Virus record (IMG/VR): IMGVR_UViG_3300006162_000029 | Location: 1 to 37,817 of that record | Reading direction: 5' to 3' (one strand) | Length of the DNA stretch: 37,817 bases | From: a virus | Shown here: positions 1 through 37,817 of the stretch, piece by piece | Numbering within the stretch: position 1 is the stretch's first letter | Layout of the letters: the number at the start of each line of letters is the position of its first letter | The notes under the pieces: model-generated | Seen by the model: only the letters and a program-made list of their open reading frames with translations | The model's database searches: none | Told to the model about the DNA's origin: nothing | Translations under genes and position numbers: made by a program

Positions 1-4
1 ATCA

Positions 5-16
5 TATACTTATAAT
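5..16 (+). promoter_or_regulatory. Possible -10 element upstream of late block
   Basis: A perfect TATAAT lies at 11-16, directly preceded by TATACT at 5-10, 49 bases before the first rightward gene. The -35 position would fall before base 1, or at the far end of the window if the genome is circular; there I find no good TTGACA match. AT-rich sequence yields TATAAT by chance, so this is only a candidate late promoter. Confidence 0.25.
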
Positions 17-64
17 AAAACGACAATAAAACAGACATATGTATTGAAAATAAAACAAACAGCA

Positions 65-715
65 ATGTATAACGAACAACAAATGAAACCAATCGACTCA
101 TTCAAAACTAAGAAAGCTCTAAAAGAGTTTGTATCAAAATGGTTATCATCTTTAGATAGACCCATTACCTTTCAATTAGACTCTGTGGCTGGCCTATGGC
201 TTCATGATCTACTTAAAAGACATCCAAACTATGATCAAAAGACTAAAGATGGTTTAAGGGCCTTCAGAGTGCGTGATAACTCATTTGGTAACGGTGTAGC
301 TACTGATCTACAAACAGCAGACGGCAAATGGGTAGACTTCTCTTGGGTTACTTGTTGCAACTCTAGGTCAAAATCTAATAATGAAAGATTAACTCAAGCT
401 TTCAGAGAAGCGGTCGATATTCAAATATTAAGTTATAAAAATAATAGAGAACTACATTGCGATAGTTGCTTTGCAACTGAGTGTAAACTTCATGCAGACC
501 ATATTGAACCATTCAAAGATATACTTAAAATGTTCTTATCAACATATGGTAATCTTGTTCCAAATGATTTTGATGACTGTCCTATAACTAATAGACCAAC
601 ATTCAGACAAACCAATCAAGTCTTAAAAGAATTATGGCAACGCTACCATAAAGATGTCGCCCGTCTTCAACTTCTTTGTATACCTTGTCATTTAGCTAAA
701 ACTAAATCTTCTTGA
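65..715 (+). CDS. DUF3223 (DeCL-like) domain protein with C-terminal HNH-like zinc nuclease motif
   Basis: Two parts are visible. The first half (about residues 35-125 from this start) has the pattern of DUF3223/DeCL proteins: a ligand-pocket-like LLKRHP, then an aromatic stretch ending in DGKWVDFSWVTC. The second half has CDSC, then HADHIEPF, then CIPCH near the end, the layout of an HNH nuclease whose zinc ligands flank the His-Asp-His core. HNH proteins often sit beside terminases, and TerS lies 1.5 kb downstream, so a role in packaging or DNA cutting is possible; that is inference. The frame extends to a TTG at 44 and has another ATG at 83; none has a clear ribosome binding site, and I chose the ATG at 65. 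The domain calls are by motif reading only. Confidence 0.65.
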   Translation: MYNEQQMKPIDSFKTKKALKEFVSKWLSSLDRPITFQLDSVAGLWLHDLLKRHPNYDQKTKDGLRAFRVRDNSFGNGVATDLQTADGKWVDFSWVTCCNSRSKSNNERLTQAFREAVDIQILSYKNNRELHCDSCFATECKLHADHIEPFKDILKMFLSTYGNLVPNDFDDCPITNRPTFRQTNQVLKELWQRYHKDVARLQLLCIPCHLAKTKSS

Positions 716-747
716 CTTCCTAATATTCACTGTTAGCTTTCAGCTTC

Positions 748-966
748 ATGACCAAAGAAGATATCTTAAGAGAGTACTCACAACTCGCCGCTGAACTCGG
801 TGATATTATCTACAGATCTGAATACCGAGTCCCACAAATCAAAACTAGAATAACTCATCTCAATGAAGAGATGTCCCTTCTTAATATAAAACACAATGAA
901 GAGATGGAGAAGATCAAGAATGATCAACGACAATCAGAACCAGGAAGTCCTCCTACCAACAACTGA
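748..966 (+). CDS. Small coiled-coil hypothetical protein
   Basis: A 72-residue charged protein, not recognised. Residues 1-60 have heptad-like spacing of Leu/Ile (LREYSQLAAEL, then ITHLNEEMSLLNIKHNEEM), suggesting a single coiled coil, with a short Pro/Ser-rich tail. It starts 33 bases after the previous stop without a clear ribosome binding site and overlaps the next gene by 47 bases. Position before terS suggests a small late or middle gene of unknown role. Confidence 0.6.
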   Translation: MTKEDILREYSQLAAELGDIIYRSEYRVPQIKTRITHLNEEMSLLNIKHNEEMEKIKNDQRQSEPGSPPTNN

Positions 967-1222
967 GGAAGGACTAGACCATTTCGTAGCCTCACTTGTT
1001 GAAGACTACGAACTACCCAACACTGACGATACCTATGACGCTATCGCCACAATGATACTTCACCTACCTCAAACCAAAGCATTCATGCCTAGATCCTATT
1101 TTGGACACGGAGTCCTAAAGTCTATGGCTAATAAAGTAGCGTTTGAAAAGCTTAAGATCTTTAGAGATCGGCGGGAAGCCGCGGAGAAGCTCAAGGATGA
1201 GCAGCAATCCATTCAAGACTAA
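920..1222 (+). CDS. Hypothetical phage protein
   Basis: A 100-residue, mostly helical protein. The start at 920 follows GGAGAAG by a reasonable distance; the ATG at 896 in the same frame would add an unlikely Arg-rich octapeptide and lacks its own binding site. The body reads like a small globular phage protein (DTYDAIATMILHLPQ, then SYFGHGVLKSMANKVAFEKL) ending in a Lys/Glu-rich helix. No function can be assigned. It overlaps both neighbours (47 and 26 bases) in different frames. Confidence 0.6.
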   Translation: MINDNQNQEVLLPTTEEGLDHFVASLVEDYELPNTDDTYDAIATMILHLPQTKAFMPRSYFGHGVLKSMANKVAFEKLKIFRDRREAAEKLKDEQQSIQD

Positions 1223-1541
1223 AGAGTTCAAAGCTCTTTTCAAGAAGTGGAATAGAATATTAAATGAAAAGGTAGAAAACTTCGATCTGCCTAATCCACC
1301 TCTTATCGAGTGGCACTCTCATAAATTCAAGAAAGTCAAAGAAGACACAATTGAATACTATGACCTAGCTCTTTCAGTTCTAGAGAACTACCCTTTTAAA
1401 CATAAGAGTTACAGACAGATTTGGGAACTACACTGTGAGGGCTTTTCAATCAGACAAATATCTGAGAAAGTACACTATAAGAAATCATGGATACATGTGA
1501 TCATAACCAATATTCAGAGGACATCGGGATTAATATCGTAA
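1197..1541 (+). CDS. Helix-turn-helix protein, possible DNA-binding regulator
   Basis: A 114-residue basic protein. The last 40 residues (YRQIWELHCEGFSIRQISEK, followed by a Lys/Trp-containing second helix) have the shape of a sigma-region-4 or resolvase type helix-turn-helix, where FSIRQISEKV would be the turn. I start it at 1197 because GGAG lies 10 bases upstream; the frame is open back to 1143, but that segment reads as a shadow of the preceding gene. It could regulate the late genes or belong to a terminase-associated family. The 3' end overlaps the next gene by 55 bases. Confidence 0.6.
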   Translation: MSSNPFKTKEFKALFKKWNRILNEKVENFDLPNPPLIEWHSHKFKKVKEDTIEYYDLALSVLENYPFKHKSYRQIWELHCEGFSIRQISEKVHYKKSWIHVIITNIQRTSGLIS

Positions 1542-1918
1542 TCAGAGACCCAATGCCAGCTGACAAGAACCTAATCATGTCAACATGGCTTAAAGGGAAT
1601 TACTACGGCAATTCTTATTTCTGGTATATCCCTCAAGATCTCTATTTCCAAGAGTATGCTAAAGTAATCTCAAACATCCTATTTGATCCAAAAGTTAAAG
1701 TAATCGTCGCTTGCGATGAACAAAACCCCTCATGGCTTGTTGGTTACGCTGTCATCAAAAATGAAGCACTGTACTGGATCTATGTGAAACGTGATTACAG
1801 AGAAAAAGGAATTGCAAAGCTGTTACTCAACAATGTAGAAATAAAAGTAGTTAAATCAGTTACCAAGATAGGTAAACCAATAGCGGAAAAGAAGAAGCTA
1901 ATCTTCAATCCGTTCTAA
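1487..1918 (+). CDS. GNAT-family N-acetyltransferase
   Basis: A 143-residue protein with the GNAT layout. A first strand is at INIVIRDPMPADK (residues 15-27). Motif A is at residues 97-115, with a strand WIYVKRDY followed by the acetyl-CoA pyrophosphate loop R105-E-K-G108-I-A110. GNATs acetylate amines using acetyl-CoA; phage copies beside terminase genes are common but their substrates are unknown. The start at 1487 lies 55 bases inside the previous gene. A later ATG at 1553 would remove the first strand, so the long overlap looks real. Length is normal for a minimal GNAT. Confidence 0.75.
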   Translation: MDTCDHNQYSEDIGINIVIRDPMPADKNLIMSTWLKGNYYGNSYFWYIPQDLYFQEYAKVISNILFDPKVKVIVACDEQNPSWLVGYAVIKNEALYWIYVKRDYREKGIAKLLLNNVEIKVVKSVTKIGKPIAEKKKLIFNPF

Positions 1919-1932
1919 TCAAGGAGAGACAA

Positions 1933-2196
1933 ATGGCAGATACAAAACGTAAATCACTCGAAGACTTCTCTCAAGATTCGGTCGCTTGGTGCCCGTCGTG
2001 GGCAACCCTTCATCAAGCAGAGCGCATTCCTGGAGGCGGCACAGAGCAGTCATTAAACAACACCAAGGTCCCAGGTCTAAAAATGTATTATCACCCAATG
2101 CAGGGCCTAATCCTTGAGAATAAGGGCCAATGGGCTTGCGTACCTCTAGCCAATGTAATCATTGCCGGTGAAACTATCCCTAGCCGAGTGCGTTAA
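1933..2196 (+). CDS. Hypothetical protein upstream of terS
   Basis: An 87-residue protein preceded by AAGGAGAG, one of the best ribosome binding sites in the window. The second half looks like a small beta fold (LKMYYHPMQGLILENKGQW, then VPLANVIIAGE). It ends three bases before terS. I do not recognise a named function. The strong binding site after a run of weakly initiated overlapping genes suggests it is made in higher amount than its left neighbours. Confidence 0.65.
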   Translation: MADTKRKSLEDFSQDSVAWCPSWATLHQAERIPGGGTEQSLNNTKVPGLKMYYHPMQGLILENKGQWACVPLANVIIAGETIPSRVR

Positions 2197-2199
2197 CCA

Positions 2200-2541
2200 A
2201 TGGGTAAGCCTCATATAGAAATAGACGGAGAACAAGTCTTTGAACTCGCTAAGATTGGCTGTAAAACCACGGAAATAGCTGCTTTTTTCCAATGCTCTAG
2301 GGATACAATTGAACGCAGATTTGCGGCAGAATTAGAAAAAGGGAGAGCAGACGTGCAAATGTCATTACGTCGATGGCAAATAGATAATGCTCGAAATGGA
2401 AATGTCGTAATGCAGATCTGGTTAGGTAAGCAAATGCTAGGTCAAGAAGATAGAATGAAATTTGATATTTCTAAGATACCAAATGAAGTCTTCATAGAAG
2501 AAGCTAAGCGAAGATTAGGCGATGGATCAGAAGAATCGTGA
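2200..2541 (+). CDS. terS: Terminase small subunit
   Basis: A 113-residue protein with an N-terminal helix-turn-helix (about residues 10-45: FELAKIGCKTTEIAAFFQCS then RDTIERRF). Small terminases use such a domain to recognise packaging DNA. Residues 55-85 (RWQIDNARNGNVVMQIWLGK) fit the central oligomerisation helices of this family. The stop lies 20 bases inside the large terminase gene, the usual terS-terL arrangement with translational coupling. Family membership is by motif and position; the cut site type (cos or pac) cannot be read from it. Confidence 0.8.
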   Translation: MGKPHIEIDGEQVFELAKIGCKTTEIAAFFQCSRDTIERRFAAELEKGRADVQMSLRRWQIDNARNGNVVMQIWLGKQMLGQEDRMKFDISKIPNEVFIEEAKRRLGDGSEES

Positions 2542-3958
2542 GATCTTAGCTAAACTATTAGAAAGCAGTAAGGTTAAACGTCCAAATTTCAACATCGAAG
2601 AGTTCTTATTCAAAGAGCAATTAGCGTTAGTAAGAGATCCTGCAAAGTTTGCAACAGCAGTTTGTAGTGTCAGAGCTGGTAAGACAATAGCCTGCGCCGC
2701 TGATCTGATTAATACAGCTTTAACCAAACCCGGAACTGTAGGGCTTTACATTACTCTCGCAAGATCAAGTGCAAAACGTATTGTGTGGCCTGAACTTCAC
2801 AATATTAATCGTAATTATAAACTTGGAGGTATCTCAAATGAGTCTGATCTTAGTTTTAAGTTTGGTGATAGCATTATCTATTGTTCCGGTGCTTCTGATA
2901 GCGCTGAGATCGAAAAGTTTAGGGGACTTTCCAATGTTGCTCTGGCTTATCTTGATGAATCCCAAGCTTTTAGATCACACATTAAAGAACTGGTTGAAGA
3001 GATCCTCATCAAACGATTATACGATACCAATGGAAGATTACGTTTAATAGGAACACCGGGGCCAATTCCCTCAGGATACTTCTATGAAGCTAGTCAATCT
3101 ACTGAGTGGGTTCATCACGCATGGACTCTTCATTCCAACCCCTGGATTGAACGCAAATCAGGTTGCACAGTTGCAGAACTTATTCAACAAGACTGCGCAA
3201 GAAAAGGCGTAACTCTAGATGACCCATCAATCCAAAGGGAATGCTTCGGTAGATGGGTTCTTGACGCTAATAGCTTACTACTGACTTACGATGCTACAAA
3301 GAATCACTATGAGGAGCTTCCAAAAGGTAATTGGAATTATATCTTAGGAATGGACTTTGGATTCGATGATGCTGATTCATTCAGTGTCTTAGGGTGGAGA
3401 GATAACAGCGCTGATACTTATCTAGTTGAAGAAGTGATTAACGAGAAACATACGTATGAGCAGATGGCTCATCAAGTGGATCTATTGTTCAAGAAATATA
3501 AGTTCTGTAAAGTTGTTGCAGATCCAGGCGGTGGCGGTAAGAAGTTAATCGAGTCGCTTAGGCCACGTTACTTAATTCCAATGGAAACGGCTGACAAGTT
3601 AGGAAAGATTGCTAATTATGGACTTCTCAACAATGCACTTAGAACATCTAGATTCTTTGCTAAAAGTACTTCAAGATTCGCTCAGGATTGTAATCTCTTG
3701 GAAAGAGATACAGATAAGTCCACACCTGAGAAGACAATTGTTAAAGGACATTCAGATGCGGTTGACTCTTGCCTCTATGCTTTTAAAGAAAGCCCTGCAT
3801 ACGGATACATTAAACCAAAAGAACCTCTTAAGCCTGGAACCAAAGAATGGGGTGAAGAGCAAGAAGAGAAGATGCGTGAAGCTCTCTATAAGACTATCAA
3901 AGAAGAGCAAGAAGCGATGCAAGACGATATGAAGGATTATGCGGATTACTACCAGTAA
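2522..3958 (+). CDS. terL: Terminase large subunit
   Basis: A 478-residue packaging motor and nuclease. The ATPase half has a variant Walker A CSVRAGKT (48-55), a Walker B ending in YLDES (D145, E146) and a coupling motif around IGTPG (176-180). The nuclease half has the RNase H-like acidic residues: D278 in GMDFGFDD, D334 in VVADPGGGG, and D412/D415 in KGHSDAVDS. Length is typical. It would dock on the portal, drive DNA into the prohead and cut concatemers. The C-terminal 50 residues are very acidic and Lys-rich, as in other terminases. Confidence 0.93.
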   Translation: MDQKNREILAKLLESSKVKRPNFNIEEFLFKEQLALVRDPAKFATAVCSVRAGKTIACAADLINTALTKPGTVGLYITLARSSAKRIVWPELHNINRNYKLGGISNESDLSFKFGDSIIYCSGASDSAEIEKFRGLSNVALAYLDESQAFRSHIKELVEEILIKRLYDTNGRLRLIGTPGPIPSGYFYEASQSTEWVHHAWTLHSNPWIERKSGCTVAELIQQDCARKGVTLDDPSIQRECFGRWVLDANSLLLTYDATKNHYEELPKGNWNYILGMDFGFDDADSFSVLGWRDNSADTYLVEEVINEKHTYEQMAHQVDLLFKKYKFCKVVADPGGGGKKLIESLRPRYLIPMETADKLGKIANYGLLNNALRTSRFFAKSTSRFAQDCNLLERDTDKSTPEKTIVKGHSDAVDSCLYAFKESPAYGYIKPKEPLKPGTKEWGEEQEEKMREALYKTIKEEQEAMQDDMKDYADYYQ

Positions 3959-4002
3959 ACGTCAACTAAACCATCTTAATGGACACTTAAACATCGTTAT
4001 AG

Positions 4003-4203
4003 ATGGAATTACCTTTCCTAAAGAACAAAAATAACAACCAAGGCGGCTCTACAATAGAGCGAAAGGCTGAATCTACTCCGATGCTGCCTAAGGTAGCGGA
4101 AGAGATCTTAGACGCGTTTCATCGCAAGGATAATAAGGCTTTCAAGGAAGCTCTAGCAGCTTTCTTACGTTTAGTCAGGGAAGAGGATCAACAAGATGGA
4201 TGA
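4003..4203 (+). CDS. Small phage protein, first copy of a tandem paralogous pair
   Basis: A 66-residue protein between terL and portal. An N-terminal MELPFLKNKN segment with a Gly/Ser linker leads into a helical domain (EEILDAFHRKDNKAFKEALA, residues 33-52) ending in an acidic EED tail. The helical part is clearly similar to the next 44-residue gene, indicating tandem duplication. No named function; small helical proteins of this kind are common between terminase and portal genes. The start lacks a strong ribosome binding site but includes the N-terminal segment that looks conserved in style. Confidence 0.6.
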   Translation: MELPFLKNKNNNQGGSTIERKAESTPMLPKVAEEILDAFHRKDNKAFKEALAAFLRLVREEDQQDG

Positions 4204-4330
4204 GTTACTAAGTCAAGTGGTTGACGAACTAATGGAAGCTTTTGAAAAGAAAGATAAACAACTTCTTATGGATGCTTTGAAGGCTTTGATCTTGCACATT
4301 CAAGAAGAAGACAAGGAGACGGATGTATGA
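4196..4330 (+). CDS. 44-residue protein, second copy of the tandem paralogous pair
   Basis: A very short gene. It starts at an ATG 8 bases inside the preceding gene and its stop overlaps the next gene as ATGA (4327-4330). Residues 10-40 (DELMEAFEKKDKQLLMDALK then a Leu/Ile helix and EED) align without gaps to the helical domain of the preceding 66-residue protein, sharing the D/E-L-x-AF-x-KKD, AL and EED positions. It lacks that protein's N-terminal segment. The paralogy and tight overlaps at both ends make it a real gene. Confidence 0.7.
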   Translation: MDELLSQVVDELMEAFEKKDKQLLMDALKALILHIQEEDKETDV

Positions 4331-4629
4331 TGTCAGCCAGTCAGATGAGTGCAGCAATTAGAGCTAAGAAAAAGAAGATGGAAGAAGATGAGTCTGGAGC
4401 TGTGAAGCTTTCAGGTATTCCAGAAGACGCCACAGATGAAATGGTGATTAAGAATAAAGAAGAAGGTGAAAAGCTGAGCACTAATAAGCCAGTTGATAGT
4501 CATCCTGATAACAGCGGATCAGCTGAAGAGAAAGCTCCAGATCCAGAAGTCTCTGATGAAGAGAGAGCTAAGAAGAACGCAAAGCACTCCAAGATCAAGT
4601 CGATGATGGGACGAATGGCTAATGTCTAA
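4327..4629 (+). CDS. Charged hypothetical protein
   Basis: A 100-residue hydrophilic protein with a Lys-rich N terminus (SAAIRAKKKKMEEDE) and a middle rich in Glu, Ser and Pro, so probably partly disordered. GAGACGG precedes the start closely, and the start overlaps the previous stop as ATGA. It ends with a basic helix (KNAKHSKIKSMMGRMANV). Unrecognised; the charge pattern resembles small scaffold-like or packaging-associated proteins, but nothing in the sequence proves that. Confidence 0.6.
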   Translation: MMSASQMSAAIRAKKKKMEEDESGAVKLSGIPEDATDEMVIKNKEEGEKLSTNKPVDSHPDNSGSAEEKAPDPEVSDEERAKKNAKHSKIKSMMGRMANV

Positions 4630-4820
4630 TGGAATTTAAAATAGTTTCACCAGAAGAATATGATGAAAAGGTTGTAAGTCTTGGATCTAAAGTAGAGTTC
4701 GCAAACTATGAATTTCACAATGATTTATTCCTAGAAGGGTTTTTAGAAGACGGAAATTTGGTCATCCCATCGACCTCTGCTGAGTGGTATTTCAAGGAAT
4801 TGGTAAAAAAATGGAACTAG
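4629..4820 (+). CDS. Small acidic hypothetical protein
   Basis: A 63-residue protein whose ATG shares one base with the previous TAA (TAATG), so it is probably translated by reinitiation. It has an alternating hydrophobic pattern (VEFANYEF, FLEGFLEDGNLVIP) suggestive of a small beta fold and ends in a helix, WYFKELVKKW. No family recognised. It overlaps the next gene by 10 bases. Confidence 0.55.
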   Translation: MEFKIVSPEEYDEKVVSLGSKVEFANYEFHNDLFLEGFLEDGNLVIPSTSAEWYFKELVKKWN

Positions 4821-5020
4821 ATAAGCTTAAAGAGATTACAGAGTATGCCCGTAAAAACGGGATTAAGTCTCTTAAGTTTGGAGATGTATCAATTGAGTTT
4901 AGAGATATTCTCCCCCCACTTAGAACCAGGACTAATAAACCGGGAGATAAACCACTGAGCGCAGTTAAGGATGTACCAACTCTAGATGATTTAAACGATT
5001 ATATTTATGGCGAAACTTAG
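4811..5020 (+). CDS. Small hypothetical protein
   Basis: A 69-residue protein starting with MELDKLKEITEYARKNGIKS, then a short strand pair KFGDVSIEF and a Pro-rich linker before an acidic tail. Start at the ATG at 4811, with AAGGAA 12 bases upstream; a GTG at 4784 in frame would add nine residues that look like a shadow of the neighbouring gene. Helix-then-beta-hairpin proteins like this are frequent in phage terminase-portal intervals, without known function. Confidence 0.6.
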   Translation: MELDKLKEITEYARKNGIKSLKFGDVSIEFRDILPPLRTRTNKPGDKPLSAVKDVPTLDDLNDYIYGET

Positions 5021-5258
5021 ACTACTAACAACTGTTGCAGAATGTCGTGGATGTAAGACTCCAAACACTATTGAGTTCCAAGAGCCAAGTATCTTTGGAA
5101 CAGCTATTGTTCCATTCAAGTGTAAGAAATGTGGGAGCAAGTGTGTAACGACTATTAAGAAGAACTTACTTGGTAAGAAGATAGAGATGAAGACTAGTAT
5201 GGTCCAACATACCAAGACGCTTCTTAACATCTTAAAAAGAAGGCAATTGAATGCCTAG
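5007..5258 (+). CDS. Zinc-ribbon protein
   Basis: An 83-residue basic protein with two cysteine pairs, CRGC at residues 13-16 and CKKC at 39-42 plus C46, separated by 22 residues. This is the spacing of a zinc ribbon. The C terminus is a Lys/Arg-rich helix. The start lies 14 bases inside the preceding gene and the stop 8 bases inside the portal gene. Nucleic-acid binding is the usual role of such folds, but the partner here is unknown. Confidence 0.65.
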   Translation: MAKLRLLTTVAECRGCKTPNTIEFQEPSIFGTAIVPFKCKKCGSKCVTTIKKNLLGKKIEMKTSMVQHTKTLLNILKRRQLNA

Positions 5259-7179
5259 TATAACTTTAAAAGAGAAAGATGAAAGAAACTCTAAGAGAAA
5301 GACTTTAGTTGCTAAGACTACAGAAAAGACAAAGCTCCCTATATCATCTTATCAATGGTGGAACGCTCAATCTGATGATGAACTATGTAGCCAAGTCATA
5401 AGTACAGCTAATTACCTTCAGAAGACTCAGCAATACAGAATCAAGGGCGCATCAATATTCAGTCGAATCTATTCAGGTAAAGGACTGATGAACTATGCTC
5501 TTAACTCTAAGATCTTAGACACGTCTAATCAGTTGCCAGTCAGAAGACCCACAATGAACGTGAGTCAGAGTTGCGTTGATACTCTGGTATCCAGAATCAC
5601 GCAGAATAAGCCTAGACCAGTATTTCTAACTGATGGAGCTGATTACAAAGACCGTAACTTGGCTGAGCAATACAACTCTTTCATCGCTGGAGAGCTTTAC
5701 AGGTGTAAGGGACATGATAAAGGCAAGATGATTCTTCGTGACTCTTGTGTCTTTGGTGACGGGTTTATTAAGGTATTTGAGCAAGATAAGAAGATTGCTT
5801 TAGAAAGAACACTATCCACTGAGCTATTCGCTGATAAGGATGACTCTTGGTATGGAAATCCAAGGCAGTTAGTACAGTTTAAGCTCTGTGATAGAGGAGT
5901 AGTTACTGGGATGTGGCCTAAGGCTAGGCTAAAGATTTCTAAATCAAATAAAGCTTATGTTGATGGATCTGGTGAGAGTTCAGAAACCATTTCAGATCAG
6001 ATCATATTAATTGAAGCATGGCATTTACCATCGTTTGAGGGGGCAGAAGACGGGAGACGTGTCATCGTATGCTCTGACGGAGTTGTAGACGATATGCGAT
6101 GGGAGAAGGATTACTTCCCATTTGCTAAGATGGCTTACAACCCTCATTCAGTTGGATATTTCAGTCAGGGATTGATTGAGATGTTAATGGGTACTCAACT
6201 TGGAATTGATACTTTACTGAGAACTATATCAGAATCTATTCACGCAGTAGGAACTCCAAAGGTATTGATTGATGAACTATCAAAGATCCTTGAAACTTCT
6301 CTTAATAATAATATCGGCACTATTGTTAAGTATCGTGGGACACCTCCAACATGGGAAACACCACAATCAAATGCACCTGAGCTATACGAGCATCTGCAAA
6401 GATTAATCACTTACGCTTATCAGATCTCAGGGATCTCTCAATTATCAGCTGGTGGTGTAAAACCAGCGGGTTTGAACAGCGGTGAGGCTCAAAGAGTGTT
6501 CTTAGAGAATCAAGATGATAGGTTTGCCGATCTCTCATCTCGATATGACGACCTATATCCAGATCTTTCTTACAAGATGATGGATGTGGCTAAGGATATT
6601 GTAGACGAGCATGGGTCATACACGACTGTTTACCCTAATAAAGATGGACTAAGAGAGGTTGATCTTCCTAAGGCTGGAGTACTTAAAGATGTCTATGTGA
6701 TTCAATGTTATGACGAATCATCTCTACCTCGTGATCCAGCTGGAAGATACGCAAGGTTATCTGAGATGTTAGCAAGTAATCAGATCACTTTAGAAGAGTT
6801 TAGAGAGCTGCAATCCATGCCTGATCTAAAGAACTCAGATAGACTGGCAAACTCTCTAAGAGAGCGTATTCTTTATATGTTAGACGGCATTGTCGAGAGC
6901 GGTAAAGAGCCTCAACCTGATGTGTTTATCTTAGATCCTAGTGATCTAGCGACAACTCTAGCGACTAACTACATCAATGTTTATTCTCGTTATAAGCTTG
7001 AGGAGAAGAAGATGCAGATGATTAGGGATTTCATCGTAGATATCTCTAATATTAAGGGTGAAATGGCTCAACAAGCGCAAGCCCAAGCCATGGCTCAACA
7101 ACCACAACAGCCTGGACCTAATGATCAGCCTGCTCCAGCTCCTCCTCCAGTTCCTCAAAGTGCAGTATCCGCTGCTTAA
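5251..7179 (+). CDS. Portal protein
   Basis: A 642-residue protein in the correct place between terminase and scaffold/capsid, with the length of podoviral portals. Features include an N-terminal clip/wing region (SSYQWWNAQSDDELCSQVIS), a core with ILRDSCVFGDGFIKVF (about 161-176), and a long helical stretch with YQISGISQLSAGGVKPAGLN (about 391-410), typical of portals where the stem and crown begin. Residues 605-640 are Gln/Pro-rich and probably disordered. The portal forms the dodecameric DNA channel, binds TerL and nucleates prohead assembly. An AGG precedes the start closely. Confidence 0.85.
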   Translation: MPSITLKEKDERNSKRKTLVAKTTEKTKLPISSYQWWNAQSDDELCSQVISTANYLQKTQQYRIKGASIFSRIYSGKGLMNYALNSKILDTSNQLPVRRPTMNVSQSCVDTLVSRITQNKPRPVFLTDGADYKDRNLAEQYNSFIAGELYRCKGHDKGKMILRDSCVFGDGFIKVFEQDKKIALERTLSTELFADKDDSWYGNPRQLVQFKLCDRGVVTGMWPKARLKISKSNKAYVDGSGESSETISDQIILIEAWHLPSFEGAEDGRRVIVCSDGVVDDMRWEKDYFPFAKMAYNPHSVGYFSQGLIEMLMGTQLGIDTLLRTISESIHAVGTPKVLIDELSKILETSLNNNIGTIVKYRGTPPTWETPQSNAPELYEHLQRLITYAYQISGISQLSAGGVKPAGLNSGEAQRVFLENQDDRFADLSSRYDDLYPDLSYKMMDVAKDIVDEHGSYTTVYPNKDGLREVDLPKAGVLKDVYVIQCYDESSLPRDPAGRYARLSEMLASNQITLEEFRELQSMPDLKNSDRLANSLRERILYMLDGIVESGKEPQPDVFILDPSDLATTLATNYINVYSRYKLEEKKMQMIRDFIVDISNIKGEMAQQAQAQAMAQQPQQPGPNDQPAPAPPPVPQSAVSAA

Positions 7180-7206
7180 ATACAAACCCCCAAGAAAGGG
7201 AGAACT

Positions 7207-8103
7207 ATGCCTACTGTTAGTCCTATTGCCCGTGCAGTTATCGGTGCGACCTCAGAAGATATGTTTCGTCAACCAAGAGCCTCTATTACCCGTCCAACGG
7301 GTATGGACGTTCTAATCCCAAAGAAAGAAGAGCCTAAAGAGACTGGACAGCCTGTCATTACTGAAGAAACTAAGTCTGACGCAGTTACGTTATCACCTCA
7401 GTTGACGGCTTTAGCTAAGAAACAGCAGAAGTTGCAACAGGAAGTGCAAGCTCTCAGGGATAGAGAGGCTGCATTTACCACAAAAGAGGCGGACCATATT
7501 CCAAAGTCTTCTCTTATTGAGGGTGTTAAGAAGAACGCTCTCCAAACTATAAAAGACACCTTTGGAATGGATTACGAGGAATTGACTAATCTGATTCTAT
7601 CGCAAACTGGAGATCCAGATCCTGTCAAAGAACTCAAATCAGAGATCCAACAACTCAAAACCAATGAAGAACAGAGAGTCTCAAAGCAGTACGAGGCTAC
7701 TGTAAATCAATATAAGAAGGAAATTGAAGCGTTGGTTTCTACTGATGCCAATTTCGTCACTATTAAAGAAGAAGGTGCTCAAGAAGCTGTACTTCAACAC
7801 ATCTTAGACACTTTCAATAATGACAATGAGATTTTAACAGTTGAAGAAGCCTCAAAAGATATTGAGGAGTTTTTAGTCGAAGATGCGCTAAAGAAAACTG
7901 GTCTTACAAAGATCAAGTCTAAACTAGCTCCTCAAGACACTGAGAAGAAACTACCGCCTCCGTCGACAACGGCGGCAAATAAGCAAGCTCCTAAAACATT
8001 AACAAACTCGGTTGAGACTTCTCCTACTAGAAGTGTCAATCAGTTTCAACATCTCAGCATGAAAGAAAGGATTGCTCAGGCAATTCAACGTGCACAGAGA
8101 TAA
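7207..8103 (+). CDS. Scaffolding protein (capsid assembly)
   Basis: A 298-residue hydrophilic, helical protein directly before the major capsid gene, with the strong binding site AAAGGGAG. Coiled-coil stretches lie at about residues 65-92 (KKQQKLQQEVQALRDREAAF) and 140-180. The middle and end are acidic and Thr/Pro-rich, and the last 20 residues form a basic helix (MKERIAQAIQRAQR) such as scaffolds use to touch capsid subunits. The role is inferred from position, length and composition. No protease motif is apparent. Confidence 0.75.
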   Translation: MPTVSPIARAVIGATSEDMFRQPRASITRPTGMDVLIPKKEEPKETGQPVITEETKSDAVTLSPQLTALAKKQQKLQQEVQALRDREAAFTTKEADHIPKSSLIEGVKKNALQTIKDTFGMDYEELTNLILSQTGDPDPVKELKSEIQQLKTNEEQRVSKQYEATVNQYKKEIEALVSTDANFVTIKEEGAQEAVLQHILDTFNNDNEILTVEEASKDIEEFLVEDALKKTGLTKIKSKLAPQDTEKKLPPPSTTAANKQAPKTLTNSVETSPTRSVNQFQHLSMKERIAQAIQRAQR

Positions 8104-8116
8104 GAAAGGATAGAAT

Positions 8117-9442
8117 ATGAGTTTCACAACTCCACAATATTCTAACTCTTCGGATAACGTACAAGTTTTAAAAGAACTTTATACGGATGATTCGTGGGTT
8201 ATGAAAGACTTAGTATACGCAGGTAACGCGGCTTTAGCTTTGTTGCCTAAAGATGAATCAGCTGATGGTATGGGTGGCAAAAGCTTCCCAGTGCCACTGA
8301 TCTATGGTTCTGGTCAAGGTCGTAGTGCGACTTTCTCACTTGCTCAAAGCAATCAAACTGCTCCGAGCCTTGGTGAGTTTTTCGTCACAACCATCTCCAA
8401 CTATCAATTAGTTACGATTGATAACCGTTTCATGGAAGCTACCAAGAATAACGTTTCGGCGTTTATGGATGGCGCTACAATGAACGTGAATACCGGAATT
8501 AACAACATCACCAATGACTTGGCGCATGACTTGTTTAATGACGGCTCTGGTTCTCGTGGAACTTATGGTCTTGGCGCTGGAAGCATTTCTTCTGGTGTGA
8601 TTACCCTAGATTCTGCTCAATCTATCGTTAACTTCGAAATTGGGATGAGCTTAGTCAGTTACTCTGTATCTGGAACGAGCGCTACTCAATCAACAGGTGC
8701 TCATCAAGGGTATGTTGTGGCTGTTGACTCAAGTGCTGGGACTGTTTCAGTGTCTGCTACTCAAGGTGGATCTGTCGCAACTCCTACTTCTTGGAGTTCT
8801 AGCTTTCCTTATCTAGCAGTAGAAGGTGACGTTAACTTCGCTTCTGGTGGTCTCGGTTCAAGCTTGATGCTTAAACTAGCTGGCTTCGGAGCTTGGATTC
8901 CTGCTGTTGCTCCTGGTGGATCTGATTCGTTTTTCGGTCAAAATAGATCGGCTAACGTTTCTCGTCTAGCTGGACTTCGTTTCAATGGCGCGAATGAAAC
9001 CATTGAAGAAGCTTTGATCGACGCTGCAGCTTTGGTTGCTCGTGAAAGATCTACTGCTGGTTATCCAGACTACGCTTTTATGAACTTCGTTTCCTATGCT
9101 GCTCTTATCAAGCAATTAGGAAGCCGAGTACAATATGTTGACGTTAAGCATGATGAAATCGATATCGCTTTCGAAGGTATTCAAGTCATCACCGCTTACG
9201 GCAAAGTAACTGTCCTCCCAGATCGTAACTGCCCTCCTCAAACCTGTTTCTTAATCGCTATGAAAACATGGAAATTGAGAACATTGGGACGCGCTCCTAA
9301 GATCCTTATTTACGGTTCTTATGATTCGAACCAAGGTCTCCGAGTTGGAACAGCCGATGCTGTCGAGATTCGTATTGGATATTACGGAAACCTTACTTGT
9401 AACGGCCCAGTAGCTAATTGTAATATCGCATTAAGCCAATAG
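8117..9442 (+). CDS. Major capsid protein, HK97-like
   Basis: A 441-residue protein after the scaffold, with AAGGA before its start. The N-terminal half (residues 15-140) and C-terminal half (from about 280, with EALIDAAALVARERSTAG and YPDYAFMNFVSYAAL) have the helix-strand pattern of HK97-fold capsids. Between them, residues 150-243 form a Ser/Gly/Thr-rich beta domain (VITLDSAQSIVNFEIGMSLV, then GYVVAVDSSAGTVSVS), an insertion domain on the outer surface in related capsids. A strong terminator follows, as expected for the most highly expressed phage gene. Confidence 0.88.
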   Translation: MSFTTPQYSNSSDNVQVLKELYTDDSWVMKDLVYAGNAALALLPKDESADGMGGKSFPVPLIYGSGQGRSATFSLAQSNQTAPSLGEFFVTTISNYQLVTIDNRFMEATKNNVSAFMDGATMNVNTGINNITNDLAHDLFNDGSGSRGTYGLGAGSISSGVITLDSAQSIVNFEIGMSLVSYSVSGTSATQSTGAHQGYVVAVDSSAGTVSVSATQGGSVATPTSWSSSFPYLAVEGDVNFASGGLGSSLMLKLAGFGAWIPAVAPGGSDSFFGQNRSANVSRLAGLRFNGANETIEEALIDAAALVARERSTAGYPDYAFMNFVSYAALIKQLGSRVQYVDVKHDEIDIAFEGIQVITAYGKVTVLPDRNCPPQTCFLIAMKTWKLRTLGRAPKILIYGSYDSNQGLRVGTADAVEIRIGYYGNLTCNGPVANCNIALSQ

Positions 9443-9450
9443 TTTAATCA

Positions 9451-9482
9451 GGGGCTTATTTAATGAGTAAGCCCCTTTTTTT
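9451..9482 (+). terminator. Rho-independent terminator after the capsid gene
   Basis: A perfect 8-bp stem GGGGCTTA (9451-9458) with TAAGCCCC (9468-9475), loop of 9 bases, followed by seven T. It lies 9 bases after the capsid stop codon. Because all genes downstream are also rightward and essential for the virion, it is probably partial and sets capsid expression above that of the tail genes. Confidence 0.88.
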
Positions 9483-9503
9483 ATGGACAAACGCGCATAT
9501 ACA

Positions 9504-9594
9504 TAAGGGATCATCCTTAAAAGCCCCACGGATATTGCGCTAATCCCTGAGGTTACCCGTCGAAAGACGGCTACGCAGCGCAAAAGGATGCACC
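9504..9594 (+). ncRNA. Structured 5' leader with possible ribosome-binding-site control
   Basis: A 110-base gap before the next gene holds several exact pairings. The outer stem is TTGCGCT (9535-9541) with AGCGCAA (9577-9583). It encloses a 5-bp hairpin, CCGTC (9557-9561) and GACGG (9566-9570), closed by a GAAA tetraloop. CATCCTT (9512-9518) is exactly complementary to AAGGATG (9584-9590), the ribosome binding site of the next gene, and also forms a local TAAGG/CCTTA hairpin (9504-9519). AGGGAT (9506-9511) is complementary to ATCCCT (9543-9548). These mutually exclusive pairings suggest a regulatory leader. I cannot match it to a known riboswitch or ribozyme class. Confidence 0.5.
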
Positions 9595-10284
9595 ATGTCA
9601 ACAACTTGGATCAATAGAGGTCACTTCTATGTGCCTCATGTCACTCCTGTATTAGTCGATTGTAATTTTATCGTAGACTCTGCCAATGGCAATGGTCTAG
9701 GAATTAAAAGTCTAAAGGGGCAGGGCGTTCAAAACGTCTTCATGCACACTAGCTCTACGCCAGCAAAAGGGCCAAACGGGTATCTTAATCCAAATCCTGC
9801 CTCTGGTTATATCTTGGTGCAACTCGCAGATAATTTTAACCGATATTATGGTGGATTCTCTGGTTTCGTTTCTCCAGTATCTGGAACTCCGATTCTAGTA
9901 ACTACTGGAACGACCGCAGGGCTTGCTTATGTAATTGTAAGCGTTGGAACGACAAGTGTATCGCAATGGCAAAAACTTGGTTTACCTCCAGGCATCACCC
10001 CCGCTGTTGGAGTTTCATTCATCGCAAAAGATACAACCACCGCTACCGGAACTGGAGCAATTGAAGTCCCAGCCGCTACAGCATCTGGAGTTGATCATAT
10101 TGAGGTAATTGGAGATCCAAACTTGTCATTAGGCCCGATCCCAATGGGTGGATCTCCTAATGTGGGTGGGTGGATTGTATTAGCTTGTGAGGCTGCAACA
10201 GCTTTGACAGCTCCAGCAGATGGGTCTGTAGTTGGATTAGCATTCTATATGTCTCAATCAAGCGTTACAGTATTGGGAGAATAA
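9595..10284 (+). CDS. Probable capsid decoration or minor head protein
   Basis: A 229-residue beta-rich protein rich in Gly, Ser, Thr and Val, with almost no charged helices. Segments such as ASGYILVQLADNFNRYYGGF and AGLAYVIVSVGTTSVSQW suggest a compact beta barrel. It sits alone between the capsid terminator and a strong hairpin, so it forms its own expression unit. Decoration proteins commonly follow the major capsid gene, which is the reason for the call; homology was not shown. The binding site AAAGGA is 6 bases upstream and lies in the folded leader. Confidence 0.6.
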   Translation: MSTTWINRGHFYVPHVTPVLVDCNFIVDSANGNGLGIKSLKGQGVQNVFMHTSSTPAKGPNGYLNPNPASGYILVQLADNFNRYYGGFSGFVSPVSGTPILVTTGTTAGLAYVIVSVGTTSVSQWQKLGLPPGITPAVGVSFIAKDTTTATGTGAIEVPAATASGVDHIEVIGDPNLSLGPIPMGGSPNVGGWIVLACEAATALTAPADGSVVGLAFYMSQSSVTVLGE

Positions 10285-10290
10285 AATATG

Positions 10291-10328
10291 TTTGGGGGGA
10301 AGTTTCCCTTCCATGGCTTCCCCCCGAA
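10291..10328 (+). terminator. Strong hairpin after the decoration gene, U-tract missing
   Basis: A perfect 9-bp stem, GGGGGGAAG (10294-10302) with CTTCCCCCC (10317-10325), extended by TTT against GAA to 12 pairs, with a 14-base loop. No T-run follows, so intrinsic termination should be poor. More likely it is a transcript end-stabiliser or processing barrier, or insulates the next binding site AAGGAGAG, which lies just after it. Confidence 0.55.
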
Positions 10329-10345
10329 GCCAACAAGGAGAGTGA

Positions 10346-11392
10346 ATGGCAATTCCAGGTGCACCTTTTAACGTAGTTCTTCAGACTGGAAATGCTCAAA
10401 ACCTAGTTTCATGGCCAATCGTATCTGGAGCAACAAGTTACTCAGTACAAAGATCAACAGACGGAATTACTTTCTCATCTCTTGGGACTTCTACAGAGCC
10501 ACAGTATTTAGATACGACTTGTCTAGTAGGTGTTTCTTATTTCTATCAGGTAGCTTCTGTTAATGCGTCTGGAACTTCTGGTTACTCAGCTAGTTATCCG
10601 GCTAGCATTGTTCCATGTTTACCTGGTCAGATTAATTTAGGGTATTTACGTTATCAGGCTCAGTTAAGAGCTGACATGCTTAACAGTGAGTTCATCACAA
10701 CTGATGAATGGAACATCTACATTAATAAGAGCATGTTTAACCTCTTCAATATTTTGACTACTAAATATGGAGAGGACTTTTTTGTAGCTAGTCCTTACAC
10801 ATTTTCAACCACTGGACAAAAGAACTATCCACTTCCAGATGGATCATCAACCTTTGCAGTCAATAACGTGACTCCTCCAGCAGTGTTTAAGCTTCTAGGG
10901 ATAGATTGCGGTGTAGCTGTAGGAAATAACGCTTGGGTGACCTTACCTCGTTACAATTGGATCGATAGAAACAGATTCATATACCCACAACTACAAGCGA
11001 ATGCTTTGGGAGTGTTCAATCTATCTTATCGTCAAATGGGTAATCAACTTTACTTCATTCCTAATCCAACAGCAGGGCAATATATTCAGATTTGGTATAT
11101 CCCAATCATGACTTCCCTTCTTAAAGACACTGACATGCTTAGCTTTTCAATATCTGGGTGGGATGAGTATGTTGTTGTAGACGCTGCGATTAAAGCATTA
11201 ACAAAAGAAGAAAGCTTTGAACAAGCTGAAGAACTTAAGGCAGAACGTACAATTATGATCGAAGCAATTGAGACGACTGCAGCTAATAGAGACGCAGGAC
11301 AGCCAAATACCATTTCAGATACAAGATCAAATACCGGATTCTACGATGGTGGTGGATTTGGTGGAGCAGGACATGGGATGGGGGGCTGGTGA
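10346..11392 (+). CDS. Head-tail adaptor (podovirus) with N-terminal fibronectin type III domain
   Basis: A 348-residue fusion. Residues 3-90 have the FN3 pattern: PGAPFNVVLQTG, LVSWPIVSGATSYSVQRSTD, and YFYQVASVNASGTSGYSA. Residues 95-300 match the podoviral tail adaptor pattern (tubular protein A or gp4-like): YLRYQAQLRADMLNSEFITT and WNIYINKSMFNLFNILT, an exposed beta middle, and a C-terminal helical pair (WDEYVVVDAAIKALTKEESF). The last 30 residues are Gly-rich. It should join portal to tail nozzle. Start is preceded by AAGGAGAG; the stop overlaps the next GTG start. Confidence 0.7.
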   Translation: MAIPGAPFNVVLQTGNAQNLVSWPIVSGATSYSVQRSTDGITFSSLGTSTEPQYLDTTCLVGVSYFYQVASVNASGTSGYSASYPASIVPCLPGQINLGYLRYQAQLRADMLNSEFITTDEWNIYINKSMFNLFNILTTKYGEDFFVASPYTFSTTGQKNYPLPDGSSTFAVNNVTPPAVFKLLGIDCGVAVGNNAWVTLPRYNWIDRNRFIYPQLQANALGVFNLSYRQMGNQLYFIPNPTAGQYIQIWYIPIMTSLLKDTDMLSFSISGWDEYVVVDAAIKALTKEESFEQAEELKAERTIMIEAIETTAANRDAGQPNTISDTRSNTGFYDGGGFGGAGHGMGGW

Positions 11393-11694
11393 GCCTACCA
11401 ATATTCAAGAATGACGATTCAGTTTTCCAATTGATGCAAACATCCTGGGCCGCTTCAATCAATCCAGTTATAGAACTACCAATAAACAACGGGCATTTAC
11501 TCCAAAAAGTATCCTTAATCTCAGGGACGAGTCAGGTAAACCATCTACTCGCAAGGAAGCTACAGGGGTGGTTTATCGTGAGACAGCGTAGCGCTGCTTC
11601 TATATATGACAACCAAGACAATAACCAAACACCGCAACTTACTCTGTCTTTAATTAGCAGTGCTGCAGTAGTGGTTGATTTATTCGTATTTTAA
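11389..11694 (+). CDS. Small tail-associated protein
   Basis: A 101-residue beta protein starting at GTG, overlapping the previous TGA (GTGA), with a G6 run immediately upstream as binding site. The pattern NNGHLLQKVSLISGTSQVNH, followed by ARKLQGWFIVRQRSAA and a hydrophobic end VVVDLFVF, is one I recognise as recurring in podovirus tail operons, always near adaptor and nozzle genes, but without a named function. A role in tail or fibre attachment is inferred from position. Confidence 0.65.
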   Translation: MSLPIFKNDDSVFQLMQTSWAASINPVIELPINNGHLLQKVSLISGTSQVNHLLARKLQGWFIVRQRSAASIYDNQDNNQTPQLTLSLISSAAVVVDLFVF

Positions 11695-11704
11695 AGGAGA
11701 AAAG

Positions 11705-12880
11705 ATGTCAGGTGAAACAACTAGTCCAAATATGAATCTAATACTCCCAGGTGTTTCAATCACTGGAAGTCCTACCTGGGCGCAAGACGTAAACGCTTCT
11801 CTTATATTGATTGACCAACACGATCATTCTCCTGGCTATGGTGTTCAAATAACTCCATCAGGAATGAACATAAGTTCAGATCTTACATTCTTATCTAATA
11901 ACGCAATAGCTTTGAGATCAGCTAGATTCACAGCTCAAAGCGCAGTGCTCTCCCTGAGTACAGATCTTGACTGCTTGTATGTAGTTGGAGTAGACCTCTA
12001 TTACAATGACGGAAATGGGAATCATGTTAGGATTACTCAAAGCGGTGGCGTGGCTGGCTCTCCTGGATCTATTTCTAACCTTACTAGTCCTGCCTCTGCA
12101 TCTTACGTTTCTGCTAATCAGACCTTTGTTTGGCAATCTGCTGCTAACACTCCTGCTAATATGGATTTTGCATCTGCCATATTTAGGAACCTATCTGCCA
12201 GCTCTAAAGGTCTAACTTTAAATCCTCCGGCTAGCATGGCTTCTGATTATTCGTTGACTCTTCCCACGCTTCCAGCAGCTAATAATACATTCCTTCAAGT
12301 TCAATTAGACGGGACAATATCAAGTGCTCTGGTAGTTGATAACTCTACGATTGCTATTAGTTCAAATCAGTTAATTGTTAAGAGCGCAGGAATTACGGCA
12401 ACGCAGTTGGCTTCAAGCTCTGTAACAACCAATAAGATCGCTGATGGGTCTGTAACCCGTCCTAAACTATCAGCTCTTGGGCAGCAGGTTAGCTCTAGCT
12501 CTGGTGGTTATACTTCTTCTAGTGCTTCTTATGCTGATGTTACAAACTTATCGGTCACGATTACCACCACAGGAAGACCTGTCTATGTGGCTATGATTCC
12601 ATTCCAGGCCAGTAGTGGAGCAGAAGCAGCATGTGGGGGTCGGGTTGTTTCTTCTTCATCGATAGCAATAAATCTAAGAATGACTAGAGATGGAAATCAG
12701 TTCTGTGAAACAAGAGTAGAAGGGTACAACTTGACAGGTGGTCTTGGAGCTTGTGTTAACAGCTTCATTTTCACAGACGTAGTAAGTGCAGGGACTTATA
12801 ACTATAAGATTCAAGCTAAAGGTGATGGCGGATATAATGTTGAAGTACACAACTTCCAATTGATTGCGTATGAACTATGA
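11705..12880 (+). CDS. Tail fibre protein with C-terminal C1q/TNF-like domain
   Basis: A 391-residue beta-rich protein. The N terminus (SPNMNLILPGVSITGSPTWA, then DQHDHSPGYGVQITPSGMNI) looks like a virion-attachment region that recurs in podoviral fibre proteins. A stem of short Ser/Ala/Thr repeats follows, then a C-terminal jelly-roll-like domain from about residue 255 (YADVTNLSVTITTTGRPVYV) resembling trimeric C1q/TNF receptor-binding heads. The start at 11705 follows AAAGGAGA; the upstream frame to 11675 belongs to the previous gene's region. It probably binds the host surface or caps the tail. Confidence 0.68.
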   Translation: MSGETTSPNMNLILPGVSITGSPTWAQDVNASLILIDQHDHSPGYGVQITPSGMNISSDLTFLSNNAIALRSARFTAQSAVLSLSTDLDCLYVVGVDLYYNDGNGNHVRITQSGGVAGSPGSISNLTSPASASYVSANQTFVWQSAANTPANMDFASAIFRNLSASSKGLTLNPPASMASDYSLTLPTLPAANNTFLQVQLDGTISSALVVDNSTIAISSNQLIVKSAGITATQLASSSVTTNKIADGSVTRPKLSALGQQVSSSSGGYTSSSASYADVTNLSVTITTTGRPVYVAMIPFQASSGAEAACGGRVVSSSSIAINLRMTRDGNQFCETRVEGYNLTGGLGACVNSFIFTDVVSAGTYNYKIQAKGDGGYNVEVHNFQLIAYEL

Positions 12881-15800
12881 CACAGAAACAAGCTCTTAAC
12901 ATTCAGTTTGGACAAGGACTTGATCAGAAAACTGATCCGTTCCAACTTCAACCTGGTAAAATGTTATCGCTTAAAAACACTGTATTTAATAAAGGCGGCT
13001 TACTTCAGAAGCGTAATGGATTTGGTAATCTTGTATCTATACCAGGAGCTAGCTCATTAACAACTTACGGAGATGGTCTTATCGGCATAGGTCATAGTAT
13101 TTGTGACTACTCATCTGAATCAATGACTGCAATCAACAAAGGACTTTATCAACAGGTTTCAGTTAATACATTATCAGAAGTAAGAAATAGCTCTAACATA
13201 ACAGCTCCAGATAGTGCCGTAGCATCAAACGGTCTAACTTGCTGCGTTTACTTAGGGGTAAGTAGCGCAGCATTTTATCAAATCCTTGATTCTAAGACTG
13301 GGCAAGTTGTTGTATCAAATGTAGCGTTACCGGCAACAGCTACTTGTCCTAGAGTGTTTGTTTTAGGTAGATTCTTTATCATCACATTCTTAGCTACAGT
13401 TTCTGCTACAACTCATCTTAGGTATATTTCAATCCCAATAACAACCCCAACATCTCCAAGCTCTGCAGTGGATTTAGAGACTAATGTTAGTGGTCTTTCA
13501 GCTGGATATGATGGATCGGTTGGTAACAATAACCTTTATTTAGCTTATAACGCAAACGATGGCGGAGGAGCTGTAAGGGTAACATTCTTAGATTCTACTC
13601 TTGTTCAACACAATACAGTTGTAATAGCTGCTAAGACATCAAACTTAATGAGTGTGTGTATTGACACCAGCGGAAATCAATCAGTAGTTTACGTTACTTA
13701 TTGGAATAGTGGTGATTCAAACGCTTTTACGACGGTTTACAATCAGAATCTAGTAGTTATCACCGCTGCTGTTAAGACAATCAACACTAAGACTATAACA
13801 GAACTAACATCAAACGCTGTAAATGGGTCTGTGAATATATTTTATCAAAGGACAAACACTTATTCGTTTTCATCTGTTAGGACTGACTTAGTTTACACCG
13901 TAATAATGAATCAAGCTGGTACGATAACAGGATCTGACAACTTGATTAATAATTCATCTGGGTTGGCTTCTAAATCTTTTTATTTGTCAGAGACTGGTAA
14001 GAGTTACGTAATGGTTTCTTACTCTGGAAGTTTGCAGCCTACTTACTTCTTAATTGATATCTTAGGGAACATTGTAGCGAAGCTAGCCTATTCAAATGGT
14101 GGTGGATATTATACAACTCAGGTTCTTCCTAGTGTAACTGTTATAGGCAGTAGTGTTTACCTATCTTATCTTTATAAGGATCTAATCACTCCAGTTAATA
14201 AGATAGTAAATACCAATAACCCATCAGGAATCTACACTCAAAACGGTGTAAATTTAGCCACATTCTCATTTGATTCTTCACAACCTGTTACGGCTGATAT
14301 TGGAAACAATCTCCATATTAATGGAGGTTATCTTTGGATGTATGATGGAGTTAAGCCTGTAGAGCATAACTTTGATGTATTCCCAGAAGACTTTGGAGCT
14401 ACCTGGTCAGCAACTGGTGGTTCAATGGTAGCAAAACCTGATGGATCTACAAATACTAACGCTTACTTCTATCAAGTCACTTATGAATGGACAGATGGGA
14501 AAGGGAACTTGCATAGAAGTTCTCCAAGTTTACCACTTGCTGTTACTACCTCTGGAAGTGGATCATCTGGGTCTGTTGTTTTAAATATTCCTACTCTTAG
14601 ATTCACTGCAAAGACTAGCGTTAGAATCGTCATTTATCGGTGGTCTGTGGCTCAACAGTCTTTCTATCAGGTTACATCTCAAACTAGCCCATTACTTAAT
14701 GACACAACTTTAGCAGATGTTAGCTATACAGATACTTTGGCAGATGCTTCGATTATAGGTAATCAGCTTATTTACACGACTGGTGGGGTAGTTGAAAATA
14801 TTGGAGCACCGGCATTTGACTCTATTACTCTTTATCGTTCAAGGTTATTTGGAATTGATTCAGAGGATAAGAACTTGCTTTGGTATTCTAAACAAGTAAT
14901 CGAAGCCACCCCTGTTGAAATGAGTGATTTGTTTACTATTTATATTGCTCCAACTCAAGGATCTCAAGGATCTACAGGCCCAATGACTGCTCTAGCCGCA
15001 ATGGATGATAAGCTAATCATATTTAAGGCTAATGCCATTTATTACATTACAGGAAATGGTCCAGATAACACAGGGGCTAACAATGATTTTAGTGAGCCTG
15101 TTTTTATTACGTCAACTGTAGGGTGTTCAGATCAGCAAAGTATAGTTCTGTCTCAAAACGGCCTTATGTTTCAGAGTAATAAAGGGATGTGGTTACTGGG
15201 TCGTGACTTATCCACTCAATATATCGGAGCACCAGTAGAGGGGTTTAATCAGTATGTCGCCAATTCTGCCAGCACCATTCCAGGCACTAACCAAGTAAGA
15301 TTCGGGATGAGCAATGGATCAATGCTAATGTATGATTATTATTATGGACAATGGGGTGAGTTTGAGGGTGCGCCGTCTATCTCTGGAACTATTTACCAAG
15401 GGCTTCAAACTATCTTAGACCAGTATGGGAACATTACTCAAGAAACTCCTGGAACTTATCTAGACGGCTCTCGACCTGTACTTATCAGCTTTGTAACTGG
15501 TTGGTTTAATACTGCTGGTCTTCGTGGATTTGAGAGATTCTATGAGTTTAACTTCTTAGGTACTTACTTGTCTCCTCATAAGTTGGCTATCCAAGTTGCT
15601 TATGATTATGGAAATCCATCACATCAGTCTATTTACTCACCAAATAATTTTGCTCCTGCATATGGTGATGAGTCTATTTACGGTGGTGGGCAATCTTACG
15701 GTGGTCCGTCTAATATCGAATCTTTTAGGATATTTGCTAAAGTGCAAAAGTGTAATGCGTTTCAGATCTCAGTTAGTGAGATCTATGATCCATCTCTAGG

Positions 15801-15900
15801 CGTAGCAGCTGGAGCAGGATTAAGCTTGTCAGGGATTAACATAGTAATGGGCATAAAGAAGATGTGGAGCCCAACACCAGGAAAGGTATCGGTTGGATAA
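12877..15900 (+). CDS. Tail nozzle/tubular protein B-like (P22 gp10-like)
   Basis: A 1007-residue protein beginning NIQFGQGLDQKTDPFQLQPG, a motif typical of podoviral tail hub proteins (T7 gp12, P22 gp10 type). It is made of long runs of beta strands with repeated propeller-like segments. The C-terminal half has a recognisable DDKLIIFKANAIYYITGNGP and QNGLMFQSNKGMWLLGRD. It follows the adaptor gene by two cistrons. It should build the tail tube below the adaptor and carry the fibres. Start overlaps the previous stop (ATGA). Confidence 0.75.
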   Translation: MTQKQALNIQFGQGLDQKTDPFQLQPGKMLSLKNTVFNKGGLLQKRNGFGNLVSIPGASSLTTYGDGLIGIGHSICDYSSESMTAINKGLYQQVSVNTLSEVRNSSNITAPDSAVASNGLTCCVYLGVSSAAFYQILDSKTGQVVVSNVALPATATCPRVFVLGRFFIITFLATVSATTHLRYISIPITTPTSPSSAVDLETNVSGLSAGYDGSVGNNNLYLAYNANDGGGAVRVTFLDSTLVQHNTVVIAAKTSNLMSVCIDTSGNQSVVYVTYWNSGDSNAFTTVYNQNLVVITAAVKTINTKTITELTSNAVNGSVNIFYQRTNTYSFSSVRTDLVYTVIMNQAGTITGSDNLINNSSGLASKSFYLSETGKSYVMVSYSGSLQPTYFLIDILGNIVAKLAYSNGGGYYTTQVLPSVTVIGSSVYLSYLYKDLITPVNKIVNTNNPSGIYTQNGVNLATFSFDSSQPVTADIGNNLHINGGYLWMYDGVKPVEHNFDVFPEDFGATWSATGGSMVAKPDGSTNTNAYFYQVTYEWTDGKGNLHRSSPSLPLAVTTSGSGSSGSVVLNIPTLRFTAKTSVRIVIYRWSVAQQSFYQVTSQTSPLLNDTTLADVSYTDTLADASIIGNQLIYTTGGVVENIGAPAFDSITLYRSRLFGIDSEDKNLLWYSKQVIEATPVEMSDLFTIYIAPTQGSQGSTGPMTALAAMDDKLIIFKANAIYYITGNGPDNTGANNDFSEPVFITSTVGCSDQQSIVLSQNGLMFQSNKGMWLLGRDLSTQYIGAPVEGFNQYVANSASTIPGTNQVRFGMSNGSMLMYDYYYGQWGEFEGAPSISGTIYQGLQTILDQYGNITQETPGTYLDGSRPVLISFVTGWFNTAGLRGFERFYEFNFLGTYLSPHKLAIQVAYDYGNPSHQSIYSPNNFAPAYGDESIYGGGQSYGGPSNIESFRIFAKVQKCNAFQISVSEIYDPSLGVAAGAGLSLSGINIVMGIKKMWSPTPGKVSVG

Positions 15901-15901
15901 T

Positions 15902-17173
15902 ATGGAGAATCATGATGCAAAGGCTAAGTTCTTACTTGCGATTCACTCTCAAACTCTTAAGCATTATGATGCTGGTGGTACTGTGCTTGGCGGTCCTAGT
16001 GGTGGGGGTGCTGTTCAAAGTGGGTCAAATCCAAATCAAGGATTCTTAGGTTCTGTAGGAAATACTCTAGGATTAAATAACAACTTCCAAGCAGGGGCTG
16101 CTAATATTCAAGCTGGGACTAACGTAGGCCAACTTAACAATGCTTATACTGGTGCTCAACAAGGATTAGCCGGTCAACAAGCGTTTGCTCAACAGGCTGC
16201 CGCTCAAAATGGATTTGGTAATCAAGCAAATACGTTTGCTCAACAGCAGGCTCTTTCTAATCAACTTCAAGCTCAAGCTAGAGGTGAGGGGCCAAACCCA
16301 GCTCAAGCAGCTCTTAACAACGCCACAGGACAGAACGTTAATAATCAGGCTGCGCTTATGGCTTCTCAACGTGGTGCAGGGGCTAACGCTGGATTAATAG
16401 CTCGCCAGGCAGGAATGCAAGGCGCTAACATTCAGCAACAAGCCGCAGGACAAGGCGCTGTGATGCAAGCTCAACAACAATTAGCAGCTCAATCGGCTTT
16501 AGCTAATCAACAAGCTCAAATGCAGGGAGTAGCCGCTAATCAGATCGCAGCTCAAGGCCAAGGAGCTACTAACTATTCGTCAGCCCAACAAGGTGAGCAA
16601 GGCATACTTCAAGGTGCTAACCAGGGGTTTAATAACGCTGGTGTTACGATGCAGGGGAATATAAACAACGCAAATGCGCAGGCGGCTTTAGCTAATCAGC
16701 AATCTAATGGGAAATTGTTTGGTGGATTAACTTCTGGTCTATCAGCGGCTGCTGGGCTTTTCGCTCACGGTGGAGAAGTTAAGATGGCAGAGGGTGGTCC
16801 CATATCATTCGCTGGCCAATGGTTGAATAACGCCCCAATGCAATCGTCTGCACCACAAATGGAATCAATGGGTGCAATTCCTCAAAATAATGACAATTCA
16901 ATGGCTGAAGGAATGAAACAGTTAGGAACTGCTGAACATACCGCTTTTGAAAACTCAATTCCTGCTCTTGAAAAAGGCGGAGACGTTAAAGCTAAAGATC
17001 CAAAGCAAAAAGCAGTTAAAGAAGGCGACTCCTACTCTAATGATAAGATACCAGCCCTTCTATCTGAGGGAGAAGTTGTCATAGATAGAGACACGATGAA
17101 AGACCCAGGTCCTGTTGGAAAGATGGCAAGAGCCTTAGCTGCTCACATTGAAAAAAGGAATAAGAAAAAATGA
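15902..17173 (+). CDS. Internal virion/ejection protein, Gln-Ala-Gly-rich
   Basis: A 423-residue low-complexity protein. Residues 60-270 consist almost entirely of Gln, Ala, Asn and Gly in helix-forming register (QQAFAQQAAAQNGFGNQANT and similar). The ends carry conserved-looking motifs: LKHYDAGGTVLGGPSGGG near the start, AHGGEVKMAEGGP in the middle, and IPALLSEGEVVIDRDTM near the end. Such proteins are packaged and ejected with DNA. I start at the ATG at 15902; a TTG at 15893 would also work. Its stop overlaps the next gene as ATGA. Confidence 0.65.
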   Translation: MENHDAKAKFLLAIHSQTLKHYDAGGTVLGGPSGGGAVQSGSNPNQGFLGSVGNTLGLNNNFQAGAANIQAGTNVGQLNNAYTGAQQGLAGQQAFAQQAAAQNGFGNQANTFAQQQALSNQLQAQARGEGPNPAQAALNNATGQNVNNQAALMASQRGAGANAGLIARQAGMQGANIQQQAAGQGAVMQAQQQLAAQSALANQQAQMQGVAANQIAAQGQGATNYSSAQQGEQGILQGANQGFNNAGVTMQGNINNANAQAALANQQSNGKLFGGLTSGLSAAAGLFAHGGEVKMAEGGPISFAGQWLNNAPMQSSAPQMESMGAIPQNNDNSMAEGMKQLGTAEHTAFENSIPALEKGGDVKAKDPKQKAVKEGDSYSNDKIPALLSEGEVVIDRDTMKDPGPVGKMARALAAHIEKRNKKK

Positions 17174-18699
17174 AACTAGATCTATCTAAGGTTAAAAAAG
17201 TATCTGGAGATAAAGAATCAAGTACATTCCAACATCCAGATGGTCATTCCTTCAAAATAGCTCACAAAGGTGTATCAGCTCTTCAACGTAAACAGATTGA
17301 GAAGATGCCAATTGCTAAAATGGCAGAAGGTGGAGAACCAACTCCTATGCCACAGGCTGGCCCTAGTATTCCTGAACAAGAAAAAGATAATAGTAAGCCA
17401 CAATATCCATATGGTGCGCCAGAAGGAAGTGAAGACAATCAACAACCTAAATCTCAAGATCAAGCTATGCTTGATAGACCAAACGTAGAGCAAGAGCAAC
17501 AACCTGTTCAAGCATCTCAACAGCCTCAATCTATGGCTCAAAATGCTTACGATTCTTCACAATTAACTAATAGCGCCTACAATTTAGGACTTCAAGGCAT
17601 CGGAGAACAAGGCGCTAATTCTGCTAATTTGTCACAAAAAAATGCAGAAGTAATACAAAAGGACTTAGCAGATAGAGAACAGTTTAATAAAACGTCTCAA
17701 GCTGCTCTAGACGCATTAACTCAGCAAAGGCAGCACTTAATGAGTGATTACGCTGCTGATCATATTAATCCTAGTCATTATTTAGAGAATATGGGCGCAG
17801 GTCAAAAGATAGCTACAGGAATTGGCTTGTTACTGGGTGGGTTTAGCACCCCATTTACTGGTCAGGGGAATCCTGCCATGGATATGCTTCAAAAACAGAT
17901 TGACAGAGACATTAATGCTCAGATTTCAAGGAAGGATCAGCAAAAGACCCTCATAGGAGCTAATGAAGCTGCGTTACATGACCATATTATGGCAGTTAAC
18001 CAAACCAGAGTTAACATGAACGATATAATGGCTCACAAGATCGAATTAGAAGCTGCAAAGATTGGTACTCCTCAAGCGATTGCAACTGCTAAAATTGCTA
18101 GCTCAAAATTCGCACTCGATAATGCTGGCTTAATACAAAGTAACGCAATGAGAGCGGCAGCTTTAAATGGTGCCTCTAATGGTATGGACCCATCAAAACT
18201 GGTTCCTATATTAGTCCCAAAAGAGCATCAAGCTAAGGCATTTGGAGAGATAGAAGCTGCGGAAGATACAAAACGAATGGCTGGTTCTATAATGAAGTCA
18301 TTTGATGAAGCAGCGAAAGATAACACTGTCATGAAAACTGGAGGAGGTTTTCTTAGGACTCCACCATCTGTTTATTCACTACATCAAGCAATGCAACCAA
18401 CGTTTAAGGATTTAGAAGGAACAGTTAGACAAGCTGCAATGGATAATACTTTTAAAAATATAACCCCTATGCCTGGAGATGTTGATAGTACTATATCAAC
18501 AAAAAGGAAGGCTTTAGAAGATTATCTTAAATCAAAATTATCTGCTCCAACTGCTAGAGGATATGGGATAGATTTATCTCGATATAATAGCACTGCCCCA
18601 ATGCAGAGTCAGAACCCAAACGAGGGTAAAATAGCCGTTAATTCAAGTGGCGATAAACTTATCCTTAAAGGCGGAAAATGGATACCTTATGGAAAATAA
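17170..18699 (+). CDS. Internal virion/ejection protein
   Basis: A 509-residue protein with a disordered Pro/Gln-rich N-terminal third and a helical remainder. The segment GAGQKIATGIGLLLGGFSTP, followed by TGQGNPAMDMLQKQIDRDIN (around residues 210-260), is a small amphipathic membrane-active stretch plus helix that I associate with podoviral internal proteins. It is the second of three consecutive ejection-type genes, coupled by ATGA to the first; the next start lies 11 bases inside its 3' end. A role in forming the DNA ejection channel is inferred. Confidence 0.65.
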   Translation: MKLDLSKVKKVSGDKESSTFQHPDGHSFKIAHKGVSALQRKQIEKMPIAKMAEGGEPTPMPQAGPSIPEQEKDNSKPQYPYGAPEGSEDNQQPKSQDQAMLDRPNVEQEQQPVQASQQPQSMAQNAYDSSQLTNSAYNLGLQGIGEQGANSANLSQKNAEVIQKDLADREQFNKTSQAALDALTQQRQHLMSDYAADHINPSHYLENMGAGQKIATGIGLLLGGFSTPFTGQGNPAMDMLQKQIDRDINAQISRKDQQKTLIGANEAALHDHIMAVNQTRVNMNDIMAHKIELEAAKIGTPQAIATAKIASSKFALDNAGLIQSNAMRAAALNGASNGMDPSKLVPILVPKEHQAKAFGEIEAAEDTKRMAGSIMKSFDEAAKDNTVMKTGGGFLRTPPSVYSLHQAMQPTFKDLEGTVRQAAMDNTFKNITPMPGDVDSTISTKRKALEDYLKSKLSAPTARGYGIDLSRYNSTAPMQSQNPNEGKIAVNSSGDKLILKGGKWIPYGK

Positions 18700-21442
18700 C
18701 AGCGTTCCACAATTACCACCTGGGTATCAAGTGGCGGAAAATGCTGGTAATCCTATTGATCAACCTGTCGATGACACTTCTACGCCTTCTTTACCAGAGG
18801 GTTTCCAGTTACAAGAGGATAAGTATGGCTCACTCGGGCAACAAGCTATTTCTGGACTTGAAGGAGTCGCAAAAGGTGTACTTGGTCCGTTAGCAACTGG
18901 AGCAGAAGTAGCGTTAGGCGTAAAACCTCAAGATATAAGAGGAAGAGCAGAAACTAACCCATGGACTAGTGGTATTGGAGAAGCTGTTGGTTTTGGTGGA
19001 TCAATGATCTCTGGCCTAGGAGAAGGCGCACTTGTTTCTAAGCTTGGTCAATCGGTTACTAAAGCATCTGGGCTTGGTTTAGAAGGCTCAAGTCTAGTAA
19101 GTAAAGTTGCATCTCATGCAGTTGGCTCTGCTGCTGAAGTTGCTGCTCTTCAAGCTTCAGACGAACTTTCAAATGTAATAAAAGAACAGCCTGGGATGTC
19201 TTTGGGACAATCTGCAATAAATGTAGGATTGTCTGGTATTTTAGGTGGGGCAGGCGGGGCAATCATTGGAGCCGTTAGTCCTCTATTTAACCACGCTCTT
19301 GATAAGATAGGAATTTTAGAAAGACCGGTTATTTCAGAGTTAGACGCAAATGCTGTTAATAACGGGGTATTTAAAGAATCAATTGAGAATTCCTCAAACA
19401 TTCCTGAAAATATTAAGCCTAAAATATTAGGTGGCTTAGGTGAGCAAAAGGAAAACGCTAAGGAAATTATAAAATCAGCTCAAGATATAGGATCTCCGGT
19501 ACTAGAGGGAATGACATCGGCGAGTAAATGGATTCAAGAAGGTGAAGACGCTCTTGTAAACGGAGCGCCTACTATATCAGGAATAGCCAGGCAAAAGAAA
19601 TATCAGGAAGTTTATAATGCAATAGAAAACACTACTAATACAGCTTTAGGAGAAGGATCAGATTATACACAGGCTGAGCTTGGAAACGTATTTAAAGGCT
19701 CATTAACAGGAAAAATAGAAGAATCGGTAAAGCCTATTAGTGATCTATATAATGAGATTAAACAAGGCACTGAAGCCATACCTCTTAGTGAAAGATCAGC
19801 TCCTGCTATTGCTAGAAACATAGAAAAACTTCAGGAGTTTAGAGTATCCCCTGGATCTCCAGAGGGGCAACTTGCAAGTCGAGTGATTAAAGAGATCGAA
19901 AACCTTAAAACAGTCGATGACGTTAAAACTTATAAATCAATCTTAATGCGGTCTATTTCTCCTACTGCTTCTAGTGGTGAAAAACGTATGTCTGGAATTT
20001 TAGCAGATAAACTATCCCAGTTAGAAGAGAGAAGCATAGAGAGATACGCTAAAGATAGCATGAAAACTCCTCAAGCTAAGGAACGGGTGTTATCTCTTAT
20101 TGATAAAAGGGATGAAGCTAACGCGCTTTATAAGCCATTTATTAAAGATGTTGGAACATTAGCTGAGAAGCTTGGTAAGGGTCGCGTATACGGTGCACAA
20201 GACGCTATTAACTTTATCAATGATCTAACACCAGAAAGCGTAGTTCAGAAGTTATTCTCTAAGAAAGACTCCGAGTTCTTGAAGTTCTTCTCTGATAAGT
20301 TTCCTGAAGAAATGGATTTGATGAGACAGTATCAAAAAGGTGTTATCCGAGACGCTGCTAGTAAGTCTGGAGAATTAACTCCAAATAGAGTGTTTTCAGA
20401 GATAGATAAATTACAGCCAGAGATTAAGAAGTCTATTTTTACTCAAGAAGAATTGAATAAATTAAAATCAGCTCAAGTAGTAAGCCAAAGCATACCTGAG
20501 TCTTTTAACCCATCTGGGACTAGTCATGTGAGTGCATTTCGTTCGTTCTTTGAACATCCAACGGGTGCTATTGTTGGTAATATTAGAGATAAAGCTATTG
20601 AACAATTCATAAAGCATGCTGGTGGTGGTCCTGAACTTAGAACGGCTCAAGCTATAGCTAAGATGTCTATCCCTGGAAAAATAAATGAATCAAAAGCTTC
20701 AATAGATTATATTAGAAATGTTATTTCAGGAGAAAGCTTATTAAATAAGTCCATTTCTAGTCTATTTAAAGCAGGAGCAGAAGTAATTCCACAGAGGTTA
20801 ATACCTGATCAATCTTCAAGAGATAGGTTAGAGAAATCAATAGAGCATAATAGCGATATTAAAAACGCTTCAAATGTAGCTTCTGGCATTAGTCATTATC
20901 TACCTAACCACGCATCTTCTGCTATCTATATGGCTGCAAATGCAGCTAATTATTTAAATAGTTTAAAACCAACTCAGAACAAAAACTCTCCTTTTGATAG
21001 ACAATCACCAATAGACAAAGGGGCACTAGCTAATTACAAAAGACAATTAGATATAGCTCAACAGCCTTTAATGGTCTTACAACATGTTAAGAATGGTACT
21101 TTAAAAACTCAAGACGTTAGAACTTTAAACACAATTTACCCAGATCTTCATAAGAGAATGGTCCAAAAAGCTTTCGATGAGATTGCTAAGGTTTCCACCG
21201 ATGGTAAAAACATCCCTTATTCTCAACGTCAAAGCTTAAGCCTTCTCATGGGGAAACCTCTTGATAGCACTATGACATTACCCGTGATGCAAGCCGTAAT
21301 GGTTGCTAACTCTAAGGGTGAAGCCCAAATGGCTCAGAAGCAAAGGGCTGTTTCTAAGAGTACTTCAACGACTATGGCTAAGGTTAATTCACTTTATGAA
21401 ACTCCAAATCAATCAAGAGCAGCTGATAGGAGTGGACACTAA
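18689..21442 (+). CDS. Large internal virion/ejection protein
   Basis: A 917-residue protein starting at the ATG at 18689, inside the end of the previous gene; the frame is open upstream to 18647, but that segment reads as its shadow. Residues 1-35 are Pro-rich. Residues 45-200 hold several Gly/Ala amphipathic segments (GEAVGFGGSMISGLGEGALV, INVGLSGILGGAGGAIIGAV) able to insert into membranes. The remainder is long charged helices, as in large ejection proteins. I see no transglycosylase or peptidase motif, so it is not a wall-degrading tail enzyme by sequence. Confidence 0.62.
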   Translation: MENNSVPQLPPGYQVAENAGNPIDQPVDDTSTPSLPEGFQLQEDKYGSLGQQAISGLEGVAKGVLGPLATGAEVALGVKPQDIRGRAETNPWTSGIGEAVGFGGSMISGLGEGALVSKLGQSVTKASGLGLEGSSLVSKVASHAVGSAAEVAALQASDELSNVIKEQPGMSLGQSAINVGLSGILGGAGGAIIGAVSPLFNHALDKIGILERPVISELDANAVNNGVFKESIENSSNIPENIKPKILGGLGEQKENAKEIIKSAQDIGSPVLEGMTSASKWIQEGEDALVNGAPTISGIARQKKYQEVYNAIENTTNTALGEGSDYTQAELGNVFKGSLTGKIEESVKPISDLYNEIKQGTEAIPLSERSAPAIARNIEKLQEFRVSPGSPEGQLASRVIKEIENLKTVDDVKTYKSILMRSISPTASSGEKRMSGILADKLSQLEERSIERYAKDSMKTPQAKERVLSLIDKRDEANALYKPFIKDVGTLAEKLGKGRVYGAQDAINFINDLTPESVVQKLFSKKDSEFLKFFSDKFPEEMDLMRQYQKGVIRDAASKSGELTPNRVFSEIDKLQPEIKKSIFTQEELNKLKSAQVVSQSIPESFNPSGTSHVSAFRSFFEHPTGAIVGNIRDKAIEQFIKHAGGGPELRTAQAIAKMSIPGKINESKASIDYIRNVISGESLLNKSISSLFKAGAEVIPQRLIPDQSSRDRLEKSIEHNSDIKNASNVASGISHYLPNHASSAIYMAANAANYLNSLKPTQNKNSPFDRQSPIDKGALANYKRQLDIAQQPLMVLQHVKNGTLKTQDVRTLNTIYPDLHKRMVQKAFDEIAKVSTDGKNIPYSQRQSLSLLMGKPLDSTMTLPVMQAVMVANSKGEAQMAQKQRAVSKSTSTTMAKVNSLYETPNQSRAADRSGH

Positions 21443-21487
21443 CTCATAGTTATAGACCTTTAGGTTTACAGCCTATTAACTCATGAG
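21443..21487 (+). promoter_or_regulatory. Hairpin leader before the fibre cluster
   Basis: The stretch after the ejection gene can fold into a 13-bp imperfect stem: CTCAT with ATGAG, AGTTA with TAACT and TAG with CTA, with two single-base bulges and a 17-base loop. Its 3' arm runs into the binding site GAGGGGG of the next gene. It may punctuate or protect the transcript, or affect initiation. It has no U-tract. Confidence 0.35.
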
Positions 21488-21496
21488 GGGGAATAA

Positions 21497-21844
21497 ATGG
21501 GTCAAACACGTTTCAATAATTACACGCAGTTTTCAGCTACAGCCGTTTCAGGCACAAATACCTATCATTCAGCTCCAACCGATATAAACCAAATGCACAA
21601 TCTCGGTTTGGATATTACTTTTATTGGTACTATGGCTGGAACTCTCACAGTAGAAGCTTGCAATGATAATATTAATTTCAAGGCTTTAACTTTCAATCCA
21701 GTACTATCGCAGCCTGCGGGTTCAGGATTAGCTTATTTGATCGATTTAAATCAGGTGCCTTGGCAATATATTAGAACAAGTTACGTTAACTCTTCTGGAT
21801 CTGGAACTCTGACCTCTATTTTAACTAGTAAGGATCTATCGTGA
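21497..21844 (+). CDS. Small beta-sandwich fibre-associated protein
   Basis: A 115-residue protein with binding site GAGGGGG. The order GTLTVEACNDNINFKALTF, then WQYIRTSYVNSSGSGTLTS, matches the layout of the 119-residue gene at 23422 (GTLKLQQSVNGTTWTDV, then RAVYTKTSGTGTINIY), so the two are probably diverged paralogues flanking the fibre gene between them. The fold is likely a small beta sandwich. Such proteins may cap or join fibres; the function is not known. Confidence 0.6.
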   Translation: MGQTRFNNYTQFSATAVSGTNTYHSAPTDINQMHNLGLDITFIGTMAGTLTVEACNDNINFKALTFNPVLSQPAGSGLAYLIDLNQVPWQYIRTSYVNSSGSGTLTSILTSKDLS

Positions 21845-23412
21845 CAAGTTTCGCTTGGCCCAGTACATCTTCTGGAGTTGCCACATATGCAAACGTAGCA
21901 GCTCTTCCTGTTACGGCAACTAGCGGTGATTTAGCCGTCACAGTAGATACAGGTAACCTTTACGAATACAGCGGCTCTGCGTGGAGACTTCTAGCTAGTC
22001 CAGGATCACCATCTGGAATTGGAGCTTTTAGCTCTACTCCAACTGCTCAGGGGTTATCAATTTCAGGTGGATTAATAAGTCTTGATTCAGCGGACGCTAC
22101 ACATCCTGGAGGGATAAGCGTTTCTGATTGGAATACTTTCAACAATAAGCAATCTGCGCTTACAATTGGTAATCTGACAGACGCTGGTACTGATGGGATA
22201 ACAGTGACAGGCGGGACTGGATCTATAATAGGCTCTGGAGTCTCTTTATCACAGCATGTTGCTGATGTTTCACATAACGGGTATTTAAGTTCTACTGATT
22301 GGTCTACATTCAATAATAAACAGTCTTCATTAACTATAGGGAACTTAACGGATGCAGGTACTGATGGGATTACCGTTACTGGTGGTTCAGGATCTGTTAT
22401 TGGATCAGGGACTTCATTATCCCAACATGTGGCTGATACAACCCATAACGGTTATCTATCATCGACTGATTGGAATACGTTCAATGGAAAACAAGCTTCT
22501 GGTACTTATGTAACCTCTATTTCAGTTGCAAGCTCTAATGGTTTTGCAGGTAGTTCTAGCGGTGGGGCAACTCCTGCATTGACTTTATCAACTAGTATTA
22601 CTGGTATTTTAAAAGGCAATGGAACCGCAATCTCCGCTGCTACCTCTGGTACAGATTACAGTTTAGGAACTTCTGCATTATCTACTGGTATCTTAAAATC
22701 TACAACCACCACTGGGGCTTTAACAATTGCTGTTGCTGGCGATTTCCCAACTCTAAATCAAAATACATCTGGGACCGCTGCAAATGTCACTGGTACTGTG
22801 GCAATTGCTAACGGTGGGACAGGACAAACCACTAAAGCACCAGCTTTTGACGCTCTATCCCCTATGACAACTGGTGGAGATATTATTTATGGTGGGGCTT
22901 CCGGTACGGGTACAAGATTAGCTAACGGGACTGCTGGTCAGTTTTTAATATCAAACGGTGGTACTTCAGCTCCTTCATGGAGTGCTAATACTGGAATTTA
23001 TGTAAGTGCAAATAGCGCGACTGGATCAGTGACAAGTTCTTTTACTACCACTCAGTGGACTTCGGTAACAAAAAACGGGATTACTGATAGTGGGTCTGGA
23101 GTGTTCACGATTGTAACTCCTGGGCTTTATTTTATATCATACAATCTTGACTTAACTGCCACACTTAACGCTGTAGGCGATTTGGTTCAAATGCGTATTT
23201 TTCAAAATAACGCTACAACCTTAAACTATATAAACTTTAGGTACGAAGTAGCAAACGCATCATCAACTAATATGGGTACAGTTACGTCTCTTGTAAGATT
23301 AGCTCTGAATGACACCATTAGAGGACAAGTTAAATCAGGGGCGACCTCTACACCATCATATGCTGGTAATGACACTAGTGAATGGTTACAAATCTTTAAG
23401 ATCGCAGACTAA
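21841..23412 (+). CDS. Tail fibre with internal 57-residue repeats and C1q/TNF-like head
   Basis: A 523-residue protein with a GTG start overlapping the previous stop (GTGA). Residues 88-220 hold two full and one partial copy of a 57-residue repeat (SSTDW-S/N-TFNNKQSSLTIG then NLTDAGTDGITVTGG). Further on lies IANGGTGQTT, common in fibre stems. The C-terminal 130 residues (VTKNGITDSGSGVFTIVTPG, then a jelly-roll-like end) resemble a C1q/TNF trimer head. The head should bind host receptor, with the repeats as a stalk. Confidence 0.75.
   Translation: MTSFAWPSTSSGVATYANVAALPVTATSGDLAVTVDTGNLYEYSGSAWRLLASPGSPSGIGAFSSTPTAQGLSISGGLISLDSADATHPGGISVSDWNTFNNKQSALTIGNLTDAGTDGITVTGGTGSIIGSGVSLSQHVADVSHNGYLSSTDWSTFNNKQSSLTIGNLTDAGTDGITVTGGSGSVIGSGTSLSQHVADTTHNGYLSSTDWNTFNGKQASGTYVTSISVASSNGFAGSSSGGATPALTLSTSITGILKGNGTAISAATSGTDYSLGTSALSTGILKSTTTTGALTIAVAGDFPTLNQNTSGTAANVTGTVAIANGGTGQTTKAPAFDALSPMTTGGDIIYGGASGTGTRLANGTAGQFLISNGGTSAPSWSANTGIYVSANSATGSVTSSFTTTQWTSVTKNGITDSGSGVFTIVTPGLYFISYNLDLTATLNAVGDLVQMRIFQNNATTLNYINFRYEVANASSTNMGTVTSLVRLALNDTIRGQVKSGATSTPSYAGNDTSEWLQIFKIAD
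22102..22500 (+). repeat. 171-bp tandem repeat within the fibre gene
   Basis: Copies at 22102-22272, 22273-22443 and a partial one at 22444-22500. The period is 57 codons, keeping the reading frame. Protein identity between the first two copies is high while many synonymous bases differ, so the duplication is not recent and has been held by selection on protein structure. Confidence 0.85.
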
Positions 23413-23421
23413 AGGAGATTT

Positions 23422-23781
23422 ATGAAAATTATAGGTGGATTACCAAATAGTTTAGGTGCAGTACCAGAACCTTATATAATTTTAAAAGCTGGAGACATGG
23501 CAACTGCAACACTTACCAGTGACCCAATGCTTGTTTATGAGATGATTTTAAGCTGTATTCAAGCTGTTTACACAGGATCTCCAGTTGGTACGTTAAAATT
23601 ACAGCAGTCGGTAAATGGAACTACATGGACAGATGTTGCGTCTAGCGCTGTTTCTATTAGCGCTGCTGGTGATACTATTTGGAGCGTTACAGATCTCGCT
23701 GCACCATTAATGAGAGCTGTTTACACAAAAACATCAGGGACTGGTACAATAAATATCTATGCTTTCAGCAAGGGGGCTTAA
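23422..23781 (+). CDS. Small beta-sandwich fibre-associated protein, paralogue of the 21497 gene
   Basis: A 119-residue protein with binding site AAAGGAGA. Motifs GTLKLQQSVNGTTWTDVASS and LMRAVYTKTSGTGTINIYAF correspond in order and spacing to those of the 115-residue gene upstream of the fibre. It ends directly before the next gene. This family pattern (a noisy-signal-like beta sandwich) recurs in phage fibre clusters; the role is unknown. Confidence 0.6.
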   Translation: MKIIGGLPNSLGAVPEPYIILKAGDMATATLTSDPMLVYEMILSCIQAVYTGSPVGTLKLQQSVNGTTWTDVASSAVSISAAGDTIWSVTDLAAPLMRAVYTKTSGTGTINIYAFSKGA

Positions 23782-24627
23782 ATGGGCTTTGTTGATCTAG
23801 GAAAAGCTCCTGCTGGACCAAAAGGAGATCCAGGCCATGGGGCTGTTGATCCTAAATTAATACAAGGCCTAAGGGATGATATAAATAAAAAGCATGATAA
23901 AATATTAAGCTCTGACAATATCCCAGAAGGCCCAAATAATCTGTATTTTACGACACAGAAGATGTCAGAAATATACAAAGAAATTGATGACTTAGAAAAA
24001 TTAATCACTGAAAAATTAGATAACATTTCTAAACGTATTGTTACTTCTGATGAAGTTAAAGAATCTCAAGATAAAAAGTTTTATACTCTAAAAGACAAAG
24101 AAGAGATTTTAAAACATCTTGATACACAATTAAATCAAATTAAATCAGAAATAGATAAAAAGATGCCTGTTCATTTTGACTCTTCAGATATCAAAGAAGG
24201 TAAAAAACTTTATTTCACAAACGAAAGGGCTATAGATGCGTGCGCATCTTCTTTTGTTTCTAGGATTGATTTTCAGTCTAGCTTGTCTGGTAAGCAAGAT
24301 CGTATTTTAGATTCAGACCAAATATCTCCAGGTAAGATAAATAAGTTTTATGATGAAAAATATGCAAGAGAAATTTTTGTAGAAAAAGATAAATTTCAAT
24401 GGCTTATTTCGGAAATTGACGCTCTTAGGGATTTAGCAAAAAAACAGAAAGAAGAGATTGAATCACTTAAAAAATCTATTGATTTTAAAACTGAAGGAGC
24501 TAACGGGTCTTTTACTGGTATTGTGTCTTTTTCTAGTGGGAACGCTACTTATAAGACTTTTGTTTTTGAAAATGGTTTAATTAAAAAGGTTTCTGATGAA
24601 AGTAAACCAAAGGTGTTAAATGTCTGA
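23782..24627 (+). CDS. Collar or fibre-stalk protein, coiled coil with repeated LYFT motif
   Basis: A 281-residue, very Lys/Asp/Glu-rich protein. A short collagen-like GPKGDPGHG lies at residues 12-20. The motif I-x-EG-x(2,3)-LYFT occurs at IPEGPNNLYFT (about 47-57) and IKEGKKLYFT (about 137-146), with a degenerate third copy at ISPGKINKFYDEKYA (about 181-195). Between them are long coiled-coil helices. The D-x-I-x-EG-x-LYFT motif is a recurrent fibre-stem element. Base composition is noticeably more AT-rich than the following fibre gene. It overlaps that gene by 8 bases. Confidence 0.6.
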   Translation: MGFVDLGKAPAGPKGDPGHGAVDPKLIQGLRDDINKKHDKILSSDNIPEGPNNLYFTTQKMSEIYKEIDDLEKLITEKLDNISKRIVTSDEVKESQDKKFYTLKDKEEILKHLDTQLNQIKSEIDKKMPVHFDSSDIKEGKKLYFTNERAIDACASSFVSRIDFQSSLSGKQDRILDSDQISPGKINKFYDEKYAREIFVEKDKFQWLISEIDALRDLAKKQKEEIESLKKSIDFKTEGANGSFTGIVSFSSGNATYKTFVFENGLIKKVSDESKPKVLNV

Positions 24628-27600
24628 TAACTATTTATTTATTCCTCCTAGTGGTGGTGGATTTAGTTTAATAATAACTCCATTTGGTACAGACCCAAGC
24701 TCTACTACTGGGTCGAATCTGACACTTACAAGTTCTGATAATTCAATAACTATTACTGGTAACTCTTTAACAAATACTATTGATATTATCACTTCAAGCG
24801 GTGAGCATCCTGGGGGTAGTCCAACACAAATACAATACAATAACTCAGGATCTTTTGGGGGAGTGCCTTCGTCTAGCGTTGATTCTGTCAACGCATTTTT
24901 AGGTCTACAAAATTCAACACCCTACGCACCACTGCATGCCGTGGGTGCCCAAGGAGCTAGCGTCCCCGCTCCTGCGTCCGCATCAGTAAATTACACGCTA
25001 GACCCGTCCATAAATTCTCCTTCGAGTTATGCTGTCACTCAGATAAACGCTCCTGCTGTCCCAACCGTCACGAGCACGGTTCTGACTTACATGGATACAG
25101 CTATTATCGGAGCAGTCACTCAGAACACGTTAGAAACTGGATACATCGCTAACGGACAGACAATTACATATAAACTTTATACCTATCAAATGTCTAGTGG
25201 CACACGAGTTGTTACTTCTTCATTTGGAACTGGGTCTGTAACCGATACGATCAACGATGGCGTGACACCTTTCGGAGTGGATCTATCTGGGATCGGTATT
25301 GGCGGGTCACTTCGTGGAGTAGGAATTATTTTATACGTTACTTCAGACCAGGGCTGGGGGCCTTACTGGGTAGATATTGGACTGCCTGGCGGGGGGACTT
25401 TTTCAGACACGGGTTTCACTAGTCAAGACCCTTATGTTACTTCGAACTATCAAGCTTTAAACTCTAATTGGAGCGTTCTTCTTGCTCAATACAAAAACAT
25501 TGGAGCTGGTCAATATCGTACTGCCTATCAAACTAATCCGGTTACTGACGACAACTCTGGGGCTGGGTTAATCGTAACAAGCAGTTGGTCTGCGCCTACT
25601 GAGAATGGCTATGTCATTCAAGGTAGCGGAGCAGGTGCTTCTGGAAATGGATTTTTCTTAGACATTGGATCTTCTCTGACAATTGACGATTACGGTCAAA
25701 ACTTCGGAGGAGGAGATTTATCATCATTCTCAAGCGTATCATTCCCTTATTTTAATACAGGTATTTCTGACGGATCTGAGGTTAGTGCTACGCAAAACGA
25801 TTCCGACGGATCTTATACGGCGAATGGATCTAGCTATCTCTACACTGTTTACGAGTATGAGACCAACACCGTAAATGGCGTAAAATATATCACATCAGGT
25901 TATAGCTTTCCAGTTACTGACAACAACTCAGGAAGTACCTCGATGGGTTGGGACATTGTTCTCAATGCTGGGACAGGTAGTGGTCGCATCATAACAGTCT
26001 CTGTAAATGGTGGTCCTCTTACTGGTTTTGACATGGGTTCCTCGACCTCTGTAACAGATGCAGGTACATGGGGTGCAGTTCCTTCTTCAATGCCTATTTC
26101 AGGTTACTCGGGACTAACTCGTAATTATTCAGCTTACGGATTTGTCTCCACTCCAAAATATAGTTCAACGCACAATAACAAAACTTTTACCGACACTAAT
26201 CCAGTGGATGGTTATCTAATTTCTCATGTGGTTTCAGGATTTGGCAACGCTACCGGAGTTAAGATTTTAGACACAAGCCTTACTCAACACGTAACACCAG
26301 ATGCATCTGTTGATCCAACTACTACAATTGAGTTTCCATCTACTCACGATTCAAACATGACCGTGACCCCCGCAACGGTGGGCTATACTGGGACCGGACA
26401 AACCTTTAGTTATCAGGTTTTCTCTTCCCGAGGTGGCATTTACTCTTTAACTGGCGCTCCGGCTAGTGTAACACTTCCTAATGACTCTCAAGCGTATACT
26501 CTTAGTCTAAGCAATGCCACGGTTTCAGGGGCCACTTACAAAGCAAAAAGAACATCTCCTGGAAGTACAGTTTATCAAACCTATTCAAGCTCTCCATTTC
26601 AAGACGACACGACTGTGGGATGGGCATCTTCGTCAACCCTAACTCCAAATTACTTGCCAACTGCTGCAATCATCGCAGAACGTGCAACGAGTAACTTTTC
26701 TACAGATCCTTCCACATTAATAGTTAGAACAACGGATAGTGGAAGTGTTCAGAATGCTGGAATAGAACTTCAGTATGGTGCCAATGGCACAGCGGGAACG
26801 CCTAGTCTTAGAATTGGGACTACGTCTTCAGGTCATACTCAGTTTAATTCTTATGGTTCAGGTATTTTCGATTTTGCCAATATAAGTGGCAGTGCGCATA
26901 CTAGATTTCAATCATCACAAGCTGCTTTTAATCTGCTAGGAGGTTCTTATGAATGGTTAATTGAGGGAATAAGTACTCCATATCCAATCCACGTAAATGC
27001 GGCATCGACTGGCGACACCGTTATTATAGGTGACCAGACTGTAAACACCTTAGCCGCATCCGTTTTTAACGTAAAAGTCCCAAATGGTAAAAAATCCATT
27101 AACATAGATACTTCTCATCAATCAGGAGGTAATTTAAATCTACCCGCTTTTGAGGTTACTGATTCTGGATCAGCCGTTGCGTCCTCAATTTCTAATAACG
27201 GTAGAGGCATGTTCGGGTTTGGATCTAGCGCTGGAAATTCAGTTTTAACCCTTGGAATTGGAAGTGGTGGGGTTGATCAACTAACGCTAGTGGGCCAGTC
27301 TTTTTCATTCCCTTCGCCATCAATAGCAGATTCCATAAACAGCTGGGATGGATACCCAGGAACGACAATTGCTAATGACACGAGTCCTTACGGAAGTCAG
27401 CTCATGTTCACTGACAAAAATCAGAGGACATATCAGCTTCAACTTGGTCAACCTGCCTCAACAAATGGAAATGTTTGGTTCTCAGACAGTCATGGCAATG
27501 CGGTAGCTAGCGGTGGGTTAGCAATTAACACTGGACTTAAAGAATTAATCTCTCCGAGTTCATGGACAATGTTAATCGATACTATCAGTCTAAGAGCTGG

Positions 27601-27934
27601 GACAAACGGACTTTCCATAGGAAGCGGTTCCACCATTACAGGAAACATAATTTTAGATTACGTTGCCAAGACTTCGAGCGGAGCTACAGGCACTTACACT
27701 ACAGACGTTACCTCTGGAACTAATACTCAAACCCTAGCGACTGCGGTTGGTTTCAAGGGCAAGATTCAAGTCATCAGTAATTCTGGCACCGGTACAGTTA
27801 CGGTGGCGACAACTGCGTCTCAGACTATCAGGGGGGCCGGGGTTGCTCCAACCACTTCATGGTCACTTACTCAATATCACTCAATCACTGTTCAATCAGA
27901 TGGGGCAAATTGGCTAATTATAGCAATTACGTAA
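24620..27934 (+). CDS. Giant tail fibre/adhesin
   Basis: A 1104-residue Ser/Thr/Gly-rich beta protein, the longest gene here. The N terminus (SDNYLFIPPSGGGFSLIITP) looks like an attachment region. Residues about 175-670 contain four diverged copies of a module recognised by Y-x-ANGQT-x-x-Y, VTDxNSG and D-I/M-GSS, likely an Ig-like beta sandwich. Residues 690-1000 resemble a triple-beta stem, and the C terminus (from about 1030) is a beta head ending in ANWLIIAIT. The module region is more GC-rich than its neighbours, suggesting acquisition by recombination. It probably determines host range. Confidence 0.7.
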   Translation: MSDNYLFIPPSGGGFSLIITPFGTDPSSTTGSNLTLTSSDNSITITGNSLTNTIDIITSSGEHPGGSPTQIQYNNSGSFGGVPSSSVDSVNAFLGLQNSTPYAPLHAVGAQGASVPAPASASVNYTLDPSINSPSSYAVTQINAPAVPTVTSTVLTYMDTAIIGAVTQNTLETGYIANGQTITYKLYTYQMSSGTRVVTSSFGTGSVTDTINDGVTPFGVDLSGIGIGGSLRGVGIILYVTSDQGWGPYWVDIGLPGGGTFSDTGFTSQDPYVTSNYQALNSNWSVLLAQYKNIGAGQYRTAYQTNPVTDDNSGAGLIVTSSWSAPTENGYVIQGSGAGASGNGFFLDIGSSLTIDDYGQNFGGGDLSSFSSVSFPYFNTGISDGSEVSATQNDSDGSYTANGSSYLYTVYEYETNTVNGVKYITSGYSFPVTDNNSGSTSMGWDIVLNAGTGSGRIITVSVNGGPLTGFDMGSSTSVTDAGTWGAVPSSMPISGYSGLTRNYSAYGFVSTPKYSSTHNNKTFTDTNPVDGYLISHVVSGFGNATGVKILDTSLTQHVTPDASVDPTTTIEFPSTHDSNMTVTPATVGYTGTGQTFSYQVFSSRGGIYSLTGAPASVTLPNDSQAYTLSLSNATVSGATYKAKRTSPGSTVYQTYSSSPFQDDTTVGWASSSTLTPNYLPTAAIIAERATSNFSTDPSTLIVRTTDSGSVQNAGIELQYGANGTAGTPSLRIGTTSSGHTQFNSYGSGIFDFANISGSAHTRFQSSQAAFNLLGGSYEWLIEGISTPYPIHVNAASTGDTVIIGDQTVNTLAASVFNVKVPNGKKSINIDTSHQSGGNLNLPAFEVTDSGSAVASSISNNGRGMFGFGSSAGNSVLTLGIGSGGVDQLTLVGQSFSFPSPSIADSINSWDGYPGTTIANDTSPYGSQLMFTDKNQRTYQLQLGQPASTNGNVWFSDSHGNAVASGGLAINTGLKELISPSSWTMLIDTISLRAGTNGLSIGSGSTITGNIILDYVAKTSSGATGTYTTDVTSGTNTQTLATAVGFKGKIQVISNSGTGTVTVATTASQTIRGAGVAPTTSWSLTQYHSITVQSDGANWLIIAIT

Positions 27935-27943
27935 GGGAGAATT

Positions 27944-28237
27944 ATGAGTTTAGAACTAGATAAACCGATAATATTGGCAAATAAGCAAGTTTTCACATTT
28001 AATTTTGTATCCATCAATAACGTATATGGTGCTTTAGAGGCCACGGTTTGTTGGTCCGTAACTGATGAACATGGAAAACAATTAGATCCATTAGTTCAAA
28101 AATTCACAGGTAAAGACTTCAATAATTTCTGGATTGGTTTTAATACGGGGACTTGGCTTTATCAGTTATTAGCTAAGGAAAAAGGATTGCCAATACCGCT
28201 GGTAAATAGCCATGAATCAGAGTTTATAAACAAATGA
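27944..28237 (+). CDS. Small hypothetical protein after the fibre gene
   Basis: A 97-residue protein with binding site AAGGGAGA. It has a beta-rich first half (QVFTFNFVSINNVYGALEAT) and WSVTDEHGKQLDP, then an amphipathic C-terminal helix. It could be a fibre chaperone or tail accessory by position, but no family is recognised. Its stop overlaps the next gene as ATGA. Confidence 0.6.
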   Translation: MSLELDKPIILANKQVFTFNFVSINNVYGALEATVCWSVTDEHGKQLDPLVQKFTGKDFNNFWIGFNTGTWLYQLLAKEKGLPIPLVNSHESEFINK

Positions 28238-28413
28238 GTACCGAAGATATGATATTAGGAGAATTAAAAGAGTTTAAGCGGTCTACTCTAAAAGAACTTG
28301 AATATATCCGTAAAGAGATCCACAATTTAAACGCTTTCAAGTGGAGGGTGACGGGAATTATGTCCTTTCTAGTTGGATTGGCAGAAATAGCACATATCGT
28401 TATTTCTAAATAA
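28234..28413 (+). CDS. Holin-like small membrane protein (XhlA-type layout)
   Basis: A 59-residue protein, coupled by ATGA to the previous gene. Residues 5-35 are a charged amphipathic helix (GELKEFKRSTLKELEYIRKE). A basic-aromatic junction, FKWRVTG, then leads to one transmembrane helix (IMSFLVGLAEIAHIVI, about 42-58). This coiled-coil plus C-terminal membrane helix is the XhlA/haemolysin-associated holin layout. Its position just before the lysis lipoprotein supports a lysis role, but the family was not confirmed. Confidence 0.6.
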   Translation: MSTEDMILGELKEFKRSTLKELEYIRKEIHNLNAFKWRVTGIMSFLVGLAEIAHIVISK

Positions 28414-28424
28414 AAGGGGGAACT

Positions 28425-28583
28425 ATGCAATCAGTATTAGATTATATTTCAGCTCATTCTGCTGTTATGTCAGCTGCGGCTGTCGGTGTTTTGGATTTAG
28501 TCTTTGCTCTTAATAAGAGTACAGAAAGCAACGGGATCTTACATTGGATTTACGTTAAACTCTCAGGTCATGAGCCTGCTTAA
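28425..28583 (+). CDS. Small one-helix membrane protein
   Basis: A 52-residue protein with the strong binding site AAAAGGGGG four bases before the ATG. A single hydrophobic helix (SAVMSAAAVGVLDLVFAL, residues 12-29) is followed by a conserved-looking SNGILHWIYVKL. It lies between the XhlA-like gene and a small soluble protein. It could be a second holin or an antiholin; many phages carry such pairs, but sequence alone cannot tell. Confidence 0.55.
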   Translation: MQSVLDYISAHSAVMSAAAVGVLDLVFALNKSTESNGILHWIYVKLSGHEPA

Positions 28584-28753
28584 TGAGTGAAATACTCTTA
28601 GCTATTGTGGGGTTTTTTAAGTTCTTTGATGAAGTTTCAGCTTTCATTAAAATACTTCAGAAAACCCCCGTAGAGAAACATCAAGCTCTAGTTGAAGCTG
28701 CGCAGAAAGAATCAGACTCATTTGCACAGTCTAATAGGCCCACATGGGACTAA
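28583..28753 (+). CDS. Small protein in the lysis set
   Basis: A 56-residue protein whose ATG shares one base with the previous stop (TAATG). A hydrophobic first half (SEILLAIVGFFKFFDEVSAF) leads to a polar helix (VEKHQALVEAAQKESDS) and ends in RPTWD. Helical, C-terminal (K)RPxWD proteins of this size recur beside phage holins; their role is unknown. It overlaps the lipoprotein gene by 10 bases. Confidence 0.55.
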   Translation: MSEILLAIVGFFKFFDEVSAFIKILQKTPVEKHQALVEAAQKESDSFAQSNRPTWD

Positions 28754-29028
28754 GATTTATTTCAATGTTTTGGTTCTTACTTGGGATCTTATTTGCTCTA
28801 GGCTGTGCTACAGCGTTTCCATATCGTTACTATGGCCTAAACGCATCAAATTACGATGGGACACTCCAGGGACCAAAACCGTCAGATGACCTTCCGTTAA
28901 GTAAATGCAAACCAGATGACCAAGTGAAAGGTAAATGCTACGTTGTGCTGGCTTCTGAAATGGATAAGATTAAATTAGGATACAAGGATTTAGTTAACCA
29001 GCTTCAGACTTGTCAGTCTGGACATTAA
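28744..29028 (+). CDS. Phage lipoprotein, possible outer-membrane spanin or lysis factor
   Basis: A 94-residue protein with an N-terminal hydrophobic signal (FWFLLGILFALGC) ending in a slightly degenerate lipobox, ALGC, with Cys21 as the acylation site. The mature part has YRYYGLNASNYDG, KPSDDLPLSKCKPDD and VKGKCYVVLASEM, a family seen in many Gram-negative phages. Its small size and place after holin-like genes suggest an outer-membrane lysis function. No inner-membrane spanin partner was identified on this strand. It ends convergently, overlapping the leftward gene by four bases at TTAA. Confidence 0.62.
   Translation: MGLRFISMFWFLLGILFALGCATAFPYRYYGLNASNYDGTLQGPKPSDDLPLSKCKPDDQVKGKCYVVLASEMDKIKLGYKDLVNQLQTCQSGH
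29005..29020 (+). other. Small perfect hairpin at the convergence of the two transcription units
   Basis: CAGACT (29005-29010) and AGTCTG (29015-29020) form a 6-bp stem with a 4-base loop near the ends of the two converging genes. No T-run follows on either strand, so it is a poor intrinsic terminator. It could slow or mark the junction. Confidence 0.3.
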
Positions 29029-29210
29029 ATCCCCCTCGGCGGTTCTTTGCAGTTGGTCTGCGGTTTAACTTTATTGGCGTACTCAACCCCCGCCAAAAAG
29101 CATTCTACAGCTAAATTGTAGACATTCACCGCAGTTACTCCTGGGCCATCAAAGCCAAGCACAAGTCTCGCGTTCTTTTCTGCTGCTTCTTTGTCAGTTT
29201 GTTCGTTCAT
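29025..29210 (-). CDS. Small hypothetical protein
   Basis: A 61-residue protein, last of the leftward block. It has a charged N terminus (NEQTDKEAAEKNARLVLGFD) and a helix VNVYNLAVECFLAGVEYANK, with Gly and Cys in the tail. The stop codon of the upstream gene is directly followed by its ATG, suggesting reinitiation. Unrecognised; accessory early protein by position. Confidence 0.5.
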   Translation of the reverse strand: MNEQTDKEAAEKNARLVLGFDGPGVTAVNVYNLAVECFLAGVEYANKVKPQTNCKEPPRGI

Positions 29211-29567
29211 TCACTTCATCCAATCTGGAATCGGGTGGTCTAATAAGTCTCGAAGCTTAGTTATTGCATCCTCTCGCCAGAACACCCCATTACTAGTACC
29301 TGAAGCAAAATCATCATTAGCCTCTTCAATTGCTTCCCTATACTTCAAAATCATCTCCTTGGCCTGGGTGAGTCGGGACTCGAGTTTCTCATTAATCATT
29401 TCTTGAAGACGTTGTTGAGCATTAGCCTTAATCAATTCGTTATTGTCTTGATGTAATTGCCACGCGGCACCGGCTTTGAATGAAACGTCACTAACAAACA
29501 TTGAATGCGTTTTATTGGCAAACTCTTTAAAAGCTCCCTCTACATCGGGTTGTGTGTTTTGGTTCAT
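29211..29567 (-). CDS. Coiled-coil accessory protein
   Basis: A 118-residue protein with a long charged helix (about residues 38-88: LIKANAQQRLQEMINEKLES followed by a further heptad stretch). It ends in PIPDWMK, matching the LPEWIKL end of its upstream neighbour, so the two may be related. It starts within an ATGA overlap. Early phage proteins of this type often interfere with host functions, but no target can be named. Confidence 0.5.
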   Translation of the reverse strand: MNQNTQPDVEGAFKEFANKTHSMFVSDVSFKAGAAWQLHQDNNELIKANAQQRLQEMINEKLESRLTQAKEMILKYREAIEEANDDFASGTSNGVFWREDAITKLRDLLDHPIPDWMK

Positions 29568-29917
29568 AACTTAATCCATTCAGGCAATGGGAGTGCTAGA
29601 GCCTTTTTAGAGACTTCATAGGAATAGTTATTCCATTTTTCTCCTATGAACGGCTCAACATTATGGGTTTTTATATCCAGTAATTCCTTCCTATAAAATT
29701 TAACCAGCTCAATGAGTTCAGCGTTCTGTTTCTCACTCTCAACGCATCTCTCAATCACCTTAAAACCTGCCGGTCCTAATCTCTCACGACAAGTCTTTAT
29801 TAGTTCAGCGTTCTGTTTATCTCGGTGGGCGAGTTGAGATTCTAGTTCTTTGATGCGTTCACCATCCCCAAAAAACTTGGATAGTGCCGAATAGTCTTCG
29901 TCACTTGGTTGGGTCAT
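29564..29917 (-). CDS. Coiled-coil accessory protein with internal repeat
   Basis: A 117-residue protein. I start it at the ATG at 29917, which overlaps the stop of the upstream zinc-finger gene as ATGA; an ATG at 29935 would add six residues. The helical middle contains the repeated element KQNAELI (about residues 36 and 65), encoded by a 17-bp direct repeat (29715-29731 and 29802-29818). The C terminus PLPEWIKL matches the end of the downstream gene. Unknown function. Confidence 0.5.
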   Translation of the reverse strand: MTQPSDEDYSALSKFFGDGERIKELESQLAHRDKQNAELIKTCRERLGPAGFKVIERCVESEKQNAELIELVKFYRKELLDIKTHNVEPFIGEKWNNYSYEVSKKALALPLPEWIKL

Positions 29918-30090
29918 CGGTTTTTCTCCCAGCATTCATCAAGTGCTTTATTTATTTTAATTTCGTTAACTTCAAACTCACTTAGTATCTTGCCAGTACG
30001 CCTACAACGCTCACAATGGTGCCATTCATCACCCATAGGAGTATAATCAGAATATTCTCCGCGACCATTACAATCTGGACAGGTTATCAT
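29914..30090 (-). CDS. Small DnaJ-type zinc-finger protein
   Basis: A 58-residue protein with two CxxC pairs (CPDCNGRGEY at the start and CERCRRTGK at residues 26-34). Each is followed by a Gly-containing turn, as in the CxxCxGxG zinc fingers of DnaJ. A Lys/Glu-rich helix follows. There is no ribosome binding site of its own; the ATG overlaps the stop of a 10-codon ORF as ATGA, so translation probably depends on that leader. Binding of protein or nucleic acid is plausible. Confidence 0.6.
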   Translation of the reverse strand: MITCPDCNGRGEYSDYTPMGDEWHHCERCRRTGKILSEFEVNEIKINKALDECWEKNR

Positions 30091-30119
30091 GGTTCGCTCA
30101 CAATCTGTTTTTGATTCAT
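30087..30119 (-). CDS. 10-codon leader ORF coupling two genes
   Basis: Ten codons (MNQKQIVSEP) with a strong AGGAG binding site 6 bases upstream (30126-30130). It overlaps the methyltransferase stop as ATGA at one end and the zinc-finger start as ATGA at the other. It is too short to have an obvious function, so its likely role is to hand ribosomes from one gene to the next, or to act as a micropeptide. Confidence 0.4.
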   Translation of the reverse strand: MNQKQIVSEP

Positions 30120-30559
30120 TTCAGTCTCCTAAGCATCACCCAATATGTCTGTGACCCGGGTCCGTCTTTAGTTAAATGACCAAATAGAGGTTCCCACTTA
30201 GGAAGTAGCTTTAAGATTCTGTCTAATTTCATTTGGAAGCTGTTCCATTTTAAGGCCATAAGTGCGTTTGGTTTGGTAATTCTATGAACCTCTACGCCAG
30301 TTTTTTCTATGGTGTCTAATATATCTGCTGTTTTGTGATATCCATAAACTTTTGACATATTTGAATTTGGCCCACAGTTACCATGCGGTGGGTCCCAGCA
30401 AACCAGGTCAAAGCCGGATCCGACAGTTTTGGGGATATTTCTAGTATCACAGACTATTGTCGGGTTAACCTCTGGTCGTTTATCTAAATAAATGCACATT
30501 GGATGATTCTTGTTGTACCAAATAGCTCTTCTACCGGCAGATAAGTCTAGTATCTTCAT
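30116..30559 (-). CDS. Methyltransferase-like protein (class I SAM fold)
   Basis: A 147-residue protein beginning KILDLSAGRRAIWY, the glycine-containing motif I of class I SAM enzymes. Residues 50-59 (FDLVCWDPPH) form motif IV with D56-P-P-H59, as in (D/N)PP(Y/W)-type amino-methyltransferases. It is short for a full DNA methyltransferase and has no target-recognition domain. It could modify a small substrate or be a degenerate member. Binding sequence GGGAGAGG precedes the start. The pattern matches a phage protein family often annotated as methyltransferase; activity is unproven. Confidence 0.55.
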   Translation of the reverse strand: MKILDLSAGRRAIWYNKNHPMCIYLDKRPEVNPTIVCDTRNIPKTVGSGFDLVCWDPPHGNCGPNSNMSKVYGYHKTADILDTIEKTGVEVHRITKPNALMALKWNSFQMKLDRILKLLPKWEPLFGHLTKDGPGSQTYWVMLRRLK

Positions 30560-30612
30560 CTTTCATCACACCTCTCCCTACATTCTTTGAGCCACGCTGT
30601 GAGGTTTTTCAT
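30556..30612 (-). CDS. 18-codon ORF upstream of the methyltransferase gene
   Basis: Eighteen codons (MKNLTAWLKECRERCDER) with AAAGGA 8 bases upstream and ATGA overlaps at both ends. It forms an amphipathic basic helix. It may be a true micropeptide, or only a translated leader that carries ribosomes to the methyltransferase start, whose binding site lies inside it. Confidence 0.35.
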   Translation of the reverse strand: MKNLTAWLKECRERCDER

Positions 30613-30686
30613 AGTCCAAGTCCTTTATAAATATGTTCTAATCTTTCATCGGTTGAAGCATATTTAGGTTGATAGTGTTTAACCAT
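30609..30686 (-). CDS. 25-codon ORF in the micro-ORF chain
   Basis: Twenty-five codons beginning MVKHYQPKYASTDERLEHIY. GAGG lies just upstream. Its start overlaps the preceding zinc-finger gene and its stop overlaps the next 18-codon ORF as ATGA. The peptide has no hydrophobic segment. The overlaps are the main evidence for translation. Confidence 0.35.
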   Translation of the reverse strand: MVKHYQPKYASTDERLEHIYKGLGL

Positions 30687-30837
30687 GTCCTCGTGGTTGA
30701 ATCTTAGGTTGTGTTGCCTCACAGTGCCAGCACAGCTCGTGTCCTTCCACGACGCCCGCCGCGTCCCAATCCTCTTTCGAGGAAACTTTTAAATCCTTTT
30801 CGCAACCAAAACCAACACAGCGCCAAGAACAGCGCAT
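30679..30837 (-). CDS. Small cysteine-rich putative zinc-binding protein
   Basis: A 52-residue protein with Cys at 3, 7 and 12 near the start and CWHC at 36-39, the layout of a small zinc finger, enclosing a central KVSSKEDWDAAGVVEGHE. It overlaps the membrane-peptide gene by 49 bases in another frame. No strong ribosome binding site. The organised cysteines support a real gene, though no function can be given. Confidence 0.5.
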   Translation of the reverse strand: MRCSWRCVGFGCEKDLKVSSKEDWDAAGVVEGHELCWHCEATQPKIQPRGHG

Positions 30838-30908
30838 AAAATAACTGCTGACTTAACTCCTGGTGGACATGTACAAATATAAATTAAGCACCCCTTTTTA
30901 TGAATCAT
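30789..30908 (-). CDS. 39-residue membrane peptide coupled to the endolysin
   Basis: Its ATG overlaps the endolysin stop as ATGA. Residues 1-16 are polar with two Cys and a Pro pair (HKKGCLIYICTCPPGV); residues 18-36 form a single transmembrane helix (KSAVILCAVLGAVLVLVAKR). A membrane peptide coupled to a muramidase could be a holin, pinholin or release factor. The overlapping 52-codon ORF in another frame means one of the two may be spurious, but both have protein-like sequence. Confidence 0.5.
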   Translation of the reverse strand: MIHKKGCLIYICTCPPGVKSAVILCAVLGAVLVLVAKRI

Positions 30909-31435
30909 GAAACACCCACCTTATTCTTGAGACTTTCACACCTGTTCAACCACCCCTGTAAGAAGACTCTTAGCTGTGGGTTATTGGCAGCCCTACTCCT
31001 GAAATAATCCTCACTCAATTCTAAGAATCTTTCGCAGAACGCGCTTTCGTCAAGAGCGTTGATGGCCCGTAAAGTATTGGCACCAATGGAGCCGTCAATA
31101 TCAAGACCAACCACAGTTTGGGCACGGCGGCTAGCACCACCCACACCACACAGAACACCCATATCGAACAAAACCATGCAAACCTTTTCTGAGTTAACTT
31201 CATCTAGTCTCATCCGACCCCAGTAGTTTTGTTTAAAAATAACTCCTGCTTGTTCTTGTGTCAGGCTCTTGATGTCCTCGACAGTTGGCGCATGTCCTAG
31301 AAGTCTTGTGAGTGCCGGGCCGTCTTCATTCAATGCTACTCCCCAATTGGTCGGGCCGCCTGGGTCGGTCGGGTCGTCAGTGTAGCCGCCCTCATGTTCA
31401 AGAACTACTTGGAAACAATCGTTAAACTTGCTCAT
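30905..31435 (-). CDS. Endolysin, GH108 N-acetylmuramidase
   Basis: A 176-residue enzyme with the GH108 signature near the N terminus: FQVVLEHEGGYTDDPTDPGG, where E15 of EGGY is the expected catalytic acid, then TNWGVAL. The C-terminal half contains the usual GANTLRAINAL and helical peptidoglycan-binding-like region. It cleaves the glycan backbone of peptidoglycan. No signal peptide, so it needs a holin. Binding site AGGAGT precedes the start. It is on the strand opposite the holin-like genes. Confidence 0.85.
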   Translation of the reverse strand: MSKFNDCFQVVLEHEGGYTDDPTDPGGPTNWGVALNEDGPALTRLLGHAPTVEDIKSLTQEQAGVIFKQNYWGRMRLDEVNSEKVCMVLFDMGVLCGVGGASRRAQTVVGLDIDGSIGANTLRAINALDESAFCERFLELSEDYFRSRAANNPQLRVFLQGWLNRCESLKNKVGVS

Positions 31436-31673
31436 TTTTTATATACTCCTGTAATTTAGAATAAGTTTCATAAGACACATAACAGATATCGTCAACGAAC
31501 CATGCACGAGGACTATGAACTATTTTTGATCTCTTTAACGGTGCCCATGGAAACGTAAATAATCTTTCTCTCCAACTTCTCTTTTGGTTTGCATAATCAC
31601 TTATATATTTCTCTGGAAGAACATGGCATCGAGATGTCATTAACATATTATAGAGGGTTTCTATATGGTCCAA
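31422..31673 (-). CDS. Small hypothetical protein upstream of the endolysin
   Basis: An 83-residue basic protein with CHVLPEKYISDYANQKRSWR and FTFPWAPLKRSKIVHSPRAW, a conserved-looking Trp/Pro-rich pattern I have seen in phage early regions without function. The first possible start is a TTG at 31673, one base after the exonuclease stop, suggesting reinitiation; ATGs at 31646 and 31640 are alternatives. It overlaps the endolysin start by 14 bases. Confidence 0.55.
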   Translation of the reverse strand: MDHIETLYNMLMTSRCHVLPEKYISDYANQKRSWRERLFTFPWAPLKRSKIVHSPRAWFVDDICYVSYETYSKLQEYIKNEQV

Positions 31674-31674
31674 T

Positions 31675-32532
31675 TTACATCTTCTCTTTCTTCACACTAA
31701 AGAATTTAGTAGGCTCTTTTCTATAAGGCTCAAGATCTAAATCTTTAAGTTGTGGGATATTACCATAATCAATATTCCCCTTACGTTCTGTCCATTTAAT
31801 ATGGTAAGGCCCAACCGTGCAATCAGAGGTAGCTAGTTCTTTGATTTTTGAATTGACTTCTTCATATCCAATAGTGAGAGCGTCAATCTCTGTTTTAAAC
31901 TTCGCTCTTTGTGCCAATAGCTCTAAAAGCTCTGGACGTTCAACAATAGTCACTGGCGATACTTTGTTTTGTATCATATCCCAGAACTCTTTAGTCTTCT
32001 CTATGATCTGCGCTTGAATAGTCGGATTAGGAGTGACACGAACCACGGCAATATCACCATCATTATAAGAAACGTAATCGAGATGGGTATAACCACTAAC
32101 AAGCAATTGACACTGCACCTGTGGTATGTACTTGACAGGAATGTGCCCATTAATGGCACCCTGGTGATCAACTGCTCCTGAAAACTTAATCTCAATAACT
32201 CTTTGTACATAGTGATCAATCCCGTCAAAACTAGCTGATAAGAACTTATACTCTGGATGTTCTGCTACTTCTGGAACCATGTTAGTCGTATATTTCTTGT
32301 TATACATTTCTCTAGCAATAGGCTCTATCTTCTTTCCTCGCTCTGTAGCCCAATTGCCTTTAAACGGTTCAGACTGTCCAGTTTTCTCTAACCACAACTG
32401 ATGCGCAGTTTTATATGGACTTACTCCCATGATGATTGGAACATCTGAAGCCCCAATATGACGAGAACGCCACTCGTGCCATTTTGCAGTATCTTGTTCA
32501 ATCGTTTGCCGTGTTCCGTTCAACCAATTCAT
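31675..32532 (-). CDS. YqaJ-type exonuclease (lambda Exo fold)
   Basis: A 285-residue nuclease with the YqaJ/PD-(D/E)xK pattern: RHIGASDVPIIMGVSPYKT (24-42), GKKIEP (66-71, E70), LSASFDG (98-104, D103), VIEIKFSG (112-119, E114 and K116) and QVQCQLLVSG (138-147). Such enzymes chew one strand of double-stranded ends to feed a single-strand annealing protein. With Sak4, DUF669 and helicase in the same operon it completes a phage recombination set. It overlaps the VRR-NUC gene by 35 bases. Confidence 0.85.
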   Translation of the reverse strand: MNWLNGTRQTIEQDTAKWHEWRSRHIGASDVPIIMGVSPYKTAHQLWLEKTGQSEPFKGNWATERGKKIEPIAREMYNKKYTTNMVPEVAEHPEYKFLSASFDGIDHYVQRVIEIKFSGAVDHQGAINGHIPVKYIPQVQCQLLVSGYTHLDYVSYNDGDIAVVRVTPNPTIQAQIIEKTKEFWDMIQNKVSPVTIVERPELLELLAQRAKFKTEIDALTIGYEEVNSKIKELATSDCTVGPYHIKWTERKGNIDYGNIPQLKDLDLEPYRKEPTKFFSVKKEKM

Positions 32533-32839
32533 TTACAAACTCCATTGCTTTAATTAAAGAGTCTACCCATGTAGCAGCTCCACCCGTTTTGTTTACCTTA
32601 TTGATAAACGCTTGTTGTTGTTCAGTAGGCTTATTGCCCTTGATTTTAACTTCTATAGCAATGAATCTACCATTATACAAGCCGATTATATCGCTGATGC
32701 CGTTAGGTGCGAATCTTGATTTCTTCCTATAAAACCCACCTGGATCAAAGATGCCAACACTATAATATTTAAAAGCAAACCAACCTGGTTGAAGATTTAA
32801 GTAATGAAGTATGGATTGTTCTAGAATTTTTTCAGACAT
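32498..32839 (-). CDS. VRR-NUC domain nuclease
   Basis: A 113-residue minimal nuclease with the VRR-NUC pattern: RKKSRFAPNGISDIIGLYNG (D50), FIAIEVKIKGN (E63 and K65) and PTEQQQAFINKV (Q74). Stand-alone VRR-NUC proteins of phages act on branched DNA, often as Holliday-junction resolvases. It starts 8 bases inside the helicase 3' end and is coupled to it. Confidence 0.85.
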   Translation of the reverse strand: MSEKILEQSILHYLNLQPGWFAFKYYSVGIFDPGGFYRKKSRFAPNGISDIIGLYNGRFIAIEVKIKGNKPTEQQQAFINKVNKTGGAATWVDSLIKAMEFVNELVERNTAND

Positions 32840-34346
32840 GACTCAACTTAACTATCTTAGGATAGATCCCTTCCATGATATACGTAATTGATTTAGGCTT
32901 ATTCATTAGTTCAGTCAGTCGTCTCTGATAGACCTTTTGAGCATGATGAGAGTGTTTAGCAAAGTATTCTCTTAGTGTAGATCTTAAGAGATCATTAACT
33001 TCATATTCAATCATGTTGCACTCATTCCCAGCTTTACTCATATGATCCTTATACTGAACTGAAATCACTTCGACTACATACTCTTGACGTTTAAGTAAAT
33101 CAACATCGCTTGCCTTCTTTGTTAGATTTTTAAGAGGGTTAGTCTCTTCTTTAATATAGATATAACCGCAATCTGGGCATTCTTTCTTTGAAATCTCTAT
33201 ATAAGAGAAGCAAGAAGGACAAAATTTCATCGGGATAGGCTTGTCCTTCTTACCTCCCTTTATCGAAACCATAGGGTTGTCTATAGGCCCCAATGTCTCA
33301 ACAACTCTACCGTAATCCAAAACAAGCAAATCAGACTTATTATGCGATAAACGTAATCCACGACCCACGGTTTGAACATATAAGACAGGACTTCGTATAG
33401 GCCGCATAAGAACAACGCAATCGATAGGAGGATAATCATATCCCTCCCCGACTATCGTAACAAATACAAGATGTCTAGCTATCCCATTCTCAAAATTATA
33501 TTGCGCGTATTGTCTATCCTCTTTACTCATCTTTGAGTGAAGCTTAACTGATGGCTCTAAGTTCTTTATCAATTCTGCATTAACGGCTTCGCAGTGCTCA
33601 ATATTAGCGCACGCCCAAATTACTTTAGATCTTCCATCCATTCTTTTGAATGCGTCATGGATTTGAAGCGTAAGCTTTCCCTTGTCACTCACTAGAGTGT
33701 CAACATCTTGTTGATTAAACTCACCGGCTAGAATCCTCAACTCCGAAGTATCAAACTGATACTCTGTTCTCTTAATCACTGGTGGGACAAGATACCCATT
33801 TGCTAACATCTCAGGCAATCGCTTTTGATAAGTAACTCGTGGGAACAACTTCCCTGGTCCGTAAATATAACCAGTAGATCTAAATGGCGTCGCGGTGAAT
33901 GCTGCTATCTTCAAACGAGGATTAAGTGCTGAGTGAGCTTGTATGAAGTCAGTATACCGACCCGAAACCTGATCCACATTATGGACCTCATCAAGGATAA
34001 TAAGATTTAGACTCTCTACCGGGACATTGTAGATGCTTTGGATTGATGCCACGGTAATAGGCTTATTCTTATTATACTCTTGATGAGATCCACAGTAGAC
34101 CCCAACCTTATCTGATCCTATAGACTTCGATATTCTTCGTTCTGTTTGATCAACTAAGCCTATCTTATTCACAAGAATCACAACTTTGAGGTCTCTCTTC
34201 TTATCAAGCGAACGCTGCAATAATTCGATCATTATTTCAGTCTTGCCCGTTCCTGTGGGCAAAACACACAACGCGCTTGACTGAAAGAATAACTCCGAGT
34301 AAAGCGCATCTGCTGCGTCTCTTTGATAGTCACGAAGAATTAGAAT
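32832..34346 (-). CDS. SF2 DEAD/DEAH helicase with probable AUU start
   Basis: A 504-residue helicase when started at the ATT at 34346. Motifs: DYQ (6-8) in LRDYQRDAAD; Walker A LPTGTGKT (29-36); DEVH in LIILDEVHNV; FTATP; and QTVGRGLR. A zinc knuckle follows (CPSC, then CPDC). The first conventional start, TTG at 34271, would lose the first 25 residues including DYQ. No ATG, GTG or TTG lies between it and the upstream TAG. A perfect AAGGAG (34355-34360) stands 8 bases before the ATT, inside the end of the DUF669 gene. AUU starts are known but rare (infC). Role: branch migration or unwinding during recombination-dependent replication. Confidence 0.82.
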   Translation of the reverse strand: MLILRDYQRDAADALYSELFFQSSALCVLPTGTGKTEIMIELLQRSLDKKRDLKVVILVNKIGLVDQTERRISKSIGSDKVGVYCGSHQEYNKNKPITVASIQSIYNVPVESLNLIILDEVHNVDQVSGRYTDFIQAHSALNPRLKIAAFTATPFRSTGYIYGPGKLFPRVTYQKRLPEMLANGYLVPPVIKRTEYQFDTSELRILAGEFNQQDVDTLVSDKGKLTLQIHDAFKRMDGRSKVIWACANIEHCEAVNAELIKNLEPSVKLHSKMSKEDRQYAQYNFENGIARHLVFVTIVGEGYDYPPIDCVVLMRPIRSPVLYVQTVGRGLRLSHNKSDLLVLDYGRVVETLGPIDNPMVSIKGGKKDKPIPMKFCPSCFSYIEISKKECPDCGYIYIKEETNPLKNLTKKASDVDLLKRQEYVVEVISVQYKDHMSKAGNECNMIEYEVNDLLRSTLREYFAKHSHHAQKVYQRRLTELMNKPKSITYIMEGIYPKIVKLSHV

Positions 34347-34753
34347 GGAGTAGACTCCTTGTTTGTCTTCGTTTCGTGTGGGCGATAATAGCTTACTACG
34401 TTCTTGGCCCTATAGTGCTCATCGTCCTTAGATTTAATCACGGCATCACAACGCAGCCCGATTAGATCTAAGACATTCGCAAGTTTAAAGTCTGTAACAC
34501 CTGAGCAACGCATAAAACCTTTGAGTTGTGCGAGTCCAATCTCTGTCGCCTTTGCGTTGTCATTTTTAATGTTGAAGGTCGTGAAAATGAATCTACCTTC
34601 ATGTGGTCCCTCAAGTATCTTGAGTTTCGCATTGATATAAGATCCTGTCCCTGACTTGGTGTCCTTGACTTCTGCCTGATCCATGATGACATAATAAGTT
34701 CCATTCGGTAATAATTCAAAACTGCCTTCTTTTACTTCTGTTAAATCCCACAT
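34340..34753 (-). CDS. DUF669 protein, probable single-stranded-DNA-binding factor
   Basis: A 137-residue protein with the DUF669 pattern: FELLPNGTYYVIMDQAEVKD, then TKSGTGSYINAKLKILEGPH, then GRFIFTTFNI and a C-terminal region ending in a basic stretch. DUF669 proteins sit beside Sak-type annealing proteins and are thought to bind single-stranded DNA. It follows the Sak4 gene by one base. Its last codons AAG GAG contain the ribosome binding site of the helicase. Confidence 0.82.
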   Translation of the reverse strand: MWDLTEVKEGSFELLPNGTYYVIMDQAEVKDTKSGTGSYINAKLKILEGPHEGRFIFTTFNIKNDNAKATEIGLAQLKGFMRCSGVTDFKLANVLDLIGLRCDAVIKSKDDEHYRAKNVVSYYRPHETKTNKESTPF

Positions 34754-34754
34754 A

Positions 34755-35462
34755 CTATTTCACTCCTTTAATCTTCGCAGCTATTGCTGCGAGGTTTGGT
34801 TCTTCTAGTTTGACAAGCTTACCTGATCTATCTTTCGCGGCAAGTTTGTCGGTCTTCTCTGTTACAAGAACTCTTTTACCAGTCTCTCTATCTGCGTGGA
34901 GATAGAACACTTCATCAAAATAGGCTGGGAGATCATTGGCAAGTTTACCGACGATATTAACTCCGGTAAATCTTTGTCCGTTTTCATCTTTATCTGTTTG
35001 AGATAAAGCAGTGAAAACTACGTTATAATAAGGTAAATCTCTAAAAGTCTTAACGAGTGACTTCATTCTCTTTGAATTCTCTCCGTAAAGCACTAATGCG
35101 TCCTTACGATCCGGAAACTCTACTCCTAATTGATGAACCAGGTTCTGACTAATCTCAGTCAATGAATCAATGAAGATCCATTTATATTTCTTTCGAGACT
35201 CTTCTGTAAGTAGATGAGTATAAGCTTCACCAAGTCTTGCTATTCTTTTCTCTTGAGGAAGTATCTCGCCCTTTTCATCTACGGAGATATCAATCACGTC
35301 GATCTTATGACCTTGTAGAGACAAGAGTCCCGCTTCTGCAGAAATAATCAGAGTCGGTTCCTTAATCGTAGAAGCAAGCGTTGTCTTACCAGCGCCTGAT
35401 TCTCCATGTATTAGAATCTTTAATGAGCCAATGCTCATTTCATTAGTGCTACTTATTTTCAT
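34755..35462 (-). CDS. Sak4-type RecA-like annealing ATPase
   Basis: A 235-residue ATPase with Walker A GESGAGKT (20-27), Walker B WIFIDS (D99) and a sensor-like VVFTALSQTDKDENG. Size and pattern fit Sak4 proteins, RecA-fold single-strand annealing proteins of phages; the DUF669 neighbour supports this. It would load on DNA exposed by the YqaJ exonuclease. The start at 35462 is preceded by AAAGGA. It is the first gene of the leftward block, 65 bases from the divergent primase gene. Confidence 0.82.
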   Translation of the reverse strand: MKISSTNEMSIGSLKILIHGESGAGKTTLASTIKEPTLIISAEAGLLSLQGHKIDVIDISVDEKGEILPQEKRIARLGEAYTHLLTEESRKKYKWIFIDSLTEISQNLVHQLGVEFPDRKDALVLYGENSKRMKSLVKTFRDLPYYNVVFTALSQTDKDENGQRFTGVNIVGKLANDLPAYFDEVFYLHADRETGKRVLVTEKTDKLAAKDRSGKLVKLEEPNLAAIAAKIKGVK

Positions 35463-35527
35463 ATATTTTTCCTTTGCTATCGCAATTAATCATGGATTAG
35501 CATCTCAGAACTTCGGGGGCAACAAGA
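35463..35527. promoter_or_regulatory. Divergent intergenic region, probable early promoters
   Basis: The only gap between leftward and rightward transcription in the early half. It contains the palindrome TTGCTATCGCAA (35474-35485), a 4-bp inverted repeat with a 4-base centre, which could be an operator. I do not find a convincing -35/-10 pair on either strand. Being the only divergent gap it must hold both starts unless they lie inside the coding regions. Confidence 0.4.
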
Positions 35528-37636
35528 ATGTTCATAAAATATAGAGAGCGTGGTCTTTCGGTAATTCCAATCAGAGATGAAAAAGGATCTAAAGGTAAAG
35601 CGCCATTTATTGATGGATGGCAGCGGTGGTGTGAAGAACTACCCACAGAAAAAGAATGTGAGATCTGGGATAAGAAATATAAACGATATGGATTATGCTG
35701 TGGTCCAGCGAGTGGTGTCATCGGATTAGATATAGATACCGATGACAAAACGGTTATAGATATTTGCCCACTGTCCCCTGTTATAAAAAGGGGACGTCGT
35801 GGGGAAACTAGATTTTTCAGATATAACAAAGATATATTTTCATGCAAAATAGCTGGTATAATTGATGTTTTATCAAACGGTAAGCAAACAGTAATCCCCC
35901 CAACAATTCATCCTGACACAGATCAGCCTTATATTTGGTTAACGCCTGATACTCTTGAAAACTTTAATATAACTGATCTACCAGAATTATCCTTAAAAGA
36001 TCTTGAAGACTTAAGAAGTAAACTTGATTTAAAATATGTAAGTTCAATTAGTAATTCTAATGATGTAGACCTAAAAGGAGGCCCATGGACAAATGATGAC
36101 CCGTCTAGAAAATGTCCTCATGGGTCTCAAGACAGATTAAAAAGAATAGTTAACGCAATGATTGCTCGTGGCGCATCTCCAGATGAATGCGCAAGAGAGT
36201 TAGTAAGATTTGATACTGAGAATCATTTTCCAACTCCATACTTTTTAGACGACACTCGACCAGACTATAGAGGAGATCCAATAGTCGGAGCTATTAACTT
36301 CTACCATGGAAATCTTATGACCTTCCATAATAGATCTATTAGAGAAACTGGTAAATCAATTACTCCAGTGATTCCTGGTTCTGAGATTTTAGAAATAGAT
36401 TTAAAAGATCCAGATTTAGAAAAGTTCAAATCAAAAGAATATCCAGAGCCAACTGGTCTTATAAAAGATCTCCAAGACCTAATCATTGAATTCTCAGAGC
36501 GTCATATGCCAAACATTGCTCTTGGCGGATCAATCTCATTAATGAGTGCGATCTGTTCTAATAGATATCGGTTTGAACAATGCTGGACTAATAACTATAT
36601 TTTAAACCTTGCCCCAACCGGAACAGGAAAATCTTATCCTCAAAGAATTATCTCGAAGATATTAGATGAGATGCTTTGTAATTCAATATTAGGATTTGGA
36701 AACTATCAATCTTCATCTGCTTTCAATAAGAATCTAATTGGTAAACGAGAACGATTTGATGTTATTGATGAGATCTCATCTTTGTTTGCTCAACTTAAGA
36801 ATGGTGGACTTTGGCAGACCTCTATCACTGAGGAGATGTGTAAAGTGTGGAGCTGTTCTTCAACTAAATATAGAGCTAGTGAATACGCTGATAAAGAAGA
36901 TACTTCGACATGTTTTAATCCATGTATCACGATTCTAGGGTCATCAACGATTGATGGAATTAAACCACATATCTCTAAGATGATGGTTACTAAGGGATTG
37001 ATTCCTAGATTCTTAATATTCAAAGATGATGGATACGGTCCTAAATCAAAAGATAGGCTTAACGAATCTCTATTAGATAGTGTAGTTGCAAGAGTTGATC
37101 AGATCTTAAAGGTTGAGAAAAGACACGCTAAGGTTCAAGAGGACTTGATCGGTGGACCAATTTACAATCCATTTGATCTTGGTTGTGGTGGCCCAGTTTT
37201 TAATGAAATTAAAAACGATTTCTTCTATCGAATTGAATCTGAAGAATCTCTCTTAATGAAAGACATGCTAACGCGTGGCAAAGAGCATGTGATGAAGCTT
37301 GCGACTATTCATGCAGCTGGGAACTTTAGGACAATCGAGAATGCGGATCTATTGTGGGCAAAAAGCACATTTGAGGTTTGTCTACACAATGCAAAAGATT
37401 TCATTGAAGAGACAGCTGTAGATACCGAATGGGAGAAGGACGTTCAGTCTATGCTTAATCTTTTTAAGAAGCATGTATTTGTAACTAAGTCATTGATCGG
37501 CAATCGTATCGAACGACTACAACCACAGCGGACGGATATTATTCTTAAGCATCTAGAGAATTCAGAAAAGGTCGTCCGATGTTTAAAGAAGACAAAGACC
37601 AGAGAAACACAAGGTTGGTCGCTTAATACCAAATAA
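35528..37636 (+). CDS. Bifunctional primase-polymerase with DUF3987-type helicase domain
   Basis: A 702-residue fusion. The N-terminal prim-pol (AEP) part has YRERGLSVIPIRDEKG, then GVIGLDIDTDD with metal ligands D68 and D70, and VIPPTIHPDTDQPYIW with H128. The second half has Walker A LAPTGTGKS (361-369) and a Walker B-like FDVIDEISS (410-418), with later helicase-like motifs, as in DUF3987 proteins. It should open and prime the origin for host polymerases, since the window has no phage DNA polymerase. No zinc-binding primase motif is present. A G5 run lies 8 bases before the start. Confidence 0.75.
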   Translation: MFIKYRERGLSVIPIRDEKGSKGKAPFIDGWQRWCEELPTEKECEIWDKKYKRYGLCCGPASGVIGLDIDTDDKTVIDICPLSPVIKRGRRGETRFFRYNKDIFSCKIAGIIDVLSNGKQTVIPPTIHPDTDQPYIWLTPDTLENFNITDLPELSLKDLEDLRSKLDLKYVSSISNSNDVDLKGGPWTNDDPSRKCPHGSQDRLKRIVNAMIARGASPDECARELVRFDTENHFPTPYFLDDTRPDYRGDPIVGAINFYHGNLMTFHNRSIRETGKSITPVIPGSEILEIDLKDPDLEKFKSKEYPEPTGLIKDLQDLIIEFSERHMPNIALGGSISLMSAICSNRYRFEQCWTNNYILNLAPTGTGKSYPQRIISKILDEMLCNSILGFGNYQSSSAFNKNLIGKRERFDVIDEISSLFAQLKNGGLWQTSITEEMCKVWSCSSTKYRASEYADKEDTSTCFNPCITILGSSTIDGIKPHISKMMVTKGLIPRFLIFKDDGYGPKSKDRLNESLLDSVVARVDQILKVEKRHAKVQEDLIGGPIYNPFDLGCGGPVFNEIKNDFFYRIESEESLLMKDMLTRGKEHVMKLATIHAAGNFRTIENADLLWAKSTFEVCLHNAKDFIEETAVDTEWEKDVQSMLNLFKKHVFVTKSLIGNRIERLQPQRTDIILKHLENSEKVVRCLKKTKTRETQGWSLNTK

Positions 37637-37644
37637 TACGGTTT

Positions 37645-37666
37645 AATAAAACGGGTCCGTTTTATT
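37645..37666 (+). terminator. AT-rich inverted repeat after the primase gene
   Basis: A perfect repeat, AATAAAACGG and CCGTTTTATT, separated by GT. It can form an 8-10 bp hairpin whose 3' arm includes TTTTATT, so it may act as a bidirectional terminator 9 bases after the stop codon. The stem is A/T-rich at its base and stability is modest. Confidence 0.5.
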
Positions 37667-37817
37667 GCTAAGTATCTAGAAATTATTACGTTTGACGCGT
37701 AATTAAACGGAAAAACGAAAAAACAGAGGGGGGGGGTCTCGCTCGCGGTCTCATGCTCTATTAGTTGACCATGACTATGCGAGTTAAGTTATTGGGTAGG
37801 GGGGTCCTGTTTTTCTG
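37667..37817. other. Non-coding terminal segment with G-runs and repeats
   Basis: No ORF of note on either strand. A second hairpin pairs ATTACG (37685-37690) with CGTAAT (37698-37703). There is a run of nine G at 37728-37736 and six G at 37799-37804, a GGTCTC direct repeat around 37735-37752, and GAAAAACAG-like sequence near 37720 matched by its complement at the very end (CTGTTTTTC). It may hold the packaging site, an origin or the late control region if the ends join. Confidence 0.4.

Follow-up and report, generated by a model that had tools for sequence, protein, structure and literature searches.

A RadD-like helicase gene in a viral contig that may start at an AUU codon within the Pro-Phe end of an overlapping DUF669 gene

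A helicase gene without an ordinary start codon

From which codon is a helicase translated when its reading frame holds no ordinary start codon at the place where its relatives have one? The question is raised by a linear virus record of 37.8 kb from a public viral-contig collection (the whole of this stretch is called the window here), in which five genes follow one another on the minus strand, from an AAA_24 P-loop protein through DUF669, an SF2 helicase and a VRR-NUC-like protein to a YqaJ exonuclease:

34755..35462, minus strand: AAA_24 P-loop protein, in the Sak4-type position adjoining the SSB gene; TIGR01618 match below cutoff
34340..34753, minus strand: DUF669 single-strand-DNA-binding protein (Pfam PF05037, PHROG SSB families), overlapping the helicase start
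32832..34346, minus strand: RadD-like SF2 helicase coding sequence as read from the ATT at 34346, 504 aa (Pfam, PHROG, PDB, fold)
32498..32839, minus strand: VRR-NUC-like nuclease, further down this gene block; match below curated cutoff
31675..32532, minus strand: YqaJ-family exonuclease, also further down the block; profile match

The helicase frame is open from 34409 to 32832 (minus strand) after an in-frame TAG at 34412-34410, and inspection of that frame bears out the sequence-only reading, according to which no ATG, GTG or TTG lies between this TAG and a TTG at 34271; the TTG is thus the first such codon, 25 codons inward of an ATT at 34346-34344. The frame continues open for 21 codons upstream of this ATT, which sits within the last codons of DUF669 (34753-34340, ending STPF-TAA), just ahead of the stop at 34342-34340. 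Eight bases separate it from an AAGGAG at 34360-34355, exactly as that reading had placed the two, and the product would be (M)LILRDYQ, whose LRDYQ includes the DYQ element of SF2 helicases that had been recognised upstream of the TTG. A second in-frame ATT, at 34340-34338, overlaps the DUF669 stop as TAATT. Every other probable gene whose 5' end is inside the window has a plausible ATG, GTG or TTG start. The signals concerned are as follows:

34355..34360, minus strand: AAGGAG Shine-Dalgarno (SD) sequence
34344..34346, minus strand: ATT, favoured AUU start, at -3 to LRDYQ and aligned with the starts of the relatives L001, L202 and L009
34338..34340, minus strand: second in-frame ATT, at -1, forming TAATT over the DUF669 stop; rival AUU start or altered TAATG
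34269..34271, minus strand: TTG, first canonical start codon in the helicase frame, residue 26; rejected as start
34332..34372 (approximate), minus strand: predicted RNA structure hiding the SD; folding z -2.15, synonymous shuffles 0.025

The 12 bases at 34346-34335, ATTCTAATTCTT, are an imperfect 6-nt tandem repeat spanning the DUF669 stop, and it is because of this repeat that the junction carries two ATT codons.

The helicase and its N-terminus

The protein matches ResIII, DEAD and Helicase_C in Pfam and the DNA helicase family PHROG 16, and its closest solved structure, both by sequence (PDB, E=2.6e-64) and by fold, is E. coli RadD. It scores 176 bits against a curated RadD equivalog cutoff of 720, and is therefore described as RadD-like, not as RadD. 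The C-terminal Cys pairs are found in both RadD (YejH) and the window helicase, whereas the latter is phage-encoded and falls far below the curated cutoff. The SF2 core is complete (LRxYQ, Walker A, DEVH and motif VI). A lost start, with the helicase no longer made and the frame surviving as young debris, would accord with the lack of a canonical start in the frame, but is quite improbable given that the frame runs uninterrupted for 504 codons and retains every motif as well as the zinc-ribbon-type cysteines. Elsewhere, in the viral contig L204 (IMGVR_UViG_3300020195_000047, about 2358-3501), an intein-like insert, ending GDFTVTHN before S, apparently splits a RadD-like helicase at Walker A.

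The N-terminus bears directly on initiation at the TTG, which comes first among the canonical start codons of the frame and would yield a protein without its first 25 residues. Such a protein would lose Arg5 and Gln8, both invariant among the homologues, together with a helix (residues 6-21) and part of a strand (24-28) that the AlphaFold2 model predicts with confidence (mean pLDDT 86 overall and 88-96 over residues 1-30). The TTG has no SD, and no viral homologue starts after LRxYQ; on the homologue starts and the confidently modelled helix and strand, it is ruled out as the helicase start and given very little credence.

Where the relatives start

Homologues were taken from phages and viral contigs, and 186 distinct viral sequences were aligned at LRxYQ; a scan of a genome collection yielded distant helicases only, which were excluded from the counts. 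A canonical start lies no more than 30 codons upstream of LRxYQ in 185 of the 186, the window being the sole exception. The nearest start in these 185 is ATG in 158, GTG in 19 and TTG in 8, and in 167 it falls within five codons, so that an AUU start is not conserved in the relatives. Starts confined to the position of the TTG, which would have spoken against the AUU proposal, were not found, since none of the 186 begins after the motif.

The alignment with related helicases that the sequence-only reading had called for places ordinary start codons opposite the first ATT. All three of the closest relatives examined at -3 start at its position: L001 (57% identical) with a GTG three codons before LRxYQ, L202 (about 50%) with an ATG giving MKILRPYQ, and L009 (37%) with an ATG. 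Two others begin close by, L090 (about 45%) at -2 with MILRDYQ and L092 (44%) at -4. Judged by these starts and by the structure model, the helicase start must lie at the DUF669 junction, and on the sequence the lack of a canonical start there is most probably explained by initiation at an AUU.

The second ATT would serve if ribosomes terminated on DUF669 and re-initiated there, with the product (M)LRDYQ. Its geometry is that of the junctions in L099, L296, L298, L299, L305, L308 and L309, in which a Phe-TAA overlaps the start before an LRxYQ-type motif as TAATG, and the nearest start is at -1 in 24 of the 186 homologues. Against this, AAGGAG stands 14 nt away, beyond the 4-9 range of the other window genes, and in the nearest relatives translation begins at -3 or -2; with Ile encoded at -1 in L202 and L090 too, the second ATT of the window is easily read as an internal Ile codon. 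Initiation at this codon is accordingly thought unlikely.

The resemblance of TAATT to the TAATG starts of RadD-like helicases is the reason for keeping as rivals both the start at 34340 and a single changed base at 34338 (T for G), whether a contig error or a recent mutation, behind which the usual start would be ATG. One base would restore a junction seen in many relatives (in L099, L296, L305 and L308 the overlap has ATG where the window has ATT), and no second assembly of this virus was found in the phage and viral-contig searches: blastn found no near-identical DNA in phages, and the exact junction is absent from the viral contigs. All other probable window genes, however, look intact with canonical starts, the SD spacing to 34340 is poor and none of the nearest relatives has its start at -1. 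A changed base is thus a reading to be taken seriously that we nonetheless hold to be rather unlikely.

A search for the DNA pattern Phe-TAATK-LRxYQ returned 12 TAATG matches, all opening LRxYQ frames (seven contigs with ORFs of at least 100 codons, and five copies of one interrupted sequence), and six TAATT matches. None of the six is a helicase, and this pattern therefore gives no second AUU case. The five copies (L294, L295, L302, L303 and L310) share the helicase start MLRDYQQRTIDQLYALQ and stop after 17 codons, which may reflect an interrupted gene or an intron.

A DUF669-helicase fusion could also arise through a -1 frameshift late in DUF669, for which the 21 open codons upstream of the ATT would leave room. 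The overlap of the two frames, checked by eye, contains no X-XXY-YYZ slippery heptamer, and the two genes are separate in the relatives examined; the fusion was rejected as barely credible.

The DUF669 tail and the choice of codon

Why the window should have ATT where its relatives have ATG or GTG may be considered from the side of the overlapping gene. DUF669 ends in Pro-Phe-stop in the window and its nearest relatives alike (STPF in the window, ASPF in L001, ATPF in L202, NVPF in L090 and DIPF in L092). The codon at 34346 is made of the last Pro base and the first two Phe bases and so can only be NTT; as long as DUF669 keeps its Pro-Phe end, no ordinary start codon is possible there. This constraint, as read from the codons, explains the absence of ATG at 34346 without selection for weakness. 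That the codon is ATT and not another NTT follows from the usage of CCA, which accounts for 116 of the 239 Pro codons, and, being in effect a coin-flip, it does not by itself point to selection.

In SSB, the C-terminal Ile-Pro-Phe tip is a binding site for RadD (PMC10238739), and where a DUF669 gene adjoins sak4 its product is a phage SSB, with a functional PF tail in the case of phage HK620 (PMC5928155). By analogy, and since the SSB gene adjoining the window helicase also ends in Pro-Phe, the tail that overlaps the helicase start may be a binding partner of the downstream helicase. The Sak4-DUF669 pair of HK620 shares with the window a P-loop ATPase gene beside a DUF669 SSB; in the window, unlike HK620, a RadD-like helicase comes directly after DUF669 and overlaps its Pro-Phe tail. 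The junction is occupied by about 2.5 kb of inserted ORFs in L001 (431-2929) and, by eye, by an inserted HNH-like ORF in L090 (3923-4357), and there is zero spacer between the two genes in the window; given the insertions, DNA seems to come and go at this spot.

The Shine-Dalgarno sequence and the predicted RNA structure

The 37.8 kb hold 17 copies of AAGGAG on the two strands together, about 10 of these not ahead of a gene start. Six other sites precede window genes at spacings of 4-9, a range that includes the 8 nt to the ATT at 34346, and the chance expectation of AAGGAG at such a spacing before a given codon is about 0.0008; neither this arrangement nor the missing canonical start is put down to chance. 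The nearest relatives lack, in their DUF669 tails, the Lys-Glu codons that form the SD, which argues against reading the SD as no more than a conserved feature of the protein.

The same SD is predicted to be hidden. Its GGAG would pair with a CUCC just before the AUU in an inner hairpin (GGAG-UCUA-CUCC) within a longer stem (outer strands ACGAAGA/UUCUUCGU), and its predicted accessibility of 0.23 is the lowest of the seven AAGGAG sites in the window, the others lying at 0.39-0.73. Among synonymous recodings of the junction, 2.5% fold as well (0.025), and the SD is equally hidden in 6.3% (0.063). The hairpin suggests coupling of helicase initiation to DUF669 translation, and as a model-based prediction it lends this coupling weak support.

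A tentative model for initiation

The reading favoured here is translation of the helicase from the AUU at 34346-34344, coupled to DUF669 termination, to which we assign a little less than an even chance. What stands of the original AUU proposal is its placing of the start near the DUF669 stop in preference to the TTG and its SD at a fitting spacing, now joined by the relatives' aligned codon; it had overlooked the second ATT with its TAATT, the Pro-Phe tail that bars an ordinary start and the predicted hairpin over the SD. We infer both the use of the AUU itself and its coupling to DUF669 translation: ribosomes translating and terminating DUF669 would open the predicted hairpin and free AAGGAG, and initiation or re-initiation could then take place at the AUU just before the DUF669 stop. 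Weak use of the AUU would presumably yield far less helicase than SSB, and by analogy with known bacterial AUU starts it may be sensitive to IF3. A more ambitious version, in which the Pro-Phe tail doubles as the start signal of its partner helicase, forcing NTT and combining an AUU with a ribosome-exposed SD to set a low, IF3-dependent helicase:SSB ratio in the first regulatory AUU of a phage, is improbable when taken as a whole.

Gene callers mostly accept ATG, GTG and TTG alone, and genes like the window helicase would therefore be mis-annotated or truncated; a caller that settled on the TTG at 34271 would leave the helicase core short of one helix and with a truncated strand.

Comparison with known systems

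The classical AUU-start genes are infC, which encodes IF3, and pcnB (PMC5472188, PMC13009471). An AUU behind an extended SD in S. aureus cvfC1 works at about 10% of AUG efficiency (PMC13009471), and Yersinia pestis RcsD-Hpt has a functional AUU start (PMC10191623). In Streptomyces the GTC start of sigR, adjacent to rsrA, sets the ratio of the proteins and is repressed by IF3 (PMC5472188), and in E. coli re-initiation that proceeds without an SD is reduced when IF3 is overproduced (PMC2268962). No AUU start in a phage was found in the literature searched, whose coverage was incomplete, so that one may yet exist.

What the window shares with infC, pcnB, cvfC1 and RcsD-Hpt is an AUU at the start behind an SD, for which low efficiency is to be expected; those cases are bacterial and experimentally supported, whereas the AUU of the window is a candidate start and, unlike theirs, falls where an overlapping phage SSB gene ends in Pro-Phe-stop. 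With sigR it shares a non-canonical start between adjacent genes, although the codon is another one and the effect on the ratio is proven there and would here be an extrapolation. If the AUU is used, the window helicase would be a viral counterpart of the weak starts of the infC and pcnB type, in which an overlapping protein tail forces a non-canonical start and sets the ratio of two DNA-repair proteins, a DUF669 SSB and a RadD-like helicase, that may themselves interact.
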